DNA from: Gardnerella vaginalis 1500E
Lineage (GTDB): Bacteria; Actinomycetota; Actinomycetes; Actinomycetales; Bifidobacteriaceae
Assembly (NCBI RefSeq): GCF_000263595.1
Contig: NZ_ADES01000001.1
Location: 62,001 to 126,000 of the forward strand
Direction: 5' to 3'
Length of the DNA: 64,000 nucleotides
Made by a program: the position numbers and the translations under genes. Numbering within the stretch: the stretch's first letter is position 1; each line of letters starts with the position of its first letter. Under the pieces are notes generated by a model that worked only from the letters and a program-made list of their open reading frames with translations, was not told the DNA's origin and did no database searches. Shown one piece after another: positions 1 to 64,000 of this stretch.

Positions 1-172
1 GTTGCGCGTCCGCCCCCGCCTGAGCAATAAGCGCGCGAACGACGCCCTGCTCTTGGCGAAGTAAGGCATCCGCCAAATGCAAAGTGTCAACTTGCGCATT
101 GCCAGCAGCCGCTGCACTTTGCACAGCATCACTTAATGCGTCTTGCGCTAATGTTGTAAACTTTTGTTCCAT
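1..172 (-). CDS. clpB: ClpB disaggregase, N-terminal fragment (gene runs off the window)
   Basis: Only the first 57 codons are in the window. They read MEQKFTTLAQDALSDAV and onward, the start of the ClpB/Hsp104 N domain, with the typical stretch on 'AQVDTLHLADALL' and 'VRALIAQAG'. ClpB is the AAA+ chaperone that works with DnaK to resolubilise aggregated protein in the cytoplasm. The ATG at 172 is preceded by a GAGGTAG ribosome site. A perfect HspR operator lies 193 bases upstream, as in other actinobacterial heat-shock genes. The AAA+ modules are outside the window, so the full-length product is inferred from the N domain alone. Confidence 0.9.
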   Translation of the reverse strand, partial: MEQKFTTLAQDALSDAVQSAAAAGNAQVDTLHLADALLRQEQGVVRALIAQAGADAQ

Positions 173-226
173 ATCTACCTCATTTCCACGAAAGCTCTAA
201 AACACACTTCAGTTAAGTCAAATCGC

Positions 227-268
227 TGCAACTTTTATTGCAACTTTTATTGCAACTCTCGCTGCAAT
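227..268. repeat. Four 12-bp-period repeats in the clpB leader
   Basis: TGCAAC or TGCAAT recurs at 227, 239, 251 and 263, an exact 12-base period, with the intervening bases mostly CTTTTAT. The block lies between the HspR operator and the clpB start, so it should be in the clpB 5' untranslated region. No function is known to me. It could be slippage-prone sequence or could affect leader structure. Confidence 0.6.
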
Positions 269-364
269 TTCAAGCTTTTTGACGATACTTTCGAGTTCTA
301 ACGAGCTTTCACTTTCATGTATCTGATACGTATAACAGATTTTCCTATAACTTTATTCCTAAAA

Positions 365-385
365 CTTGAGTGTACTAGACTCAAG
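365..385. promoter_or_regulatory. HspR operator (HAIR element)
   Basis: The sequence CTTGAGT-GTACTAG-ACTCAAG is an exact match to the HAIR consensus CTTGAGT-N7-ACTCAAG bound by the actinobacterial heat-shock repressor HspR. It lies in the divergent region between clpB (minus, start 172) and the FAH-family gene (plus, start 512). In bifidobacteria and streptomycetes HspR controls clpB and the dnaK operon, so clpB is the likely target. hspR itself is not in the window. Confidence 0.9.
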
Positions 386-409
386 TTTTATTTTCAAGAA
401 CTTTCAATC

Positions 410-501
410 GCAAATAATTTACGCAAATAATTTAATTAAGCAGCAAGCAAAGTTTAGTTAAGTATCAAGCAATGCTTAATTAAGTAGCAAATATGTCGTA
501 A
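410..501. repeat. Phased direct repeats upstream of the FAH-family gene
   Basis: GCAAATAATTTA occurs twice (410-421 and 423-434). Then TTAAG followed by a CAGCAAGCAA-like stretch recurs at 436, 458 and 480, a 22-base period of about two helical turns. The last copy ends about ten bases before the start codon at 512. This resembles an array of binding sites on one DNA face, but the binding protein is unknown. Confidence 0.55.
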
Positions 502-511
502 TCTTAAAAGC

Positions 512-1327
512 ATGAGAATTGCACGTTTTTCGTATAATGAAGTTCCGCAATACGCTTTCGTTCAAAAAGACGAAACCGACGGTAAAGATTATTTAGTAGC
601 GCTTGAAGGGCATCCTTTAAGCCCGCAAGGAGTTAAGCCAACTGGTAAACGTTACGCGTTGGATGCGGATGGCGTGCGCTTGCTTGTGCCTGTAATTCCT
701 TCAAAAGTTTACGGATTGGCAAAAAATTACGATACGCGTTCCGATGACGAGCGCGCTACTTCTCCTGCGGCTTCTTCGCATACCGCCGCAGATATGGTTA
801 TTTTTACAAAGCCGAGCACTTCTGTAATTGGTCCGGACGATCCGATTGTGATTCCTGCTTACTCAAACGACATGAATTTTGAGCCAGAAGTGGCAGTTGT
901 TATGGGCAAAATCGCCAAAAATGTGACTGCAGCTACCGCAATGAACTACGTTTTTGGCTTTACTTGCGTAAATGACGTAACTTTACGAGATTGCGCAGGA
1001 AGCGACCCAATGTGGACGCGCGCAAAAGGTTTCGACACTTCTTGCCCACTTGGACCTTGGATTACAACCGAGCTAAATTGGCGCGATGCACATATTTCAT
1101 TTACGCTTAATGGTGAAAATGTGCCAGAAGCCGACGGCACTACAGCTCGACTTATTCACAGTATTCCTGAGCAAATTGCTGCAATTTCAAGCTTCTCAAC
1201 GCTTCTTCCAGGAGATGTGATTTTGACAGGAACTCCATACCCAGCTGGAACTTTACGCGCTGGTGACGAAGCGATTGTGCACGTAGATGGTATTGGCTCG
1301 CTGCGCAATGTGATTGTGCATGCGTAA
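512..1327 (+). CDS. Fumarylacetoacetate hydrolase (FAH) family protein
   Basis: This is a cytoplasmic metal-dependent hydrolase or decarboxylase of the FAH superfamily, whose members cleave acylpyruvates or decarboxylate oxaloacetate-like substrates. The 271 residues include the family signatures 'VYGLAKNY' (about residue 70), 'NFEPEVAVVMGK' with the metal-binding glutamates (about 125), 'GFTCVNDVTLRD' (about 150) and 'GDVILTGTPYPAG' near the C-terminus. Length is typical for single-domain bacterial members. No ribosome site precedes ATG 512. A TAATCT hexamer ends seven bases before it, so the mRNA may be leaderless. The exact substrate cannot be read from sequence. It is a single gene, divergent from clpB and convergent with the YggS-like gene. 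Confidence 0.85.
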   Translation: MRIARFSYNEVPQYAFVQKDETDGKDYLVALEGHPLSPQGVKPTGKRYALDADGVRLLVPVIPSKVYGLAKNYDTRSDDERATSPAASSHTAADMVIFTKPSTSVIGPDDPIVIPAYSNDMNFEPEVAVVMGKIAKNVTAATAMNYVFGFTCVNDVTLRDCAGSDPMWTRAKGFDTSCPLGPWITTELNWRDAHISFTLNGENVPEADGTTARLIHSIPEQIAAISSFSTLLPGDVILTGTPYPAGTLRAGDEAIVHVDGIGSLRNVIVHA

Positions 1328-1352
1328 CTAAAATCATCAATTTGACTTAAAA

Positions 1353-2141
1353 CTACACAAATGCGCGCGGGCCAAAGATTGCCGAACCGATTCGAACCAT
1401 AGTAGAGCCTTCGGCAATCGCCCACGCAAAATCGCCGGACATTCCCATCGAAAGCTCTAATTTTTCAGAGTCTTGCGCGAGTTGCCCACCTACACAATCT
1501 CTAATTTCTCGCAATGCTGCGAAACCACGTCTTACTATTTTTTCATCATTCACGCGCGCTCCGAGCGTCATAAATCCGCGCAAATTAAGCGACGGCAGAC
1601 TAGATATAGCGAGCGCTTCGTCAATCGCACGTTCTGGCGCACACCCCGATTTTGTAGCTTCTCCAGAAACGTTCACTTCCAGCATAACGTCTACGCAAAG
1701 TCCCAAATTTTGCGCTCGAGCAGATATTTTTTGCGCAAGTTCAATGCCGTCAACCGACTGAATACCATTTGCAAGTGGTAAAACTTTGTTTATTTTATTG
1801 CTTTGCAGTTGACCGATTAAGTAGAGCGGAATTTCGCCGTTCACACCAACGCTTAAACCTTCTCTAGCAGCTTGTGCGCGTAAAATCTCGGCTTTTGCAA
1901 CGATTTCTTGTGGGCGATTTTCCCCAATTACTCGCACTCCTGCTCTGAGCGCTGCCATGATTTCGCCAGCATCTCGCGTTTTAGTTGCGGCAAGCAGTGT
2001 AACCGACTCAGCTTTGCGACCATAATGCGATTCGGCTTGAGCAATGGCGTCTTGCACGCTGTGCACGCCGTCGGCAATTTGACGCGCACGAACACAATCG
2101 ACCTCAGTATTCGCTAAATCTTTTTGCGTCATATATGCCAT
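1353..2141 (-). CDS. YggS-like pyridoxal-phosphate homeostasis protein
   Basis: This belongs to the YggS/PLPBP family, a PLP-binding TIM-barrel related to the N-terminal domain of alanine racemase, which buffers free PLP and has no known catalytic turnover. The 262 residues carry the PLP-lysine motif 'LLAATKT' (about residue 52), 'VIGENRPQEI' (about 72), 'LIGQLQSNKIN' (about 107), 'LRGFMTLGA' (about 188) and 'SMGMSGDFAWAI' near the end, which holds the phosphate-binding loop. In many Gram-positives the gene lies in the division cluster beside sepF. Here it stands alone, convergent with the FAH-family gene. Confidence 0.88.
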   Translation of the reverse strand: MAYMTQKDLANTEVDCVRARQIADGVHSVQDAIAQAESHYGRKAESVTLLAATKTRDAGEIMAALRAGVRVIGENRPQEIVAKAEILRAQAAREGLSVGVNGEIPLYLIGQLQSNKINKVLPLANGIQSVDGIELAQKISARAQNLGLCVDVMLEVNVSGEATKSGCAPERAIDEALAISSLPSLNLRGFMTLGARVNDEKIVRRGFAALREIRDCVGGQLAQDSEKLELSMGMSGDFAWAIAEGSTMVRIGSAIFGPRAFV

Positions 2142-2172
2142 TTATTGCCCCAATCTAATCTCATAAAAACAG

Positions 2173-2481
2173 TCACACTAATTGAGGAATTTTATCACTA
2201 TATTTACGACGTGCAGCTTCTGCGGTAACTCCAAGTGCCCGACCTATTGTATTCCAAGACTGACCATTTTTGCGACTTTTGTACACAGCGTTGTTTATCT
2301 CTTTTTCAATTGCGTGACGGCGATAATTCAATCTGCTCAATTCACGAGATGGATCCCAGCGAGAATCCAAAGTTGGATCTCCTAGATCTGGTTCCGATTT
2401 TGCTTCCATTTCTTTTGAAATAATCTCGCCATATTCCGCAAGATCTTTTTGCTCTTCTTTACTCAGTTCACTAAATTTCAT
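2173..2481 (-). CDS. Small HTH protein, likely antitoxin of the 2173-2750 module
   Basis: This 102-residue acidic protein has a helix-turn-helix-like C-terminal segment 'SWNTIGRALGVTAEAARRKYSD' (written here in part: SWNTIGRALGVTAEAARR). The reading frame could extend to 2583, but ATG 2481 overlaps the stop of the upstream gene as ATGA, the normal sign of translational coupling, so I start there. With its partner it looks like a toxin-antitoxin pair in toxin-first order. I do not recognise a named family. The antitoxin and DNA-binding role is inferred from size, HTH, coupling and the palindromic operator upstream. Confidence 0.6.
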   Translation of the reverse strand: MKFSELSKEEQKDLAEYGEIISKEMEAKSEPDLGDPTLDSRWDPSRELSRLNYRRHAIEKEINNAVYKSRKNGQSWNTIGRALGVTAEAARRKYSDKIPQLV

Positions 2482-2750
2482 TTCAACCCTTCCTTTTCCA
2501 AATATCCTTTTCTTGCTTTCATCGCGTGAACTATAAGTTCTTGCGGAAATCCACGTCTTCTTGCTGTGCCAATCTCGTACCAAACAGCGCCAGAAACTCC
2601 TGGTCCCACATACATTATTGTTGGTGGATTTCTATCATAATTTACATCCACAGGACCTCTTGATTCTCGATACGCATGAAGTATGTCGTTTTCTGAAACC
2701 CCATGCTTCAAAGCTGATGGCAAAATAATTGGCTCTTCATATTGATCCAT
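2478..2750 (-). CDS. Small protein resembling BrnT-like toxins of actinobacteria
   Basis: This 90-residue protein has the pattern 'LPSALKHGVSENDILHAYRES' (first 20: LPSALKHGVSENDILHAYRE), a central 'IMYVGPGVSGAVWYEIG' strand region and the ending 'LIVHAMKARKGYLEKEG'. This layout (an SALKHGV helix, then a hairpin, then a VIHAMxAR-like ending) recalls small actinobacterial toxins annotated as BrnT-like or DUF4258-like RNases. A TTG at 2771 is in frame. ATG 2750 is preferred because a -10-like TAATGT ends seven bases before it with TTGACG 18 bases further up, which fits leaderless transcription. RNase activity is an inference from family resemblance. Confidence 0.55.
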   Translation of the reverse strand: MDQYEEPIILPSALKHGVSENDILHAYRESRGPVDVNYDRNPPTIMYVGPGVSGAVWYEIGTARRRGFPQELIVHAMKARKGYLEKEGLK

Positions 2751-2765
2751 GCACACAACATTACA

Positions 2766-2796
2766 TGCCAATATATGTTGCCGTCAAATATTGGCA
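2766..2796. promoter_or_regulatory. Palindromic operator overlapping the promoter of the 2173-2750 module
   Basis: TGCCAATAT (2766-2774) and ATATTGGCA (2788-2796) form a perfect 9-bp inverted repeat with a 13-base spacer. On the minus strand the spacer holds the -35 hexamer TTGACG (2782-2787), and the left arm overlaps the -35/-10 spacer. This is the usual geometry for autorepression of a toxin-antitoxin operon by its DNA-binding antitoxin. Confidence 0.65.
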
Positions 2797-2829
2797 AATA
2801 ATATATGCAATTATATGCAGTGAAATACA

Positions 2830-3879
2830 TTAGTCAAGGAAGGGCACGGATTTGTCGGCTAGGTTTGCGCGAACAGAATCCCACGGCGTTTCGTCGCTTT
2901 CAAATAACGCAAGCGCATCGGCAGCACTCATATCTACCGGCTGATTTTGCCCAGGCTTTTTGTATCCCAAAAGATACATGCAGTAGCCAATCATACTCTC
3001 AGCGCTCCAGCCAGATTCACGAAGCGCACCGACGTCTAGCGAATGCTTGCTTTTTGCGAGCCGCTCGCCTTGAGCGTTATCAATTAGCGGCAAATGTGCG
3101 AATTTTGTCTGCGCATAACGCACGCCGTGAGCCGCAAAAAATCCCGACTTTTCAAGCAACTCGCCAATCCAAATTTGAAGCGCTGCTGAACGAAGCAAAT
3201 CGCGGCCACGCACAATATCATTTACTCCGCTCAAAACATCGTCAACAACAACCGCAAGCTGGTAAGAGAAAACGCCATCCGCTCGACGAATAACCATGTC
3301 ACCTAAATCGCGGTCAATGTTAAAAGATTGCGCGCCAAAAATCGCATCTATAAAACTCACATTTGCTTGGCTTAAATCAGCCGGTGGAACAGCAAGCCTT
3401 AAGGAATGTTGCTGATTATTTTGCAAACGCTTTTCGATTTGCACCAAACCTTCCGCAGTTTTGCGAAGATTTCTGCACGTACCCGGGTAGCGTATAAAAC
3501 CATCGCCTTCTTGCGGAGCTGCAATCGCGCGAATATCGGAACGCGAGCAAAAACAAGGGTAAATTAACGAATTTCCGTCGTCGTCTTGCAAAGATTCTAG
3601 AGATTCAAGAGCTTCTTGGTAGATTGCGATACGCTCATGCTGATAAGTAGGTTCTCCAACCCAATCAAAACCAGCCCATTTTAGATCTTCAATAATTTGC
3701 TCACTCGCGCCTTTCGGCATTCTAGCAATATCGAGATCTTCCAAACGCAAAAGCATTTGACCACCCTGCGATTTCGCAGAAAGCCAAGCGGCCAACATTG
3801 CTACCATGTTTCCAATATGCATACGCCCAGAAGGAGTTGGCGCAAAACGACCAATGGCAATAGTTGACTTTGAAAACAT
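2830..3879 (-). CDS. gluQ: Glutamyl-Q tRNA(Asp) synthetase
   Basis: This is a truncated GluRS paralogue that activates glutamate and attaches it to queuosine at position 34 of tRNA-Asp. The class I HIGH motif is 'PTPSGRMHIGNM' near residue 12. The zinc site CxC...YxxxC typical of GluQRS is seen as 'YPCFCSR' and 'RYPGTC' (about residues 100-130). A KMSKS-like 'ERLAKSKHS' lies near residue 260. The anticodon-binding domain of true GluRS is absent, and 349 residues is slightly longer than the usual 300. The frame extends upstream to 3969, but ATG 3879 begins the conserved 'IAIGRFAPTPSG' strand and is preceded by GAAAGA. No queuosine synthesis genes are in the window. Confidence 0.85.
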   Translation of the reverse strand: MFSKSTIAIGRFAPTPSGRMHIGNMVAMLAAWLSAKSQGGQMLLRLEDLDIARMPKGASEQIIEDLKWAGFDWVGEPTYQHERIAIYQEALESLESLQDDDGNSLIYPCFCSRSDIRAIAAPQEGDGFIRYPGTCRNLRKTAEGLVQIEKRLQNNQQHSLRLAVPPADLSQANVSFIDAIFGAQSFNIDRDLGDMVIRRADGVFSYQLAVVVDDVLSGVNDIVRGRDLLRSAALQIWIGELLEKSGFFAAHGVRYAQTKFAHLPLIDNAQGERLAKSKHSLDVGALRESGWSAESMIGYCMYLLGYKKPGQNQPVDMSAADALALFESDETPWDSVRANLADKSVPFLD

Positions 3880-4044
3880 TATTTCGTCTTTCTTAATATC
3901 TTTATTAATTAATAAGCATAAACTTGCAAAACATAAACTTGCAAAATAAAAAGCGCGTAACGCATTCATACTAGCATTACGCGCTTCTTACAATCGCGAT
4001 CAACCGCAATCAACCGTAATCAATCACAGTTAAAAGCAAATGTT

Positions 4045-4776
4045 TTATGCAAATAACGACTTATACATAAGCACACCCAAAATTGCGCCAGCCGTAGGAG
4101 CAACAACTGGAATCCACGCTTCACCCCAGCGAGAAGATCCCTTGTGTGGAATTGGCAAAATTGCGTGAAGCAAACGCGGCATAAGATCACGCGCAGGATT
4201 CAAAGCAGGACCAGTTGGGCCGCCCATAGAAGTCACCAAACCCCAAACAACGAAGCCGACTACGATTGACGCACCGGCCAAATTCGCCTTACCCCATGGA
4301 GATTCAAGGCAGCAAAGAGCTGCCAAAACAAGCACGAGTGTGCCAAAGAACTCATTGAGGAAGTAGTTAAGCTTGTTATTATAGGCATCCGTAGTGCAGA
4401 ACGTACCAAGAATTGCTTCTGGCTCCTCAGTCTCGTTGTAGTGCGGCAAATACGTTACGTACACAATAAGCTGTCCAACCAACGCACCCAAAAGCTGAGC
4501 TACAATATAAGGCGCAACGTTTTGCCACTCAAACATTCCATTTGCAGCTTGCGCAATCGTCATAGCAGGATTGATATGCGCTTCGGAAATTCCTCCGAAC
4601 ATTAGCACTGGGAACATCACGCCAAAACCGTAGCCCATGGCAATATTTAACCAACCAGCATGGTGTCCTTTAGTATTTTTTAATTCAACATTTGCAACAG
4701 CACCGTTTCCAAAAATCATAAGAATAGCAGTGCCAATAAATTCTGCAGCCAACTTCGTCATAAACGAATATTGCAT
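4045..4776 (-). CDS. glpF: Glycerol facilitator / aquaglyceroporin (MIP family)
   Basis: This is an inner-membrane channel for glycerol and small polyols. The 243 residues contain six membrane segments and both half-helix motifs: 'HINPAMT' (NPA1, about residue 65) and 'LNPARDLMPR' (NPA2, about residue 195). The Asp after the second NPAR marks the glycerol-conducting branch rather than water-only aquaporins. ATG 4776 is chosen over the longer frame to 4872 because 'MTKLAAEFIGTAILM' is the conserved N-terminus and AAGGA lies just upstream. It is monocistronic; no glycerol kinase is nearby. Confidence 0.88.
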   Translation of the reverse strand: MQYSFMTKLAAEFIGTAILMIFGNGAVANVELKNTKGHHAGWLNIAMGYGFGVMFPVLMFGGISEAHINPAMTIAQAANGMFEWQNVAPYIVAQLLGALVGQLIVYVTYLPHYNETEEPEAILGTFCTTDAYNNKLNYFLNEFFGTLVLVLAALCCLESPWGKANLAGASIVVGFVVWGLVTSMGGPTGPALNPARDLMPRLLHAILPIPHKGSSRWGEAWIPVVAPTAGAILGVLMYKSLFA

Positions 4777-5013
4777 GGTCCTTCGATCCTTCTTACCTGT
4801 TTCAAACTCCGCACACGTAATCACGCGTATAAATAACGACTCGTCGCTTAACAATCGTCCAACAACTCGCAATTGCGATTAGCATAGCATGGAACACAAT
4901 ATATACTCATTTTCAAAGAAGCTAAGAAAATGAATTCCAACAATTATTCTTTGATAGTTTCCCTTATGCGTGCGACAGTCTGAGTAAGCAGTAAAATCGC
5001 CCCCCACATCAAA

Positions 5014-5040
5014 AGAGGCCCGCCACTTTGGCGAGCCTCT
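5014..5040 (-). terminator. Orphan terminator-like hairpin between glpF and ppk
   Basis: AGAGGC-c-CGCC / GGCG-a-GCCTCT forms a hairpin with an ACTTT loop. The T-run (TTTT) follows on the minus strand. No gene reads into it from the right on the minus strand, since ppk starts at 5411 on plus. It could end an unrecognised short transcript or block antisense read-through. The rest of 4777-5410 holds the two divergent promoters and no gene I can support. Confidence 0.5.
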
Positions 5041-5350
5041 CATTTACAAAAACAATATTTGCGGTTTCATCTTCACAACATCCTCGTTGCAACGGTTAAA
5101 GTCTTAAATATCCCGTCCAACGTACACGGATTCTATATCCATACACTTTTGTGGGTTACCGCTATCTCTTTTTTGTTTTTGTAATTATTATTATCATCGT
5201 TTTTCACCTAATAGTAAAGCTCAAAATAGCATTTGTTAACATATTGTCAATACTGTTCAATTGCACTGAAAAAATCGTAGCTATTGCACACTTTTGTGAA
5301 TATGCAAAGGTTATCATGTGCGTTTACGTTCGAATTGAACAAATGCCGGC

Positions 5351-5369
5351 GTGTCGAATCACTCGACAC
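5351..5369. promoter_or_regulatory. Inverted repeat GTGTCGA-N5-TCGACAC upstream of ppk
   Basis: A perfect 7-bp inverted repeat with a 5-base centre lies 41 bases before the ppk start. A -10-like TACAAT (5397-5402) sits eight bases before ATG 5411, so the repeat would lie around -60 to -42, a position suited to a repressor or activator. The binding protein is unknown. Confidence 0.55.
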
Positions 5370-5410
5370 TCATTCGCGCACTTCCCTTACAGCGCATACA
5401 ATTACAGAGT

Positions 5411-7648
5411 ATGGTACAGATTTTTGACGCTCCCTCAAAGGCGATACTGCGCGGTCAAATTGCCGAACACATCGCCGAAGATGAAAAAGCAGAAAAGCGT
5501 GAAGCTCGTGAGGGCGAGCTACCGTTACCAAAAGATCGTTTCTTTGACCGCGAGTTAAGCTGGTTGAAGTTCAATCGTCGCGTGCTTGAGTTGGCACAAA
5601 ATACCGATTTGCCGCTACTTGAACGCGCTAATTTTGCTGCTATCTTTGCGTCAAATCTCGACGAATTCTTTATGGTTCGAGTTGCAGGCTTGAAGCGCCG
5701 AATCGATTCTGGCATAGCAGTAACTGCAGCATCCGGCTTAAGCCCTCGCCAGCAGTTGCGTGCTATTAGTGAGGTCACTCACCGTCGCCAAGATGAGCAC
5801 GCTCACTATGTTATTGAGCATATTCTTCCTGAGCTTGCAAAGCAGCGCATTGTTTTGCTCAGCTGGGATAAACTTACAGAATCAGAAAAAGCTCGTTTGT
5901 CTGATTACTACAAAAAGCAAGTGTTCCCTGTTCTTACGCCTCTTGCAGTGGATCCTGCTCACCCGTTCCCGTACATTTCCGGCAAGTCTATTAACTTGGC
6001 TGTTATCGTCGAAAATCCAAATTCTGGAAAGTCGCATTTTGCGCGCGTAAAAATTCCAGATAATTTGAATCGCCTTGTACCAGTTGACGATTTAACAGAC
6101 GAAGAAGGTCGCGAAGAGCGTTACGGCTTCATTACTATGGAAAAGCTGATTGCAGCACACTTGGAATCGCTTTTCCCAGGCATGATTATTAAAGAAGCCC
6201 GCTCCTTCCGCGTTACGCGTAACGAGGACATTGACGTTGAAGAAGACGACGCAGAAAATCTGCTCAACGCTATGGAGAAGGAACTTCTTCGACGTCGTTT
6301 TGGACCGCCAATTCGTTTGGAGATTTCTAACGAAGCCAGCCCATTCCTTTCTCAGTTGCTTGCAAATCAGCTTCGCGTAAGTCCCGAGGAAGTATATCGC
6401 TTGCCTTCGCCGCTTGATATGACTGTACTGTTTGAGTTGCAGGCGCTTGATCGCCCTGATTTGAAGTATCGTCCGTTTATTCCTACTACGAACCGTCAGA
6501 TTGCGGAAGTTGAAACTAGCCACGCGCAAGATATTTTCGCCTCGATTCGCGAGCATGATATTTTGCTTCATCATCCTTACGATTCGTTCTCTACTTCTGT
6601 GCAAGCATTCCTCGCGCAGGCTGCTGCAGATCCAAAAGTGCTTGCAATTAAGCAGACTTTGTATCGTACATCTAGCAATTCGCCAATTATTGACGCTCTT
6701 GTTGACGCAGCTCATGCTGGAAAGCAGGTGCTTGCTCTTGTTGAGATTAAGGCGCGATTTGACGAGGATGCAAATATTGCTTGGGCACGCAAGCTCGAAC
6801 GTGCAGGCGTTCACGTTGTGTATGGCATTGTTGGCTTAAAGACTCACTGCAAGCTTTCGCTCGTGGTTCGTCAAGAAGCAGAAGGGTTGCGCAGATACTG
6901 CCACGTTGGCACAGGTAATTACAATCCTAAGACTGCTCGCCTTTACACGGATTTGGGATTGCTTACTTGCGATCCTGTAGTTGGTCAGGATTTGACTCGC
7001 TTGTTTAATCAGCTTTCTGGTTACGCGCCAAAGTCGAGTTTCCACCGTTTGCTTGTAGCTCCTCGCACAGTTCGCACTGGCATTATTGCTCGCATTCGCC
7101 GTGAGGAGGCTGCAGCTCTTGCTGGCAAGGAAGCGTGGATTAAGATTAAGGTCAATTCTGTGGTTGATGAGCAGACTATTGACGCATTGTATCGAGCTTC
7201 TCAAGCTGGAGTAAAGATTGATATTGTTGAGCGTGGAATTTGCTCACTGAAGCCTGGCATTGAAGGTTTGAGCGACAATATTCGCGTTCGCTCTATTCTT
7301 GGCAGATTCCTTGAGCACAGCCGCATTTACGCTTTTGCTAACTCTTGCGGTCCGCAAATTGGTGACGGCCCTGCAAGCGGCCCAGAAGTGTGGATTGGCT
7401 CGGCTGATTTAATGCACCGCAATCTTGACCGCCGCGTTGAAACACTGGTTCGCATAAGTGCACCAGATCAGGTTGAAGCGTTGCTTCAATACATTGATTT
7501 GCAGATGGCTGATTCTACTGTTTCGTGGTGGATGGATGGAGACGGCACGTATACCTTGCATTCTCGCGATAAGGAAGGTCGTCCGCTCGTAGACAGCCAG
7601 GCTTACTTAATTCACACTCACACGCGCAAGCCTCGCGGTGCGAACTAA
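5411..7648 (+). CDS. ppk: Polyphosphate kinase 1
   Basis: This reversibly polymerises the ATP gamma-phosphate into polyphosphate. The 745 residues show the four PPK1 domains: N-terminal '[18 protein letters not shown]' (about residue 45), the head domain, and two phospholipase D-like catalytic domains. The autophosphorylated His is in '[14 protein letters not shown]' (His498) and the second active-site His is in 'LEHSRIYAF' (His636). ATG 5411 is chosen over the upstream in-frame ATG at 5351 because a TACAAT -10 lies just before it and the 5351 start falls inside the inverted repeat. The next gene is a Nudix/phosphatase fusion, the same pairing as ppk-mutT1 in mycobacteria. Confidence 0.93.
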
Positions 7649-7673
7649 GCGCAAGTAACTAATAAACGATAAG

Positions 7674-7709
7674 CAAGAGCCGGATTCAGTAATATGTTTC
7701 TGGCTCTTG
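7674..7709 (+). terminator. Intrinsic terminator after ppk
   Basis: CAAGAGCC (7674-7681) pairs with GGCTCTTG (7702-7709), followed by TTGTGTTT. It separates ppk from the downstream Nudix gene. Confidence 0.75.
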
Positions 7710-7778
7710 TTGTGTTTATTAACCCTTATGATCTGGCTAAATCTCAAGCGTTCCAGCAGCCAAATCTTCTACAATATT

Positions 7779-7824
7779 ATTTGCCAGTTTTGGGAAGTTT
7801 TTTACGCTGCAATTTGCCAGTTTT
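7779..7824. repeat. Two ATTTGCCAGTTTT direct repeats before the Nudix/phosphatase gene
   Basis: Identical 13-base copies lie at 7779-7791 and 7812-7824, exactly 33 bases apart (about three helical turns). They sit 120-165 bases before the start at 7944, so they may be paired operator half-sites. An inverted TGGCAAA follows at about 7841. Confidence 0.4.
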
Positions 7825-7943
7825 ATGATAATTTATGGAGTGGCAAAAAATAACGGCACTTTCGGCACTGTTACGAATGCGTCAAAAGTAAAAGATTACG
7901 GCACAACTAAAATTTGCGAAAGAAAACCGCTAAAATAGTGAAT

Positions 7944-9122
7944 ATGAGTGCAGTAACGACGCAATATGTTGAAGCAGCTGGCGGAATTATCTACCGCTTG
8001 CGCGATAGTACAAACAGTTCAAACGCAGGCGAAGAGGCAAAACTAGGCAGCATTCCAAGAAAGCCACTCAATGCAATAAAGCCTAGCTACGATGATTTTG
8101 AGCTTTGCCTTGTTTACCGTCCTAAATATGACGATTGGAGCTGGCCAAAAGGAAAGAATGAGCCGAACGAATCACATCGTCACACAGCCGTGCGCGAAGT
8201 TGGAGAAGAAACAGGGTATTCAGTCACACTTGGTCCGCACATTGCCAAAATAGAGTATCCCCTTGAGCGCGAAGGCAAAAAATCTTCCAAGAGCAACACA
8301 TCAAATAGCAACCGAAGCTGCAATCCCCAGCCAGAAGTAATAAAGCGAATCCACTACTGGATGATGCGATTAATTGACAAGCCGGCTGCAGCAAAGCGTC
8401 TTCCTGCTTTCGGACCAATTAAGCCGGCGAAACCCACTGAAATAGGCAATGTTTTATGGCTTACTCCTTCTAAAGCGCGCAAAAAACTTACTCACGATAG
8501 CGACCGCGAAGTACTGGACGCTTTCTTAGAAAAGCTCCACGCAATCCAAGGAGAATATAGCACGCTGCTTTTGGTGCGTCACGGGAAAGCTGAGTCTCGA
8601 AAAACTTGGCAAGGAAGCGAAGCAACTCGACCAATCACACCTCTGGGCGCTGCCGCTTCATACGCTCTAGGCCGCGAACTTGCATGTTACGCGCCGAATA
8701 AAATCATATCGTCACCTTGGAAGCGTTGTTTAGAAACGGTTGCGGCTTTTTCGCGCGATTCTTCACTTCCTATAGAACAGGTTGCGGAACTTACTGAAGA
8801 TCATCACGAGAAACAGCCAAAATCTACGTTATCTGTGCTTATAAAAGAAATACAAAATCTTGAGAGTAACGCACAAAATACAAGCGCAGCTAGCAACGCA
8901 ATCGCAGCAAACAACGCAACAGTCATGTGCTTGCACCGCCCAATTATTGGCACTTTCTTCGATTATTTGCGCGAAATAACAAAACCTAGAGCACACAAGC
9001 GCATACTCAGCCAAAAATCACCTTACATGCCAACTGGAAGTGCCGTAGTTTTGCACATTATTAACACTCCTAAAGGCGCTCGTATTATTGATATTGAAAA
9101 GGTTACTCCAAGTGTCTACTAG
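7944..9122 (+). CDS. Nudix hydrolase fused to histidine phosphatase (MutT1-like)
   Basis: A two-domain enzyme of 392 residues. The N-terminal Nudix box is complete (G-x5-E-x7-RE-x2-EE-x-G in 'GKNEPNESHRHTAVREVGEE', about residues 74-95). The C-terminal half is a SixA/phosphoglycerate-mutase-like domain with 'LLVRHGKAES' (about residue 209) and a second His in 'VMCLHRPIIG'. The mycobacterial MutT1 of the same architecture removes 8-oxo-dGTP and cleaves diadenosine polyphosphates, and its gene also follows ppk. A TTG at 7914 is in frame. ATG 7944 with 'YVEAAGGIIYRL' as the first strand fits the family better. The neighbourhood supports the assignment. Actual substrates are inferred. Confidence 0.87.
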   Translation: MSAVTTQYVEAAGGIIYRLRDSTNSSNAGEEAKLGSIPRKPLNAIKPSYDDFELCLVYRPKYDDWSWPKGKNEPNESHRHTAVREVGEETGYSVTLGPHIAKIEYPLEREGKKSSKSNTSNSNRSCNPQPEVIKRIHYWMMRLIDKPAAAKRLPAFGPIKPAKPTEIGNVLWLTPSKARKKLTHDSDREVLDAFLEKLHAIQGEYSTLLLVRHGKAESRKTWQGSEATRPITPLGAAASYALGRELACYAPNKIISSPWKRCLETVAAFSRDSSLPIEQVAELTEDHHEKQPKSTLSVLIKEIQNLESNAQNTSAASNAIAANNATVMCLHRPIIGTFFDYLREITKPRAHKRILSQKSPYMPTGSAVVLHIINTPKGARIIDIEKVTPSVY

Positions 9123-9822
9123 TTTAAATTCGCAATCGAGTTCCATTCATTCAAGCAGATCTGCTTTTATGCCAAGCCCCACTGGCTCTGCCCGCCCAAG
9201 CCGACCTGCACAAATGGATCCTGCAATGCTCGCGCAGATTGAAGGAGGCACGGATCCGCATGTTGTAAACGAAATTAGCCACACTTCCTCCGCCGTCCTG
9301 CTTAACCGCGTTCATAAAACGCAATCGCCGGAAATTGTTGAGCGCGTGCTGAATTTGGTTGAAAATGAAGGCATTGAAGTTATTGCAGATTTGTGGAGTC
9401 ACGCGGAGGCTGAGTCTCTTCCTGGAATGTTGTGGCGACTGTATTTACTGCGCATGTCTTTACGAAAACAGCGCGAAGCTTACGCTGAGTACTGGAGTCT
9501 TGGCGAGCCTGAAACTACAAGTGCATCAGCTATTACAGGAATTGATGAGACTCCTACCGGAGAAGATATTGCGCGACTTGCAGACTCTATTCTTTCCGGC
9601 GCTTTTACAGGCGATTTTGCTGTAGCACTTTACCGATCTTCAGCTTTTACTTCGATTATTGCGCGCGGAATGCGAGTTTACGCAAAAAAGTTAGACGAGC
9701 AAGCAAATACAATACACACGCAAAAAATTGCAAAGGTTTTGCACATATCCGCAAATATGCACGCGCTTTCACTATCTTTTGCTCATGGAGCAAAATTGTG
9801 GCGAGCAGGAAAGTTAGAATAA
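9112..9822 (+). CDS. Conserved-looking actinobacterial protein of unknown function
   Basis: This 236-residue protein starts at GTG 9112, preceded by AAAAGG with good spacing, and overlaps the end of the Nudix/phosphatase gene by 11 bases, so the two are translationally linked. A Ser/Pro-rich N-terminus (about 35 residues) is followed by an all-helical region: 'HTSSAVLLNRVHKTQSPEIV', 'WRLYLLRMSLRKQREAYAEY' and a C-terminal helix-rich part. No membrane segment, signal peptide or catalytic motif is visible. I do not recognise the family. The coupling suggests a function linked to ppk or nucleotide clean-up, but this is speculation. Confidence 0.7.
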   Translation: MSTSLNSQSSSIHSSRSAFMPSPTGSARPSRPAQMDPAMLAQIEGGTDPHVVNEISHTSSAVLLNRVHKTQSPEIVERVLNLVENEGIEVIADLWSHAEAESLPGMLWRLYLLRMSLRKQREAYAEYWSLGEPETTSASAITGIDETPTGEDIARLADSILSGAFTGDFAVALYRSSAFTSIIARGMRVYAKKLDEQANTIHTQKIAKVLHISANMHALSLSFAHGAKLWRAGKLE

Positions 9823-9877
9823 ATTATTTTCGATTAAAATTGTGCGGCGCGTGAAAACAGAAAACAAGGTATACTCA

Positions 9878-9973
9878 AAATGATGCTGGCTTGTGTTTAA
9901 GCCCCGGGCTCCATTTTTTGCCGCTGCGAGCGGCGTTTGCGCCGACAGGCGCTTTCGCAAGTCAGTATCGTTT
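9878..9973 (+). ncRNA. Candidate structured RNA with a four-way junction
   Basis: Positions 9878-9895 pair with 9956-9973 over 18 consecutive base pairs, four of them G-U wobbles that exist only in a plus-strand RNA. Inside lie three hairpins: 9900-9910 (4 bp), 9920-9934 (GCCGCT/AGCGGC, 6 bp) and 9939-9952 (GCGCC/GGCGC, GACA loop). A -10-like TATACT (9870-9875) predicts a start near 9882, and T-rich sequence follows. No good -35 is visible. It is not a tRNA, and I could not match it to 4.5S, tmRNA, 6S or RNase P RNA. It could be a free small RNA or a leader of upp, which starts 140 bases downstream. Confidence 0.5.
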
Positions 9974-10112
9974 CTGTTTTGAATTTTAGATTTTAGATTT
10001 TGCTAGATAAGTTTAAATAAAATATATTTTTACTAACATTTGTTTATATTTTGCGCAAAAATAACGGCACGCCGCTAGCTTAACGTGCAATGCTTGCACT
10101 AATCTAGAAGGT

Positions 10113-10751
10113 ATGGATCTTCATGTTTTACATCATCCGCTGGTGGACCATAAGCTCACCGTTTTGCGAGATAAGAATACACCATCTAATATTTTCCGCG
10201 AGTTGGTTTCCGAATTGGTAACCCTCGAAGCTTACGAAGCAACCCGCAATTTGGAAGTTAGCGATCGCGAGATTGAAACTCCTATTTGCAAGATGACTGG
10301 CAAGCATTTAAACCGCCCACGTCCAATGGTTGTGCCGGTTTTGCGCGCTGGTCTCGGCATGCTCGACGGCATGACTCGCCTTCTTCCAACTGCTGAGGTT
10401 GGATTCCTTGGCATGAAGCGCGACGAGCAGACGCTCGATATTGTCACTTATGCCAACCGTTTGCCAGAAGATTTGACTGGTCGTCAGTGCTTCCTTCTTG
10501 ACCCAATGCTTGCCACGGGTGGCACTTTAGTTGCTGCTACACATTACTTGGCTGAGCGCGGCGCTAAGGATGTTACTGCTATTAACATTTTGGCGGCCCC
10601 AGAGGGCTTGGAACGCCTGGAGAAGGAGATTGATCCTTCTATTGACTTTAAGGTTGTTGTTTGCGCTGTTGACGAGCATTTGAACGACAAAGCTTATATT
10701 GTTCCAGGTCTTGGCGACGCTGGCGATCGTTTGTATGGTTTGATTGACTAA
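10113..10751 (+). CDS. upp: Uracil phosphoribosyltransferase
   Basis: This salvages uracil to UMP using PRPP. The 212 residues match the Upp family: 'VLHHPLVDHKLTVLRD' at the start, 'VPVLRAGLGMLDGM' (about residue 73), and the PRPP-binding loop 'LLDPMLATGGTLVAA' (about residue 128). The C-terminal uracil-binding stretch 'YIVPGLGDAGDRLYG' is also present. AGAAGGT lies just before ATG 10113. It is monocistronic and followed by a strong terminator. Confidence 0.95.
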   Translation: MDLHVLHHPLVDHKLTVLRDKNTPSNIFRELVSELVTLEAYEATRNLEVSDREIETPICKMTGKHLNRPRPMVVPVLRAGLGMLDGMTRLLPTAEVGFLGMKRDEQTLDIVTYANRLPEDLTGRQCFLLDPMLATGGTLVAATHYLAERGAKDVTAINILAAPEGLERLEKEIDPSIDFKVVVCAVDEHLNDKAYIVPGLGDAGDRLYGLID

Positions 10752-10826
10752 TAGTTACTAGTAATAGTCACTAACTAAATCAAACAAAAGCTAGAATCTA
10801 AAGCTAGAATCTAAAAACTACAAAAT

Positions 10827-10869
10827 AGCCTGCTGATTTGCAACACTTTGCAACTTTCAGCAGGCTTTT
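10827..10869 (+). terminator. Intrinsic terminator after upp
   Basis: AGCCTGCTGA (10827-10836) pairs perfectly with TCAGCAGGCT (10857-10866), followed by TTTTGTGTTT. The loop contains a smaller TTGCAA repeat. A 13-base tandem duplication (AAAGCTAGAATCT) lies just upstream, around 10787-10812. Confidence 0.85.
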
Positions 10870-10934
10870 GTGTTTGTATTAATTGATTAATGCGATGCTG
10901 CATCACAAATCAGATAATATAACTACTAATACAA

Positions 10935-11357
10935 CTAAGCTTTATTCACAGCTCCTTTAGCATATAAAGCTTCTAAAGCATCGCGCAAAGTACCACTGTA
11001 GCTGATGCCAGCTTTTTGTGCCCAAGTGTCAAGCCAAGCTGGAACAGTAACATTTTTACGAACTGCATGAGAACCGTATTTTGCAGCATAGGAATCCATA
11101 TCAAGCGCAACCATAGACAACTTTGAATTAGGATTTTCTATAACAATATCACTAATATCACTAGCTTTTGGCGCAGTCTTACCACTTTCGAGTTCTGTAA
11201 GAACCCATCCACTTGCTGCATCTTCTGCCATAATCAAAGCATCCGCAAGGTTACTGCCTCCAGTTACACACCCTGGCAAATCAGGGACTTCTGCAACAAA
11301 ACCTCCGCTATTATCTTCGTATGGAGTAAGAATAACAGGATACGCTAATTTCATCAT
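10935..11357 (-). CDS. hicB: HicB antitoxin
   Basis: This is the antitoxin of a type II HicAB module. The 140 residues have the HicB fold in the N-terminal half ('VILTPYEDNSGGFVAEVPDL', then 'PGCVTGGSNLADALIMAEDA'). The C-terminal tail 'AWLDTWAQKAGISYSGTLRD' resembles a ribbon-helix-helix DNA-binding end. It overlaps the hicA stop as ATGA. A second Met at 11354 is a possible start, with AGGTG in range of both. HicB binds and neutralises HicA and usually represses the operon. Confidence 0.9.
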   Translation of the reverse strand: MMKLAYPVILTPYEDNSGGFVAEVPDLPGCVTGGSNLADALIMAEDAASGWVLTELESGKTAPKASDISDIVIENPNSKLSMVALDMDSYAAKYGSHAVRKNVTVPAWLDTWAQKAGISYSGTLRDALEALYAKGAVNKA

Positions 11358-11551
11358 TTCACCTTTGTTTCATTAATTCCCGCCTGACGCCAGATTGACT
11401 TAACAACTGATGTGTTAATATCACCTGGATGTTTAGGTACTGTGACTTTACCCGTTTTAGTTTTATGCACGAATTGGCAATGACTTCCACGCTGTGCAAA
11501 AAGTATCCAGCCGTCCTTCTTAAGACGTTTTTCAATCTCTTTGTATCTCAT
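11354..11551 (-). CDS. hicA: HicA toxin (mRNA interferase)
   Basis: This 65-residue double-stranded-RNA-binding-fold toxin starts 'MRYKEIEKRLKKDGW' and carries the active His in 'QRGSHCQFVHK', followed by 'VTVPKHPGDI'. HicA cleaves mRNA to arrest growth. The frame extends five codons further up, but ATG 11551 is six bases after a perfect -10 TATAAT and no ribosome site is present, pointing to leaderless transcription. A palindrome ATGCGCAT (11570-11577) sits just upstream of the -10 and may be the HicB operator. Confidence 0.88.
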   Translation of the reverse strand: MRYKEIEKRLKKDGWILFAQRGSHCQFVHKTKTGKVTVPKHPGDINTSVVKSIWRQAGINETKVK

Positions 11552-11555
11552 AAAA

Positions 11556-11577
11556 AGATTATACACACTATGCGCAT
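11556..11577 (-). promoter_or_regulatory. hicAB promoter with ATGCGCAT palindrome
   Basis: On the minus strand the -10 TATAAT lies six bases before the hicA ATG, and the self-complementary octamer ATGCGCAT lies at 11570-11577 between -10 and the expected -35. No clear -35 is present. The arrangement suits autoregulation by HicB. Confidence 0.55.
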
Positions 11578-11631
11578 AAAATAAAATAATTAATCAAATT
11601 TCTACTAAATCACGTATACGCCTATGTGTAT

Positions 11632-12429
11632 TTACCGCGGACGAGTTATGGCCACTTTGCGAGCGCGGTCTGCTAATTCGTCTAGTTTCGCAAGCTCCGC
11701 GCGTTGAGAATCAGTCTGCCTTGGAGCAAATTCACCGTAACGATTTTGTACAGCAGTACGAATTAAAAAGTCAGCCAAACGCGGATTTTTTGGCAAAACT
11801 GAGCCGTGCATATAAGTGCCGATAACGTTGTATTTTCTAGCGCCTTCCGTGTGGTCTTTGCCATTATTTCCGCAATTTTCACCATCAACAGAGCCAAGCG
11901 GCTGCGTACCACTCTCCAAGCTTGTGCGCCCAGAATGGTTCTCGTAGCCCACAATATCGCCAAAATCGGCACTATGCTCTACTAAATTTCCAATCATGCG
12001 CACGTCTTGACCAACCGTATGCTCGCCAAGTATTCCAATTCCTTGAAGCTTTTGGCCTTCAACGGTTTCAAAATACTCGCCAAAAAGCTGGTATAGCCCG
12101 CAAATCATAAGCATTGGAACGCCAGCTTTTGCAAGCCCTCGAATCGCATCCGCGCGCGCAAATAAATCTTTAGTGACTCTGCTTTGACCATGATCTTGAC
12201 CACCGCCGCCAAGAATCATATCCACGCGCTCTGGCCATAAATCACCAACATTGTACTCGTGAAGCACGGGCTTGTAACCGTACAATTCCGCTCGGCGCAT
12301 AATCGTAAGCACATTGCCGTAGTCGCCGTAAATATTCATGTCTTTCGGATACAGCGACACAATATCTAGCTCGCGATTTTCGTTTTCAAAAGTAGCATTT
12401 GCTTTACTAATATCACTGGAACCATTCAT
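11632..12429 (-). CDS. gatD: Lipid II isoglutaminyl synthase, glutaminase subunit GatD
   Basis: GatD hydrolyses glutamine and channels ammonia to MurT, which amidates the D-Glu of lipid II to D-isoglutamine. The 265 residues form a class I glutamine amidotransferase of the CobB/CobQ-like type: 'VDMILGGGGQDHGQ' (about residue 70), nucleophile Cys in 'PMLMICGLYQLFG' (about 110) and catalytic His in 'GTYMHGSVLPKNPRLAD' (about 215). A short insertion rich in Gly, Asn and Asp lies between about 180 and 200. It starts five bases after murT ends, so the two are one operon. The enzyme acts at the inner face of the membrane. Confidence 0.92.
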   Translation of the reverse strand: MNGSSDISKANATFENENRELDIVSLYPKDMNIYGDYGNVLTIMRRAELYGYKPVLHEYNVGDLWPERVDMILGGGGQDHGQSRVTKDLFARADAIRGLAKAGVPMLMICGLYQLFGEYFETVEGQKLQGIGILGEHTVGQDVRMIGNLVEHSADFGDIVGYENHSGRTSLESGTQPLGSVDGENCGNNGKDHTEGARKYNVIGTYMHGSVLPKNPRLADFLIRTAVQNRYGEFAPRQTDSQRAELAKLDELADRARKVAITRPR

Positions 12430-12434
12430 GACAA

Positions 12435-13853
12435 CTACTTTCCAACTCCAACGTCTTTAACTTCCGCAAGTTGCGCTAAAGCAGCGCGCACGCGAAGCAT
12501 TGCAGTATACGTGCAGTATATGCGTTTTGCATTTTTCACGTTGCCGCTAAAATCACCGTTCACGAAAGATTTAACGTCTTCTTCCAAATCCGTATTCACA
12601 TTGCGAGACGAGACCTTATCATATTGCAGACGCAAAGCCATATCCCATGCGCGAGTGCCAGAAACGCACGCAACTCCCGCGCTTCTAAAGCTTGCAAAAT
12701 CAACGTCCCACAGCCAGCTCATATCTCTACCGTCTGCATATTCGTCGCAAATTGCAATCATTATATCGTGATTTTGCGGATGATCTGAAGCGATTGCAAG
12801 CCTAAAACCAATAGGATTCTTCACTAAAACAAGCTCAACAGGAGCGCCATTAACTTCAATTACTTCGCCTCTACCAAAAGCAGGAGTTACGTGCGAAATC
12901 GCTTCCATAAGCGCATCGTCATCGAATTTTTGCAGCGCAGAATTCTGTTTTGCAGCGTCCGCTAAGATAGCTCGAACTACTGTTGCTGCAGCGGCAGCGT
13001 TGAAAATATTGTAAGCGCCGTCAAGTTTTACAGATGTGGTTTTACGCTTGCCATCAAGTATAAACTCAGCCTCGTGGTCTCCAACTTTTGAAAGCACAAC
13101 GTCTGCTTTAGGAAGATTGCTATCTTTCCCTACTGCACCGTCTTCGCAATTTTCACTTTTTTCAGTGCTATTGTGCAAATCATCATCAGTTGGGAACATG
13201 CTTTTTACAGCATCATCTAAACCAAAATATTGCACGCGAGCTCCGGAAGGAACAAAGCTTGCGAGCGCACGAATACGTGGATCCTCACGGTTTAGCACTA
13301 CCGTTTCTTCGGTTGCAGCAGCTACGTTGCTTAATAGTTTTGCGGTTGTGTCAATTTCGCCGAATCGGTCGAGCTGATCTCGCATAACGTTTAGCAATAA
13401 AGAGTAACGAGGCTTGATTTGATTTACGAAATGCACTGCATACGCTTCGTCAAGCTCTAAAACTGCAATATCTGCGTCAAGCTTTGTGCCAAAAGCCGGC
13501 ATTGTTTTTGCAAGAGCTGCAACTACTCCTCTAGTAAAGTTTGAACCGGTTGGATTGGTAAATACGTTAAGTCCTGACTCGCGCAGCATAGAAGTTACCA
13601 TACGCGTTGTGGTAGTCTTGCCATTGGTTCCAGAAACGAGCACTATTCCGTATGGCAATGCGGAAAGAGTACGTGCTAAAAAGCCTGGATCGAGGCTCTC
13701 AATGACTTTACCAGGTAATGCGCTTCCACCATGGTGAAGCAGCCTAGAAAGCGCGCAAACAAGTTTCCCAACAGCAGGCATGGCAAAGCTGTACCAATGC
13801 TTATGCAAATCTTTGCGAAACTTTTTACGCGATTCATGGTCGCCGCTTGACAT
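12435..13853 (-). CDS. murT: Lipid II isoglutaminyl synthase, ligase subunit MurT
   Basis: This is a Mur-ligase-family ATPase partner of GatD. The 472 residues show the P-loop 'LVSGTNGKTTTTRM' (about residue 72), the Mur ligase central domain, and the C-terminal DUF1727 signature 'DEYADGRDMSWLWDVDF' (about 370-387). In Staphylococcus and Streptococcus MurT a four-Cys zinc ribbon is inserted in the central domain. Here that place (about residues 225-255) holds an acidic low-complexity stretch with a single Cys, so the ribbon is missing. murT-gatD is preceded by dnaB with only six bases between, so dnaB read-through may contribute to expression. Confidence 0.92.
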   Translation of the reverse strand: MSSGDHESRKKFRKDLHKHWYSFAMPAVGKLVCALSRLLHHGGSALPGKVIESLDPGFLARTLSALPYGIVLVSGTNGKTTTTRMVTSMLRESGLNVFTNPTGSNFTRGVVAALAKTMPAFGTKLDADIAVLELDEAYAVHFVNQIKPRYSLLLNVMRDQLDRFGEIDTTAKLLSNVAAATEETVVLNREDPRIRALASFVPSGARVQYFGLDDAVKSMFPTDDDLHNSTEKSENCEDGAVGKDSNLPKADVVLSKVGDHEAEFILDGKRKTTSVKLDGAYNIFNAAAAATVVRAILADAAKQNSALQKFDDDALMEAISHVTPAFGRGEVIEVNGAPVELVLVKNPIGFRLAIASDHPQNHDIMIAICDEYADGRDMSWLWDVDFASFRSAGVACVSGTRAWDMALRLQYDKVSSRNVNTDLEEDVKSFVNGDFSGNVKNAKRIYCTYTAMLRVRAALAQLAEVKDVGVGK

Positions 13854-13859
13854 ACTAAA

Positions 13860-15299
13860 TCACACTCCCGCCTGCTGGTAATCTTGCGGCATATCCATGA
13901 ACTTGGAAGTTGCACCCAAGAAGGCAAGATTAAACGTATCAGTAGGACCATTACGATGCTTTGCCATAATAATATCAGCTTCGCCTGGGCGATCTTCCTT
14001 ATTGTAAAAATCAGGTCTATGTACAAGGAACACAACGTCAGCATCCTGCTCAATAGAACCAGATTCGCGCAAATCTGAAAGCTGCGGTTTCTTGTCGTTT
14101 CGCATTTCCGGTCCACGATTAAGCTGGCTCAAAGCCACAACTGGCACTTCAAGTTCTTTTGCTAAAAGCTTTAGCGCACGCGAAAATTCCGAAACTTCCT
14201 GCTGACGACTTTCTACGCGCTTGCCGGAACTCATAAGCTGAAGGTAATCAATAACTACAAGTTTCAAATCATTCGTCTGCTTGAGCCTGCGACATTTTGC
14301 ACGAATTTCCATCAGACTCATATTTGGGCTGTCGTCAATAAAAAGCGGAGCATCCTGCATTTTTGTCCAGAAATTATTGAGAGTATTCCAACGATCTGGA
14401 GTAATATCTTCTGCTCTTCGCATGGCAGCAAGTGGAATATTAGTTTCTGCAGCAATAATGCGCTGAGCTAATTCTACTTTGCTCATTTCTAGAGAGAACA
14501 CAATAGATGTCATATTGTGGTGTAGTGCTGCCGAGCGAGCAAAATCAATGCCAAGTGTTGACTTACCCATGGCTGGACGACCTGCAACAACAATCATTTG
14601 ACCAGGCTGCAAACCCTGCGTAACTTCGTCAATATCTCTAAATCCAGTTGGCACACCCTGCTCAAGTTCGTGATTTTGCATTTTATCGAGCTGATCAAGA
14701 GTATTTTGCAAAACTGGACCAATGGCAACATAATCTTGACGCACTTTGCCTGCACTCATCTCATACACTTCTGATTGCGCAAGATTTACAATATCTTCTG
14801 CCTGAGCTCCGGATGCAGAATAGCCCATTTGTGCGATTTTTGTTCCAGCAGTAATAACGTTACGAAGAATAGCATTTTGGTGCACAATATCTGCGTAGTA
14901 CATTGCGTTTGCAGCTGTTGGAACGGAAGCTACTAGGCTATGTAAATAATCAGCTCCGCCAACTTTATCGAGATTTCCATCCTTCATTAATTCATTAGCT
15001 ATAAGCACAACATCAACAGGCTGAGAGCCTGCAAAAAGCGTAAGAATAGCATCGTAAATAGTTTGATGCTGAGGCTGATAAAAATCTGCTGTTTCTAGCA
15101 CTTGCGATACTTCACCGATAGCATCTTTGCTCATAAGCATTCCGCCAAGCACTGCCATTTCGGCGTCAACATCGTGCGGAGGAACACGATCAAACAGTGT
15201 GGTACCGCTTGTTCTTTCAGCGTTACGAGTAGCTCCAGAACCATATATCGGCGCGCCAGCATTGCCATTAGTGGACTGCCACATATCATTATCTGCCAT
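13860..15299 (-). CDS. dnaB: Replicative DNA helicase DnaB
   Basis: This is a hexameric 5'-3' helicase that unwinds DNA at the fork. The 479 residues contain the N-terminal primase-interacting domain ('PHDVDAEMAVLGGMLMSKDA'), the RecA-like core with Walker A 'VAGRPAMGKSTLG' (about residue 235) and Walker B 'LVVIDYLQLM' (about 340), and the C-terminal 'DLRESGSIEQDADVV'. No intein is present. The frame extends to 15359, but ATG 15299 starts the conserved N-terminus and lies seven bases after a TATACT -10 without a ribosome site, so the mRNA is probably leaderless. Its actinobacterial loader DciA is also in this window. Confidence 0.95.
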   Translation of the reverse strand: MADNDMWQSTNGNAGAPIYGSGATRNAERTSGTTLFDRVPPHDVDAEMAVLGGMLMSKDAIGEVSQVLETADFYQPQHQTIYDAILTLFAGSQPVDVVLIANELMKDGNLDKVGGADYLHSLVASVPTAANAMYYADIVHQNAILRNVITAGTKIAQMGYSASGAQAEDIVNLAQSEVYEMSAGKVRQDYVAIGPVLQNTLDQLDKMQNHELEQGVPTGFRDIDEVTQGLQPGQMIVVAGRPAMGKSTLGIDFARSAALHHNMTSIVFSLEMSKVELAQRIIAAETNIPLAAMRRAEDITPDRWNTLNNFWTKMQDAPLFIDDSPNMSLMEIRAKCRRLKQTNDLKLVVIDYLQLMSSGKRVESRQQEVSEFSRALKLLAKELEVPVVALSQLNRGPEMRNDKKPQLSDLRESGSIEQDADVVFLVHRPDFYNKEDRPGEADIIMAKHRNGPTDTFNLAFLGATSKFMDMPQDYQQAGV

Positions 15300-15376
15300 A
15301 AAAACGAGTATAAACGCGCGCACGTATTTAAGAACAAAAACTTCAAAATATTTGCACAAGTAATATTACAAAATAT

Positions 15377-16738
15377 TTATAGTTTTAGTGCAGCATTCAT
15401 CCACAAATCGTTTCTAATGCGCAAACTATTTCCCAGCGCGCGACCGCCAATATACACTGAATTTAGCACAATCCACAATGTGATTGTTCTTATTACATCG
15501 TTCGCGTTAAAAGCAACGTCAAAACAGCTTGTACAAATAAGTACGCCTAAATACACAACTGCCGTAGCTGAGCATGATTTTGCTAAGTAAGAATGATCGC
15601 CAGCTCCGATTAATACTCCATCTAGCGCCCACATCCATCCAGCAAGAGGCAAGAACAAGCCAAGAATTGTCATGCCTACAGAAATTAAAAGCTGGATATC
15701 TGCGTGCGGACTAAACAGTGGCGAACAGCTCCACCCCACTAAAATCATGAATAAACCGACTCCTAAGCTGCTTACAGCACCAACTTGAGCACAAATGCGT
15801 GTAATAATTCCAGCACGTTTACGTAGGCCCGCTCCCAGCACTGAGGCAACAATAGTTTGTGCCGCAATACCAATAGCATCGAGAATATTCATAACAAAAT
15901 TCCAGCAAGAATTAGCAACTTGATACGCAGCAAGCGTATTTGTACCAAGACGAGTTGCAGCAACAACCGTAGCAACCATGCACACGCGCAATGCAAGTGT
16001 TCGCACAAATAGCGGCATGCCAGTTCCTGCAGAATGTAAAATATGTTGAAAATGAGGTTTAAGACGAGCACCACTTTGCATAGCCCAAATAACAGCTGGA
16101 ATACTGAGCACAAGTCCCATATACCATTGGGCAATCATTGTTGCAATTCCAGAGCCGGCAATTCCCATGTTTAATCCAAAAACTGCAATCACATCGAGAA
16201 TAGTATTAAGCACAGCGCCACTAGCAGCAGCAAATAAGGTTATACGGACTTTTCTAAGCCCTCGAAATATTCCGTTTGCAGCATACACAAGAAGCATTGC
16301 TGGAAGGCCTGGCATAACCATTTGAGTGTACACAATAGCATCCTGCAACGTAGAGCCACGCGCGCCTATTGCGTAACATAGCGGCTCAGCGGCGAAAATA
16401 AGCAATGCTGTAAGAATTACACCAAGAAATAATGCAAGCCACAAGCCGTCCATTCCAACGCTAAAACCTTCTCGACGTCTACCCGCACCTAGAAGACGAG
16501 CAACTTGAGAAGTTGTGTTGTATGCCAAAAATAAGCAAAGACCTGCAACGGTAAGAAGTACTGTTGAGCCAATAGAAAGTCCAGCCAACGCGTTTTTGCC
16601 AATATGACCAATAATAGCAGTGTCAATAAGTACGAACGCAGGTTCAGATATAAGCTGTCCAAAAGTTGGTACAGCAAGTATCCAAATATTGCGAAGTACC
16701 TCTTTTTTATTCTGATTATCCAACTCTTGATTCGTCAT
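15377..16738 (-). CDS. MATE family efflux transporter
   Basis: This 453-residue membrane protein of about twelve transmembrane segments belongs to the MATE/DinF group of cation-coupled multidrug exporters. Family signs are the N-terminal 'ILAVPTFGQLISEPAFVLID', the repeated halves with 'RGLRKVRITLFAAASGAVLN', and 'LGTNTLAAYQVANSCWNF' in the second half. The substrate cannot be told from sequence. It is followed by dnaB after 77 bases and preceded by the DnaA-box cluster at 16880-16972. Confidence 0.88.
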   Translation of the reverse strand: MTNQELDNQNKKEVLRNIWILAVPTFGQLISEPAFVLIDTAIIGHIGKNALAGLSIGSTVLLTVAGLCLFLAYNTTSQVARLLGAGRRREGFSVGMDGLWLALFLGVILTALLIFAAEPLCYAIGARGSTLQDAIVYTQMVMPGLPAMLLVYAANGIFRGLRKVRITLFAAASGAVLNTILDVIAVFGLNMGIAGSGIATMIAQWYMGLVLSIPAVIWAMQSGARLKPHFQHILHSAGTGMPLFVRTLALRVCMVATVVAATRLGTNTLAAYQVANSCWNFVMNILDAIGIAAQTIVASVLGAGLRKRAGIITRICAQVGAVSSLGVGLFMILVGWSCSPLFSPHADIQLLISVGMTILGLFLPLAGWMWALDGVLIGAGDHSYLAKSCSATAVVYLGVLICTSCFDVAFNANDVIRTITLWIVLNSVYIGGRALGNSLRIRNDLWMNAALKL

Positions 16739-16879
16739 AATGCTTCATTTCACTGCTATCTAGCAAATCGCAGCAAATGCAATATTGTGCAAATACTACA
16801 TAAAAATATTCGCGATTGAGCTAACACAAATATGAGTAAAATACAAGTAAAAATATGATTCTGCAAAGTTATTCGCAAT

Positions 16880-16972
16880 ATATCCACATTGTTATCCCCA
16901 ACATGTGGATAATTTTGCAAGATGTCCACTTAGACACGCCTTAAATGTGGATAACTTATCTTTTTATCCACA
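16880..16972. promoter_or_regulatory. Cluster of DnaA boxes away from oriC
   Basis: Within 93 bases there are three perfect DnaA boxes: TGTGGATAA at 16904-16912 and 16946-16954, and TTATCCACA at 16964-16972. Two more have one mismatch each: ATATCCACA at 16880-16888 and TTATCCCCA at 16892-16900. The cluster lies between the MATE gene and the end of amt, about 30 kb from the dnaA-dnaN origin. It has no AT-rich unwinding region like that beside dnaN, so a DnaA-titrating or regulatory role is more likely than a second origin. Confidence 0.75.
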
Positions 16973-17015
16973 TTTAATAATTCGTGCGTGTCTTACGGAA
17001 TCTATTTTTCCAGCT

Positions 17016-18797
17016 TTACTTACCGTTATCTTCGCGAGATTTACTAGATTTTTTATTGTTTTTATTAGATTCTTGCTCTTCTTCTAATGTTTTTTCGTCT
17101 AAATTAACTTCAGACTGACTCTTTTCAGATTCGTCATTAGTTTCAGAATCTGATTTCTTACCAGCTTCCAAAACTGTTTGCTTATCTGCACTAGTTGATT
17201 CAGACTCCATAGAATTGTCATCAACTGCAATATCAACCGAAGTAAGAACAGCCATCTGAGTTTTACTTGACGCATCGTCAGACACTGCAACAACAGCACC
17301 TTCATGGCTTTGAGCAATGGAAGAGAAATCATAAGCACGTTCGCCTTGATCGGCTAAATCGACGCCCTTACGTTCCTTAGCTTCAGAAATACGCCAGCCA
17401 AAAAGCTTTTCAAGAGCAAAAGCAACAATAGCTGTTACAGCACCCGAGTAAAGCACTACAATTCCGATTAAACAAAGTTGCGCAACAATCTGATGCCAAT
17501 CTCCAACAGAAAGCAAACCAGAACCATCTGCAAAAAGTCCAACGGAGATTACACCAATAAGAGCTGCAACACCATTTACACTTACAACATGCAAAGCTCC
17601 GTCATAACGTGCGAAAGTGCGAGAATGAGTCACAAGTGAAGTAATAACTCCAGAAAGCACACCCAAAACCAAGGCCCACAGCGGCGCAATAACGTCTGCT
17701 GCAGCTGCGCTAGCAGACAAACCTGCCATAACGCCGGACGCAGCACCTAATGCAGAGAAACATCCAGAACGCAAACGTTCGGTCACACCCCAAGCCAACA
17801 TTGATGCAGATGCGGTTATTGTGGAACTTACCCAAGCATAACCAGCAACACCTGGAACACCGGCGGAAGAGCCAATCATTAAGCCAAGCCATCCGAACCA
17901 AATCAAGAAAATTCCAAGCATAACAAATGGAACATTATGCGGATGACGAACAGAACCATTTTCAACAGATGACTGAGAAGAAGTTTCAGCAACTTCAGCC
18001 ACAGTAGCTACTGAAGAAACAACAGATTCGGTAGAAGAATTATCCTGAGCCTTTGCAACATCAGCCCACAATGCACGAGATAAACGACTCTTTGCATTAC
18101 GAGAATTAGTTTTAGCAGATGCCGAGCCAGCTCCTGTTCCAGCATGAGCAACATTTTTAATATGCAACACCAAACGCTTCAATGGGAAATGAGCGTGGCC
18201 GCCAATAATCATAACAATTGCAAAAGCTGAAACTGCAGCAGCAATATGTAGTAAAGATCCGCCTGCAAAATCATGCACTTGAATGCCCAAAGCTTGCGAG
18301 ATAGCTCCATTGGCAGACAGCAATCCGCCGCCACAAACCATATGAGCAAGCGGAGCAAATACTAAAGTAACCCAAACAGCCACAAAAATAAGCCAAATAG
18401 CGTAACGCACACGCCCAGCCAATGCTCCTGTAATTAAAGCAACTGCAACAACTGCGCAAGCTAAGCGGAATGCGGCAGGAATGCCTCCAGCTAGTCCGGA
18501 ATTAGCATCCATAGATGTAAATACACCATGGTCTGCAACCATAGAATCGCGGAATAGTAAACCGCTAAATGGGTCGCCAACAACTCCGCCAGCCATATCT
18601 TTACCAGCAAAAGCCAGTGACCATCCCCACAAAGTCCATACAAGCGTTGTAACAGCGATCGCGCCAGCGGATAACATCATCATATTTACCATAGAAGTAG
18701 CGCGTTCGCGGCCGCCATAAAATAGGGCAATACCCGGCGTGATAATAAACACCAATGCGCCGGCCAACAACGCCCACTGCGGATCCATTGTGGTCAT
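17016..18797 (-). CDS. amt: Ammonium transporter (Amt family) with variant pore and extra loops
   Basis: This is an ammonium channel or transporter with about eleven membrane segments. The 593 residues exceed the usual 400-440. Family marks are 'QWALLAGALVFIITPGIALF' at the start, 'HDFAGGSLLHI' with the first pore His (His184), 'FGWLGLMIGSSAG' and 'GVMAGLSASAAAADVIAPLW'. The second pore His of the HGVGG motif is replaced: 'HVVSVNGVAALIG' has Asn408 there (codon AAT). A 70-residue Ser/Thr/Ala-rich insertion fills the cytoplasmic loop at about 212-285, and the C-terminal 110 residues are acidic and unstructured. GAGGTGAAAA precedes the ATG. Upstream is ftsY, the mycobacterial ftsY-amt order, but glnB is absent. 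Confidence 0.9.
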   Translation of the reverse strand: MTTMDPQWALLAGALVFIITPGIALFYGGRERATSMVNMMMLSAGAIAVTTLVWTLWGWSLAFAGKDMAGGVVGDPFSGLLFRDSMVADHGVFTSMDANSGLAGGIPAAFRLACAVVAVALITGALAGRVRYAIWLIFVAVWVTLVFAPLAHMVCGGGLLSANGAISQALGIQVHDFAGGSLLHIAAAVSAFAIVMIIGGHAHFPLKRLVLHIKNVAHAGTGAGSASAKTNSRNAKSRLSRALWADVAKAQDNSSTESVVSSVATVAEVAETSSQSSVENGSVRHPHNVPFVMLGIFLIWFGWLGLMIGSSAGVPGVAGYAWVSSTITASASMLAWGVTERLRSGCFSALGAASGVMAGLSASAAAADVIAPLWALVLGVLSGVITSLVTHSRTFARYDGALHVVSVNGVAALIGVISVGLFADGSGLLSVGDWHQIVAQLCLIGIVVLYSGAVTAIVAFALEKLFGWRISEAKERKGVDLADQGERAYDFSSIAQSHEGAVVAVSDDASSKTQMAVLTSVDIAVDDNSMESESTSADKQTVLEAGKKSDSETNDESEKSQSEVNLDEKTLEEEQESNKNNKKSSKSREDNGK

Positions 18798-18890
18798 TTT
18801 TCACCTCAATTATTTCAAACAGTGCAAGGAATAACCATTGCAGCTGATACATCACTTTCTACCTATTGTAGTCGGAAATTCAAATATATC

Positions 18891-19997
18891 TTATGCCAAC
18901 AAACCTTCAACAAAACTTTGCGGATCAAATTGGACTAAATCATCCGGCCCTTCTCCTAATCCGACAAGTTTTACAGGAACACCAAGTTCTTTTTGAACTG
19001 CAACAACAATTCCACCTTTAGCAGAACCATCAAGCTTTGTAAGCACAACTCCAGTAATGCCAATCGCTTCAGCAAATATTTTTGCTTGAGCCATTCCATT
19101 TTGCCCAGTAGTAGCATCCAGCACAAGAAGTACTTCATCTACAGGCATAGTTTTTTCTACTACCCTACGAATTTTTCCAAGCTCATCCATTAAATTTGCT
19201 TTATTTTGCAAACGTCCAGCAGTATCAATAATAAGAACATCAGTTTTATTTTCTTTAGCTTTTTGTGCGGCTGTAAAAGCTACGGACGCAGGATCAGCAC
19301 CATCTTTATCTGCGCGAACAACTGGCACATTTACTTCAGATGCCCAGGTTTCAAGCTGATCCGCTGCTGCTGCTCTGAATGTATCTGCAGCAGCCATCAT
19401 TACAGATTGCTTTTGAGCAACAAATAGTCTTGCTAGCTTGCCTGCAGTTGTTGTTTTTCCAGTTCCGTTTACGCCAACCATCATAATAACGCCTGGATGA
19501 TGCGCATCAGGCTTATTTTCATTCAAACGACGATCAGTATTTTCACCAACCAGTTCCAAAAGTTTTGCACGCAAAGCAGCACGCACATCTTCTGCACTAG
19601 AAGTTCCAGAAATACGAGCATCCTGGCGTAAAGAATCAACTAATTCCTCACTAGCTTTTGCGCCAACATCAGCCATTAATAAAGTATCTTCTACATCTTC
19701 CCAGTCTTCCTTAGACAGATGGTCTTTGCTTATGATATTGAAAAGTGTGAGACCGAACGGATTTGCGCTATTAGATAAACGTTTTCGAAGGCGCTGTAAA
19801 CGAGAAGTTGTTGATTCTGGAATCTTAGATTCGTTCTTGCCTACTTCAACTGAATCATCGACACTTGCTGGAATTTCAGGGCCTCGACTATGGCTGCAAA
19901 TTCGCAAGATTACTGCAACAGCCACTAGCAACACAGCAATAACTATGGTCGCCGCCACAAACCAAATCACCATATTCATATCTAAAACCATGTTCAT
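18891..19997 (-). CDS. ftsY: Signal recognition particle receptor FtsY
   Basis: This is a GTPase receptor that docks SRP-ribosome complexes at the membrane. The 368 residues start with a membrane-spanning segment (about residues 10-32, 'WFVAATIVIAVLLVAVAVIL'), then a short charged linker. The NG domain follows, with G1 'MVGVNGTGKTTTAGKLA' (about 170), 'AADTFRAAAADQLETWA', 'LIIDTAGRLQNKANLMDELG' (first 20 residues) and 'TKLDGSAKGG'. The N-terminal anchor replaces the acidic A domain of the E. coli protein, as is common in actinobacteria. A TTG at 20033 is in frame; ATG 19997 is preferred, with no strong ribosome site for either. Confidence 0.93.
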   Translation of the reverse strand: MNMVLDMNMVIWFVAATIVIAVLLVAVAVILRICSHSRGPEIPASVDDSVEVGKNESKIPESTTSRLQRLRKRLSNSANPFGLTLFNIISKDHLSKEDWEDVEDTLLMADVGAKASEELVDSLRQDARISGTSSAEDVRAALRAKLLELVGENTDRRLNENKPDAHHPGVIMMVGVNGTGKTTTAGKLARLFVAQKQSVMMAAADTFRAAAADQLETWASEVNVPVVRADKDGADPASVAFTAAQKAKENKTDVLIIDTAGRLQNKANLMDELGKIRRVVEKTMPVDEVLLVLDATTGQNGMAQAKIFAEAIGITGVVLTKLDGSAKGGIVVAVQKELGVPVKLVGLGEGPDDLVQFDPQSFVEGLLA

Positions 19998-20205
19998 GAA
20001 ATTAAGCCTATGAAAATCAAGGGACACTAGCAATAGATTTCACTATTTTTTCTCATCTTTGTCACACTTTAAAATCTAACTACCGCAACACAATAGATTC
20101 CATTACACTGTTAAAATCAATATATTGCGCAAAAATAAGCAATCTAAATGTTCTAATAGTTAATTAGTGCTGATTAGCAATAATTAGTAGTTTTAAGGAG
20201 ATTTT

Positions 20206-20463
20206 ATGGCAGATAAATCTATAGAAGTATACGGTGCTAATTGGTGCGGCGATTGCATAAGAGCAAAAGCTGCGCTTAACAAGTATGGCGTAGATTTTAT
20301 TTGGCACGATATAGAAACTGAAGAGGGAGCTGCAGAAAAAGCCGTAGAGATTAGTGGCCAAAAGCATATTCCGGTAGTTACTTTTGCTGACAATACTTTT
20401 ATGGTTGAACCATCCGCTACACAAATTAAGTCAAAGCTGGAAACATTAGGAATACTGCAATAA
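20206..20463 (+). CDS. Mycoredoxin-like glutaredoxin
   Basis: This 85-residue thioredoxin-fold protein has the active site 'ANWCGDCIRAK' (Cys14, Cys17), cis-Pro in 'HIPVVTFAD' and an ending 'EPSATQIKSKLETLGI' like that of actinobacterial mycoredoxin-1 and NrdH-type proteins. It reduces protein or mixed disulfides in the cytoplasm. A strong AAGGAGA ribosome site precedes the ATG. Mycoredoxin normally uses mycothiol, which bifidobacteria are not thought to make, so electrons may come from the thioredoxin reductase at 39505 instead. That route is inference. It is a single gene followed by tRNA-Lys. Confidence 0.82.
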   Translation: MADKSIEVYGANWCGDCIRAKAALNKYGVDFIWHDIETEEGAAEKAVEISGQKHIPVVTFADNTFMVEPSATQIKSKLETLGILQ

Positions 20464-20535
20464 TTTGTTTATAACACGCACAACAGTATATTGATTTCAC
20501 TTCGTCTCTTGAATGTAGTATACTTGGCGTTTGTT

Positions 20536-20608
20536 GCCCCTTTAGCTCAATTGGCAGAGCAGAGTCCTTTTAAGTCTTGGGTTGTGGGTTCGAGTCCCAC
20601 AGGGGGCA
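20536..20608 (+). tRNA. tRNA-Lys (anticodon TTT)
   Basis: The cloverleaf is complete. The acceptor stem GCCCCTT pairs with AGGGGGC (one G-U pair), the D arm is GCTC/GAGC, the anticodon loop CTTTTAA has TTT at its centre, and the T arm is GTGGG/CCCAC with TTCGAGT. The anticodon stem GAGTC/GTCTT has one T-T mismatch and one G-U pair. CCA is not encoded. TTTTTTA follows directly as a terminator. Confidence 0.93.
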
Positions 20609-20678
20609 CTTTTTTATACCCAAATTTAGACTTATGCTTTAATGCGCTACTCAATAAAACAGTAATTATATTAAAAAA

Positions 20679-22103
20679 TCAACTTGCCCAAACACTTGCG
20701 TCTTGATTATATTCGTCAATATCAGCGCCATGATTATTTGACTGCAAGTAAGTAGATTCATCATCTACTACGCCAGAATCAGCATCCGCGTTGATTGCAG
20801 CAAGCACACGTTTGTCCATTTTGTACTGAGGAAGCACATTTTTAATATAGCTTGTCACAGCATCTTGCATAGCAACGTCGTGACCAACTTTTTCTGCCAT
20901 AAACCAACGATGATCCAAAACCTCATGGAAGAACTGCGCTGGTTCAATTTGCGAACGGAACTCAGAAGGAATCATACGAACTGTCGGCTCGAAAATTTCA
21001 CGCATCCAATCAGTCGCGACGATTTCCAGCTCTTCACCTTGACGCCATGTAGAAGTGCGGTATGCATCCAAATCATTTAACAACCTTCGAGCCTGATTTT
21101 CTTGCACGTCCAAGCCTGTCAAACGCAGCAACTTGCGCGAGGCATAACCAGCATCCACAACTCGAGGACGAACAAGCACTCTGCGACCATCCTCGGAAGT
21201 TTTCATTTCTAACTCGTCAACGTCAAATCCCAATTCATTAAGACGATTAACGCGGCGCTCAATTCGCCACATTTCATCAGGACTGAACTTATCGACGTCT
21301 GTAAGCGTGCTCCAAAGTGAATGATAGCGATCTACTAAACGATTACCTATGCTAATTTCATCTACTTCCGTAGGCAAAAGCTGACCGGAGCTCAAATCCA
21401 TAAGCTCGCCAATAATATTGGTTCTAGCTAAATCAATATCGTATTCTCTCTGGCCTTCTGTTAAACTTCCGTGCAAATCACCAGTTTCTGCGTCAACCAG
21501 GAATGCGGAAAACGCATCAGCATCTCGCAAAAATAGTACGTTAGAAAGTGAAACATCGCCCCAATAGAAGCCAGAAAGATGCAGACGCACCATCAGTACA
21601 GCTAAAGCATCAATAAGTCGTTCAGCAGTGTCTGGTCGCAATGTGCGGGCAAATAAAGCACGATACGGCAAAGAGAATTTCAAATGCTTCGTCACAAGTA
21701 TTGCTTCAAGCTTTTCGCCATTAGCGTCTCTGCGTCCTGCAACAACTGCTATAGGCGTTACAGTTGGCAACTCAAGCTTGCGCAATCTACGCAAAAGTTC
21801 GTATTCTCGTTCTGCAACTTGACGAGTGATTTCCTTCATGGCATAAACTTCATCGCCAACATGAACAAAACGCACAATATGTCGAGAAATACCACGAGGA
21901 AGGTTTACAAACAAATCAGCCGGCCATTGAGAAAGTGGCAGCTCCCACGGCAACGTAAACATTTTAGGATTTGAACTAGCTGCAGTAATCTTAAGCGCAG
22001 TAGGCTCCTGAGACAACGCACTCTCGTCCTGTGCAGATACAGAAGTTGCCTGCACAGCACGCGGGTCCAATTGAGGAGCGTCATTCCATTCCATAGTTTC
22101 CAT
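20679..22103 (-). CDS. DUF4032 protein with kinase-like fold
   Basis: This 474-residue soluble actinobacterial protein pairs a lipopolysaccharide-kinase-like N-terminal region with the DUF4032 C-terminal region. Kinase-like marks are the lysine in 'DEVYAMKEITRQVAEREYEL' (about residue 90), 'FYWGDVSLSNVLFL' replacing the HRD loop (about 180) and 'AFLVDAETGDL' replacing DFG (about 200). The rest ('ARRLLNDLDAYRTSTWRQGE', 'HEVLDHRWFMAEKVGHDVAM') fits DUF4032. Substrate and biological role are not known. It starts at ATG 22103 or, three codons later, at 22094; neither has a clear ribosome site. It is monocistronic. Confidence 0.82.
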   Translation of the reverse strand: METMEWNDAPQLDPRAVQATSVSAQDESALSQEPTALKITAASSNPKMFTLPWELPLSQWPADLFVNLPRGISRHIVRFVHVGDEVYAMKEITRQVAEREYELLRRLRKLELPTVTPIAVVAGRRDANGEKLEAILVTKHLKFSLPYRALFARTLRPDTAERLIDALAVLMVRLHLSGFYWGDVSLSNVLFLRDADAFSAFLVDAETGDLHGSLTEGQREYDIDLARTNIIGELMDLSSGQLLPTEVDEISIGNRLVDRYHSLWSTLTDVDKFSPDEMWRIERRVNRLNELGFDVDELEMKTSEDGRRVLVRPRVVDAGYASRKLLRLTGLDVQENQARRLLNDLDAYRTSTWRQGEELEIVATDWMREIFEPTVRMIPSEFRSQIEPAQFFHEVLDHRWFMAEKVGHDVAMQDAVTSYIKNVLPQYKMDKRVLAAINADADSGVVDDESTYLQSNNHGADIDEYNQDASVWAS

Positions 22104-22306
22104 TTACCAATCAAGCTCGTGCCAACAATACAATCTGCAATAAATATTCATCGCAAATCAACCACTGGCTAATTATTGATAACAACTATACATAATAAAG
22201 CATGTTTAGTAATGTACAAACTTTCGCTTGTTTTTATTTTATTTTAAATTATATTTTTGCTTTTATTTTTCTGGCAGTTTTACCGATTTTTACCGATTTT
22301 GCTGGC

Positions 22307-22338
22307 AAAAACGGGGTTCGCTTTCATTGCGAACCCCG
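22307..22338 (-). terminator. Intrinsic terminator after the MsmK-type ATPase gene
   Basis: On the minus strand, CGGGGTTCGC and GCGAACCCCG form a perfect 10-bp stem (22312-22321/22329-22338) with a 7-base loop, followed by TTTTT. It lies 58 bases after the stop codon at 22396. The rest of 22104-22395 shows no gene; it holds a small TTTTACCGAT duplication at about 22278-22300. Confidence 0.88.
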
Positions 22339-22395
22339 CCATACCCTTATACCGAAAGTTTGCTCATCTTACTTTTATAAAGCAAACCTACGCTT

Positions 22396-23523
22396 TTAGT
22401 TCAAACGCAACTCAGTAGAAGGTGCAAACAGATGCATCTTAGATGGATCAATCTTAATCTTGACTGTATCACCAATCTTCGGCAAAGCACGTGGATTCAC
22501 GCGAATAGTCGTAAGCTTGTTCTGATCAGACATCATAGTAGATGCCTCTTCAGGAGAACCATCAGTTATGATATTGCCGTAGATATAGCCATCAGAACCG
22601 AGATCTTCTACGTTCATAACCTTCAAGGAGAACGCATTTGGATCATCGAAAGTTGCCAAGCTTGCGTCTTCTGGACGGAAGCCAACAATAATCTGTCCGC
22701 AATCTTCTACAGTGAGCTTATCAACAGCTTCGCTTGGAAGAACAATAGAATCCTCACCAATCTGAGCACGTCCATTAACCACTGGATGCTGGTTAATGTT
22801 CATAGATGGAGAACCAATGAAGCCTGCAACGAACACATTTGCTGGGCGGTCGTAAAGCTCAGTTGGAGCACCAACCTGCTGCAGAACACCAAGCTTGATA
22901 ACAGCAATACGATCACCCATTGTCAAAGCCTCAGTCTGATCGTGGGTCACGTACAGAGTAGTAACACCAAGCTGACGCTGCAAAGCAGCAATCTGCGTAC
23001 GAGTCTGCACGCGGAGCTTAGCATCGAGGTTCGAAAGAGGCTCATCCATAAGGAAGACTTTTGGTTCACGCACAATTGCGCGGCCCATAGCAACGCGCTG
23101 ACGCTGACCACCAGACAAAGCCTTTGGCTTACGATCCAAATACTCTGTCAAATCCAAAACTTCAGCTGCTTTTTCAACACGCTTGCGGATTTCTTCCTTA
23201 GGAACACCAGCAATCTTCAAAGCAAAGCCCATGTTGTCTGCAACTGTCATATGTGGATACAACGCGTAGTTCTGGAAGACCATTGCAATATCGCGATCCT
23301 TTGGCTGCATTGTAGTAACATCTTGACCGCCAATGAGGATACGTCCTTTGTTAACCTCTTCAAGGCCTGCCAACATACGCAAAGTAGTAGACTTACCGCA
23401 ACCAGATGGACCAACCAGTACGAGGAACTCGCCATCTCTAATAGTCATGTTCAAATCGTCAACCGAAGGCTTATCGTTGCCCGGGTAGATACGAGTCACA
23501 TGATCAAATACAACTTCTGCCAT
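22396..23523 (-). CDS. msmK: Multi-sugar ABC transporter ATP-binding protein (MsmK/UgpC type)
   Basis: This cytoplasmic ATPase energises carbohydrate-uptake ABC transporters and is typically shared by several of them. The 375 residues show Walker A 'VGPSGCGKSTT' (about residue 40), Q-loop 'VFQNYALYPHM', signature 'LSGGQRQRVAMGRA' (about 135), Walker B 'VFLMDEPLSNLD' (about 155) and the switch His in 'YVTHDQTEA'. The C-terminal TOBE/OB part ('PTELYDRPANVFVAGFIGSP') marks the sugar-importer branch. ATG 23523 is preceded by AAAGGAC. The longer frame to 23580 lacks conserved sequence. There are no permease or binding-protein genes beside it, which fits a shared ATPase. Confidence 0.92.
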   Translation of the reverse strand: MAEVVFDHVTRIYPGNDKPSVDDLNMTIRDGEFLVLVGPSGCGKSTTLRMLAGLEEVNKGRILIGGQDVTTMQPKDRDIAMVFQNYALYPHMTVADNMGFALKIAGVPKEEIRKRVEKAAEVLDLTEYLDRKPKALSGGQRQRVAMGRAIVREPKVFLMDEPLSNLDAKLRVQTRTQIAALQRQLGVTTLYVTHDQTEALTMGDRIAVIKLGVLQQVGAPTELYDRPANVFVAGFIGSPSMNINQHPVVNGRAQIGEDSIVLPSEAVDKLTVEDCGQIIVGFRPEDASLATFDDPNAFSLKVMNVEDLGSDGYIYGNIITDGSPEEASTMMSDQNKLTTIRVNPRALPKIGDTVKIKIDPSKMHLFAPSTELRLN

Positions 23524-23845
23524 GATATGTCCTTTCATCGGCAGGTACGTGCCGAACGATCCGTAGTGAAGGGTGTGCACTCATGACCCCAATTCCTACA
23601 TCGGCGGGTATCAATCGTCCACAGTTTACTTACCTGGTCCATTGAAGGTTTCTCTTCGTTGAGCCAAGCCTTAATATACCATGTTTATCTTAGAAAAACA
23701 GTAAAAAATCAGTATTTTCCAAAGCTTCGGCGTGTCGACTGCGTAGAAAGTTATTACTAAACATCTAATCAATAGTTAGTTTTCACAATAAAAAATACGA
23801 AATTATGTAATCGTTTGTTTATATTAAAAAGAAATGTTAAAAAAG
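23524..23845. other. Intergenic region without a recognisable gene
   Basis: The 320 bases hold the likely minus-strand promoter region of the MsmK-type gene (a TATATT hexamer near 23675-23680 on the minus strand) and AT-rich sequence. I see no ORF, RNA or repeat that I can support. Confidence 0.5.
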
Positions 23846-23881
23846 AAAACGGACGTCAAGCATAAGCCTAGCGCCCGTTTT
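23846..23881 (-). terminator. Terminator-like hairpin after the DsbA-like gene
   Basis: AAAACGG and CCGTTTT flank an imperfect inner stem (CG...CG, GC...GC), giving a hairpin 20 bases beyond the stop at 23901. On the minus strand it is followed by CTTTTTTAAC. Confidence 0.65.
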
Positions 23882-23900
23882 AGTTAAATATTTTATGTAA

Positions 23901-24887
23901 CTACAAGTCAATAGGAGAGTCAGTGCTTGAGACTTTAGGCATCTGACCTGCAACTCCAACTTGCTTCTTATCCAAGCCAATACAATGCAGCAAAGCCTCA
24001 AGAGTGTGCATATTCTTGCTACTAGCAGCATTAATATCTAGCAACTTTCCATTGATAGTTACGGTTGGTGTTGTCATCGAACCTTTGTTAGAGCCAGAAA
24101 CGTTTAACAGCTCCATAAAATCAGGGGTATATTTGTTAATCAAATTCTGCCACTCTAAGTATTGGAGATCAAAAGCCTTACTAGCAACAGAATCATCTAC
24201 CCCAGCTTTTTTAGCTTGTTCAATCAACTTTTCATTGCTTACAGGCTTATAGTCATCGCCCTCTTCTGGCTGGAAGTCTTTTGCAAAGATGTTATTAATA
24301 AATTGCAACAAATGCTCTGGATTGCTGTCATTATTAGCAATGTAGGCAATAGCGCCAGATACACGAGTTGAATATTTATCAGTAGAAATCTTATCCAAGA
24401 ACGACATTGGGTGTATTTCCAAATTAATTTGGCCTGCACGAACCATTGCAGCCAACACTCTATCTGCTTCGCGATTAAAGTTTCCACATCCAGGGCATAA
24501 AGGATCAAAATAAGTTGCAACCGTTGGAGCTTTAGCAACAGGCTTGTTGTAACCAAGCTTGCTTATAAGAATTCCGCCCTTAGAATTGACAACTTCCGGC
24601 TTATATTTAGCACCAAGTTTCTTTAGTTGATTTTTAGCTTTATTAGAACGCTCAATTTGCGTTCTTTCAGTATTGGATTGCGGCGACTGGTAAAAAGCTT
24701 GGTAAGTTGTAACGCCAACTGCAGCTAGCATAGCCATAACAATCAGCACTACAACAATTCCAATAATTGTTTGCTGACGACGCTCACGAGCTTCACGCAA
24801 TGCACGCTCACGCTTCTCAATGTTTTTTTCCAGACGAGTAGAAGATGAATTCCCCTGCTGATTGTCCTGTATTTGAATTTTAGGCAT
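23901..24887 (-). CDS. Membrane-anchored DsbA-like thiol oxidoreductase
   Basis: The 328 residues comprise a charged cytoplasmic N-terminus ('KNIEKRERALREARERRQQT'), one membrane segment (about 41-60) and an extracytoplasmic thioredoxin-fold domain. Its active site CPGC ('DPLCPGCGNF', Cys131 and Cys134) and cis-Pro loop 'MTTPTVTING' are clear. Such actinobacterial DsbA-like proteins form disulfides in secreted proteins. No DsbB/VKOR partner is visible here. It is a single gene with its own terminator. The redox role follows from the family; substrates are unknown. Confidence 0.86.
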   Translation of the reverse strand: MPKIQIQDNQQGNSSSTRLEKNIEKRERALREARERRQQTIIGIVVVLIVMAMLAAVGVTTYQAFYQSPQSNTERTQIERSNKAKNQLKKLGAKYKPEVVNSKGGILISKLGYNKPVAKAPTVATYFDPLCPGCGNFNREADRVLAAMVRAGQINLEIHPMSFLDKISTDKYSTRVSGAIAYIANNDSNPEHLLQFINNIFAKDFQPEEGDDYKPVSNEKLIEQAKKAGVDDSVASKAFDLQYLEWQNLINKYTPDFMELLNVSGSNKGSMTTPTVTINGKLLDINAASSKNMHTLEALLHCIGLDKKQVGVAGQMPKVSSTDSPIDL

Positions 24888-24984
24888 TTCTATCCTTCAA
24901 ACCCTTTATTTTGCAAACTAAGCCTTAGTCCTAGCGCATGTTTGTCAATAAAACAACAACTTCACTATAGTCTAATAGATGCCA

Positions 24985-26652
24985 TCAACGGAAACGTAAA
25001 AATGAGCCAAGACCTATGCGAAACATGTCAGTACCCTTAAAAATGGCAAGAATAATCCACGCAATAACGAAACCTGTGGCATATCCGGCAGAAGTATACG
25101 AAAGAATAGTTGGCAAATAAGTTGGAAAAATCATACGAATTGAAAAAATATTAAAAGCCATAAATTCTGCAGAGCTGCCAAACAGTAACGGATACACACA
25201 AGCCCCAATAACAGCACAAATCAAAATAATCACAATTCTTGGCAATGTATACACAAGCCCACGAATAATATGCCACGGAAGAGCTGCAACTCTCATAAAA
25301 GTATCCCCGCGAGGAGAAACGCCATTATTAAGCTCTTTTCTACGCAATCGCGCGGAAATATTGTATCCAGCTGTTGAGCTAGCCCACATAATAAATATAT
25401 TTAATACAACTGCAGATAAGAAATTCAAACAGCAGATAACGACACAAATAGACACAAATAGCAGTAAAATCCAAGATCCGCGAGTTAAATAATCATACTT
25501 GCTGATTTCTAAATCTTCATAAGGCTTATCTGCAGTACAATCAGCTTCTTCCTCAGAAGATTCATCAGACTCCACATAATCCTCTTCGTCACAGTCTTCA
25601 TAAGTTTTATTATTATTTATTTCGTTAGAAGATTGTTCCATAACTGTAGTCGAGCCACTTTGAATAGTTGACGCAACAGTTTCTTCTTCACCAGCTGTTT
25701 CGCTAATTGTTTCGCTAATTGTTTCACAAGTTGTTTCACGCCACATTTCGCGCATAGTTCCGCGTGCAGCGTCTCGATCAAAAGGGTGGTTATCTGGCCA
25801 CGCTAAAGGATTTATTGAATCTTCACTAATTGCTCGCTCAAGAACAGCAGGGGAGCAGCGTTTTTCGCGATTAGGATCAAGGGCTTTCCTAAAAGCCTCC
25901 ATAGTTTTTGCAGGAAGACCGCTTAAATCCGCATTGCCAGAAGCTGCACGCTCCAAAACAGCCATCAAAGGCTTTGTGCCAAAAACAGGTTTACCAGTTG
26001 CAGCAAATGCCAACACTGCCACAAGCGACCACCAGTCAGTAGACTCATCGGAATCTTTGCCCTCAATAATTTCTGGAGCAATAAATCCCGGAGTTCCCAT
26101 AACTAACCCAGTACGCGTAACATGACTTTCACCTTCACCCATAGCAATACCAAAATCTACAAGCACAGGTCCATGAGCGGAAATCATAACATTCGTCGGC
26201 TTAATATCGCGATGTATAATCCCAGCTTCATGCACCGCTCTAACAGCTTCAATAAGCTTATGCGTTAATCTTTCCAAATCGTCAGCAACATATGGGCCAT
26301 TTTCTGCAACGTCTTCTCGAAGATTTTTGCCCTCAATCAACTCCGTAACTATAAATGCTACTGAAGCGTCAAGTTCCATATCTACTATTGAACACACTCC
26401 AGGATGATGAATCCTCTGCAACGCTAAAGCTTCACGCTTTAAACGTAAACGTTCTCGCTCCTGCTCAGCATATTCTTTTTCGCTTTGATTAGCACTTATG
26501 CAAGCTCGCAATATTTTCATTGCATATTGGTTTCCGCCATCGTCTTTAACGCGCCAAACCGAGCCCATTGCGCCGCCACCAAGCCTAGAAATAAGCGTGT
26601 ATCCGCCTACATTATTCCCTGGTTGCAAATCGAACATGCTCATATCTTCCAT
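24985..26652 (-). CDS. Serine/threonine protein kinase with C-terminal membrane segments
   Basis: A Hanks-type kinase of 555 residues. Catalytic marks are all present: glycine loop 'RLGGGAMGSVW', Lys46 in 'YAMKIL', 'GIIHRDIKPTNVM' with catalytic Asp149, 'LVDFGIAMG' with Asp166, and 'GTPGFIAPEI'. An acidic linker with repeated ETISETISET-type residues (about 300-375) precedes several membrane segments (about 390-540), so the kinase faces the cytoplasm. No PASTA domains are present, so it is not PknB. Starts at 26652, 26643 or 26637 are possible; GGAAG is best spaced for 26637. The phosphatase PstP at 60797 could reverse its action. Confidence 0.88.
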   Translation of the reverse strand: MEDMSMFDLQPGNNVGGYTLISRLGGGAMGSVWRVKDDGGNQYAMKILRACISANQSEKEYAEQERERLRLKREALALQRIHHPGVCSIVDMELDASVAFIVTELIEGKNLREDVAENGPYVADDLERLTHKLIEAVRAVHEAGIIHRDIKPTNVMISAHGPVLVDFGIAMGEGESHVTRTGLVMGTPGFIAPEIIEGKDSDESTDWWSLVAVLAFAATGKPVFGTKPLMAVLERAASGNADLSGLPAKTMEAFRKALDPNREKRCSPAVLERAISEDSINPLAWPDNHPFDRDAARGTMREMWRETTCETISETISETAGEEETVASTIQSGSTTVMEQSSNEINNNKTYEDCDEEDYVESDESSEEEADCTADKPYEDLEISKYDYLTRGSWILLLFVSICVVICCLNFLSAVVLNIFIMWASSTAGYNISARLRRKELNNGVSPRGDTFMRVAALPWHIIRGLVYTLPRIVIILICAVIGACVYPLLFGSSAEFMAFNIFSIRMIFPTYLPTILSYTSAGYATGFVIAWIILAIFKGTDMFRIGLGSFLRFR

Positions 26653-26818
26653 ACTGCATTATGTTAATGCCTTATATTGCCAAATGCGCAAATATGAACA
26701 ATAAAAAACACGCCGTTTCTATATTCAACATCGCCGTAATTTTGTAATGACGTGGCATATGGTACACTAATCAATGTTCTGCTTAGCATTGCTTAATAGT
26801 TTGCATGGCAAAACATTC

Positions 26819-26895
26819 GCCTCCTTAGCTCAGATGGCCAGAGCGGCCGCCTTGTAAGCGGCAGGTCGCCGGTTCGATCCCGGCAGGAGGCTCCA
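26819..26895 (+). tRNA. tRNA-Thr (anticodon TGT)
   Basis: The acceptor stem GCCTCCT pairs with AGGAGGC, the anticodon stem GCCGC/GCGGC holds the loop CTTGTAA with TGT, and the T arm has GCCGG/CCGGC with TTCGATC. The discriminator is T and the CCA end is encoded (26893-26895). TTTTTATT follows. Confidence 0.95.
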
Positions 26896-27145
26896 TTTTT
26901 ATTCCACTCATTTCGTGAGTATTTGGTATTTTTTATTATCATATTTCAAAACTACAGTTTGTTATCTTCAATATCGCATATAATAACGTGAAATGATTAA
27001 AGCAGAGGGGATAGTAACTACTTAACTATTTAGATTAACTATTCAAAATAGAAAAATTTACTTTTCATATAAAGTGCCAAATTATGGCGTATTATGAAAA
27101 TAGTAAATCTATGTCTTCGCACATAATCATCTGTATAATAAAACT
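26896..27145. promoter_or_regulatory. Region upstream of the 6C RNA, with an inverted repeat and promoter
   Basis: No gene is seen in these 250 bases. A perfect -10 TATAAT is at 27134-27139 and should start the 6C RNA near 27146. An imperfect inverted repeat (ATTTACTTTTCATA at 27056-27069 against TATGAAAATAGTAAAT at 27093-27108) lies just above the promoter and could bind a regulator. A small ACTCA/TGAGT hairpin lies near 26907-26921. Confidence 0.55.
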
Positions 27146-27272
27146 TTTCGCGAGTAAGAACTCGGAAACCTTCCCCCAACTCAGGGTTTCCGGGGTGAGA
27201 GTGGAGCGTCCCCCAACCAGCTCCACCTCATAGGGGGCGGGAATATCCCCTTCTCTCCCGCCCCCATTTTAT
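27146..27272 (+). ncRNA. 6C-type small RNA with intrinsic terminator
   Basis: Two hairpins each display a C-run loop. The first is 27161-27194 (CTCGGAAACC/GGTTTCCGGG, loop with TTCCCCCAAC); the second is 27196-27230 (GTGGAGC/GCTCCAC plus a TGAG/CTCA extension, loop with GTCCCCCAAC). A strong terminator follows (GGGGGCGGGA at 27233-27242 with TCCCGCCCCC at 27256-27265, then ATTTTATTT). This matches the actinobacterial 6C RNA motif, which in mycobacteria acts as a trans-acting small RNA through its C-rich loops. The loops here have five C's in a row rather than six. A TATAAT -10 sits at 27134. Confidence 0.85.
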
Positions 27273-27349
27273 TTGTTATGCATTTTTAAAACCCAATGCA
27301 GAATAGAAGGTATAATAAAAATTAGTCTTACAGTGAATGGAGTGATTAC

Positions 27350-28768
27350 ATGGCACGTCGATGGACGCCTCGACGCCTGATTATAATGCGGCGCTCTCGT
27401 ATTATTGCATGCGTCTTGTCTCTATCTATTGCTGCAATAAGCATCTTTGCATTTACATCTCAGAAGGCAGTAGCTTTAGTTGTAAATGGCAAAGCAAACA
27501 TTGTTAGCACTTATGCCACAACTCCTGCTCGTCTACTACAAGAACAGCATGTGCCTGTAAAAACGCATGATCAGGTTATATCTTCTTCCGGAGATATTCT
27601 TTCAAATCACGCTACCGTTACTGTGCGAAGCGCGTATCAGACTTCTATTACTGTAGACGGCGTTACTATACCATTTTGGACAGTTGCAACCAGCGTCGAT
27701 CAGCTTATTGGATTCTTTAAAGCAAACGCTAAAAACGCTAAACGAATTACCGTAAATTTGCAAAACATTTACGATAAACTCACCTGCGGGTTAGCAATTA
27801 ATAAAAAAGGCCCAATAACTGTTATTGCAGATGGGAAATCTCGAATTGCTCCGGACGGAAGCTTACCTGCGAGCGCTATTCTTGACGCGCAAGGAATTGT
27901 GTTAGGAAAAGAGGATCGAGTTAGCGTTGAAGATGACGAAGGTAATACTGTTTTGCGTATTTCCAGAGTCACGCACGGTAAAGAAACTAGAACAGTTTCA
28001 TTGCCTTTTGCCACACAAACCGTAATCGACCCTAAGCTTCCAGCAAATTCTCGCGTTGTGCAACAAGCTGGCGTTAATGGCGAGCGAGAAGACGTATATA
28101 ACGTAACTTATGTTGACGGCAAAGCTGAAAGCTCTACTCTCGTTTCGCAAAATGTATTAAAGCCTGCTATTAATCAGGTTGTTGCTGTTGGAAAAGCAGC
28201 TCCAATTCAGCCGAAGCCTGCCAACAAGCCAAAGCCTGCTGCAAAACCTGCGCCAAAGTCAGAGCCAAAGCAGGAACCAAAATCTGAATCTCAAGCATCT
28301 AAAACTAAGAATACAAATTCACAAAACCCGCAGCCTTCAAAACAAGGCCAGGAGCAATCACAGGAGAATCAACAAGCTCAATCACAAACGCAACCTGCTG
28401 CTCCGGAATCAAATCCTCCCGCTCCTGCTCCTGAGTCAAACCCAAATAGCCTTGTTCACGCTACACCGGAGCAGGCAAAGCTTTTTGCACAAGGAGCTGC
28501 TGCACAAATGGGCTGGACTGGAAAACAGTGGGAAGACCTTGTTTGGCTTTGGAATAGGGAATCTGGATGGCGCTGGAATGCAGAAAATCCTAGCTCACAC
28601 GCTTATGGCATTCCTCAAGCTCTTCCTGCAAATAAAATGAGCAGTGCAGGAGCTAATTGGCATGAAGATGCTGCCGTACAAATCAGTTGGGGAATTAGCT
28701 ACATAAAGGGAAAATACAAAGATCCTAGTGGTGCTGTAAGGCACTCGCACGAAGTTGGTTGGTATTAA
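27350..28768 (+). CDS. RpfB-like cell-wall hydrolase (DUF348/G5 plus lytic transglycosylase-like domain)
   Basis: The 472-residue secreted or anchored protein has a signal/anchor (about 17-42), DUF348-type repeats (about 43-190), and a G5 domain (about 215-285, 'VSLPFATQTVIDPKLPANSR'). A Pro/Lys/Gln/Ser-rich spacer (about 287-370) and a C-terminal lysozyme-like domain follow, with 'DLVWLWNRESGWRWNAENPS' (catalytic Glu near 403) and 'SHAYGIPQALP'. Actinobacterial RpfB has the same front part and is likewise followed by ksgA, but ends in an Rpf domain. Here the end resembles SLT/aggregation-promoting-factor domains. GGAG is well spaced before ATG 27350. Role: peptidoglycan cleavage during growth or resuscitation (family inference). 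Confidence 0.85.
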   Translation: MARRWTPRRLIIMRRSRIIACVLSLSIAAISIFAFTSQKAVALVVNGKANIVSTYATTPARLLQEQHVPVKTHDQVISSSGDILSNHATVTVRSAYQTSITVDGVTIPFWTVATSVDQLIGFFKANAKNAKRITVNLQNIYDKLTCGLAINKKGPITVIADGKSRIAPDGSLPASAILDAQGIVLGKEDRVSVEDDEGNTVLRISRVTHGKETRTVSLPFATQTVIDPKLPANSRVVQQAGVNGEREDVYNVTYVDGKAESSTLVSQNVLKPAINQVVAVGKAAPIQPKPANKPKPAAKPAPKSEPKQEPKSESQASKTKNTNSQNPQPSKQGQEQSQENQQAQSQTQPAAPESNPPAPAPESNPNSLVHATPEQAKLFAQGAAAQMGWTGKQWEDLVWLWNRESGWRWNAENPSSHAYGIPQALPANKMSSAGANWHEDAAVQISWGISYIKGKYKDPSGAVRHSHEVGWY

Positions 28769-28835
28769 AAACAACGGCGTGTTTTAACACACTTTTTCAA
28801 CAGATTAATTGTTACGAAATTTGGACGGTAAAAAT

Positions 28836-29726
28836 TTGACAGAAATCAGCATTGAAACTGAAGGCCAGCTTTTAGGGGCAGCAGATATTCGACGTATTGC
28901 TGCAGAAGAAGGCATTACTCCTACTAAAAAGTTTGGTCAAAATTTCGTTATTGATCCTGGTACCGTGCGAAAAATAGTAGCGGCAGCTGAAGTTAAATCT
29001 GGCGATACCGTTATGGAGGTAGGCCCAGGGCTTGGTTCTCTTACTCTTGCAATACTGCAGACTGGAGCTAATCTTACGGCTGTGGAAATAGACCCACCTC
29101 TTGCACGCCGTCTTCCTAACACTGTTGAAGAATTTATGCCAAACGCTTCTAAACGTTTTAATGTTATCTTAAAAGATGCTTTGACCGTAACAGCAGACGA
29201 CGTTCCGCAACTTTCAAGGGCAAATAAGTTCACACTTGTTGCAAATCTTCCTTATAATGTTGCAACACCAATTGTGCTTACTTTACTTGAAAAATTTAGT
29301 AATTTACAACATTTTTTGGTTATGGTTCAAAAAGAAGTAGCAGATCGACTATGCGCTCAACCAGGAAATAAAGTGTATGGAACACCTAGCGTAAAACTTG
29401 CTTGGTACGGTCAATCTCAACGCGCAGGGCTTATTGGACGTAACGTTTTTTGGCCAGCACCAAATGTTGATTCTGCACTAGTATCTTTCACTCGCTATTG
29501 CAAAACTAAAGGAGATAATAGCGAACGAGAAGGTGTATTTACTTTAATTGATGCAGCTTTTCAGCAAAGACGAAAAACTTTACACGCGGCTCTTAAACAT
29601 TTAGTTAGTGACGAAGCATACGAAAAAGCTAATATAGATTCTACAAGACGCGGAGAAACGCTTACATGCGACGACTTTATTGCGTTGTATCGCGCTTGTA
29701 AAACTTTAGAGTTGCAGCAAAAATAG
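28836..29726 (+). CDS. ksgA: 16S rRNA dimethyladenosine transferase KsgA (RsmA)
   Basis: This dimethylates the two adjacent adenosines of helix 45 in 16S rRNA using S-adenosylmethionine. The 296 residues contain 'PTKKFGQNFVIDPGTVRKIV', SAM motif 'VMEVGPGLGSLTLAIL', 'LTAVEIDPPLARRL' and the catalytic 'LVANLPYNVATPIVLTLL'. TTG 28836 is chosen because GGACGG lies seven bases before it; an earlier TTG at 28809 has no ribosome site. A weak GTGTT/AACAC hairpin plus T-run (28779-28796) separates it from the Rpf-like gene. Confidence 0.93.
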   Translation: MTEISIETEGQLLGAADIRRIAAEEGITPTKKFGQNFVIDPGTVRKIVAAAEVKSGDTVMEVGPGLGSLTLAILQTGANLTAVEIDPPLARRLPNTVEEFMPNASKRFNVILKDALTVTADDVPQLSRANKFTLVANLPYNVATPIVLTLLEKFSNLQHFLVMVQKEVADRLCAQPGNKVYGTPSVKLAWYGQSQRAGLIGRNVFWPAPNVDSALVSFTRYCKTKGDNSEREGVFTLIDAAFQQRRKTLHAALKHLVSDEAYEKANIDSTRRGETLTCDDFIALYRACKTLELQQK

Positions 29727-29895
29727 TTTTTTATTCGAAATTTAAAATAACAATTTCATCAAAGAACAGTTTGCTAACAAACGCTTATACGCGTCAAAAT
29801 CAGTCATACATAGTCAGTAAAATGCGATTTATATTACGCTTTGCAGATTAATAAAATTGCTGCAAACAAAATAAACTTACAGATCGGAAGTGAAC

Positions 29896-30522
29896 ATGAC
29901 GCAAGAATACGATGAACGTATTGCTCGTAAGGCTTTCATGTATCAAAAGAAGCGATCTGTTATTACTACTGTTAGCATAGCTTTGGCAGTTACGTTTATA
30001 TTTGCGCTGTTAATACAGTTGCATGTTTTCGGGATTAATTCAATAGTTGCACCAAAAGATAATCCTAATTTCGGCGTAACAGCACCATGCGCAGCTAAAG
30101 GCAAAGAAGGTTCTAAATCCCCTTATGTTGATAATCGTGCTGTGTCAATTCGAGTATTAAACGGTACGAAATTCCGCGGATTGGCAAGAGCCGTAGGAGA
30201 AGCGTTAAATTCTCGAGGCTTTAATCTTACAGAAGTAAATAATAACAAAACAAGTAATGTTAAAAGAACAACTATTTATTTCGGTAAGAACGCTATTAAT
30301 GAAGCATACACAGTAAATTCTAATTTTGCTGATGCTGTTATGCGCATGGACGATCGCCAAGATAAGCTCGTAGATATTGTTCTTGGCTCGACTTTTAATA
30401 ATCTTCGCCCGAAAGTTGATGTTCCAGCTGCAGGAGCCGCAATACAAGAAGTCCCTGGATGTGTTAAAGCAAAAGATATGAAGGAACTTCCTAAAGCAGA
30501 TTCACACAAAGCTGTGAAATAA
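29896..30522 (+). CDS. LytR C-terminal-domain protein, membrane anchored
   Basis: This 208-residue protein has a short cytoplasmic N-terminus, one membrane segment (about 20-45) and an extracytoplasmic LytR_C-like domain ('VSIRVLNGTKFRGLARAVGE', 'ALNSRGFNLTEVNNNKTS', 'TTIYFGKNAINEAYTV'). It lacks the LCP phosphotransferase domain with which LytR_C is often fused, so it may bind cell-wall polymers or partner enzymes. ATG 29896 follows GGAAG with five-base spacing; the GTG at 29890 is inside that ribosome site. It converges with cca, the stops being one base apart. Confidence 0.82.
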   Translation: MTQEYDERIARKAFMYQKKRSVITTVSIALAVTFIFALLIQLHVFGINSIVAPKDNPNFGVTAPCAAKGKEGSKSPYVDNRAVSIRVLNGTKFRGLARAVGEALNSRGFNLTEVNNNKTSNVKRTTIYFGKNAINEAYTVNSNFADAVMRMDDRQDKLVDIVLGSTFNNLRPKVDVPAAGAAIQEVPGCVKAKDMKELPKADSHKAVK

Positions 30523-30523
30523 T

Positions 30524-31951
30524 CTACTTTTTATACGTTTCTTCGTACCAGCGCTGTAATTCTGCAACAGCTATATCGTGATCTACAGGCCCGTTATCAA
30601 GACGGTAATCAAGCATATGTTTATAAGCTTCACCAACGATTGGTCCTGGCTGTAAATCTAGCAGTTTCATGATTTCATTTCCGTCAACATCTGGACGAAT
30701 AGCATTAAAATCTTCTTGCTTCTTCAATTCACGAACGCGCTGTTCCATCTCGTCCATTGCGTGCTCAAACATCAAAGATTTGCGACGATTCTGCGTAGTT
30801 GCATCAGCTCTAGTAAGTCGATTCAAACGCTCATATAAGTGCCCAGAATCCTTAACATAACGTCGTACTGCAGAATCAGTCCAAGGTTCATCAACATAAC
30901 CGTGAAAACGCAGATGCAGATTTACTAATTCGCTTACATCTTCAATAAGATGATGGTCAAAATGCAATTCTTTCAAACGCTTACGCGTCATTTTTGCCCC
31001 AACTACATCATGATGGTGAAAACTAACTTTGCCACCATCTTCAAACTTTCTAGTACGAGGCTTGCCTATATCGTGCAACAAGGCTGCTAATCTCAAAGTT
31101 AAATCAGGAGATGGCACAGGACCTTCATCATCAGTTTCTAAGGCTATAGCGCGCTCAAGAACCATCATTGTGTGCTCAAAAACGTCTTTATGACGATGAT
31201 GCTCATCAATTTCAAGCTGTAAAGCTGGAATTTCTGGCAAGACTCGCTTTGCAATACCAGACTCAACAAGAGCTTCCAAACCTTTACGCGGACGGTCCGA
31301 AAGAAGAAGTTTGGTAATTTCGTCACGAATACGCTCAGCTGAAACAATATCAAGGCGATCTACCATATCTACAATTGCTTCAGCAGTATTAGTTTCGATA
31401 GTAAACCCAAGTTGCGCAACGAAACGAACTGCTCTCATCATTCGCAAAGGATCATCGTCAAAAGATTGACGAGGATCAACAGGCGTTCTCAACACTCCTT
31501 TAGCTAAATCACTAGCCCCACCAAACGGATCTACAAATTCCAAATCTGGAACACGCAAAGCCATTGCATTAACTGTGAAATCTCTCCTAGAAAGATCACC
31601 CTCAAGAGTATCCCCATATTGCACTTCGGGTTTACGAGAATCAGGATCGTATGCGTCTGAACGGTATGTAGTAATTTCAACTTTTACTTCCGTTCCATCC
31701 GGACGCCGACGAACAGCACCCAAAGTGCCAAATTTACGACCCATATCCCAAAAACCGTCATGCCCCCAACGTCTTAAAATAGGTTCAAATTCTTCTGGAC
31801 GAGCAGAAGTGCAGAAATCAAGATCATGCGACACGCGATGCAACAACATATCACGCACAGGTCCACCAACTAATGCAAGTTCATAATCGTGTTCAGCGAA
31901 AAGTCGCCCCAACTCTATAGCTTCAGGCCAAACTTTGAAGTTCTCAGTCAC
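30524..31951 (-). CDS. cca: CCA tRNA nucleotidyltransferase
   Basis: This adds or repairs the 3' CCA of tRNAs. The 475 residues have the nucleotidyltransferase head ('LALVGGPVRDMLLHR', 'DLDFCTSARPEEF'), the RNA-binding region ('RRDFTVNAMALRV', 'FDDDPLRMMRAVRFVAQLGF') and an HD domain ('LAALLHDIGKPRTR', 'FHHHDVVGAKM'). The frame runs to 32014, but a TATAGA -10 within it suggests the mRNA starts near 31975, leaving GTG 31951 (just before 'TENFKVWPEAIELG') as the best start. It corresponds to mycobacterial pcnA, divergent from the Nudix gene as in mycobacteria. Confidence 0.93.
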   Translation of the reverse strand: MTENFKVWPEAIELGRLFAEHDYELALVGGPVRDMLLHRVSHDLDFCTSARPEEFEPILRRWGHDGFWDMGRKFGTLGAVRRRPDGTEVKVEITTYRSDAYDPDSRKPEVQYGDTLEGDLSRRDFTVNAMALRVPDLEFVDPFGGASDLAKGVLRTPVDPRQSFDDDPLRMMRAVRFVAQLGFTIETNTAEAIVDMVDRLDIVSAERIRDEITKLLLSDRPRKGLEALVESGIAKRVLPEIPALQLEIDEHHRHKDVFEHTMMVLERAIALETDDEGPVPSPDLTLRLAALLHDIGKPRTRKFEDGGKVSFHHHDVVGAKMTRKRLKELHFDHHLIEDVSELVNLHLRFHGYVDEPWTDSAVRRYVKDSGHLYERLNRLTRADATTQNRRKSLMFEHAMDEMEQRVRELKKQEDFNAIRPDVDGNEIMKLLDLQPGPIVGEAYKHMLDYRLDNGPVDHDIAVAELQRWYEETYKK

Positions 31952-32038
31952 CCTTACCGACACCCTTTCAGCAAAAATTAATCTATATTCCAGCATACAG
32001 TTACCCCAATGCACAGCGGATTGAGTAAGGTGGAGTGT

Positions 32039-32815
32039 ATGGTTACTCCTGCAGATTTACGACGTATGCTCGCCAAGCTTGCGGATAATCATGCCCAAAA
32101 TCAGTCTGCGCCTCAAATAACGCCTCTTGATTTATCTAAAATTCATAGTAAAAAATCTTTAGAATCAAACGAAGAAAAATCTCAGATTTTCGTTGATATT
32201 CCAATCTTTTCAGAGCTTGAGCAAGAGTCTCAAGAAGTGGTTGAAAATGAGGATCTTCTTCAAAAAACTTCAATAATCCCTGGCGCATCTCCGGCTAGTA
32301 TGCCACAGCGTAGACTAGCAGATACACCTGCTACTTTCGCCTCTTTAGACGCTCAAGATTTGCCAATTATTCGTGAATATTCCGCAGGCGGACTCGTATT
32401 CGACGCACTCGGGCGTGTCGCAATTATTGCTCGACATTCCAGAAGCGGACATCTTGAATGGTGTCTACCAAAAGGCCATATTGAGAAGGGTGAAACACCT
32501 CAAGAAACTGCTGTTCGTGAAATTCATGAAGAGACTGGAATTATAGGCGAAGTGGTTGATTCAATTGCCACAATAGACTATTGGTTTACAGGAACAACTC
32601 ATCGAGTTCATAAACTAGTTCATCATTTTGCGTTACGCTACGTAAGCGGCGATCTTTCTGTATTGGGAGATCCAGATCATGAAGCAGAAGATGCAATATG
32701 GGTGAACTTCAAAGAGCTGAGTGCGATTTTAAGTTATCCAAATGAGCGTAAAGTTGCATGGCTTTACGCAAAAAAAGCAAACAGGCGGTCTCACAGTGAC
32801 GAATCTCACGCGTAA
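32039..32815 (+). CDS. Nudix hydrolase (MutT4-like)
   Basis: This 258-residue protein has a poorly conserved N-terminal 110 residues and then a Nudix domain. The box is perfect (G-x5-E-x7-RE-x2-EE-x-G in 'GHIEKGETPQETAVREIHEE', about residues 150-172). 'IREYSAGGLVFDALGRVAII' opens the domain. It occupies the place of mycobacterial mutT4, between pcnA and the DUF6049 gene. ATG 32039 is preceded by AAGGTGGAG, whereas the ATG at 32009 is not. The substrate is probably a nucleoside di- or triphosphate, which I infer from the family. Confidence 0.88.
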   Translation: MVTPADLRRMLAKLADNHAQNQSAPQITPLDLSKIHSKKSLESNEEKSQIFVDIPIFSELEQESQEVVENEDLLQKTSIIPGASPASMPQRRLADTPATFASLDAQDLPIIREYSAGGLVFDALGRVAIIARHSRSGHLEWCLPKGHIEKGETPQETAVREIHEETGIIGEVVDSIATIDYWFTGTTHRVHKLVHHFALRYVSGDLSVLGDPDHEAEDAIWVNFKELSAILSYPNERKVAWLYAKKANRRSHSDESHA

Positions 32816-35237
32816 GAACCATATAACGCAAGAAGCGCGCAATTCAACATGCCACAAGCCATGTTTTTACATGCGTAATTTATTGCAATCCGCGCGAGCT
32901 TTGTGCTTAAAAGTTTTGCATTTTACTATTATTTTGATTACGTCTCTTGCCATTATTCTTGCAATAACTAATATTCAATGCGCAAAATATGTGGGATTGT
33001 TACGTACGGCAAACGCTGTTACGTCTAATACGACTTTAGAAGATGAATCCGGTAAAAACACTAAGAAAAAAGAAAACGATTACGAAAATCCTCACACAAA
33101 GGGAATTGATCTTAATATTCTTCAATCTACGCCGGTTGTGACGGATAAAAGTGGCTACCATCTTACTGCAATAGTTAAAGCTACAACAGAAGCACTTCCT
33201 GAAGGCATTTTGCAACTTTCTATTAATTCCAACTACACTTTTGTTTCACGAACAGATTTGCAAAATTGGGCTCAAGGAGAATCTCTTATACCAACTCCGC
33301 AAATACTCGGCTCAATAAAAATTGGCGAAGTTGCAGCAGGAAAAACTTCAACATTCCATTTTGATATACCCTCAGACTCTCAAGAACTTAAATCTATTTG
33401 GCATTGGGGTCCAAAACCTCTAAAAATCACGTATTTTTCTAAGGATTCTTCACGATATAAATCTATTCGTTCTTTCTTAACAAGATCGAACGCAGGATTT
33501 AATGTGCCTGAATCCCCAGCAATAAAACTTACGGCAGTTATGCCAATTCTTACAAATAAGCAACATGCGTTAAAAGATAATTTCACAAACACAAGCAGTC
33601 GAGCTGTAACAAATTTGCAAGCAAATAAGCAGGATACGCACTATGTACTTGAGCAGGCAGATTTAGCTAGCAAGCATAATAAATTACAGACTATTGTCGA
33701 TATAAATACGCTTCAAGCAGCTCGATTATTATTTGTTCCTAACGCTTTTATGCAAAAATCAGGTTTTGATATTAGCGCTTATGCAGATGATCACAATTCT
33801 AAAACGTATCGTTCTGCTGGCATTAATGAAGACACATGGTCTGCTAAAAATTCAAGAATTCCACAAACTTCAAAAATTCCACAATCTTCGCAGATAGCTG
33901 AAACTTCTAATTCCTATGCTCATCCTCATGAAGCGAAACAGATTGCGAAGATTGATAACGGATCACAAAACACATACGCTTGGCAGACTCGAGGAAAATG
34001 GACACTTTCAGCGCTTGAGCTTGCAAAACGCAACGGTTATAACACTGTTATTTCCACAGATGAATTTGATACTACAGCTTCACAATTCGCTATTAGCAAC
34101 GGCATATACGATGTTGAAACTCCCGCAGGAAACGTACGCGTATTATCTGCTCAATCTGTGCTAACAATGCTAGCAAACGGCAAAGCAACAAGTTCTACAG
34201 CTCTTAGCGAGCACACTCAGGCCGGTAGAATAAACCGTTTAGTTGCACAAAGCGCGTTCTACCAAATGGAACAACCTTACGTAGACCGCAATATTCTTAT
34301 TACTTTTTCTAACAAAACAGACGTAAAAAATATTGATGGCGTTATGAGTGCATTGGAGCAATCGCCTTGGCTGCAACTAAGCGATTTAAATACAATGGCA
34401 CAAATTAAACAAGAAAAGCTGCCTTCCTGGAAAAATAATGATCTTATGCACTCAATGCCTCACAGTAGTGCAATTAACGCAGTTTCAGCCAAAGAAAGAC
34501 GATTAGAATTAAAGAATTTAATTCTTTACAGGCAAAAAGTTTCGCGTTTTGTTAAAAATATTCTTAATTACGAGCAGGATACGAAATTACGCAATACGGA
34601 AGGCGACGCTCAAGCTCTAGCTAAACAAGCTGCTAAAGCAAAAAATAGGATTAGCGCTAAAGATTGGGGATTGTATTTATTACGCTTGTACGACGATATT
34701 GCGTTGCAAGAATTAACAAATAAAACAAGCAGTCTTCCGACTAAAACAAAAAAATATGCAAATCATAAACAACAACAAACAGCTTATAACGAAAATAGCA
34801 CAGCGAAATACTTTGTAAATAAGCTACTTTCTGGGATTCGCATAATACCTCCAAAAGATATTACTGCAGTTAGTGAAACGGCAAGTATACCGATTACTAT
34901 CAGCAATACTTACGCTTATCCAGTAAAAGTGTATTTATCTGCAGATACGCACGTTATGGAAATTGTTACTCGTAGAAAGACTTTAGTAAAAGTTCCAGCA
35001 AATAGCGAAGTGCAAGTTACTTTACCTTTGCGAATTACGACTTCTCTTCACACTAAAGCTACTTTCGTTTTGGAAGATAATCAGCATCAAGCATTTTCCG
35101 GCGCTCAGCACACGCTTATTACTAGTACTCTGCAAATTAGTGATAAAAGCGGTACGATTATTATAATATTCGCTTTCATGCTTGGTCTTCTTGGACTTTG
35201 GAGACAATTTAACCGTAAGAAGGATTCAGACGAATGA
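32796..35237 (+). CDS. DUF6049 family membrane-anchored protein
   Basis: The 813-residue protein has an N-terminal signal/anchor (about 28-52 from GTG 32796), a very long extracytoplasmic region and a C-terminal membrane segment ('GTIIIIFAFMLGLLGLW') with a short basic tail. It is the counterpart of mycobacterial Rv3909 by position between mutT4 and murJ. GTG 32796 overlaps the Nudix gene by 20 bases and has GGCGG upstream; an ATG at 32871 lacks a ribosome site. Small Ser/Pro/Gln-rich repeats occur around residue 345 ('RIPQTSKIPQSSQIAETS'). Function unknown; position suggests a role with MurJ in wall assembly. Confidence 0.8.
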   Translation: MTNLTRKNHITQEARNSTCHKPCFYMRNLLQSARALCLKVLHFTIILITSLAIILAITNIQCAKYVGLLRTANAVTSNTTLEDESGKNTKKKENDYENPHTKGIDLNILQSTPVVTDKSGYHLTAIVKATTEALPEGILQLSINSNYTFVSRTDLQNWAQGESLIPTPQILGSIKIGEVAAGKTSTFHFDIPSDSQELKSIWHWGPKPLKITYFSKDSSRYKSIRSFLTRSNAGFNVPESPAIKLTAVMPILTNKQHALKDNFTNTSSRAVTNLQANKQDTHYVLEQADLASKHNKLQTIVDINTLQAARLLFVPNAFMQKSGFDISAYADDHNSKTYRSAGINEDTWSAKNSRIPQTSKIPQSSQIAETSNSYAHPHEAKQIAKIDNGSQNTYAWQTRGKWTLSALELAKRNGYNTVISTDEFDTTASQFAISNGIYDVETPAGNVRVLSAQSVLTMLANGKATSSTALSEHTQAGRINRLVAQSAFYQMEQPYVDRNILITFSNKTDVKNIDGVMSALEQSPWLQLSDLNTMAQIKQEKLPSWKNNDLMHSMPHSSAINAVSAKERRLELKNLILYRQKVSRFVKNILNYEQDTKLRNTEGDAQALAKQAAKAKNRISAKDWGLYLLRLYDDIALQELTNKTSSLPTKTKKYANHKQQQTAYNENSTAKYFVNKLLSGIRIIPPKDITAVSETASIPITISNTYAYPVKVYLSADTHVMEIVTRRKTLVKVPANSEVQVTLPLRITTSLHTKATFVLEDNQHQAFSGAQHTLITSTLQISDKSGTIIIIFAFMLGLLGLWRQFNRKKDSDE

Positions 35238-37006
35238 GTTCAGTAGGTAGAAATTCCGTTATTATGGCTAGCGGAACAGCCGCATCTAGAATTACAGGGC
35301 AAATACGTACTATTCTGCTAGCTGCAGCACTTGGAACCACGGGACTTGCTGCAAACGCGTATCAAGCTGGATCTATGATTCCTCAGCTTATTTACACTCT
35401 TGTTTCAGGTGGAATTTTTAACGCTGTGCTTGTTCCGCAAATTGTACGCACGCTGGAAAAGAAGAATGCAGAAGAGCGCTTAAATAAGCTTATTACTTTT
35501 GCTATTGGTTTACTTCTTGCAGTTACAATTCTTATGGCTGCAGCAACGCCTGTACTCACAATGCTTTACGCGGGCGGAAGCCAAGAAATGCAAACGCTTA
35601 CTTGCGCTTTTACGCTATGGTGCATGCCACAAATCTTCTTCTACGGCTTATACACCGTGTTAGGGCAAGTTCTTGCCGCTAAAGGCCGTTTTGCAATGTA
35701 TGCGTGGAGTTCTGTAGCTGCGAATATTATTAGCTGCTTAGGTTTTGGCGTATTCATTTTTATTTTTGGAAAAGCTAATAGAGAGCCTCTGAGTTTCTGG
35801 AACGGAAATACTCTTCTTCTTACGGCAGGTTTTTGGACTCTTGGTGTTGCTGCTCAAGCTTTAGTTCTATTCTGGCCGCTAATGAAAAGCGGAATACACT
35901 ACCGGCCAAGTTTTGGTATACGAGATATTGGCTTGCGCTCCATGGGCCCTGTTGCAGCGTGGAGCATGGGCATTGTTGTTGTTACGCAAATAGTTGTTAT
36001 GATTACTACGCATATAACAACAAGCGTCCCATTTGTTGCAGAACAGCGTTTAGGATTAGACCAGTTTGAGGTGGCTGGTAATGCCACATACCAAAATGCT
36101 TACACAATGTTTTTGCTTCCTTATTCATTAGTTGCAGTGTCTGTAGCAACAGCTATTTTCCCTAAAATTTCGCTGGCTATTGCAAATCATGATTTAAATG
36201 ACGCACGCAAAGATTTAAGCGAAGCACTTAGGCACGTAAGTTTAATAATGTGCTTCTTTACGGTTGTTTTTATTGTTATCCCAACTCCTATTTCGTTAGC
36301 TTTGATCCCGTCTATAAGTTTGCAAGAGGCTAATCTTATGGCTGCTCCTCTTACAATGCTTGCGTTCGGATTACCACTTACAAGTAGTTATTTGATTATT
36401 CAACGCACGTTCTTTGCGTTTGAAGATGGCAAAAGCCCGTTTATTTTTGCTTTTGCTCAGCTTTTTACTGAGATTATTGCGTTTGTATCTTGTGTTAATT
36501 TGCTTCCTCCTACATGCTGGGTAACAGCTTTAGGAGCTTGTGTTTCAATAAGTTATTTCCTGACTTTCCCTTCTCTTGTTCACATGTTGCGAAATCGTTT
36601 TAACAAGGATTTAGACGAAAAAAGACTTATAACCACGCATGTAAAAATTGTTGTGTCTGCACTAATTTCTGTTTTTATAGGTCTTGTTGTACGAGAACCT
36701 CTTTTACAAGTTTTTACTATTAATTCCCCACATTTGCACGGAGTGTTGAGGTGGTTCAACGCTTTACTTGTTTGCGCAATTACAACAATTATTATTGCGA
36801 TTATTTATCTTGCTGTTCTTCTTCTTTTGAAAACTAGCGAACTTATTGATTTATCTTCACCAATAATTAGCAAACTTTCTAAGAAAATTCCTGCGCTTAT
36901 TCCTCTTGCAAAAATTTTTGAAGACGCTGCTCGCAAACAATCTGAGCAAAAGCAAGCTAATCGTACTGCACGAGTAGTTCGATCCGGTAAGATGCCAAAT
37001 AAGTAA
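35234..37006 (+). CDS. murJ: Lipid II flippase MurJ (MviN)
   Basis: This moves lipid II across the membrane for wall synthesis. The 590 residues contain about fourteen membrane segments and the MurJ marks 'SVIMASGTAASRITGQIRTI' (approximately; residues 7-28), 'AYQAGSMIPQLIYTLVSGGI' and 'LVPQIV'. The C-terminus ends with a short basic tail. In mycobacteria the same gene continues into a cytoplasmic pseudokinase domain and an extracellular domain; here that part is a separate gene 191 bases downstream. The start overlaps the DUF6049 stop as ATGA, so the two are co-translated. Confidence 0.92.
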   Translation: MSSVGRNSVIMASGTAASRITGQIRTILLAAALGTTGLAANAYQAGSMIPQLIYTLVSGGIFNAVLVPQIVRTLEKKNAEERLNKLITFAIGLLLAVTILMAAATPVLTMLYAGGSQEMQTLTCAFTLWCMPQIFFYGLYTVLGQVLAAKGRFAMYAWSSVAANIISCLGFGVFIFIFGKANREPLSFWNGNTLLLTAGFWTLGVAAQALVLFWPLMKSGIHYRPSFGIRDIGLRSMGPVAAWSMGIVVVTQIVVMITTHITTSVPFVAEQRLGLDQFEVAGNATYQNAYTMFLLPYSLVAVSVATAIFPKISLAIANHDLNDARKDLSEALRHVSLIMCFFTVVFIVIPTPISLALIPSISLQEANLMAAPLTMLAFGLPLTSSYLIIQRTFFAFEDGKSPFIFAFAQLFTEIIAFVSCVNLLPPTCWVTALGACVSISYFLTFPSLVHMLRNRFNKDLDEKRLITTHVKIVVSALISVFIGLVVREPLLQVFTINSPHLHGVLRWFNALLVCAITTIIIAIIYLAVLLLLKTSELIDLSSPIISKLSKKIPALIPLAKIFEDAARKQSEQKQANRTARVVRSGKMPNK

Positions 37007-37197
37007 ACAGACAAGCATAATTTGTAATATTTCTATTTACAATCAGACTTTATTATGTAATTCTGTAGTTGTTTTAGAAATTATTACAATATCAACAAAA
37101 TTACTGTACATAAGTTGTCATTTCATAAGTACAATTAGATTGTAGTTAAAAAATGTTGTCATTGTTTATTGCGCACGCGTAGGAAGATGAGTAGCAA

Positions 37198-39429
37198 ATG
37201 GAACCTCGGCTCGGAGATATTGTACTAAACCGATACGTTTTAGTATCGCTTTTGCGCAATGAGGCTGGACTACAAGTATGGCAGGCGAACGACCGCATAC
37301 TTACTCAAGATTGCCAACTATTTATTGTGCGCGATTCTCGTTTTTTGCCAGAAGTTAATACGATTGCTTCTACTTTGGCGTTATCTCGCAGCACTAAATT
37401 CACTCAGGTTTTGCAGCTTCAACATCATGATTCGATTGCTCTTATTGTTACAGCTCTCGATCGCGGTATTACAGTTAGCGATTATTTAGCTAAAAAAGAA
37501 ACCCCATTAAGCTACGAAGCTATAAGAACAATTGTTGCCGAAACAGCTCAAGCATTAAGCAAACTTCTTTCAAATAACATAACTCATCACGCTGTTTCAA
37601 GCGACACTGTTCGTATTACTCCTAACGGCATTGAACTTGCAGATACTGCTGTAAGCCCACTTTTAGAAGACATAACTAAATCGCAAAATAGCGAAGAAAC
37701 TACAGCAAGCGAAGGCATAGAGCACGCTGCTACTCGTCAACTTGCTTCTTTACTTTATGCTCTTCTTACTAGAACTTCTTCGCGCATACAAGCGCATTTT
37801 GACGCTTCTATGCTTGCCAATGATACTCCTTCAGAATTTAGGATGATTTGCACACGAAGTTTAGACGCTAACGAGAATAATCATATAGTTCCTATGGCTT
37901 CTATTGCTGAGTTGATGGCGCTTTTGGGTTCATACACGCCTATTTCTAAGCTTTCTAATAAAGATATTGAGTTTAGTAATAAAACAAGTGCTGCATCTAT
38001 TAGCAATGCTCGTTTACTTAGCGCAAAAGATGATGTAATTCTTCCTTTGCCAGAAGGTTTAACACAAAGCGAAGAACAGTTTGACGCTCAGTTTATGCAG
38101 CAAGCAAATGAGCAAAATGCTAATTCTCTTAATTTGCAAGACTCGTCCAACAATTCTGAATCTGCCGAAAATAGTGGAGCTGCAAAGATTAGTAGCAGTT
38201 TTAAGAATGCTGGCAGAACACTTGGCTCACTTCTTAAGCGAAATAATGCTAATTCTTCCAACAAAAAAGTTGATGATGATTTTGACGAAGATACAAACAC
38301 CAATACTGACATTGACTTTCACGATATTGCAGCTGCAGAAATGGCAAGTATTCTTGCTCCTACGGATTTAGATACTGATGACGCTATTTTCCCAACTTTA
38401 TCTGCATCATATAAGCATTTTCCTGAATCTGCTACTTCTCGAAATGTTCTTAATCGTGCTAATAATTCTCGCAATCAAAGTCAAAGAGATGATTTAACCG
38501 AAACTGGTGTTGCTGCTAGCTTTGATTTTGAACATTTACTTGCAGAGAATGCTCAGCATACAGAGCTTATGTCAAGACCGCAAAGCTTAACTTCAGAAGC
38601 TGAATCTACTGGTCGCGTACCAGTAGTCGATACCCGAGGTAGGTTTATTGCTCCTGGCGAAGAATCTGCGCGAGCACTGCAGAATGAAATTAATAATAAT
38701 CAAGCCGAAGATGCTCTTAAAACAAGCTCCCCTTCATTGCCACCTAGCTTCCAGCCTCGCGAGAAATCTGCTGATTTACACAATAAAAATAAGAATAATC
38801 CAAATGGTACAGATGCCATTGCTAATGCAAAAATATGGTTTGGTCTTTCAACAAAAGTTATTGCAATTGGCGCCGTATGCTTGCTTCTTATTATTGGATT
38901 AGCTTTAGCAATACATGGTTTATTTGGAACACATGAAAGCCAAGACAGTCTTAGCAATAATGGTTCTTGGGATAGCACAACCGTTGAAAATGTGCCTTTT
39001 GGAAGCCAAGGAGTGCTGCCACAAGAAAAGCAGCAGGCAAAGAAGCACATAGGAAGAAAACAGGTAAAGGCTGTTCCAAAACCTAAAATTCCTACGAACA
39101 CTGTTGCCTATAAGGCAGATCGCTATCAGTTCCTTAGCTTCCCTGCACAACAACCTGGATACGGCTACTACATTCACTTAACAGAGCCTCAAACTGTGTA
39201 TCGTTTTGTTATTTCAATACGAACCTCAGGCGGACACGCCTTCTTGCTTGCAAATACAAAAGATGATCCTAGAGAAGGCACGCAGCTTGCAGAATTTACT
39301 TTTGACGAAAGCGGAACAACTGATGTGAAGCTTAAAAAGATTGTAAAATCGCAAGACTTTATGCTTTGGGTTCCAAAGGATACTATGCCTAAGAACAGTC
39401 TTTATATTAATTCTGTAAAGCTTTACTAA
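37198..39429 (+). CDS. Pseudokinase-like membrane protein, counterpart of the mycobacterial MviN tail
   Basis: The 743-residue protein has a kinase-fold N-terminus ('GDIVLNRYVLVSLLRNEAGL', then 'VWQANDRIL') that lacks the key residues: no Gly-loop, 'CQLFIVRD' in place of VAIK, 'THHAVSSDTVRITPNG' in place of HRDxxxxN and 'ELADTAV' in place of DFG. A long Asn/Ser/Asp-rich linker (about 270-530), one membrane segment ('VIAIGAVCLLLIIGLALAIH', about 555-575) and an extracellular beta-rich domain with 'YKADRYQFLSFPAQQPGYGY' follow. In mycobacteria this architecture is fused to MurJ, and the phosphorylated pseudokinase recruits the FHA protein FhaA. FhaA is in this window at 59524. I infer the same partnership. 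Confidence 0.8.
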   Translation: MEPRLGDIVLNRYVLVSLLRNEAGLQVWQANDRILTQDCQLFIVRDSRFLPEVNTIASTLALSRSTKFTQVLQLQHHDSIALIVTALDRGITVSDYLAKKETPLSYEAIRTIVAETAQALSKLLSNNITHHAVSSDTVRITPNGIELADTAVSPLLEDITKSQNSEETTASEGIEHAATRQLASLLYALLTRTSSRIQAHFDASMLANDTPSEFRMICTRSLDANENNHIVPMASIAELMALLGSYTPISKLSNKDIEFSNKTSAASISNARLLSAKDDVILPLPEGLTQSEEQFDAQFMQQANEQNANSLNLQDSSNNSESAENSGAAKISSSFKNAGRTLGSLLKRNNANSSNKKVDDDFDEDTNTNTDIDFHDIAAAEMASILAPTDLDTDDAIFPTLSASYKHFPESATSRNVLNRANNSRNQSQRDDLTETGVAASFDFEHLLAENAQHTELMSRPQSLTSEAESTGRVPVVDTRGRFIAPGEESARALQNEINNNQAEDALKTSSPSLPPSFQPREKSADLHNKNKNNPNGTDAIANAKIWFGLSTKVIAIGAVCLLLIIGLALAIHGLFGTHESQDSLSNNGSWDSTTVENVPFGSQGVLPQEKQQAKKHIGRKQVKAVPKPKIPTNTVAYKADRYQFLSFPAQQPGYGYYIHLTEPQTVYRFVISIRTSGGHAFLLANTKDDPREGTQLAEFTFDESGTTDVKLKKIVKSQDFMLWVPKDTMPKNSLYINSVKLY

Positions 39430-39504
39430 TTTTGCAATAGTCAAATAAATATAAATAATTAACCAAATAAACCCCTGTGAATAACAAGTAAGGATAAATA
39501 ACGA

Positions 39505-40446
39505 ATGGAAAATAAAATTCACAAAGTTATTATTATTGGATCCGGACCTGCTGGATATACTGCTGCAATATATTTGGGTCGCGCTGGATACAATCCACTT
39601 GTTATAGCTGGAGCCTTAACCCCTGGCGGCCAATTAGTTAATACTACAGAGGTAGAAAATTATCCAGGATTCCCAGAAGGAATTTTGGGACCAGATTTAA
39701 TGGACGCAATGCAAAAGCAGGCCGAAAAATTTGGTGCTGAAGTTATTTTAAGCGACGTTACTTCTGTAGACTTTAATAGCCCTGTAAAGCGCGTTACAAC
39801 CGAAGATGGTATAACTTATGAGGCAGAGGCTGTTATTGTTTCTACGGGCTCTACAGTACGCAAATTGGGCGTGCCTGGAGAGCAGGAATACTCTGGGCGA
39901 GGAGTTTCATATTGTGCAACCTGCGATGGATTCTTCTTCCGTGGTAAACCAATTACGGTAGTTGGCGGCGGAGATTCAGCCTTCGAAGAAGCACAATTCC
40001 TTTCTCGATTTGGATCTTCTGTGACTTTAATTCATAGACGCAACGAGTTTAGAGCTTCTAAAATTATGGTTGATCGCGCAAAAGAGAACGAAAAAATTAG
40101 TTTCATACTTAACAGTGTTGTAGAAGAAGTGCACGGCGACAGCAAAGAAGCAACATCTTTAACTATTAGAAATGTTGCTACGGGAGAAACGCAAGAGATT
40201 GAGTCTTCAGGATTATTCGTTGCAATAGGGCATACTCCCGCAACAAAGTTCCTTAATGGCGCATTAAGACTAAATGAAGACGGAACCATTGCGGTTGACG
40301 GCGCTTCAACTAGAACCTCTGTAGACGGAGTTTTTGCTGCGGGCGATGTTGTAGATAGCGTGTACCGACAGGCTATTTCTGCAGCCGGCATGGGGTGCAG
40401 AGCAGCTCTTGACGCGCAGGCGTATCTTAATGAGAAAGAAGATTAA
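39505..40446 (+). CDS. trxB: Thioredoxin reductase
   Basis: This flavoenzyme passes electrons from NADPH to thioredoxin. The 313 residues have the FAD motif 'VIIIGSGPAGYTAAIYLGRA' (residues 8-27), the redox pair 'YCATCDGFF' (Cys137, Cys140), the NADPH motif 'TVVGGGDSAFEEAQFLSRFG' and the C-terminal FAD-binding 'VFAAGDVVDSVYRQAISAAG'. In mycobacteria trxC follows; here it is absent and the gene overlaps the convergent parB by 20 bases. It may also serve the mycoredoxin-like protein at 20206. Confidence 0.95.
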   Translation: MENKIHKVIIIGSGPAGYTAAIYLGRAGYNPLVIAGALTPGGQLVNTTEVENYPGFPEGILGPDLMDAMQKQAEKFGAEVILSDVTSVDFNSPVKRVTTEDGITYEAEAVIVSTGSTVRKLGVPGEQEYSGRGVSYCATCDGFFFRGKPITVVGGGDSAFEEAQFLSRFGSSVTLIHRRNEFRASKIMVDRAKENEKISFILNSVVEEVHGDSKEATSLTIRNVATGETQEIESSGLFVAIGHTPATKFLNGALRLNEDGTIAVDGASTRTSVDGVFAAGDVVDSVYRQAISAAGMGCRAALDAQAYLNEKED

Positions 40447-41782
40447 TAATACGCTTCATTTCTTCCGGAGATGAGAATACTATTTCAATTCTGCCGTGGT
40501 TCTGCGTGCCTTTAATAGCAACTTTCGTAGCAAAACGCTCCTCAAGCTGCTGACGAATAGGCGAAGAAGACCAGTAGTTATTTCTTCTAGCGCGCGTACG
40601 AGTCACACCGTTAGCAGGATGCTCTGTTTTTAATGAAACAATTTCCTCAGTACTTCTAACCGACAATCCTTCAGAAATAATACGATTAGCAAGCTCCTCC
40701 ATATCTTCCGGCTTTTCTAATCCAAGCAATGCGCGAGCATGGCCTGCAGAAAGAACTCCGGAAGCAACATGCTTTTGAACACTAGCAGGCAAATTAAGAA
40801 GCCTTAAAGTATTGGCAATTTGCGGACGAGACTTTGAAACAGATTTAGAAAGCTGAATTTGTGTCAATCCAAAATCGTCAATCATTTGAGAATAAGCGGC
40901 AGCCTCTTCCAAAGGATTCAAAGCTACGCGGTGAAGATTTTCAAGAAGCGCATCGCGCAACATATTTTCATCAGACGTAGTTCTAACGATTGCTGGCACT
41001 GTGTCAAGTTGCGCAATTTGAGAAGCTCTCCAACGACGCTCGCCCATAATAAGTTCGTAATGTGCAATTTCTTTATTATTCTTATCAGCGTCTTTAATTG
41101 GTCTAACAACTATAGGTTGAAGCACACCGACTTCTTTAATTGAAGATGCAAGCTCGCGCAATTCATCTTCGTCAAAAATAGTTCTAGGCTGATGCGCATT
41201 AGGAACAATATCAAGAGGCTTCAAATAATCTAAATAACCGCCTTTAATTGGCTTTAATTGTTGATTTTCTGCGCCTTTTTCAAGGTTATTAGACTCAGCA
41301 TTTTTTTGCTTATCCAGCTTGAAATTAGGTGAAGTTGAGTCAGAAAAGAAGAAGTCAATTGGGCGAGTTACATCTCCAAGAGATGGCATTGCAGAACGTT
41401 TATGAGCATGCTTTCCAACATGCTTTTCACCTTGTTCACTACCCTGCAACAACTGCGCAGTTTCACGTGAAACATTCTTTATTTTATTGTTATCTACATT
41501 CGCGTGTGGCGAAATAGAATTTCTCATGCTAGGGACTTTTGTTTCATGTGAAACACTTTTTTCGCTATTGCTGTCTTTTTTTACAGTTTCACGTGAAACA
41601 TGTTCTGTGTTTTTATTTTGCTTTTCTAAAGAATTCTTTTTTTGCAAATCATTTTCGGAAGATGTTTCATGTGAAACACTGTCTTGCAGTTTTATAGATG
41701 AATCAACAAGAGCATCTTCGCCAGGTAAAGCTGGGAATAATGCACCTAAGCCTTTGCCTAAACGAGACTTACTTACACTCAT
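40427..41782 (-). CDS. parB: Chromosome partitioning protein ParB
   Basis: This CTP-dependent DNA clamp loads at parS and organises the origin region. The 451 residues have an unusually long, charged N-terminal part (about 1-180), then the ParB core: 'DIVPNAHQPRTIFDEDELRE', CTP-site 'MGERRWRAS' and 'LLENLHRVALNPLEEAAAY', HTH 'LTQIQLSKSVSKSRPQIANT' and the C-terminal dimer domain. In the N-terminal part VSHET or VSRET occurs four times (two of each), because four parS-like sites are embedded in the frame. Overlaps the trxB 3' end by 20 bases. parA lies 21 bases upstream in the same operon. Confidence 0.95.
   Translation of the reverse strand: MSVSKSRLGKGLGALFPALPGEDALVDSSIKLQDSVSHETSSENDLQKKNSLEKQNKNTEHVSRETVKKDSNSEKSVSHETKVPSMRNSISPHANVDNNKIKNVSRETAQLLQGSEQGEKHVGKHAHKRSAMPSLGDVTRPIDFFFSDSTSPNFKLDKQKNAESNNLEKGAENQQLKPIKGGYLDYLKPLDIVPNAHQPRTIFDEDELRELASSIKEVGVLQPIVVRPIKDADKNNKEIAHYELIMGERRWRASQIAQLDTVPAIVRTTSDENMLRDALLENLHRVALNPLEEAAAYSQMIDDFGLTQIQLSKSVSKSRPQIANTLRLLNLPASVQKHVASGVLSAGHARALLGLEKPEDMEELANRIISEGLSVRSTEEIVSLKTEHPANGVTRTRARRNNYWSSSPIRQQLEERFATKVAIKGTQNHGRIEIVFSSPEEMKRIINLLSH
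41459..41474. promoter_or_regulatory. parS site 1 (inside parB)
   Basis: AGTTTCACGTGAAACA differs from the consensus TGTTTCACGTGAAACA only at the first base. It encodes the VSRET residues of ParB. Confidence 0.85.
41540..41555. promoter_or_regulatory. parS-like site 2 (inside parB)
   Basis: TGTTTCATGTGAAACA has one mismatch (T for C in the central CACGTG). It encodes VSHET in ParB. Confidence 0.75.
41585..41600. promoter_or_regulatory. parS site 3 (inside parB)
   Basis: AGTTTCACGTGAAACA, one mismatch at the first base, identical to sites 1 and 6. It encodes VSRET in ParB. Confidence 0.85.
41663..41678. promoter_or_regulatory. parS-like site 4 (inside parB)
   Basis: TGTTTCATGTGAAACA, identical to site 2, with one central mismatch. 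It encodes VSHET in ParB. Confidence 0.75.
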
Positions 41783-41803
41783 TATTATCTCCTCTTGTTG
41801 TTC

Positions 41804-42751
41804 TTACTTATTATTATCTTGTTTTTCCGCAATAACAGATAATACAGTCTTGGATCGCTTAGCAATTTCTAATGCTGCTTCACGATACGATATTGCGCCA
41901 GCTCCATGAGGATCATAAGTTATTACGCTTTGATTAAAGCTAGGAGCCTCAGGTATTTTTACAGTGCGAGGAATAGTCGTTTCAAGAACAATATTCGGAT
42001 AATGTTTTTTAACTTCTTGAAAAACTTCACGCCCTAATAATGTGCGCTTATCAAACATTGTTACCAGCATAGTCGAAACAGTTAAAATAGGATTATAATG
42101 CTGTTGCACCAATCCAATTGTTCTAATAAGTTGACCTAAACCTTCCAAAGCATAATATTCTGCTTGAATAGGAATAAGCATTTCCTGTGCTGCACACATA
42201 GCGTTAATAACCAACAAACCTAGTGAAGGAGGGCAATCGATAAACACATAATCATAAGGCTCTTCACAATTATTAAGATAATCAGAAAGAGCATTCTTCA
42301 AAAGATTGTTGCGATTATCCATCTCAGCAAGCTCTAATTCAGCACCGCTTAAATCAATAGATGCTGGAACTACATCAAGACCTTCTACGTCCGGACAAGC
42401 TTTTTTTACTTCAGCAATAGTTTTACGACCTTCAATTACATCATAAACTGACAAATCTCCAGAAGAATGTGGAGTATTTAATGCAGTAGACGCATTGCCT
42501 TGCGGATCCATATCAATTAGTAACACGCGAGATCCGCCAACTGCCATAGCTGCAGCAAGATTAACAGCTGAACTTGTTTTACCAACACCGCCTTTTTGAT
42601 TTGCAACTGCAATAAAACGAGTTTTTTCCGGCTTAGGATACTTCACTTTTTCGAGGGCATGAAAGCGCGATGTTAAATTTGCCAATTCAATACCTAAGGA
42701 AGATTTTGAATCTCCAAAAATACGTTGAATCGTTTCTTCAGCTGATTCCAC
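41804..42751 (-). CDS. parA: Chromosome partitioning ATPase ParA (Soj)
   Basis: This Walker-type ATPase drives separation of ParB-parS complexes. The 315 residues have the deviant Walker A 'VANQKGGVGKTSSAVNLAAA' (about residue 50), 'VLLIDMDPQGNASTAL' and 'YDYVFIDCPPSLGLLVINAM'. GTG 42751 is preferred over GTG 42760 because GGGGGTGAT, a strong ribosome site, lies immediately before it. parB follows after 21 bases. Upstream is a 573-base gap to rsmG that holds a parS site and a large inverted repeat. Confidence 0.95.
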   Translation of the reverse strand: MESAEETIQRIFGDSKSSLGIELANLTSRFHALEKVKYPKPEKTRFIAVANQKGGVGKTSSAVNLAAAMAVGGSRVLLIDMDPQGNASTALNTPHSSGDLSVYDVIEGRKTIAEVKKACPDVEGLDVVPASIDLSGAELELAEMDNRNNLLKNALSDYLNNCEEPYDYVFIDCPPSLGLLVINAMCAAQEMLIPIQAEYYALEGLGQLIRTIGLVQQHYNPILTVSTMLVTMFDKRTLLGREVFQEVKKHYPNIVLETTIPRTVKIPEAPSFNQSVITYDPHGAGAISYREAALEIAKRSKTVLSVIAEKQDNNK

Positions 42752-42848
42752 GACAATCACCCCCGCATAGTAATGAAAATGCCTAAAAATACGATACGTC
42801 TATTAAGTTTCCTTGTTTCTATGGACATAAAAAACTAAAATCACGTAA

Positions 42849-42864
42849 TGTTTCACATGAAACA
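42849..42864. promoter_or_regulatory. parS-like site 5 (upstream of parA)
   Basis: TGTTTCACATGAAACA has one mismatch (A for G in the central CACGTG) and lies about 100 bases before parA, so ParB binding here could also affect the parAB promoter. Confidence 0.75.
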
Positions 42865-43036
42865 TCAACACCTTATTCCATAACTAACTACACATTTTTC
42901 TAATCATAGAACACTAACATCCGTGCTGCTGCACACTCCACACCAAGCACACAAACAACGCACCCACCCGCAGCTTAATTTCGCTACTCTAGTTGCACTT
43001 AGTAAACCACGCAGTTGCGTAACAAACTTAGCGAGT

Positions 43037-43247
43037 CTATGAGTTTTGTGTTGGTGTTTAATGTGTTGAGAGGCTGGAAAAATTGTGTTCAGTGCTAAAA
43101 GAGGACTGAGAAGCTACATTCTTTAAATATAGGCGAACACAATAAGCGCTTTTAGCAGCCAGAGCGCCCGAAGGACGGGACGCACGCAAACACAAATTTT
43201 CCAGCCTCGTCAAAAACAAAAAACTAAATCAGTTACAAAACTCATAG
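43037..43247. repeat. Large nested inverted repeat between rsmG and parA
   Basis: Three sets of complementary arms are nested. The outer arms CTATGAGTTTTGT (43037-43049) and ACAAAACTCATAG (43235-43247) are perfect over 13 bp. The middle arms, 43070-43089 (starting GAGGCTGGAAAA) and 43189-43208 (ending TTTTCCAGCCTC), match over 19 of 20. The inner arms are TGCTAAAAG (43093-43101) and CTTTTAGCA (43149-43157). A small CCCG/CGGG hairpin lies at about 43167-43179. With few wobble pairs, the symmetry holds on both strands, which suits a small non-autonomous mobile element (MITE) as well as a structured RNA. GCGA-like bases flank both ends. I see no ORF inside. The rest of 42752-43324 contains parS site 5 and an ACGCA/TGCGT hairpin near 43009. 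Confidence 0.6.
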
Positions 43248-43324
43248 GCGAAAGCCAAGAACATCGAAAATAAACTCGCGCCACATAAAGCAAGTATTTG
43301 CGCAAACACAAATTTAATTAAAAA

Positions 43325-44035
43325 TCAAGCTTTATCAACTACTACGACTGTAGTCGGCTGCAAGCCAGGAGCAACAGGTGCTTCAAGAATGCGAGGATTT
43401 GCACCACCAGCTTTGCGAATCATTTTTGCAGCTTTTTCTACTTCTGCTTTAGCAGACTTACCTTTTAAGGCAACTAAACTTCCATGCGCTTTTAATAAAG
43501 GAATAGTCCATCCAGCCAATTTTGTCATAGGAGCTACAGCTCTGCACGTTACTACATCAAACGCAGGAATCTCATGTGATTTAATTTTTTCAATAACTTC
43601 GTCTGATCTGCCGTGAAATATAGTAACGTTTTTTAACCCCATAAGGGCAATACACTCGCGCAACCAATCCACGCGACGCTCCATTGGTTCAATTAATGTA
43701 ATGTCATAGTCAGGCAAGCAAGCAGCTAAAACTAAACCAGGAAATCCTCCGCCGCTTCCAACGTCAGCAACTCTTTTTTGCTTACTTTTTTCCGCGACTT
43801 TGCGAACAAAAGGCACAACTGCTGCAGAATTTAATATGTGTCGTTCCCATAAAATTCCCATATCTCGGGGACCGACAAGTCCTCGTATCAAACCTTCTTT
43901 TTGCAGTTTCACGTGAAACACGGAACATTGAGGGAGTGCACTACCAAGAACATCATTTAGCAATGGAGAATTTTCTAATTCATCAATCACAGGCTGAGTG
44001 TTTTCTGCCATCTGAGTAGATTGATTATCGACCAT
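43325..44035 (-). CDS. rsmG: 16S rRNA (guanine527-N7)-methyltransferase RsmG (GidB)
   Basis: This methylates G527 of 16S rRNA with S-adenosylmethionine. The 236 residues have the marks '[20 protein letters not shown]', '[20 protein letters not shown]', '[15 protein letters not shown]' and '[20 protein letters not shown]'. ATG 44035 follows GTGGGGAAA; the frame extends 26 codons further but without conserved sequence. A parS site lies inside the gene. Loss of RsmG is known elsewhere to give low-level streptomycin resistance; the gene is intact here. Confidence 0.93.
43915..43930. promoter_or_regulatory. parS site 6 (inside rsmG)
   Basis: AGTTTCACGTGAAACA, one mismatch at the first base, inside the rsmG coding sequence. 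Confidence 0.85.
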
Positions 44036-44224
44036 TTTCCCCACACTTATTCGTATCTTGGTATTTTCTAAATATCTAAATCTATTAAAATATAAAGTAA
44101 CATAATTAAACATTTTTTGTTAAAAAATGTTACTTTACGCTGTATTATAAACACTTTCTTCTAAATGCTTTTCCAAAAATTACATTTAGAAAGCAATAGA
44201 ATATTTTAAATGAAGCCTTTAAAA

Positions 44225-44785
44225 TTATTCCTCTACATATTCGTCATCAGAAGAAATCGTATCGTTGATTTCATCAACCACATCTTCTTCAGACCTAGCA
44301 GGCAAATAAACAGTCACATAACGATGTGGTTCTTCACCGTGCGAACGAGAACGCAAACCCTCATCTCGAACAGTGTCATGAATAACCTTGCGCTCAAAGG
44401 AATTCATTGGCTTTAAATCTACGGATTCACCAGTTTCGCGAACTTCATCAACCGCATCCAAAGCAATATCGCGCAAATGTTGGCGCTTACGCTTCAAAAA
44501 ACCATCAACATCGACAATAAGATGAGAACGATCACCAGTTTTTTGCTGAACCGCAAGCCTGCTTAACTGCTGCAAAGCATCAACAACTTCGCCTTCGCGA
44601 CCGATTAAATGCTTAATATCAGTGTCATCGTCTGCAACAATCTGAATCATTGGACGATTATTGCGAATGCCCATCTCAATATCGCCTTCATAATCAGCAA
44701 TATCAAGCAAACCTTCTAAATAATCGGCAGCAATATCAGCTTCTTCGTTGAGCTGGTCAACCGTCTTCTTATCGTCTTGTACCAT
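44225..44785 (-). CDS. jag: Jag/KhpB RNA-binding protein (KH and R3H domains)
   Basis: The 186-residue protein has an acidic N-terminus, a KH domain ('IKHLIGREGEVVDALQQLSR', about residues 75-95) and an R3H domain ('NSFERKVIHDTVRDEGLRSR', about 130-150, with the Arg-x3-His spacing). KhpB with KhpA binds RNAs and influences cell division and wall synthesis in Gram-positive bacteria. It follows yidC, as in most actinobacteria and firmicutes. A GAGTAAG ribosome site precedes the ATG. Confidence 0.9.
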   Translation of the reverse strand: MVQDDKKTVDQLNEEADIAADYLEGLLDIADYEGDIEMGIRNNRPMIQIVADDDTDIKHLIGREGEVVDALQQLSRLAVQQKTGDRSHLIVDVDGFLKRKRQHLRDIALDAVDEVRETGESVDLKPMNSFERKVIHDTVRDEGLRSRSHGEEPHRYVTVYLPARSEEDVVDEINDTISSDDEYVEE

Positions 44786-44920
44786 TACTTACTCCTTATC
44801 GTGACTTAAAAATTCACGTTGCAAAATTCTGAAGTCTAGTTTAGCGGATAATAAAGCCAAATAAATAATTTTTAAAGAGTTATTTAATCACCTTTATTAA
44901 GCGCTTAACATATTTAATTA

Positions 44921-45934
44921 CTACTTTTTTGATACTTTACGCTTGCGTTGTGGCTGCTTACGCTGGAATCCTTCAGTTTCCCTGCGTTCAGCCTCTTCGC
45001 GCGCTTTCTGAAGATTTTCTTCTTCAATAGAAGGTAAACCTTCACGCTTTCTGCGCTCTGTTTCTTTTTTGTAATCTCTCTTCTCTTTCTCTTCAGCTGC
45101 AGGAGAGCCAGGAGTTGGGAAAGCATATACCTGCCAAATAGAGCGAAGCATATTCATAATGTTGTTAACCAACCAATAAACAAGCATTGCAAACGGAAGA
45201 GCAAATGCGGAGAAAACATAAATCAGCGGGAATCCCCACATCATGAGTTTTTGCATGGTGTATTGACTACCTTGCTTAGACTCTGGAGGAAGATTCTTAC
45301 GAATATTGTTAAATTGCATGTACCACATTGCTGCACACATAAGTACAACAAATATTACTATTACGATTTTGCCTGTTAGTTGAACAGTCATAAATGTGTC
45401 TGCAACGCCTACTCCAAATACGTGAGTTTTTATAAACTGCTGAGCTGTTGCAGCATCAAAAGCGCCAAGAGCGGCATGCTTTCCTCGAGCAATAAAAGGG
45501 ATAACCGAAAGCGTGTACCAAATGCTCATGAACGCAGGACCTTGAATCATCATAGGCAAGCAGCTTCCTGCAGGATTAGCATTATTATCCTGATACAGCT
45601 TCATCATTTCTCGCTGCATTGCTTCCTTGCTTGCAGCATCATTTTTACCCTTATACTTTTGCTGAATTTTCTTCATTTTAGGCGCAATAGCCTGCATGTT
45701 ACGCATGCCTTTAATGCTTTTTATAAAAGCTGGGAATATGCATGCGTGCACAACAAGCACAAGGAAAACTATTGAGAAGACCCAAGAAAATCCAATTTCG
45801 TTCATACCAATAAGAACTAGGAACTTATGGCACAAGGTCATTACCTGAGTCATAAGCCATTCAATTGGAGTAAGAATCTTATAGAACCATCCTAATAATC
45901 CATTATCAAGTAAGAAGTGATCCTGATTAAACAT
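44921..45934 (-). CDS. yidC: Membrane protein insertase YidC
   Basis: This inserts and folds membrane proteins alone or with Sec. The 337 residues have five membrane segments: after a short N-terminus come 'FSWVFSIVFLVLVVHACIFP' with the hydrophilic hairpin 'KIQQKYKGKNDAASKEAMQR' and 'GSCLPMMIQGPAFMSIWYTL'. The C-terminal tail is long and strongly basic ('QRKQPQRKRKVSKK'), as in ribosome-binding YidC types. The start overlaps the yidD stop by one base. Confidence 0.94.
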   Translation of the reverse strand: MFNQDHFLLDNGLLGWFYKILTPIEWLMTQVMTLCHKFLVLIGMNEIGFSWVFSIVFLVLVVHACIFPAFIKSIKGMRNMQAIAPKMKKIQQKYKGKNDAASKEAMQREMMKLYQDNNANPAGSCLPMMIQGPAFMSIWYTLSVIPFIARGKHAALGAFDAATAQQFIKTHVFGVGVADTFMTVQLTGKIVIVIFVVLMCAAMWYMQFNNIRKNLPPESKQGSQYTMQKLMMWGFPLIYVFSAFALPFAMLVYWLVNNIMNMLRSIWQVYAFPTPGSPAAEEKEKRDYKKETERRKREGLPSIEEENLQKAREEAERRETEGFQRKQPQRKRKVSKK

Positions 45935-46257
45935 TAGTTTTCCTTGTCTTCTTCAGCCAAGGGAGTTAGCCGTGGCTCTTCATGCGCTTTAGACCAAGCG
46001 CAACGGTAAAAGATTGAATATTTACGTGGCACATCATCAATACTGCAACTGGTCCATGGTCTGCAGCGAAGTAGCCTTAATACTGCAAGAATACCACCTC
46101 TTAATGCACCATAGCGAGAAACAGCTTCTATAGCATATCTAGAACATGTGGGGTAGTATCTGCAGCAAGCTGGTCTATTTGCAGAAATTTTCTTCTGATA
46201 CCAGCGTATGGCGCGAATTATTCCGCGAGCAATATAGCTTTTCTTGCTACGCATCAT
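45934..46257 (-). CDS. yidD: Membrane protein insertion efficiency factor YidD
   Basis: A small protein of about 107 residues with the YidD core 'RAIRWYQKKISANRPACCRY' and 'YPTCSRYAIEAVSRYGALRG', and three conserved Cys. It assists YidC. The frame opens at ATG 46269, but AAAGGC lies directly against that codon; the Met codons at 46257 and 46254 have GGTGA at a workable distance, so I take 46257. An unusual 35-residue tail follows the conserved part. It sits between rnpA and yidC in the standard order. Confidence 0.9.
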   Translation of the reverse strand: MMRSKKSYIARGIIRAIRWYQKKISANRPACCRYYPTCSRYAIEAVSRYGALRGGILAVLRLLRCRPWTSCSIDDVPRKYSIFYRCAWSKAHEEPRLTPLAEEDKEN

Positions 46258-46296
46258 AATGGTCACCATGCCTTTATTAAAAATCAGTTATTTCTG

Positions 46297-46791
46297 TCAG
46301 TTATTTTTAACTGCTTCGTGAAGGTCATGCTCATGCACAGTTTTTAATAATTCACTAATTTTAGCAAAAAGTTTTTCTATCTGCCTATGCAACGAATCAA
46401 ATGATGATTCTGCTGCAGTCGGTTTTGCACGTAACACAACATCACATCCGTAAGGTAGTAATGATTCACAATCTTTAGCAATAACCCTAAGTCTGCGCTT
46501 CACTTTATTGCGAATTACAGCTTTACCTACCGATTTAGATACAGCAAGACCTAACCTCTTGGCATCCTCACTATTTTGAGAAGGCGTTAAGGTATCAGAA
46601 AATGCCGCGGGAATACTATTTCCAAAACCCGTGGCAATACAATCTAAACTCACACTTCTATCTTCGTTAGGTGTGTTCTTAAGGGACGTATCGTCACGCA
46701 TCACATAATGCGCGACGATATCTCGCGAACTCACTTTGCGTCGCTTCTTTAGAACCGCAACAAAATCGCGGTGGCTTTTCAGCCTTTCCAT
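46297..46791 (-). CDS. rnpA: Ribonuclease P protein component
   Basis: This protein assists the catalytic RNA in 5' tRNA maturation. The 164 residues are longer than the usual 115-130 because an insertion of about 35 residues ('[20 protein letters not shown]' and after) splits the first strands from the conserved '[20 protein letters not shown]' with the RNR-type motif 'RNKVKRRLR'. rpmH is 21 bases upstream. The cognate rnpB RNA is not in this window. Confidence 0.92.
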
Positions 46792-46812
46792 GTTTTACGA
46801 CGCTACCTTAAC

Positions 46813-46947
46813 TCAGGCAGACAGTGTCTTGCGACCCTTGGCACGACGACGATTGATTACGGCGCGGCCAGCACGCGTACGCATACGAACGCGGAAGCCG
46901 TGCTTCATGTGACGACGACGGTTATTTGGCTGGAATGTCCTCTTCAT
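46813..46947 (-). CDS. rpmH: 50S ribosomal protein L34
   Basis: The 44-residue, very basic protein begins '[20 protein letters not shown]' and ends '[13 protein letters not shown]', the full L34 pattern. AGGAGC stands seven bases before ATG 46947; longer in-frame starts to 46998 add unrelated residues. First gene of the rpmH-rnpA-yidD-yidC-jag operon, divergent from dnaA. Confidence 0.96.
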
Positions 46948-47324
46948 AAATATGCTCCTGTATTCAACCATGCAAAAGCATGGCCCCGTATGAGTCAAGC
47001 TCTACTAAAATACTCTTACCCCTCACCAATAGTCAAAACTCCATATTTTTTGAGCATTTTATTTAACTTGTTTAGATACACTAAAAAACATTTTGTTCAC
47101 ACTTTTATTACATTTTATTATTTATTAAAAACGTTGAAAAATAGCCAAAATCTCAGTACTAACTTATCCACAAATTACACACATGTTATTCACAATTGAG
47201 CAATTTCAACACGCTAGACGGTGGATAACTTCGTAGGGTCAGAGTAAACATGATTTACTGACACTTTGAAAACATGTGCGCGCGAATGGCAATTGCTACG
47301 CACTAATCACAGGTTGGGGGTGAA
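46948..47324. promoter_or_regulatory. rpmH-dnaA divergent region with DnaA boxes
   Basis: This 377-base AT-rich gap holds both divergent promoters. DnaA boxes: TTATCCACA at 47164-47172 (perfect), TTATTCACA at 47186-47194, and GGTGGATAA at 47220-47228 (one mismatch). They lie where DnaA would autoregulate its own gene and may belong to the origin. No ORF or RNA is supported here. Confidence 0.8.
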
Positions 47325-48989
47325 ATGGCTGATACATTAGGCGAACATAAATCGGAAGCTGAATCAATTTGGTCTAATACGCTTACTGTCTTGCAGCATA
47401 ATGCCCTTTTAACCGCTAGGGATAAGGGTTGGTTTGAAGGTGTAACACCGGAAGCAATCTTTGGAACGACTATTGTTTTGTGCGTGTCGAATGCGGAAGC
47501 ACAGCAGGCTTTGCAAAACGAGCTTAATTCTCCACTTTTAACAGCTCTAAAAATTTGTACAGGCAAAGACATGTTTCCTGCTTTTAAAATTGTTCCTAAC
47601 TCTAATTTTCAGAATAATTCTGTAACAAATGGAGCATCTGAATTATCTCAGCAAAACAATCGTGCAGCTAATTTAAATAATAATATTTCAGCTGCAGCTG
47701 TTCCTCCTGTTGTTACTATTCCAAGTCAAGATTCTGAAAATTTATTATCAAGATCTTCTAACCTTGCTTCGTCTGAATTTGTTAGTGAAATGGTTAATAA
47801 TAAAAAAATTTCATCAAATTCTACTTTGCAACCAGATTTTGATAATGCTACTGGATTATCAACTCTTAAACAAACACAAATCTCTTCATCTTCTGCACAA
47901 TCTCCACAACAAACTGTTTCTGTGCAGAGAGATGCGATTACGCATTTAAATACTTGCGCAACTTTTGACACATTTGTTCCGGGAGATTCAAATCGTTTTG
48001 CTAGAACGGTAGCGCTTGCTGTTGCCGAAGGATCCGGACGAGATTTTAATCCTTTATGTATTTATGGTGGATCCGGTCTTGGTAAAACTCACTTGCTTAA
48101 TGCAATTGGCAATTATGCTTTAGTAAAAGACACTTCGCTTAAGGTTCGTTACGTTACTAGCGAGGAATTTACTAACGAATTTATTGAAGCTCTTCAAACA
48201 CCTAATCAAAGTCAAGGTCAAATAGCTGAATTTAATAGGCGTTATCGAGAAGTTGATGTTCTTCTTATTGATGACATCCAATTCTTGGGCGGAAAAGAAG
48301 CAACTCTTGAACAATTCTTCCACACTTTTAATTCCTTATACCAGGCAAATAAGCGAATAGTTATTGCTTCAGATGTTGCTCCAAAAAATCTTAAAGGATT
48401 TGAAGCTCGTTTAATTTCCAGGTTTGAATCTGGTCTTACCGTAGACATTAAGCCGCCAGACTTGGAAACGCGTATTGCAATTTTAAGAATGATGGCTTCA
48501 ATGAATCACTGTAATGTTCCAAGTGATGTGCTTGATTTAATTGCAGAAAGATTTACTGAAAATATTCGAGAACTTGAAGGTGCTTTAACTCGCGTTACAG
48601 CTGTAGCATCTTTAAGTAATCAGCCTGTAAGTAAAGCTTTAGCAGAACAAGCTTTACAAGACTTTTTTGCTACAGATATTGAAGTTCGTCCAACTGATAT
48701 TATTAGTCAAGTTGCTCAATACTTCCATATGACATTTGATGAACTTGTTGGTCGTCAGCGTACAAAAAATGTTGCTCTTGCGCGTCAAATTGCTATGTAT
48801 CTTGCTCGAGAGATGACAAGTATGAGCTTGGTTGATATTGGCGAAGTTTTTGGTGGTAGAGATCATACAACTGTAATGCACGCTTATACTCGTGTAAGTG
48901 GAGAGATGCAGGAAAAGCAGGAAATTTACAATTATGTTATGGAATTAACGGTTAGGTTAAAACAAAATCCTGTAGATCATAGGAATTAA
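47325..48989 (+). CDS. dnaA: Chromosomal replication initiator DnaA
   Basis: This AAA+ protein binds DnaA boxes and melts the origin. The 554 residues comprise domain I (about 1-85), a long Asn/Ser/Gln-rich domain II linker (about 90-205), and the AAA+ domain with Walker A '[20 protein letters not shown]' and Walker B '[15 protein letters not shown]'. The C-terminal DNA-binding domain has '[20 protein letters not shown]'. GGGGGTGA precedes ATG 47325 at good spacing. Confidence 0.97.
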
Positions 48990-49421
48990 AAATAACTTTT
49001 CCACTGTTTTATGAAGATTTGTTTATAAATTTTTTTAAAGTTATCCACATACTTAATAACAAATGTGGGTAAAAGCTGAGTATAACTCGTGGAAAACGCC
49101 GTTTTTAAATGTTAATAAGTCGTGTATAAGAGCTTTGAAAATGTTAATACATTAAAAAATAGCTTTTACTGTGGATAACTCGACAACTTGTACACATTAT
49201 TGTTAGACACTTATTAACAGCTTTAAAATGTTAATAACCTATATATTACGCGCCTAAGTAAGAGTTTTCCACATATACACAGCTTTTATTATGACTACTA
49301 CTTTATTTACTTATTTATTAATAAAATTTATAAATCTTTGTTAGCTTATAAATTTTAAAGACTACAGATATGTGCACTAATACTGTAGAATGATTGCAGA
49401 CTTTAAACGAAAAGAGGAAGC
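48990..49421. other. Origin of replication (oriC), dnaA-dnaN intergenic region
   Basis: The 432 bases contain DnaA boxes TTATCCACA (49041-49049), TGTGGGTAA (49064-49072, one mismatch), CGTGGAAAA (49088-49096, weak), TGTGGATAA (49170-49178), TTGTACACA (49188-49196, weak) and TTTTCCACA (49265-49273). The stretch 49290-49375 is almost pure A/T and is the probable unwinding element. Position between dnaA and dnaN is the usual actinobacterial oriC site, and genes on the two sides diverge from it (rpmH-to-parB minus, dnaA-to-gyrA plus). Confidence 0.88.
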
Positions 49422-50546
49422 ATGAAAGTAGAAGTCAACTCTGCATCATTTGCTGATGCTGTAGCTTGGACTACACGCGTTATAGATTCTAGGCCTGCAA
49501 ACCCTATTCTTGCAGGTCTAAAAATTGAAGCAACAAATGGAACACTGCAACTTTCTGCCTTCAACTATCAAATTTCTAGCCTAAACCATATTGAAGCTGG
49601 CATTGATGAAGAAGGTAGTGTACTTGTACTAGGCAAATTAATGGCCGATATTACAAAGTCCCTTCCTGCAGAAAATACTTATTTAAGTTCAGAAAACAAT
49701 TTATTAACTATTACTTCTGGAAAATCAACATTTACTCTTCAACTTATGCCTTTAGGAGAATATCCTGATTTACCTGCTCTTCCTAATAAGTTGGGTCAAG
49801 TTGATGCCCCAACATTTATTCAAGCAGTTAATCAGGCTTCTGTTTCTATTTCTAGAGAAGAAAATAGACCAGTTTTAACAGGCATTCGAATGCAGTTTGA
49901 AGATGACACTGTTACTATGACTTCAACTGATAGATTCCGTTTATCTCGTTCTACTTTTAAGTGGACTCCAGAAAATGAAAATACTAATTCTGTAACTCTT
50001 GTTCGTGGTACTTTATTACGAGATATTGCTCGCTCTTTTGATGATCATCAGAACGTTATTATTGATTTTGACGAAAAAGATCCAACATTACTAGGTTTTG
50101 AAAATTCTGGTAGAAATAGTACTTCACAACTTATTGATGGCGAATTTCCTTCTGTAGATAGGCTTTTTGTTGATGACTATCCAATTCACGCTGTTATTAA
50201 TAGACAAGATTTAATTAATTCTATTAAAAGAGTTTCTTTGGTAGCAGAAAAGAATGCTCCTATTAGAATGACTTTTGCAAATCAAGAATTAACTTTAAGT
50301 GCTGGTGCTGCTGACGAATCTCAAGCAAAAGAAGTTCTTGACATTGACATGGATGGTGAAGAAATTACAGTTGCTTTTAATCCTTTATATTTGATTGAAG
50401 GTTTAAGTGCAATTACTGAACCATTCGTTCATATGAAAATGGCAACTGCAGTAAAACCTGTTGAATTTAATGGTCAACAAGAATCAGACGGTGACGAATC
50501 TATGAATTACCGTTATTTGCTTGTTCCTATGCGTTTTAATAATTAG
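49422..50546 (+). CDS. dnaN: DNA polymerase III sliding clamp (beta subunit)
   Basis: The 374-residue ring-forming clamp holds the polymerase on DNA. It shows the three repeated clamp domains, with 'MKVEVNSASFADAVAWTTRV' at the start, 'SREENRPVLTGIRMQFEDDT' at the second domain and the ending 'YRYLLVPMRFNN', which corresponds to the conserved C-terminal MPMR motif. GAGGAAG lies just before the ATG. It is followed by recF 108 bases later. Confidence 0.96.
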   Translation: MKVEVNSASFADAVAWTTRVIDSRPANPILAGLKIEATNGTLQLSAFNYQISSLNHIEAGIDEEGSVLVLGKLMADITKSLPAENTYLSSENNLLTITSGKSTFTLQLMPLGEYPDLPALPNKLGQVDAPTFIQAVNQASVSISREENRPVLTGIRMQFEDDTVTMTSTDRFRLSRSTFKWTPENENTNSVTLVRGTLLRDIARSFDDHQNVIIDFDEKDPTLLGFENSGRNSTSQLIDGEFPSVDRLFVDDYPIHAVINRQDLINSIKRVSLVAEKNAPIRMTFANQELTLSAGAADESQAKEVLDIDMDGEEITVAFNPLYLIEGLSAITEPFVHMKMATAVKPVEFNGQQESDGDESMNYRYLLVPMRFNN

Positions 50547-50654
50547 TTTTTAACATTAGTTGTGATATTACATTTTGTTGCAGCATCTTTTTACTGTAGA
50601 ATGTAATATCACAATTTTTTATGTTTTATTTTTAAAAGAAAGGGTAATAAAGAA

Positions 50655-51863
50655 ATGTATATTTCGAGAATTGCCCTTGATACTTTTCGTTCTTGGAATC
50701 ATATAATTTTTGATTGCAAACCAGGAATTAATATTATTTACGGCAACAATGGTCTTGGCAAAACAAATATTGTTGAATCTCTCGAATTTGTTGGTACTGG
50801 AATAAGTCATCGTACTTCTTCAACATTGCCTCTTATAAGAAAAGGATATGAAAAATCCACTATAAGACTAAATACGCGTAAAAATGATGAAGAAACAACT
50901 TATGAAGTTAATATTTTTTTAAAAGGAACAAATAGGGCTCGTATTAATAACGGAAAATCCCTTTATATGAGAGATATTTTAGGCCATTTACCAGTAGTTT
51001 CTTTTACGCCTAGTGATCAATTACTTATTTCTGGAGATCCAACTGTTAGACGTACTTTTATAGATCAAGCAGGATTATTACTATTACCAAACTATTCTCA
51101 AATTTTGCAAAATTTTAAGCATATTTCTAAACAGCGTGCTGCATTATTAAAAAGTATTAGAGAATTTTCAAATAATAATCAACCAATTTCATTATCTGGT
51201 TTAGAAATTTGGACTGGTAAATTTATTGAATCTGGAATTATTCTTACACAAGCTAGACAAAAAGTAGTAAATATTCTTGATAAATATTTTAATAAAATTA
51301 TTAAATATCTTACTAATAGTGAAGAGTATGCTGAACTAAAATATAATCCTTCTTTTCAAGAGGTAGTTGAAGAAGAAGCAGAAGAAGAAAATAACGTTTT
51401 TAATCTAATAAGTCAACATTTTCAAAGTATTTATGAGGGTGAACTAGCTAGGGGATGTAATCTTATAGGACCTCATAGAGATGATATTGATTTTATGCTT
51501 GATAAAATGTTAGCAAAAGATTTTGCTTCTAATGGAGAATCTTGGACGCTTGCAATAGCTGCAAAAATGGCATTATGCAATGCTTTAGAAGAAAAAAATA
51601 ATGAAAAACCTATTATTATTTTGGATGATGTTTTTGCTCAACTAGATGAAAATAGGCGTAAACAAATCTTGAATTTTGTAGAAAATCAAAATCAGGTTTT
51701 TATTACAACATCTTCTCTTAATGACATACCAAAAAACAGTATTGTTCAAAAAAATAATTTAATAAATATCGAAGATTTATTAAGTCAACAAAATAGTGCT
51801 AATAATACTTATGAAGAACATAACAGTATTTTGAAAAGTATATTAGAACAAAGAAATGCTTAA
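50655..51863 (+). CDS. recF: DNA replication and repair protein RecF
   Basis: This SMC-like ATPase helps load RecA at gaps. The 402 residues have Walker A 'IYGNNGLGKTNIVESLEFVG', the signature 'GESWTLAIAAKMAL' (a variant of the usual QRT/S type) and Walker B 'KPIIILDDVFAQLDENRRKQ'. The gene is very AT-rich even for this region. AAAGGGTAATAAAGAA precedes the ATG. Confidence 0.95.
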   Translation: MYISRIALDTFRSWNHIIFDCKPGINIIYGNNGLGKTNIVESLEFVGTGISHRTSSTLPLIRKGYEKSTIRLNTRKNDEETTYEVNIFLKGTNRARINNGKSLYMRDILGHLPVVSFTPSDQLLISGDPTVRRTFIDQAGLLLLPNYSQILQNFKHISKQRAALLKSIREFSNNNQPISLSGLEIWTGKFIESGIILTQARQKVVNILDKYFNKIIKYLTNSEEYAELKYNPSFQEVVEEEAEEENNVFNLISQHFQSIYEGELARGCNLIGPHRDDIDFMLDKMLAKDFASNGESWTLAIAAKMALCNALEEKNNEKPIIILDDVFAQLDENRRKQILNFVENQNQVFITTSSLNDIPKNSIVQKNNLINIEDLLSQQNSANNTYEEHNSILKSILEQRNA

Positions 51864-51880
51864 ATTTAGAGGATTATTTT

Positions 51881-52342
51881 ATGATTCCTGTTTATAAAAT
51901 ACTTAAGTTAGACACAAGAAAACTACCTGCTATTATTTTTGAACCAATTAATATAAAAGCTGAAAGAGAAAATAATCGTTCTATAAGAGCAGATAAAGCT
52001 TGGGAAAATTTCGGCAAACCAGGTAGAGAACCTAGAGCTTTTTGCGGTATTTTGCAATCTTTTGCGTCTAATAATAATTGGAATAAGCAACTTAATATAG
52101 CAAAATTACGCAATTCTTGGAATGAGGTAGTTGGTGAAAATATTGCAAATCATTGCGAAATAAGTCAAGTTATAAATGAAGTGCTTATTATTAGAGCACA
52201 ATCTGCTGTATGGGCTACTCAACTTTCTTATTTGCTTCCTCAATTAAAAGAAAAAATTAATAATAATCTTTCGGATATTAAAATTAGAGAAATTAAAGTT
52301 ATAGGCCCAACTACAACCGGATTAGGTTCTTGGAGAAGGTAA
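51881..52342 (+). CDS. dciA: DciA-like helicase loader (DUF721)
   Basis: The 153-residue protein has the DUF721 domain ('LRNSWNEVVGENIANHCEIS', then 'IIRAQSAVWATQLSYLLPQL'), a KH-like fold. DciA assists loading of the replicative helicase in bacteria without DnaC or DnaI. Its usual place is between recF and gyrB, as here. AGAGGA is upstream. The client DnaB is at 13860. Confidence 0.88.
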   Translation: MIPVYKILKLDTRKLPAIIFEPINIKAERENNRSIRADKAWENFGKPGREPRAFCGILQSFASNNNWNKQLNIAKLRNSWNEVVGENIANHCEISQVINEVLIIRAQSAVWATQLSYLLPQLKEKINNNLSDIKIREIKVIGPTTTGLGSWRR

Positions 52343-52387
52343 TTTTTTAACTTATAAATATTATAATTTCAAAAAAATAGTAAAAAG

Positions 52388-52407
52388 GCCTCTCATTAAC
52401 GAGAGGC
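52388..52407. terminator. Hairpin between dciA and gyrB
   Basis: GCCTCTC (52388-52394) and GAGAGGC (52401-52407) form a 7-bp stem with an ATTAAC loop. The T-run lies on the minus-strand side (CTTTTTA) while AATATTAT follows on plus, so it may act weakly for dciA or as a bidirectional barrier. Confidence 0.55.
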
Positions 52408-52533
52408 AATATTATATGTATAGAATGTCGTGTAATATAGTTGAAGCGCTAGAATCCCCTTTTATGTGCTTTCTGGCATATGTTGGCTCTGTAAAAGCCT
52501 TGTAATATGAGGCAAATTGTGAAGGGACAAAAA

Positions 52534-54609
52534 GTGACAAACACGGAAGATAATTCGATAGATAATGCTGTCGAAGAGCATAAGCTTGACGATGCTCAAC
52601 TTGATGATTCACTTGCTCCTGAACATTATGATGCAAGTGATCTTCGAGTTCTTGAAGGATTAGAGGCAGTTAGAATTAGGCCAGGTATGTACATTGGTTC
52701 TACTGGACCTCGTGGTTTACATCATCTGGTTTATGAGATTGTTGATAATTCCGTTGATGAGGCGTTGGCAGGTTATGCTTCTCACATTGAAGTGACTATT
52801 TTGCCAGATAATGCTATTCGTGTTGTTGATGATGGTCGTGGTATTCCAGTTGATGAAGTACCAGGTGAAGGTGTTTCTGGTGTTGAAACAGTTATGACAA
52901 AGCTTCATGCTGGTGGTAAGTTCGGTGGCGGCGGTTACGCTGTTTCTGGTGGTCTTCACGGTGTTGGTATTTCTGTAGTAAATGCTCTTTCTACTCGTGT
53001 AGAAATTGAGGTTCGCCGTCAAGGATTCCACTGGACTCAAACTTATGTAGATCAGCATCCTACTGCTCCTTTGGCAAAGGGTAAGCCAATGGAAGATGGC
53101 GAATCTACTGGTACTTCTGTAACATTTTGGCCAGATGGAACAATTTTTGAAACCACTACTTATGATTTTGAAACTTTGCGATCTCGATTCCAGCAGATGG
53201 CATTTCTTAATAAAGGTTTAAAGATTTCCTTAACTGATTTACGTAAGCCTGATGAGGCAGGTGATGAGGTTGCAGGAGATGGTGAATCTACTGATGAAAA
53301 TAAGCATCAAAGCGTAAGTTATAAGTATGAACATGGTATTAAGGATTACGTTGATTATTTAGTTAAGTCTCGTAAAGCTGTTCCAGTTGAACCAGATGTT
53401 ATTGATTTTGAGGCTGAAGATCTTGAAATTGGTATTTCTGCAGAAATTGCTATGCAATGGACTGTTGCTTATTCTGAAGCTGTTCATACTTTTGCAAATA
53501 CGATTTCCACTACTGAAGGTGGTACTCACGAAGAAGGATTCCGCGCTGCTTTAACGACATTAATTAATCGTTATGCGCGTGAAAAGAATATCTTAAAAGA
53601 AAAAGATACTAATCTTTCTGGTGATGACGTTCGAGAAGGTTTAACTGCGGTTGTTTCTGTAAAACTTACAACTCCACAGTTTGAAGGTCAGACTAAAACA
53701 AAGCTTGGCAATTCTGAAGCTAAAACTTTTGTGCAGCGAGTTATGACAGAAAAGCTTGGTGACTGGCTTGATGCTCATCCAAGCGAAGCTAAGAATATTA
53801 TTCAAAAAGCTGTTGAAGCTTCTCGCGCACGTTTGGCTGCTAAAAAAGCTCGTGAAAATACTAGACGTAAATCTATTTTTGAAACAGCTGGTATGCCAGA
53901 TAAGCTAAAGGATTGCCAATCTAGTAATCCTGAAGAGTGCGAATTATTCATAGTCGAGGGTGATTCTGCAGGTGGCTCAGCAATTCAAGGTAGAGATCCT
54001 ATTACGCAAGCAATTTTGCCTTTGCGCGGTAAGATTTTGAATACTGAGCGCGCATCAATTGACAGAATGATGAAGTCTGAAACAATTGAATCCTTAATTA
54101 CTGCTGTTGGCGGTGGATATGGTGAAGACTTCGATTTAAGCAAGGTTCGATATCACAAAGTCATTATTATGGCTGATGCTGATGTCGACGGTGCTCATAT
54201 TGCAACCTTGAATTTGACTCTATTCTTCCGCTACATGCGTCCTATGATTACAGCAGGATACGTTTATGTTGCTATGCCACCTTTGTACCGATTGAAGTGG
54301 AGTAAGGGAGCACATGATTTCGTTTATACGGATGCTGAGCGAGACAGAGTTTTAGCAGAAGGTAAAGCTGCTGGTCGTCAACTTCCTAAAGGTGAAGGCA
54401 TTCAGCGATACAAGGGCTTGGGTGAGATGAGCTATCAGGAATTGTGGGAAACCACTATGGATCCTGAGCATCGTATTTTGAAACAGATTCATATTGAAGA
54501 TGCTGCTCGAGCTGATGAAACCTTCTCAATGCTTATGGGTGATGAAGTAGAGCCACGTAGACTCTTCATTCAACGAAATGCTCATGATGCAAGGTTTATT
54601 GATGCTTAA
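52534..54609 (+). CDS. gyrB: DNA gyrase subunit B
   Basis: This is the ATPase half of gyrase, which introduces negative supercoils. The 691 residues have the GHKL ATPase site ('YEIVDNSVDEALAGYASHIE', 'DDGRGIPVD', 'GGLHGVGISVVNALS'), the toprim motif 'EECELFIVEGDSAGGSAIQG' and 'DADVDGAHI', and the ending 'RRLFIQRNAHDARFIDA'. GTG 52534 is chosen because AAGGGA lies six bases before it; an ATG at 52507 has no ribosome site. gyrA follows after 72 bases. Confidence 0.96.
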   Translation: MTNTEDNSIDNAVEEHKLDDAQLDDSLAPEHYDASDLRVLEGLEAVRIRPGMYIGSTGPRGLHHLVYEIVDNSVDEALAGYASHIEVTILPDNAIRVVDDGRGIPVDEVPGEGVSGVETVMTKLHAGGKFGGGGYAVSGGLHGVGISVVNALSTRVEIEVRRQGFHWTQTYVDQHPTAPLAKGKPMEDGESTGTSVTFWPDGTIFETTTYDFETLRSRFQQMAFLNKGLKISLTDLRKPDEAGDEVAGDGESTDENKHQSVSYKYEHGIKDYVDYLVKSRKAVPVEPDVIDFEAEDLEIGISAEIAMQWTVAYSEAVHTFANTISTTEGGTHEEGFRAALTTLINRYAREKNILKEKDTNLSGDDVREGLTAVVSVKLTTPQFEGQTKTKLGNSEAKTFVQRVMTEKLGDWLDAHPSEAKNIIQKAVEASRARLAAKKARENTRRKSIFETAGMPDKLKDCQSSNPEECELFIVEGDSAGGSAIQGRDPITQAILPLRGKILNTERASIDRMMKSETIESLITAVGGGYGEDFDLSKVRYHKVIIMADADVDGAHIATLNLTLFFRYMRPMITAGYVYVAMPPLYRLKWSKGAHDFVYTDAERDRVLAEGKAAGRQLPKGEGIQRYKGLGEMSYQELWETTMDPEHRILKQIHIEDAARADETFSMLMGDEVEPRRLFIQRNAHDARFIDA

Positions 54610-54681
54610 AAGTTATTGGTATATCTACAAAGATAGAAAAATAAAAACGTTAGTAACCTATAAGAATACAAAGGAATTGCA

Positions 54682-57312
54682 GTGGTAGACGAAATAAACG
54701 CCGCTAATAATAGCGAAGAGCCAGATCAACTGCCAGATGGTTCAATGGAGCCACAAAGCCCTCAGGAAGCTGATAATACTGATTATGGATTACTGAAGGG
54801 TGCACGAGTTAAGCATATGGATTTGCAGCAGGAAATGCGCGAATCATATCTTGCTTATGCATTATCCGTTATTATCGAGCGAGCTTTGCCAGATGTTCGA
54901 GATGGCTTAAAGCCTGTTCACCGTCGAGTTATTTATGCAATGTATGACGGTGGATATAGGCCTGATCGCGGATATAACAAGTGCTCTCGTGTTGTTGGCG
55001 ATGTTATGGGTAAGTATCATCCTCACGGTGATTCTGCTATCTATGACACTTTGGTGCGTATGGCTCAATCTTGGTCAATGCGCTACATGCTTGTTGATGG
55101 ACAAGGTAACTTTGGTTCTCCGGGTGACGATCCTGCAGCAGCAATGCGTTATACGGAATGCCGTATGGCACCTTTGGCTATGGAAATGGTACGAGATATC
55201 GATAAAGATACCGTTGATTTCCTGCCAAATTATGATGGTAAAACTCAAGAGCCTACTGTTTTGCCAGCTCGTTTCCCAAATCTTTTAGTTAATGGTTCTG
55301 CTGGTATTGCTGTTGGTATGGCAACCAATATTCCACCTCATAACATGCGTGAAGTGGCTGATGGTGTGCACTGGGCTTTGGATCATCCTGATGCAAGTAA
55401 AGAAGAACTTCTTGAAGCTTTAATTCAGCGAATTAAAGGACCTGATTTCCCTACTGGTGCAACCATTTTAGGTCATAAAGGAATTGAGCAAGCGTACCGT
55501 ACGGGCCGCGGCTTAATCACAATGCGCGCAGTAGTTAATACTGAGGAAATTAAGGGACGTATGTGCTTGGTTGTTACTGAGCTTCCATACCAAGTTAATC
55601 CTGATCGCTTAGCTGCTTCAATTAGGGAGGCTGTGCGCGACGGCAAGATTCAAGGCATTGCAGATATGCGCGATGAAACGTCTGGTCGTACAGGTCAGCG
55701 TTTGGTTCTTGTTCTTAAGCGTGACGCTGTTCCAAAAGTTGTTCTTAACAATCTTTATAAGCATTCACAATTGCAGCAGACTTTCGGCGCAAACATGCTT
55801 GCTCTGGTTGATGGTGTTCCTCGCACTTTGAGTTTGGATGCTTTCATTCGTCATTGGGTAAGTCATCAGCTTGAAGTTATTGATAGGCGTACACGTTACT
55901 TAAAGCGTGAAGCTGAAGAGCGTGATCATATTTTGCAAGGCTACTTAAAAGCTTTGGATATGATTGACGAAGTTGTGGCATTAATTCGTTCATCTAAAGA
56001 TGTTGAAACAGCTCGCACTGGTTTGATGAATTTGCTTGATGTTGATGAAGTTCAAGCGGATGCAATTCTTGCAATGCAACTTCGTAGACTAGCAGCCTTG
56101 GAACGTCAGAAGATTCTTGATGAGCATGAAGATTTGATGCTGAAGATTGCTGATTACAACGATATTTTGGCAAGTCCAGAACGCCAGCGCAAAATTGTTG
56201 GCGACGAACTTGATGAAATTGTTGCAAAATATGGTGATGATCGCAGAACTAAGATTCTTCCTTTCTCTGGTGAAATGAATGTTGAAGATCTTATTGCCGA
56301 AGAAAACGTTGTTGTAACAGTAACTCGCGCAGGTTATATTAAGCGAACTAAAGCAGATGAGTATCGTGCTCAACATCGCGGTGGTAAAGGTATTAAGGGT
56401 GCAAAGCTTCGTGAAGATGATGTAGTAGATCACTTCTTCTTAACATCTACACACAACTGGTTGCTCTTCTTTACTAATCGTGGTCGAGTTTATCGTATTA
56501 AAGCTTACGAACTTCCAGAAGGATCTCGCGATTCTAAAGGTCAGCATGTTGCTAACTTGCTTCAGTTTACTCCTGGAGAAACAATTCAAACAGTTTTGTC
56601 AATTCAAAACTACGATGTGGCAAAGTACTTGGTTTTGGCAACTCGTTCTGGAAAAGTTAAGAAAACTGCTTTGCAAGAATACGATTCTCCACGTCAAGGT
56701 GGTTTGATTGCTGTTCGACTAATGGCAAATGAAGAAACTGGTGAACCTGTTGATGAGCTGATTGGTGCAGCTTTGTGCAATTCAGAAGACGACATTATTC
56801 TTGTTTCTAAACTTGGTATGAGTTTGAAGTTCAGAGCAGATGATGAACAACTTCGACCAATGGGACGTCAAACTGCAGGTGTTCAGGGCATGAGATTCCG
56901 CGAAGGTGATGAACTTTTGGATATGGATGTTGTTGCCGCTGAAACAAGTAAAGATCTTCTTGTTGTTACAAACGAAGGTTTTGCAAAGCGTACAGCTATT
57001 GAAGAGTATCGTTTGCAAGGAAGAAATGGTTACGGCGTTAAGGCAGTACAGCTTGCAGAGGGACGCGGTTCTTTGGTTGGTGCCTTGATTGTTGAAGAAA
57101 CTGATCAAGTAATGGCAATTATGAAGTCCGGTAAGGTAATTCGTTCCGACGTTAACGAGGTTAAGCGTACAGGAAGAACTACACAAGGTGTGACTTTAGC
57201 TAAGCCAGACAAGGGTGATGAAATTATTTCTATTGCTCGTAATGAAGAAACAGATGATGAGGAAAATCAAGTAGAAGAAGTTGAAAAAACTTCGTCGAAC
57301 GAGGAAGCTTAA
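54682..57312 (+). CDS. gyrA: DNA gyrase subunit A
   Basis: This is the DNA-cleaving half of gyrase. The 876 residues have the quinolone-resistance region '[20 protein letters not shown]', with Ser118 and Asp122 at the positions of E. coli Ser83 and Asp87, so no common resistance change. The catalytic Tyr lies near 157 in '[11 protein letters not shown]'. The C-terminal beta-pinwheel blades are present, with the GyrA-box as '[10 protein letters not shown]'. It starts at GTG 54682 after AAGGAATT and ends with a short acidic tail. Confidence 0.96.
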
Positions 57313-57379
57313 AATCTTATTTACGAAAAGTAGTAAATAATAAAATTTCTTTGCTAAAACTTAATTATTAATAACTTAT

Positions 57380-57436
57380 GAGAGTGCCAACTAAGCGGAT
57401 ATAGTCCGTTTTTATTGGTACTCTCATTAGTATAAT
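57380..57436 (+). promoter_or_regulatory. Nested hairpin and promoter between gyrA and the DUF3566 gene
   Basis: GAGAGTGCCAA (57380-57390) pairs with TTGGTACTCTC (57415-57425) over 11 bp (one G-U). Inside, CGGA/TCCG forms a second hairpin followed by TTTTT, which alone looks like a terminator for gyrA. The outer helix would enclose that T-run. A -10 TATAAT (57431-57436) follows at once and should start the next gene's mRNA near 57443. Confidence 0.55.
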
Positions 57437-57479
57437 TAGTCTAATTATAAGAAACGTAATAAGAGAAGGAAAACTTAAG

Positions 57480-58091
57480 ATGAGCGAAGATTTTGAGCCA
57501 TCGAAAAATCCAACGAATATTAATGAAGAATCTTCTTACACAATTAGAGAAGACAATAATTCTAATGAAGAATTTGGTGATTCTTCTTTAGGAAGGGCTG
57601 TTAGAAAATCACAGTTTACGTTGGGTGGATCTAGTAGTTCATCTTCTTCTCGTAGAACTATTGGTGGTATGGCATCATCAACATCTTCAGCAAGTCAATT
57701 ACATTCTTCTAAAGCAGGTCATACTCCTAGAGCTCGTCGTATGAGCCTTTCTTTGGTTCGTGTTGACGCATGGTCAGTTGCAAAAGTTACATTTCTTCTA
57801 AGCGTTGCAGGCGGTATTATTCAAGTTATTGCAGCAGGTTTAGTTTGGTTGTTCTTGAACATGATTGGTGTTTTTGATCAGGTAACGCAGATTGTTTCAT
57901 CAACAGGTTTGGACAGTAATGGTTTTAATCTTGCTGATGTGTTTTCTCTTCCAACAGTATTGAGTGCAGTTACTATATTCTCTATTGTTGAAATTGTTAT
58001 TATTACAATACTATCCGCAATAATTGCGCTACTTTATAACGTAGTTGGCTCATTGGTTGGTGGAATACACGTTACTTTAGGTGACGACTGA
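57480..58091 (+). CDS. DUF3566 membrane protein
   Basis: The 203-residue protein has a disordered Ser-rich N-terminal 90 residues ('GGSSSSSSSRRTIGGMASST') and then the DUF3566 domain with two membrane segments ('VTFLLSVAGGIIQVIAAGLV' and 'VTIFSIVEIVIITILSAIIA') ending 'GSLVGGIHVTLGDD'. It is the counterpart of mycobacterial Rv0007, always placed after gyrA. Function is not established; it interacts with envelope or division factors in some reports. AGAAGGA precedes the ATG. Confidence 0.88.
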   Translation: MSEDFEPSKNPTNINEESSYTIREDNNSNEEFGDSSLGRAVRKSQFTLGGSSSSSSSRRTIGGMASSTSSASQLHSSKAGHTPRARRMSLSLVRVDAWSVAKVTFLLSVAGGIIQVIAAGLVWLFLNMIGVFDQVTQIVSSTGLDSNGFNLADVFSLPTVLSAVTIFSIVEIVIITILSAIIALLYNVVGSLVGGIHVTLGDD

Positions 58092-58142
58092 TAAGTAAAA
58101 ACTTATAGGTAACAGTCTACTAACAAGTTGTATTCTTAATAG

Positions 58143-58178
58143 AAATTCCCGCTAATTGTTTCTAACTAGCGGGAATTT
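58143..58178. terminator. Bidirectional terminator between the DUF3566 gene and mscL
   Basis: AAATTCCCGCTA (58143-58154) and TAGCGGGAATTT (58167-58178) form a perfect 12-bp stem with a 12-base loop, with A/T tracts on each side. It serves the two convergent genes. Confidence 0.88.
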
Positions 58179-58215
58179 TAATATTTTCTAAATACTTTTT
58201 TAATTAGCAAGAATA

Positions 58216-58626
58216 TTATTTTCTAGCTAATTCATCGCGAATATCTTGCAAGAGTTGAATAGTTTTTTCTTCGCGCTCTTTACGTTTTTCTTCTTCAGTT
58301 TTTTCATGTTCTATTTGCAATAAATCTGCACCAATTTCACGCAATTTATTAATAGGTAAAACAATGCAGAAATAAACTGCTGTAGCAACAATAAGGAAAT
58401 TTAATAATGCTCCAATTACTGCGCCAAAAGAAATTGTTGCACCGTTCATAGTAATAGTTAGAACGCCATTAAGTTCTGGCTTTCCGCAAATCATTGCAAT
58501 AAGAGGATTAATAATATGATTTACTATTGTTGTTACTACTGCAGTTACTGCACTACCCATAACAACACCGACAGCCATATCAATAACGCTGCCGCGTAAA
58601 ATAAACTTCTTAAAACCTTTAAGCAT
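58216..58626 (-). CDS. mscL: Large-conductance mechanosensitive channel MscL
   Basis: This homopentameric channel opens under hypo-osmotic stress. The 136 residues start 'MLKGFKKFILRGSVIDMAVG', followed by TM1 with 'GVVMGSAVTAVVTTIVNHII', a periplasmic loop, TM2 ('GALLNFLIVATAVYFCIVLP') and the C-terminal helix 'LLQDIRDELARK'. A TTG at 58659 adds eleven residues, but ATG 58626 matches the family start. Convergent with the DUF3566 gene. Confidence 0.92.
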   Translation of the reverse strand: MLKGFKKFILRGSVIDMAVGVVMGSAVTAVVTTIVNHIINPLIAMICGKPELNGVLTITMNGATISFGAVIGALLNFLIVATAVYFCIVLPINKLREIGADLLQIEHEKTEEEKRKEREEKTIQLLQDIRDELARK

Positions 58627-58691
58627 TAGAGTTTTCGCTTTCTGAAGCAAATTCTTCAACTAATTTTTTAGCAGAATAATTTTTGTTATTT

Positions 58692-59372
58692 TTATTGTTT
58701 TTTTCTATTATCTACATACAGTTTGTGTCTCTGGAATGAGCGCAATACTGTAACAGAAAGAAGCGGATACATAATTGCTGCAGTTAATACGTCTGTAGGG
58801 AAGTGAGCTGCAACAATAAGTCGCGAAATAGCGACGATAACAACTAGTATTGTGCTAAAAAGTAATCCAACTTTAATAAGAGAAGGCTTAGTTACATAAA
58901 TAATTAGCATTATCATTGCACATACTGCGACTGCTGCAGAAGTGTGCCCACTAGGAAAACTTGGATCAGAAGGTAGTTTAATATTCAGACCAATATATGG
59001 TCTTGGCCTGTGCACAGCAAATTTAACTGCAAAAATGTAAATCATAGGAAGCAGAGAAATAAGAAGCTGAGTAATTGTAAGTTTTAAGCTTTTACTAATA
59101 AACAGGGAAATTATTGCAAGCAATAATAGTATTACCAAGCAGCCTTTAGTGGAAAAAACAATCGCAATTATTTTTGAAAAGCTCAGTACTGAAGAAGGAA
59201 CACTATTGTGAAAATAAGCTACAATAGTCGATTCATAGTTTCGTTCTTTACTACTAATAAGTAGTGCTTTACCTAAGCAAGGTACAATAATTGCGAGTAT
59301 TAAAGTAAAAATAGTAGCGAAATTGCGAGTAATTACCGACAATCTGCTGTGATTGTTATTATTTTTTGTCAT
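58692..59372 (-). CDS. PAP2-family lipid phosphatase
   Basis: The 226-residue protein with about six membrane segments has the three PAP2 motifs: 'KFAVHRPRP' (KX6RP), 'FPSGHTS' (PSGH with catalytic His) and 'SRLIVAAHFPTDV' (SRX5HX3D). It dephosphorylates lipid phosphates such as undecaprenyl diphosphate or phosphatidic acid at the outer face of the membrane; the substrate is not determined by sequence. It sits upstream of mscL, 65 bases away on the same strand, and diverges from fhaA. Confidence 0.88.
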   Translation of the reverse strand: MTKNNNNHSRLSVITRNFATIFTLILAIIVPCLGKALLISSKERNYESTIVAYFHNSVPSSVLSFSKIIAIVFSTKGCLVILLLLAIISLFISKSLKLTITQLLISLLPMIYIFAVKFAVHRPRPYIGLNIKLPSDPSFPSGHTSAAVAVCAMIMLIIYVTKPSLIKVGLLFSTILVVIVAISRLIVAAHFPTDVLTAAIMYPLLSVTVLRSFQRHKLYVDNRKKQ

Positions 59373-59468
59373 AATTGCTAAGAGTACACTTACTATGATG
59401 TAAATGCACGTTGAAAATAGTCAAGTAGCATTAAAAATAATAAAATATTAGAAAAAAGTGTGTGAAAT

Positions 59469-59498
59469 TTGAGTACCGTACCTGGTGACGAGTACTAT
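59469..59498 (+). promoter_or_regulatory. Promoter of the fhaA-fhaB-pstP-rodA operon
   Basis: TTGAGT (59469-59474), an 18-base spacer and TACTAT (59493-59498) give a transcription start near 59505, followed by GAAAGGG before ATG 59524. Confidence 0.65.
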
Positions 59499-59523
59499 GG
59501 TGAACAGATAGAAAGGGTTTACC

Positions 59524-60219
59524 ATGAGCGTTTTTGACCGATTTGAGAAGAGCGTGGAAGGTGCAGTGAACGGCGTCTTCGCAAAATTCGGCTCCAAAGA
59601 TTTACAGCCAGTTGATTTTTCTAGTGCTTTGGAACGTGAAATTGATGCTGAAGCTATGCCTATTGGACGAGATCATACTGTTGCTCCAAATGAATATCGT
59701 TTTAAACTAAGTACACCTGATTTTGATCATATTGAGCAGTGGGGTAGTGAAGCTTTAGCTAATGAGCTTGCTGACAATCTTACACAATATGCTAAAAGTC
59801 AACATTATGCTTTTGTAGGACCAGTAGTTGTTATTTTTGAAGAAGACTTGGAATTAACTAAAGGTAATTTCCATTTGACTTCTGAATCAGTTCAAGGAAA
59901 TGCTGTTCCTGTTACTACCGACGACCAGCAGCAGAATCATCCAATGCTTGAGATTAATGGCAATCAGTATTTGCTTACTAAAGATTGTACAATTTTAGGA
60001 CGAGGTTCCGGTTGCGATATTGTAATCGACGATCCTGGTATTTCTCGACATCATCTTAGTATCGACGTCACTCCTGATGGTGTTATTGCTAGAGATCTTG
60101 GTTCAACGAACGGTACTTATGTAGAAGGTCACCAAGTTCCAGCTGCAACATTAGTAGATGGAAACACTATTACTATTGGGCGTACGCGTATTCTCTACTG
60201 GGCATCGTCTCAAGAGTAG
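59524..60219 (+). CDS. fhaA: FHA-domain protein FhaA
   Basis: The 231-residue cytoplasmic protein has the DUF3662 N-terminal domain ('MSVFDRFEKSVEGAVNGVFA') and a C-terminal FHA domain that reads phosphothreonine ('TILGRGSGCDIVIDDPGISR', 'HHLSIDV', 'DLGSTNGTYVEG'). In mycobacteria FhaA binds the phosphorylated pseudokinase part of MviN and limits wall synthesis. The linker is far shorter than the mycobacterial one. First gene of a four-gene operon. Confidence 0.92.
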   Translation: MSVFDRFEKSVEGAVNGVFAKFGSKDLQPVDFSSALEREIDAEAMPIGRDHTVAPNEYRFKLSTPDFDHIEQWGSEALANELADNLTQYAKSQHYAFVGPVVVIFEEDLELTKGNFHLTSESVQGNAVPVTTDDQQQNHPMLEINGNQYLLTKDCTILGRGSGCDIVIDDPGISRHHLSIDVTPDGVIARDLGSTNGTYVEGHQVPAATLVDGNTITIGRTRILYWASSQE

Positions 60220-60258
60220 GAGAAAAAGTATTTTCCGAATGAGGAGACGATAACGCGT

Positions 60259-60792
60259 ATGATATTCACTGAATTAACGTTTGCAATATTCAAGTATGGC
60301 TTTTTAGTCTTACTTTGGGTTTTTGTGTTATGCGCTATTCGTTCGCTTCGTAGGGATATTGAAGTTTTTAGTCCTAAAAAATCGCATTTTTGGAATAAAA
60401 AATCTCGACGCGCATCTCATGACGTAAATTCTTCTAAGCCTGTACAACGACAAGCATCACCTGTAATGGTTAACTCGTCTTCAAAAAATTCTGATGTTAA
60501 TCCTACTTTGCTAGTTGTTATTGACGGGCCTTTGGCAGGATCATCTTTCCCATTAAATGCTGCTGGAGTAACTCTTGGTAGAGCTGCATCTAATACGGTA
60601 GTTTTGAATGATGAATTTGTTTCTTCACATCATGCTCGCGTGTATTTTAATCAAAAAGTTCACGCATGGGTGCTTGAAGATTTAGGTAGTACTAATGGGA
60701 CTATGATTGGTCATTCTCGCGTTAGTGAACCAGTTATATTAGCTCCGCGCACTTCGGTTAGAATAGGCGCAACCATGTTTGAATTGAGGTGA
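60259..60792 (+). CDS. fhaB: FHA-domain protein FhaB (FipA)
   Basis: The 177 residues comprise an N-terminal membrane segment ('FLVLLWVFVLCAIRSL'), a basic linker and a C-terminal FHA domain ('VTLGRAASNTVVLNDEFVSS', 'HHARVYF', 'LEDLGSTNGTMIG'). The mycobacterial counterpart helps division at the septum in response to PknA/PknB phosphorylation. It lies 39 bases after fhaA and four bases before pstP. GAGGAG precedes the start. Confidence 0.92.
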   Translation: MIFTELTFAIFKYGFLVLLWVFVLCAIRSLRRDIEVFSPKKSHFWNKKSRRASHDVNSSKPVQRQASPVMVNSSSKNSDVNPTLLVVIDGPLAGSSFPLNAAGVTLGRAASNTVVLNDEFVSSHHARVYFNQKVHAWVLEDLGSTNGTMIGHSRVSEPVILAPRTSVRIGATMFELR

Positions 60793-60796
60793 TAAT

Positions 60797-62524
60797 ATGA
60801 CGCAAATCAATTCAAATAATGAGGAAGAATCCAATACAGAAAAAACTGGCCAAATTGAAAAATTGGCAGACGATAATAATCAGAATGCTAATAAAGCAGC
60901 GTATGTAGAATCAGTTGAAAAAATATTATTTATGTATTCTACGGCCGTTAGTGATGTTGGCACAGTTAGAAGTAATAATCAGGATTCTGCGTTTGCTGGA
61001 GAACATTTAGCAGCTATTTGCGATGGTATGGGTGGTCATGCTGGAGGAGATACAGCCTCTACTATTGCTATTCGTTCGCTTGCACATATTGAGCAAGATT
61101 CCAGGCCACACGATGTAAAAGCTGTGTCTTCAATGATGGAAACTTCGATTATGGCAGCTCATGACGCAATCGTTGGAAAAGCTAAGCGTGAGCGACGTCT
61201 TGCTGGAATGGGAACAACTGTTACTGCAGTAACTCTCGTATGCGGTTATTGGGTTTTGGCGCATTTAGGTGATTCAAGAGCATACTTGCTTCGTGACAAT
61301 CATCTTATGAGAATGACTACAGATCACAGCTACGTTCAGCATCTTATTGATACGGGTCATATTACTCCCGAAGAAGCTAGGAATCATCCTCAAAGAAATG
61401 TTGTTATGCGCGTATTGGGAGATTTTGATATAGATCCGCGCCCTGATATTGCTTTACGAAAAGCTCATCCTTCAGACAGATGGTTACTTTGTTCAGACGG
61501 ATTGTGCGGAGTTTTAGAAGATTCCACTATTCAAGATGTTATGAGCACTATTTCTAATCAAGAAGAATGCGCTCAAAAACTTGTCGCTATGGCTCTTCGA
61601 GCAGGAAGCACGGATAATGTTACTGCTGTTGTTGCGGATGCAACTCTTGCTCTTGACGCTGATGCGTTTGATTTGCCTCATCAAACTCCATTGATTGGTG
61701 GAGCTGCAAGTCAAGATCTTGAATCTATTGCAGATATTGTTAATAAAGCAGTATCGTCGTCGCCGGCACTGAGAGAAGATAAAAATTCTCCAGCGCAACG
61801 TGCTGCAGCCTTAGTTCAAAACAATGCGGATGAATCAGATGCTGTTAATCCTTCCGTATTAATGACTAGAATTGTTCAGCCTTCGCATATTCGCGAAGAA
61901 TCAGAAGATTTACACACTCCTGATACGAATGAAATTCCTATTGTAACTAAGAAAAACGGCAAAATATCTACCGATCCGCACGATCCGGATGTTGCGCGCG
62001 CGGTTAAATATGAGAAAGATGAAGCTCATAAAGCTTATTCGTTGCGTCGTAGATGGACTCGCATAGGTATTGTTCTAGGAATTTTGCTTGGATTGTTGAT
62101 TATTTCTGGTGCTGGTTATGGAGTTTATTCGTGGACTCAAACGCAGTATTACATTAGCCAGAACAATGATCGCGTTGTTATTTATCAAGGTGTTCCAACA
62201 AATATTTTCGGAATTGCATTATCTCACGAAGTTGAATCAACCGATATTCCTGTAAAAAATCTTGATAAATCATGGCAGGATCAATTGCGTGAAGGTATTA
62301 GTTTTGGAAGTTTAGCTGAAGCTCGCGGTCATGCTTCTTTAATTCGTCGAGAAATGTTCCAGCGTGCGAAAGAAAAATTAAATGCTAAGCGTCAGAAAAA
62401 AATAGTTTCTTCAAATGATAGTAAAAGCAGCAAAGATGGTAAAAGCAGTAAAGACAGCGTAGATAGTAAGGAAAATAAGGATAATAAAGACAATAATGCG
62501 CAGCAAGGGGGTAAATCCTCATGA
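60797..62524 (+). CDS. pstP: PP2C-type serine/threonine phosphatase PstP
   Basis: This reverses Ser/Thr kinase signalling. The 575 residues have the metal-binding PP2C motifs: 'RSNNQDSAF', 'AAICDGMGGHAGGDTAST', 'VLAHLGDSRAYLLRD', 'RWLLCSDGLCGVLED' and 'GSTDNVTAVV'. An acidic linker, one membrane segment ('IGIVLGILLGLLIISGAGYG', about 425-445) and an extracellular tail rich in Lys/Ser/Asp follow. An N-terminal extension of about 45 residues precedes the catalytic domain, longer than in mycobacteria. The stop overlaps the rodA start as ATGA. Confidence 0.93.
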   Translation: MTQINSNNEEESNTEKTGQIEKLADDNNQNANKAAYVESVEKILFMYSTAVSDVGTVRSNNQDSAFAGEHLAAICDGMGGHAGGDTASTIAIRSLAHIEQDSRPHDVKAVSSMMETSIMAAHDAIVGKAKRERRLAGMGTTVTAVTLVCGYWVLAHLGDSRAYLLRDNHLMRMTTDHSYVQHLIDTGHITPEEARNHPQRNVVMRVLGDFDIDPRPDIALRKAHPSDRWLLCSDGLCGVLEDSTIQDVMSTISNQEECAQKLVAMALRAGSTDNVTAVVADATLALDADAFDLPHQTPLIGGAASQDLESIADIVNKAVSSSPALREDKNSPAQRAAALVQNNADESDAVNPSVLMTRIVQPSHIREESEDLHTPDTNEIPIVTKKNGKISTDPHDPDVARAVKYEKDEAHKAYSLRRRWTRIGIVLGILLGLLIISGAGYGVYSWTQTQYYISQNNDRVVIYQGVPTNIFGIALSHEVESTDIPVKNLDKSWQDQLREGISFGSLAEARGHASLIRREMFQRAKEKLNAKRQKKIVSSNDSKSSKDGKSSKDSVDSKENKDNKDNNAQQGGKSS

Positions 62525-64000
62525 ATTTGATTGCTACGCGTATTAGGCAGATAGCATTATTGCTTTTTGCGATTCTTGTTTCAGCAATTGCATTTTTGCA
62601 AATGTTCTTTCGTATAGACAGTTGCATATCAGCTAATTATGTTGCAATGCTAACAATTGTTATGCTGCTATTCTTAGTATTTTGGGGTGTGCTTCTTGTT
62701 AAGCAACCTTATGCTAGTCAAGCAATTTTGCCATGTATTATGCTTCTTACAGCAATAGGAACAGTTCTTATTGCAAGAATTGATAAGCAAAATAATACTG
62801 ATATTGCTATTAAACAGTTAGTGTGGGTGTGTGTAGCGCTTATATTATCTATTATTTTTGTTATTGTGCTGCAAGATTATCGCATATTAAGGCGTTTTTC
62901 TTATGTAAATATGGTAATCGGCTTAGTTTTGCTTCTTTCTCCTATGATTCCAGGATTAGGAAAAGAAATTGGCGGTGCGAGAATTTGGATTGGTTTTGGG
63001 AATCACACTGTGCAACCTGGAGAATTTGCTAAGCTTTTCCTAGCTTTCTTCTTTGCAGCGTATTTGTTTAATCATCGCGACAGGCTTGCTGTAGGAGGGA
63101 AGAAAGTTTTTGGAGTGCATTTGCCAAGATTGCAAGATATGGGTCCTATTGCGTTAGTTTGGGCTGTATCAATGGGCGTATTAGTTGTGCAGCATGATCT
63201 TGGCACTTCTCTTATGTTCTTTGCTATGTTTGTGTCAATGCTTTATGTTGCCACAGGTCGCAAAGGTTGGTTGGTTGTTGGAGTTATTGCATTCATATTA
63301 GGCTGCTTAGCTGCAGTAAAGTTATTCGCACATGTGCAGTATCGTGTGGATGCTTGGCTTCACCCGTTTGATAATGCTGTGTATAACAGGTTCCCTGGAG
63401 GTTCGGCTCAGATTGTATCTGGATTATTTGGTCTTGCAGCCGGAGGAACTACGGGAACAGGTTTAGGTCAGGGGCATCCTTCTTTAACGCCGCTAGCTAA
63501 TTCTGATTTTATTTATGCTTCTATTGGTGAAGAACTTGGTCTTACTGGACTTCTTGCAGTATTAGTTTTGTATTTAATTATTATTACTTCCGGAATGATT
63601 ACCGCAATGAAAATTAAAGATGGCTTCGGTAAATTATTAGCATCCGGTCTTGTTTTTACTATGGCATTCCAAGTATTTACTGTTGTTGGTGGTATTACTT
63701 TGGTTATACCTTTAACAGGTTTGACCTTGCCATATATGGCTGCTGGCGGGTCTTCATTAGTAGCAAATTATTTGCTTGCAGCATTACTTATTGTTATTTC
63801 TAACTCTGCGAATAAACCTGAATCAGCTCCAGTTTCCGACGCATTTCAGTATGAGGCTTTGGCAGCATTGCGTGAGCGAGAATTACAGGAGAGAAGTCGT
63901 AGTAAATCTGAAAATAATGATCTTGGTGAAAGTAGTTTAATTAATAGTCAGGAAGAAGCGAATAATATGAATAACTCAACCCTTGTTTCTTCGCAGGAAC
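62521..64000 (+). CDS. rodA: RodA/FtsW-family peptidoglycan polymerase (3' end outside window)
   Basis: A SEDS glycosyltransferase that polymerises lipid II. The 493 codons in the window show about twelve membrane segments and the SEDS marks 'GGARIWIGFGNHTVQPGEFA' with 'KLFLAFF', 'VQHDLGTSLMFFAMF', 'GTGLGQGHPSLTPLANSDFI' and 'IGEELGLTGLLAVLVLYL', then 'PLTGLTLPYMAAGGSS'. After the last membrane segment a long hydrophilic tail runs off the window edge. It starts at ATG 62521 overlapping pstP. In actinobacteria pbpA, pknA and pknB follow in this operon. Confidence 0.92.
   Translation, partial: MNLIATRIRQIALLLFAILVSAIAFLQMFFRIDSCISANYVAMLTIVMLLFLVFWGVLLVKQPYASQAILPCIMLLTAIGTVLIARIDKQNNTDIAIKQLVWVCVALILSIIFVIVLQDYRILRRFSYVNMVIGLVLLLSPMIPGLGKEIGGARIWIGFGNHTVQPGEFAKLFLAFFFAAYLFNHRDRLAVGGKKVFGVHLPRLQDMGPIALVWAVSMGVLVVQHDLGTSLMFFAMFVSMLYVATGRKGWLVVGVIAFILGCLAAVKLFAHVQYRVDAWLHPFDNAVYNRFPGGSAQIVSGLFGLAAGGTTGTGLGQGHPSLTPLANSDFIYASIGEELGLTGLLAVLVLYLIIITSGMITAMKIKDGFGKLLASGLVFTMAFQVFTVVGGITLVIPLTGLTLPYMAAGGSSLVANYLLAALLIVISNSANKPESAPVSDAFQYEALAALRERELQERSRSKSENNDLGESSLINSQEEANNMNNSTLVSSQE

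Follow-up and report, generated by a model that had tools for sequence, protein, structure and literature searches.

The window, that is, the whole stretch of DNA analyzed (64,000 nucleotides of Gardnerella vaginalis 1500E, positions 62,001 to 126,000 of contig NZ_ADES01000001.1, forward strand), holds an intergenic gap between an unnamed ORF and upp from which a small structured RNA is predicted to be transcribed (Table 1). The product of the upstream ORF, hereafter protein X, matched no Pfam or NCBIfam family; in the window, its gene is also preceded by ppk and a NUDIX/phosphatase gene. Beyond upp, two small overlapping ORFs on the minus strand (10935-11566) resemble a HicA/HicB toxin-antitoxin pair. 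Elsewhere in the window, the msiK RNA (RF01747), a known actinobacterial cis-regulatory RNA, was recognized at 23523-23581 on the minus strand (62.9 bits in Rfam against a cutoff of 33).

Table 1. Features of the protein X-upp gap and its flanking genes, in window coordinates
Feature	Position	Strand	Remark
Protein X gene, upstream neighbor	9121..9822	+	Conserved; next to the RNA at most of the Actinomycetales loci inspected
Intergenic gap with the RNA	between the unnamed ORF stop (9822) and the upp start (10113)		
CGGCGCG, GGCG-type G+C-rich motif	9845..9851	+	By eye in the upstream alignment
-10 element TATACT	9870..9875	+	Direct reading
Predicted small RNA transcript	9876..9990	+	Both ends are predictions, the 3′ end above all
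Closing helix, 5′ arm	9878..9895	+	18 bp here; ∼14 bp conserved class-wide
Hairpin 1, AGCC-CCG-GGCU	9900..9910	+	Contains the near-invariant CCCCGGG (9902-9908)
Linker, single-stranded	9911..9919	+	Begins with the conserved CCA (9911-9913); the rest is variable and U-rich
Hairpin 2, GCCGCU-GCG-AGCGGC	9920..9934	+	Consensus GYCGCUNCGAGCGRC
Hairpin 3, GCGCC-GACA-GGCGC	9939..9952	+	In most of the class, the tetraloop is GAGA or another GNRA-like loop
Closing helix, 3′ arm	9956..9973	+	Fold, covariation
upp (uracil phosphoribosyltransferase), downstream neighbor	10113..10751	+	

The minimum free energy of the segment 9870-9985 is -48.2 kcal/mol, compared with -32.6 ± 3.6 kcal/mol for shuffled sequences (z = -4.4), and none of 200 shuffles folded as low. 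An earlier note on this DNA, made from its letters, had described 18 continuous base pairs, four of them G-U, between the two arms of the closing helix. A pair count reproduced them, and the enclosed hairpins of 4, 6, and 5 bp that it had listed are exactly those of the minimum-energy fold. The full length of the helix is nonetheless a local trait: class-wide, only 14 bp (∼9882-9895 with 9956-9969) are conserved, and the outer four pairs lie outside this part. Positions 9875-9974 were matched by the covariance models R1, R2, and R3, the last two having been rebuilt from wider alignments, and a covariance-model search counted one copy of the RNA in its own genome.

Compensatory pairing around a conserved core

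In the class-wide alignment A6 (72 sequences), whose fitting to the covariance model favors pairing scores, 93.8% of the cells form standard pairs, all 14 modeled pairs of the closing helix carry double changes, and double-change cells number 270, versus 72 in shuffles (0 of 500 shuffles as high). Sliding the partner by 1 to 3 columns as a control lowered pairing in A6 to 30 to 42%, and the first alignment (A1), which was made with plain MAFFT and was not model fitted, already contained 10 pairs with double changes. Within the hairpins, one pair of hairpin 2 is C-G in 47, U-A in 23, and G-C in 2 of the 72 sequences, double changes occur at two pairs of hairpin 3, and hairpin 1 has partial support only, apart from its two inner pairs. 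The alignment of relatives that the earlier note had proposed as a search for compensatory changes therefore bore it out, with homologues throughout the class and strong compensation.

The same 72 sequences bear on the strand. Pairs form in 93.8% of the cells on the plus strand versus 88.8% on the other, and G-U cells outnumber A-C cells by 131 to 29, for which reason the RNA strand was set as plus. The argument that the G-U pairs of the helix speak for selection at the RNA level, originally drawn from the single Gardnerella sequence, thus holds across the class.

Conservation is unevenly spread over the molecule. The interior ∼60 nt are almost identical while the closing helix compensates. 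Mean column conservation is highest in the hairpins (0.89 to 0.93), followed by the closing helix (0.68) and the linker (0.53), which is the least conserved segment of the RNA. Since the outer helix varies with compensation and the hairpins are nearly invariant, it is pairing that is conserved on the outside and sequence on the inside, namely, CCCCGGG followed by CCA, UNCGA, and a GNRA-like loop. A short coding sequence was considered as well and was rejected, given lengths of 93 to 102 nt, indels in the linker, and a freely changing helix. The RNA is a real, so far unnamed structured RNA family of the class Actinomycetes.

Distribution and a longer variant

All distribution searches were run with strict filters, and the counts are therefore lower limits. 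All 101 genomes searched in the genus, which we take in the GTDB sense, with Gardnerella placed within Bifidobacterium, contain DNA of the RNA locus. A covariance model built from 24 sequences detected the RNA in 131 of 151 genomes of the family and in 195 of 198 genomes of the order, representing 71 of 72 genera. Across the class, model R2 matched 116 of 198 genomes and model R3 matched 180 of 297; 90 of the 151 genomes of one family, f22, which is Mycobacteriaceae judging by its named relatives, carry the RNA. Outside the class, a phylum-wide sample of 246 genomes returned just two marginal matches (E values of 0.0016 and 0.0076). Carriers known by name include Brevibacterium, Cellulomonas, Curtobacterium, Rothia, Kocuria, Arthrobacter, Micropruina, Nocardia carnea, Rhodococcus, and Mycolicibacterium. 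The family-level search gave no match in the 0.6- to 0.9-Mb genomes of the same family (genus label g13), nor did the class-level search in other small genomes of the class (families f23 and f44); the RNA may have been lost upon genome reduction. Nearly every genome of the order has it, normally as a single copy; several genomes have two or three copies, and a tandem pair was observed in a Mycobacteriaceae-type genome of f22 (G990:C53:125611-125803).

The search with R3 also uncovered relatives of ∼121 to 129 nt with a larger middle hairpin (loci L276-L283, L286, and L288, at positions ∼1001-1125), here referred to as type II, which retain the CCCC(C)GGG and CGCCGNGAGGCG elements. They occur in family f53 and several genera of f22, and Streptomyces-like genomes have them as second copies.

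Promoters and neighboring genes

The motif GGAAY-N15-19-GTT occurs in 61 of 203 distinct upstream regions, versus 0.9 when shuffled and 1 when the motif is reversed, with a spacer of 18 in 50 regions, 19 in 8, 17 in 3, and never 15 or 16. Its GTT mostly lies 1 to 9 bases before the model start, or ∼32 bases before it in loci with an extra 5′ hairpin. As judged from sequence, GGAAY-N17-19-GTT matches the SigR/SigH thiol-stress consensus, given for SigR as GGAAT-N18-19-GTT (PMC9205884), and constitutes a putative SigR/SigH promoter of the RNA family taken as a whole. It was found in Streptomyces-like genomes, mycobacteria, Rhodococcus, Ornithinimicrobium, Serinicoccus, and further families. Type II provides an independent check, because these loci were retrieved by the RNA model alone: 9 of 10 have a SigR-type promoter. 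In family f38 (L095, L102, and L105-L110), an additional hairpin of the AGCCC-UUCG-GGGCU type precedes the RNA, and the promoter is displaced upstream by ∼25 bases.

The Gardnerella and Bifidobacterium loci have no GGAAY-N-GTT and exhibit TATACT or a similar -10 element instead. The TATACT element that the earlier note had placed in front of the helix is indeed there, in the same -10 position across lineages, but its promoter is reduced to a -10 only, since a consensus scan upstream of the Gardnerella RNA found no sigma70 -35 and no consensus promoter. Among the 141 loci lacking the SigR-type promoter, 77% have TANNNT at -9 to +2 of the model start, compared with 8% in a control window; TTGACA is also present in several Micrococcaceae loci. 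In several Bifidobacterium/Gardnerella loci (L001-L030), the GGCG-type motif takes the place of the -35, and it is a possible activator site. A downstream hairpin with z below -2 was detected in 24% of the loci versus 3.6% in a control window. Because of the precise placement of the promoters and these downstream hairpins, a discrete transcript starting from the helix would be the natural reading class-wide, Gardnerella included, where the promoter consists of a -10 alone. For Gardnerella, the prediction is constitutive expression or a control other than SigR/SigH; stress control may fail to apply there and in Bifidobacterium because the SigR-type promoter is absent.

The gene environment is lineage dependent. 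Among 100 named loci, a set biased to Micrococcales, protein X is encoded upstream on the same strand in 63 and downstream on the opposite strand in 13, and the RNA is followed on the same strand by Pit in 48 and by DUF47 in 30. Micrococcales keep the gene order protein X-RNA-DUF47-Pit, which could reflect a local role. Adjacency to upp is restricted, among the loci examined, to part of the Bifidobacteriaceae; in Bifidobacterium, upp is often downstream, yet a number of loci have no adjacent upp. In Streptomyces, the RNA sits between an upstream helD-type gene and a downstream malic-enzyme gene, and in mycobacteria it sits between an upstream WhiB gene and a downstream carboxyltransferase gene on the opposite strand. 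Protein X is encoded downstream on the opposite strand in Curtobacterium and relatives, and the next gene is likewise on the opposite strand in Serinicoccus-type loci.

These arrangements decide largely against a cis-acting role, that is, a 5′ leader or riboswitch-like element of upp in Gardnerella or of DUF47-Pit phosphate transport in other Actinomycetales. Such a leader, which the earlier note had entertained for upp, would be in keeping with a upp start ∼140 bases downstream on the same strand, with the frequent same-strand Pit and DUF47 genes in the named loci, and with strong downstream hairpins that could be attenuators. However, no fixed 5′ position on the same strand of one gene or functional class was found: the downstream gene varies by lineage (upp, DUF47-Pit, or malic enzyme) and is often on the opposite strand, so leader function cannot be general across the class. 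Bifidobacterium loci without an adjacent upp and the opposite-strand genes of Curtobacterium and mycobacteria contradict a general role as a upp leader in particular, and synteny led us to reject the upp and Pit leaders alike. Moreover, it is not obvious how a closed 14-bp outer helix could act as a switch, and tandem and multiple copies of the RNA exist. We regard a cis-acting role as improbable. The chance of a mobile or repetitive DNA element, or of a fortuitous inverted repeat, at the locus is negligible: its long inverted repeat and the two or three copies in a few genomes would fit, but a single copy in its own genome, compensatory changes, a promoter conserved at a fixed distance, and presence throughout the genus do not.

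Proposed function and comparison with known RNAs

Conserved structure, strand, promoter type and position, and an inconstant downstream gene are all computed properties of the family, and by these computational means the RNA has its own promoter and no fixed target neighbor, as is characteristic of trans-acting sRNAs. With a probability of roughly two-thirds, it would be an independent, trans-acting structured sRNA of ∼95 to 105 nt, present class-wide, read by SigR/SigH in many lineages and from a -10-only promoter in Gardnerella. Transcription would start at or just before the closing helix, which may serve as a clamp, free in sequence and fixed in pairing, displaying the near-invariant core made up of the CCCCGGG element, CCA, the UNCGA hairpin, and the GNRA-like hairpin. 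A SigR/SigH-type promoter would drive the RNA gene in Streptomyces, Mycobacteriaceae, and several Micrococcales, which predicts induction of the RNA by thiol-oxidative stress; expression in Gardnerella and Bifidobacterium would depend on the -10-only, housekeeping-type promoter. The C-rich motif would then pair with target mRNAs at G-rich regions of translation start, CCCCGGGNNCCA being the segment proposed for pairing with mRNA start sites, or alternatively a protein would bind the invariant core. Gene expression would thereby be adjusted, under stress where the promoter is of the SigR type.

Only the last of these steps is contested by the remaining explanation, according to which the independent RNA binds a protein, the ribosome, or RNA polymerase, as 6S, Ms1, and Y RNAs do, rather than mRNAs. 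Hairpins that are nearly invariant, loops included, within a freely variable outer helix are what a protein-bound core would look like, and the usual single copy and near-universal occurrence of the RNA in the order would suit this role too. On the other hand, 6S, SRP, YrlA, and other Rfam families are all unmatched, and the motif that survives in type II is C-rich, which also suits pairing with G-rich mRNAs. We hold protein binding to be a serious contender at clearly less than even odds. Base pairing between the C-rich motif and G-rich start regions, proposed by analogy with 6C-like RNAs, ranks slightly above it with a nearly even chance; a scan of the Gardnerella genome for the 12-mer complement of this motif returned one other site only, with one mismatch.

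In the most far-reaching reading, the class-wide RNA would be a core output of the SigR/SigH thiol-oxidative stress response and a global regulator acting in trans, with Bifidobacterium and Gardnerella keeping it under housekeeping control; among the non-coding members of the SigR/SigH regulon, it would perhaps be the most widely conserved. We consider this reading somewhat better than an even bet. The stress response of Streptomyces and mycobacteria would gain a post-transcriptional arm from such a near-universal RNA under a SigR/SigH promoter, and the RNA offers a defined, testable gene in laboratory strains.

Searches of Rfam 15 (cmscan, at strict and permissive thresholds) with the window and 35 loci from other lineages gave no match at the locus, where none of the Rfam families, including 6C, 6S, SRP, and YrlA, rose above its gathering threshold. 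The Infernal search suggested in the earlier note for an RNA that it could not match by eye consequently assigned no family in any lineage tested, and its label of an unclassified small RNA is upheld by this absence together with class-wide homologues, compensation, and the aligned -10. Rfam 15 thus misses a very widespread bacterial RNA. The literature surveyed, mostly outside subscription journals, yielded no SigR/SigH-dependent sRNA at the locus and no class-wide description. A Bifidobacterium animalis sRNA list has no entry between the neighbors seen here; it does contain IGR-136, a 102-nt RNA next to a phosphate-binding protein gene (PMC4338058). The main text of a survey of ncRNAs in 50 genomes mentions neither Gardnerella, Bifidobacterium, nor actinobacteria (PMC11109978).

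Several known RNAs resemble the family in part. The small SRP RNA (RF00169) is likewise ∼100 nt, ubiquitous, and closed by a stem; it was rejected, as the genome's own SRP RNA lies elsewhere, on contig C20. Ms1 and 6S RNA are also widely conserved regulatory RNAs, but their architecture differs, and they act by binding RNA polymerase. Ms1 is reported to occur in the majority of actinobacteria (PMC9130861). The 6C RNA (RF01066), which regulates several genes in Mycobacterium tuberculosis (PMC8388888), shares with the present RNA its actinobacterial host range, a length of ∼100 nt, and C-rich conserved elements. It differs in having two C-run hairpins, whereas the present RNA is a closed multibranch of three hairpins, and RF01066 matched the locus in none of the lineages tested. 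The nearest counterpart is scr2952, a Streptomyces coelicolor sRNA (Vockenhuber et al. 2011, as cited in PMC8388888) whose expression has been confirmed and whose conservation, according to PMC8388888, extends to over half of the streptomycetes tested. The same paper states that scr2952 is in Rfam, yet the search of Rfam 15 left the locus unmatched; the literature surveyed describes a Streptomyces sRNA, neither a class-wide family nor a SigR target. By gene position alone, scr2952 is likely the orthologue of the Streptomyces members, because its name implies the neighborhood of SCO2952, which is HelD (PMC8655204), and the Streptomyces members sit there, between the helD-type and malic-enzyme genes.
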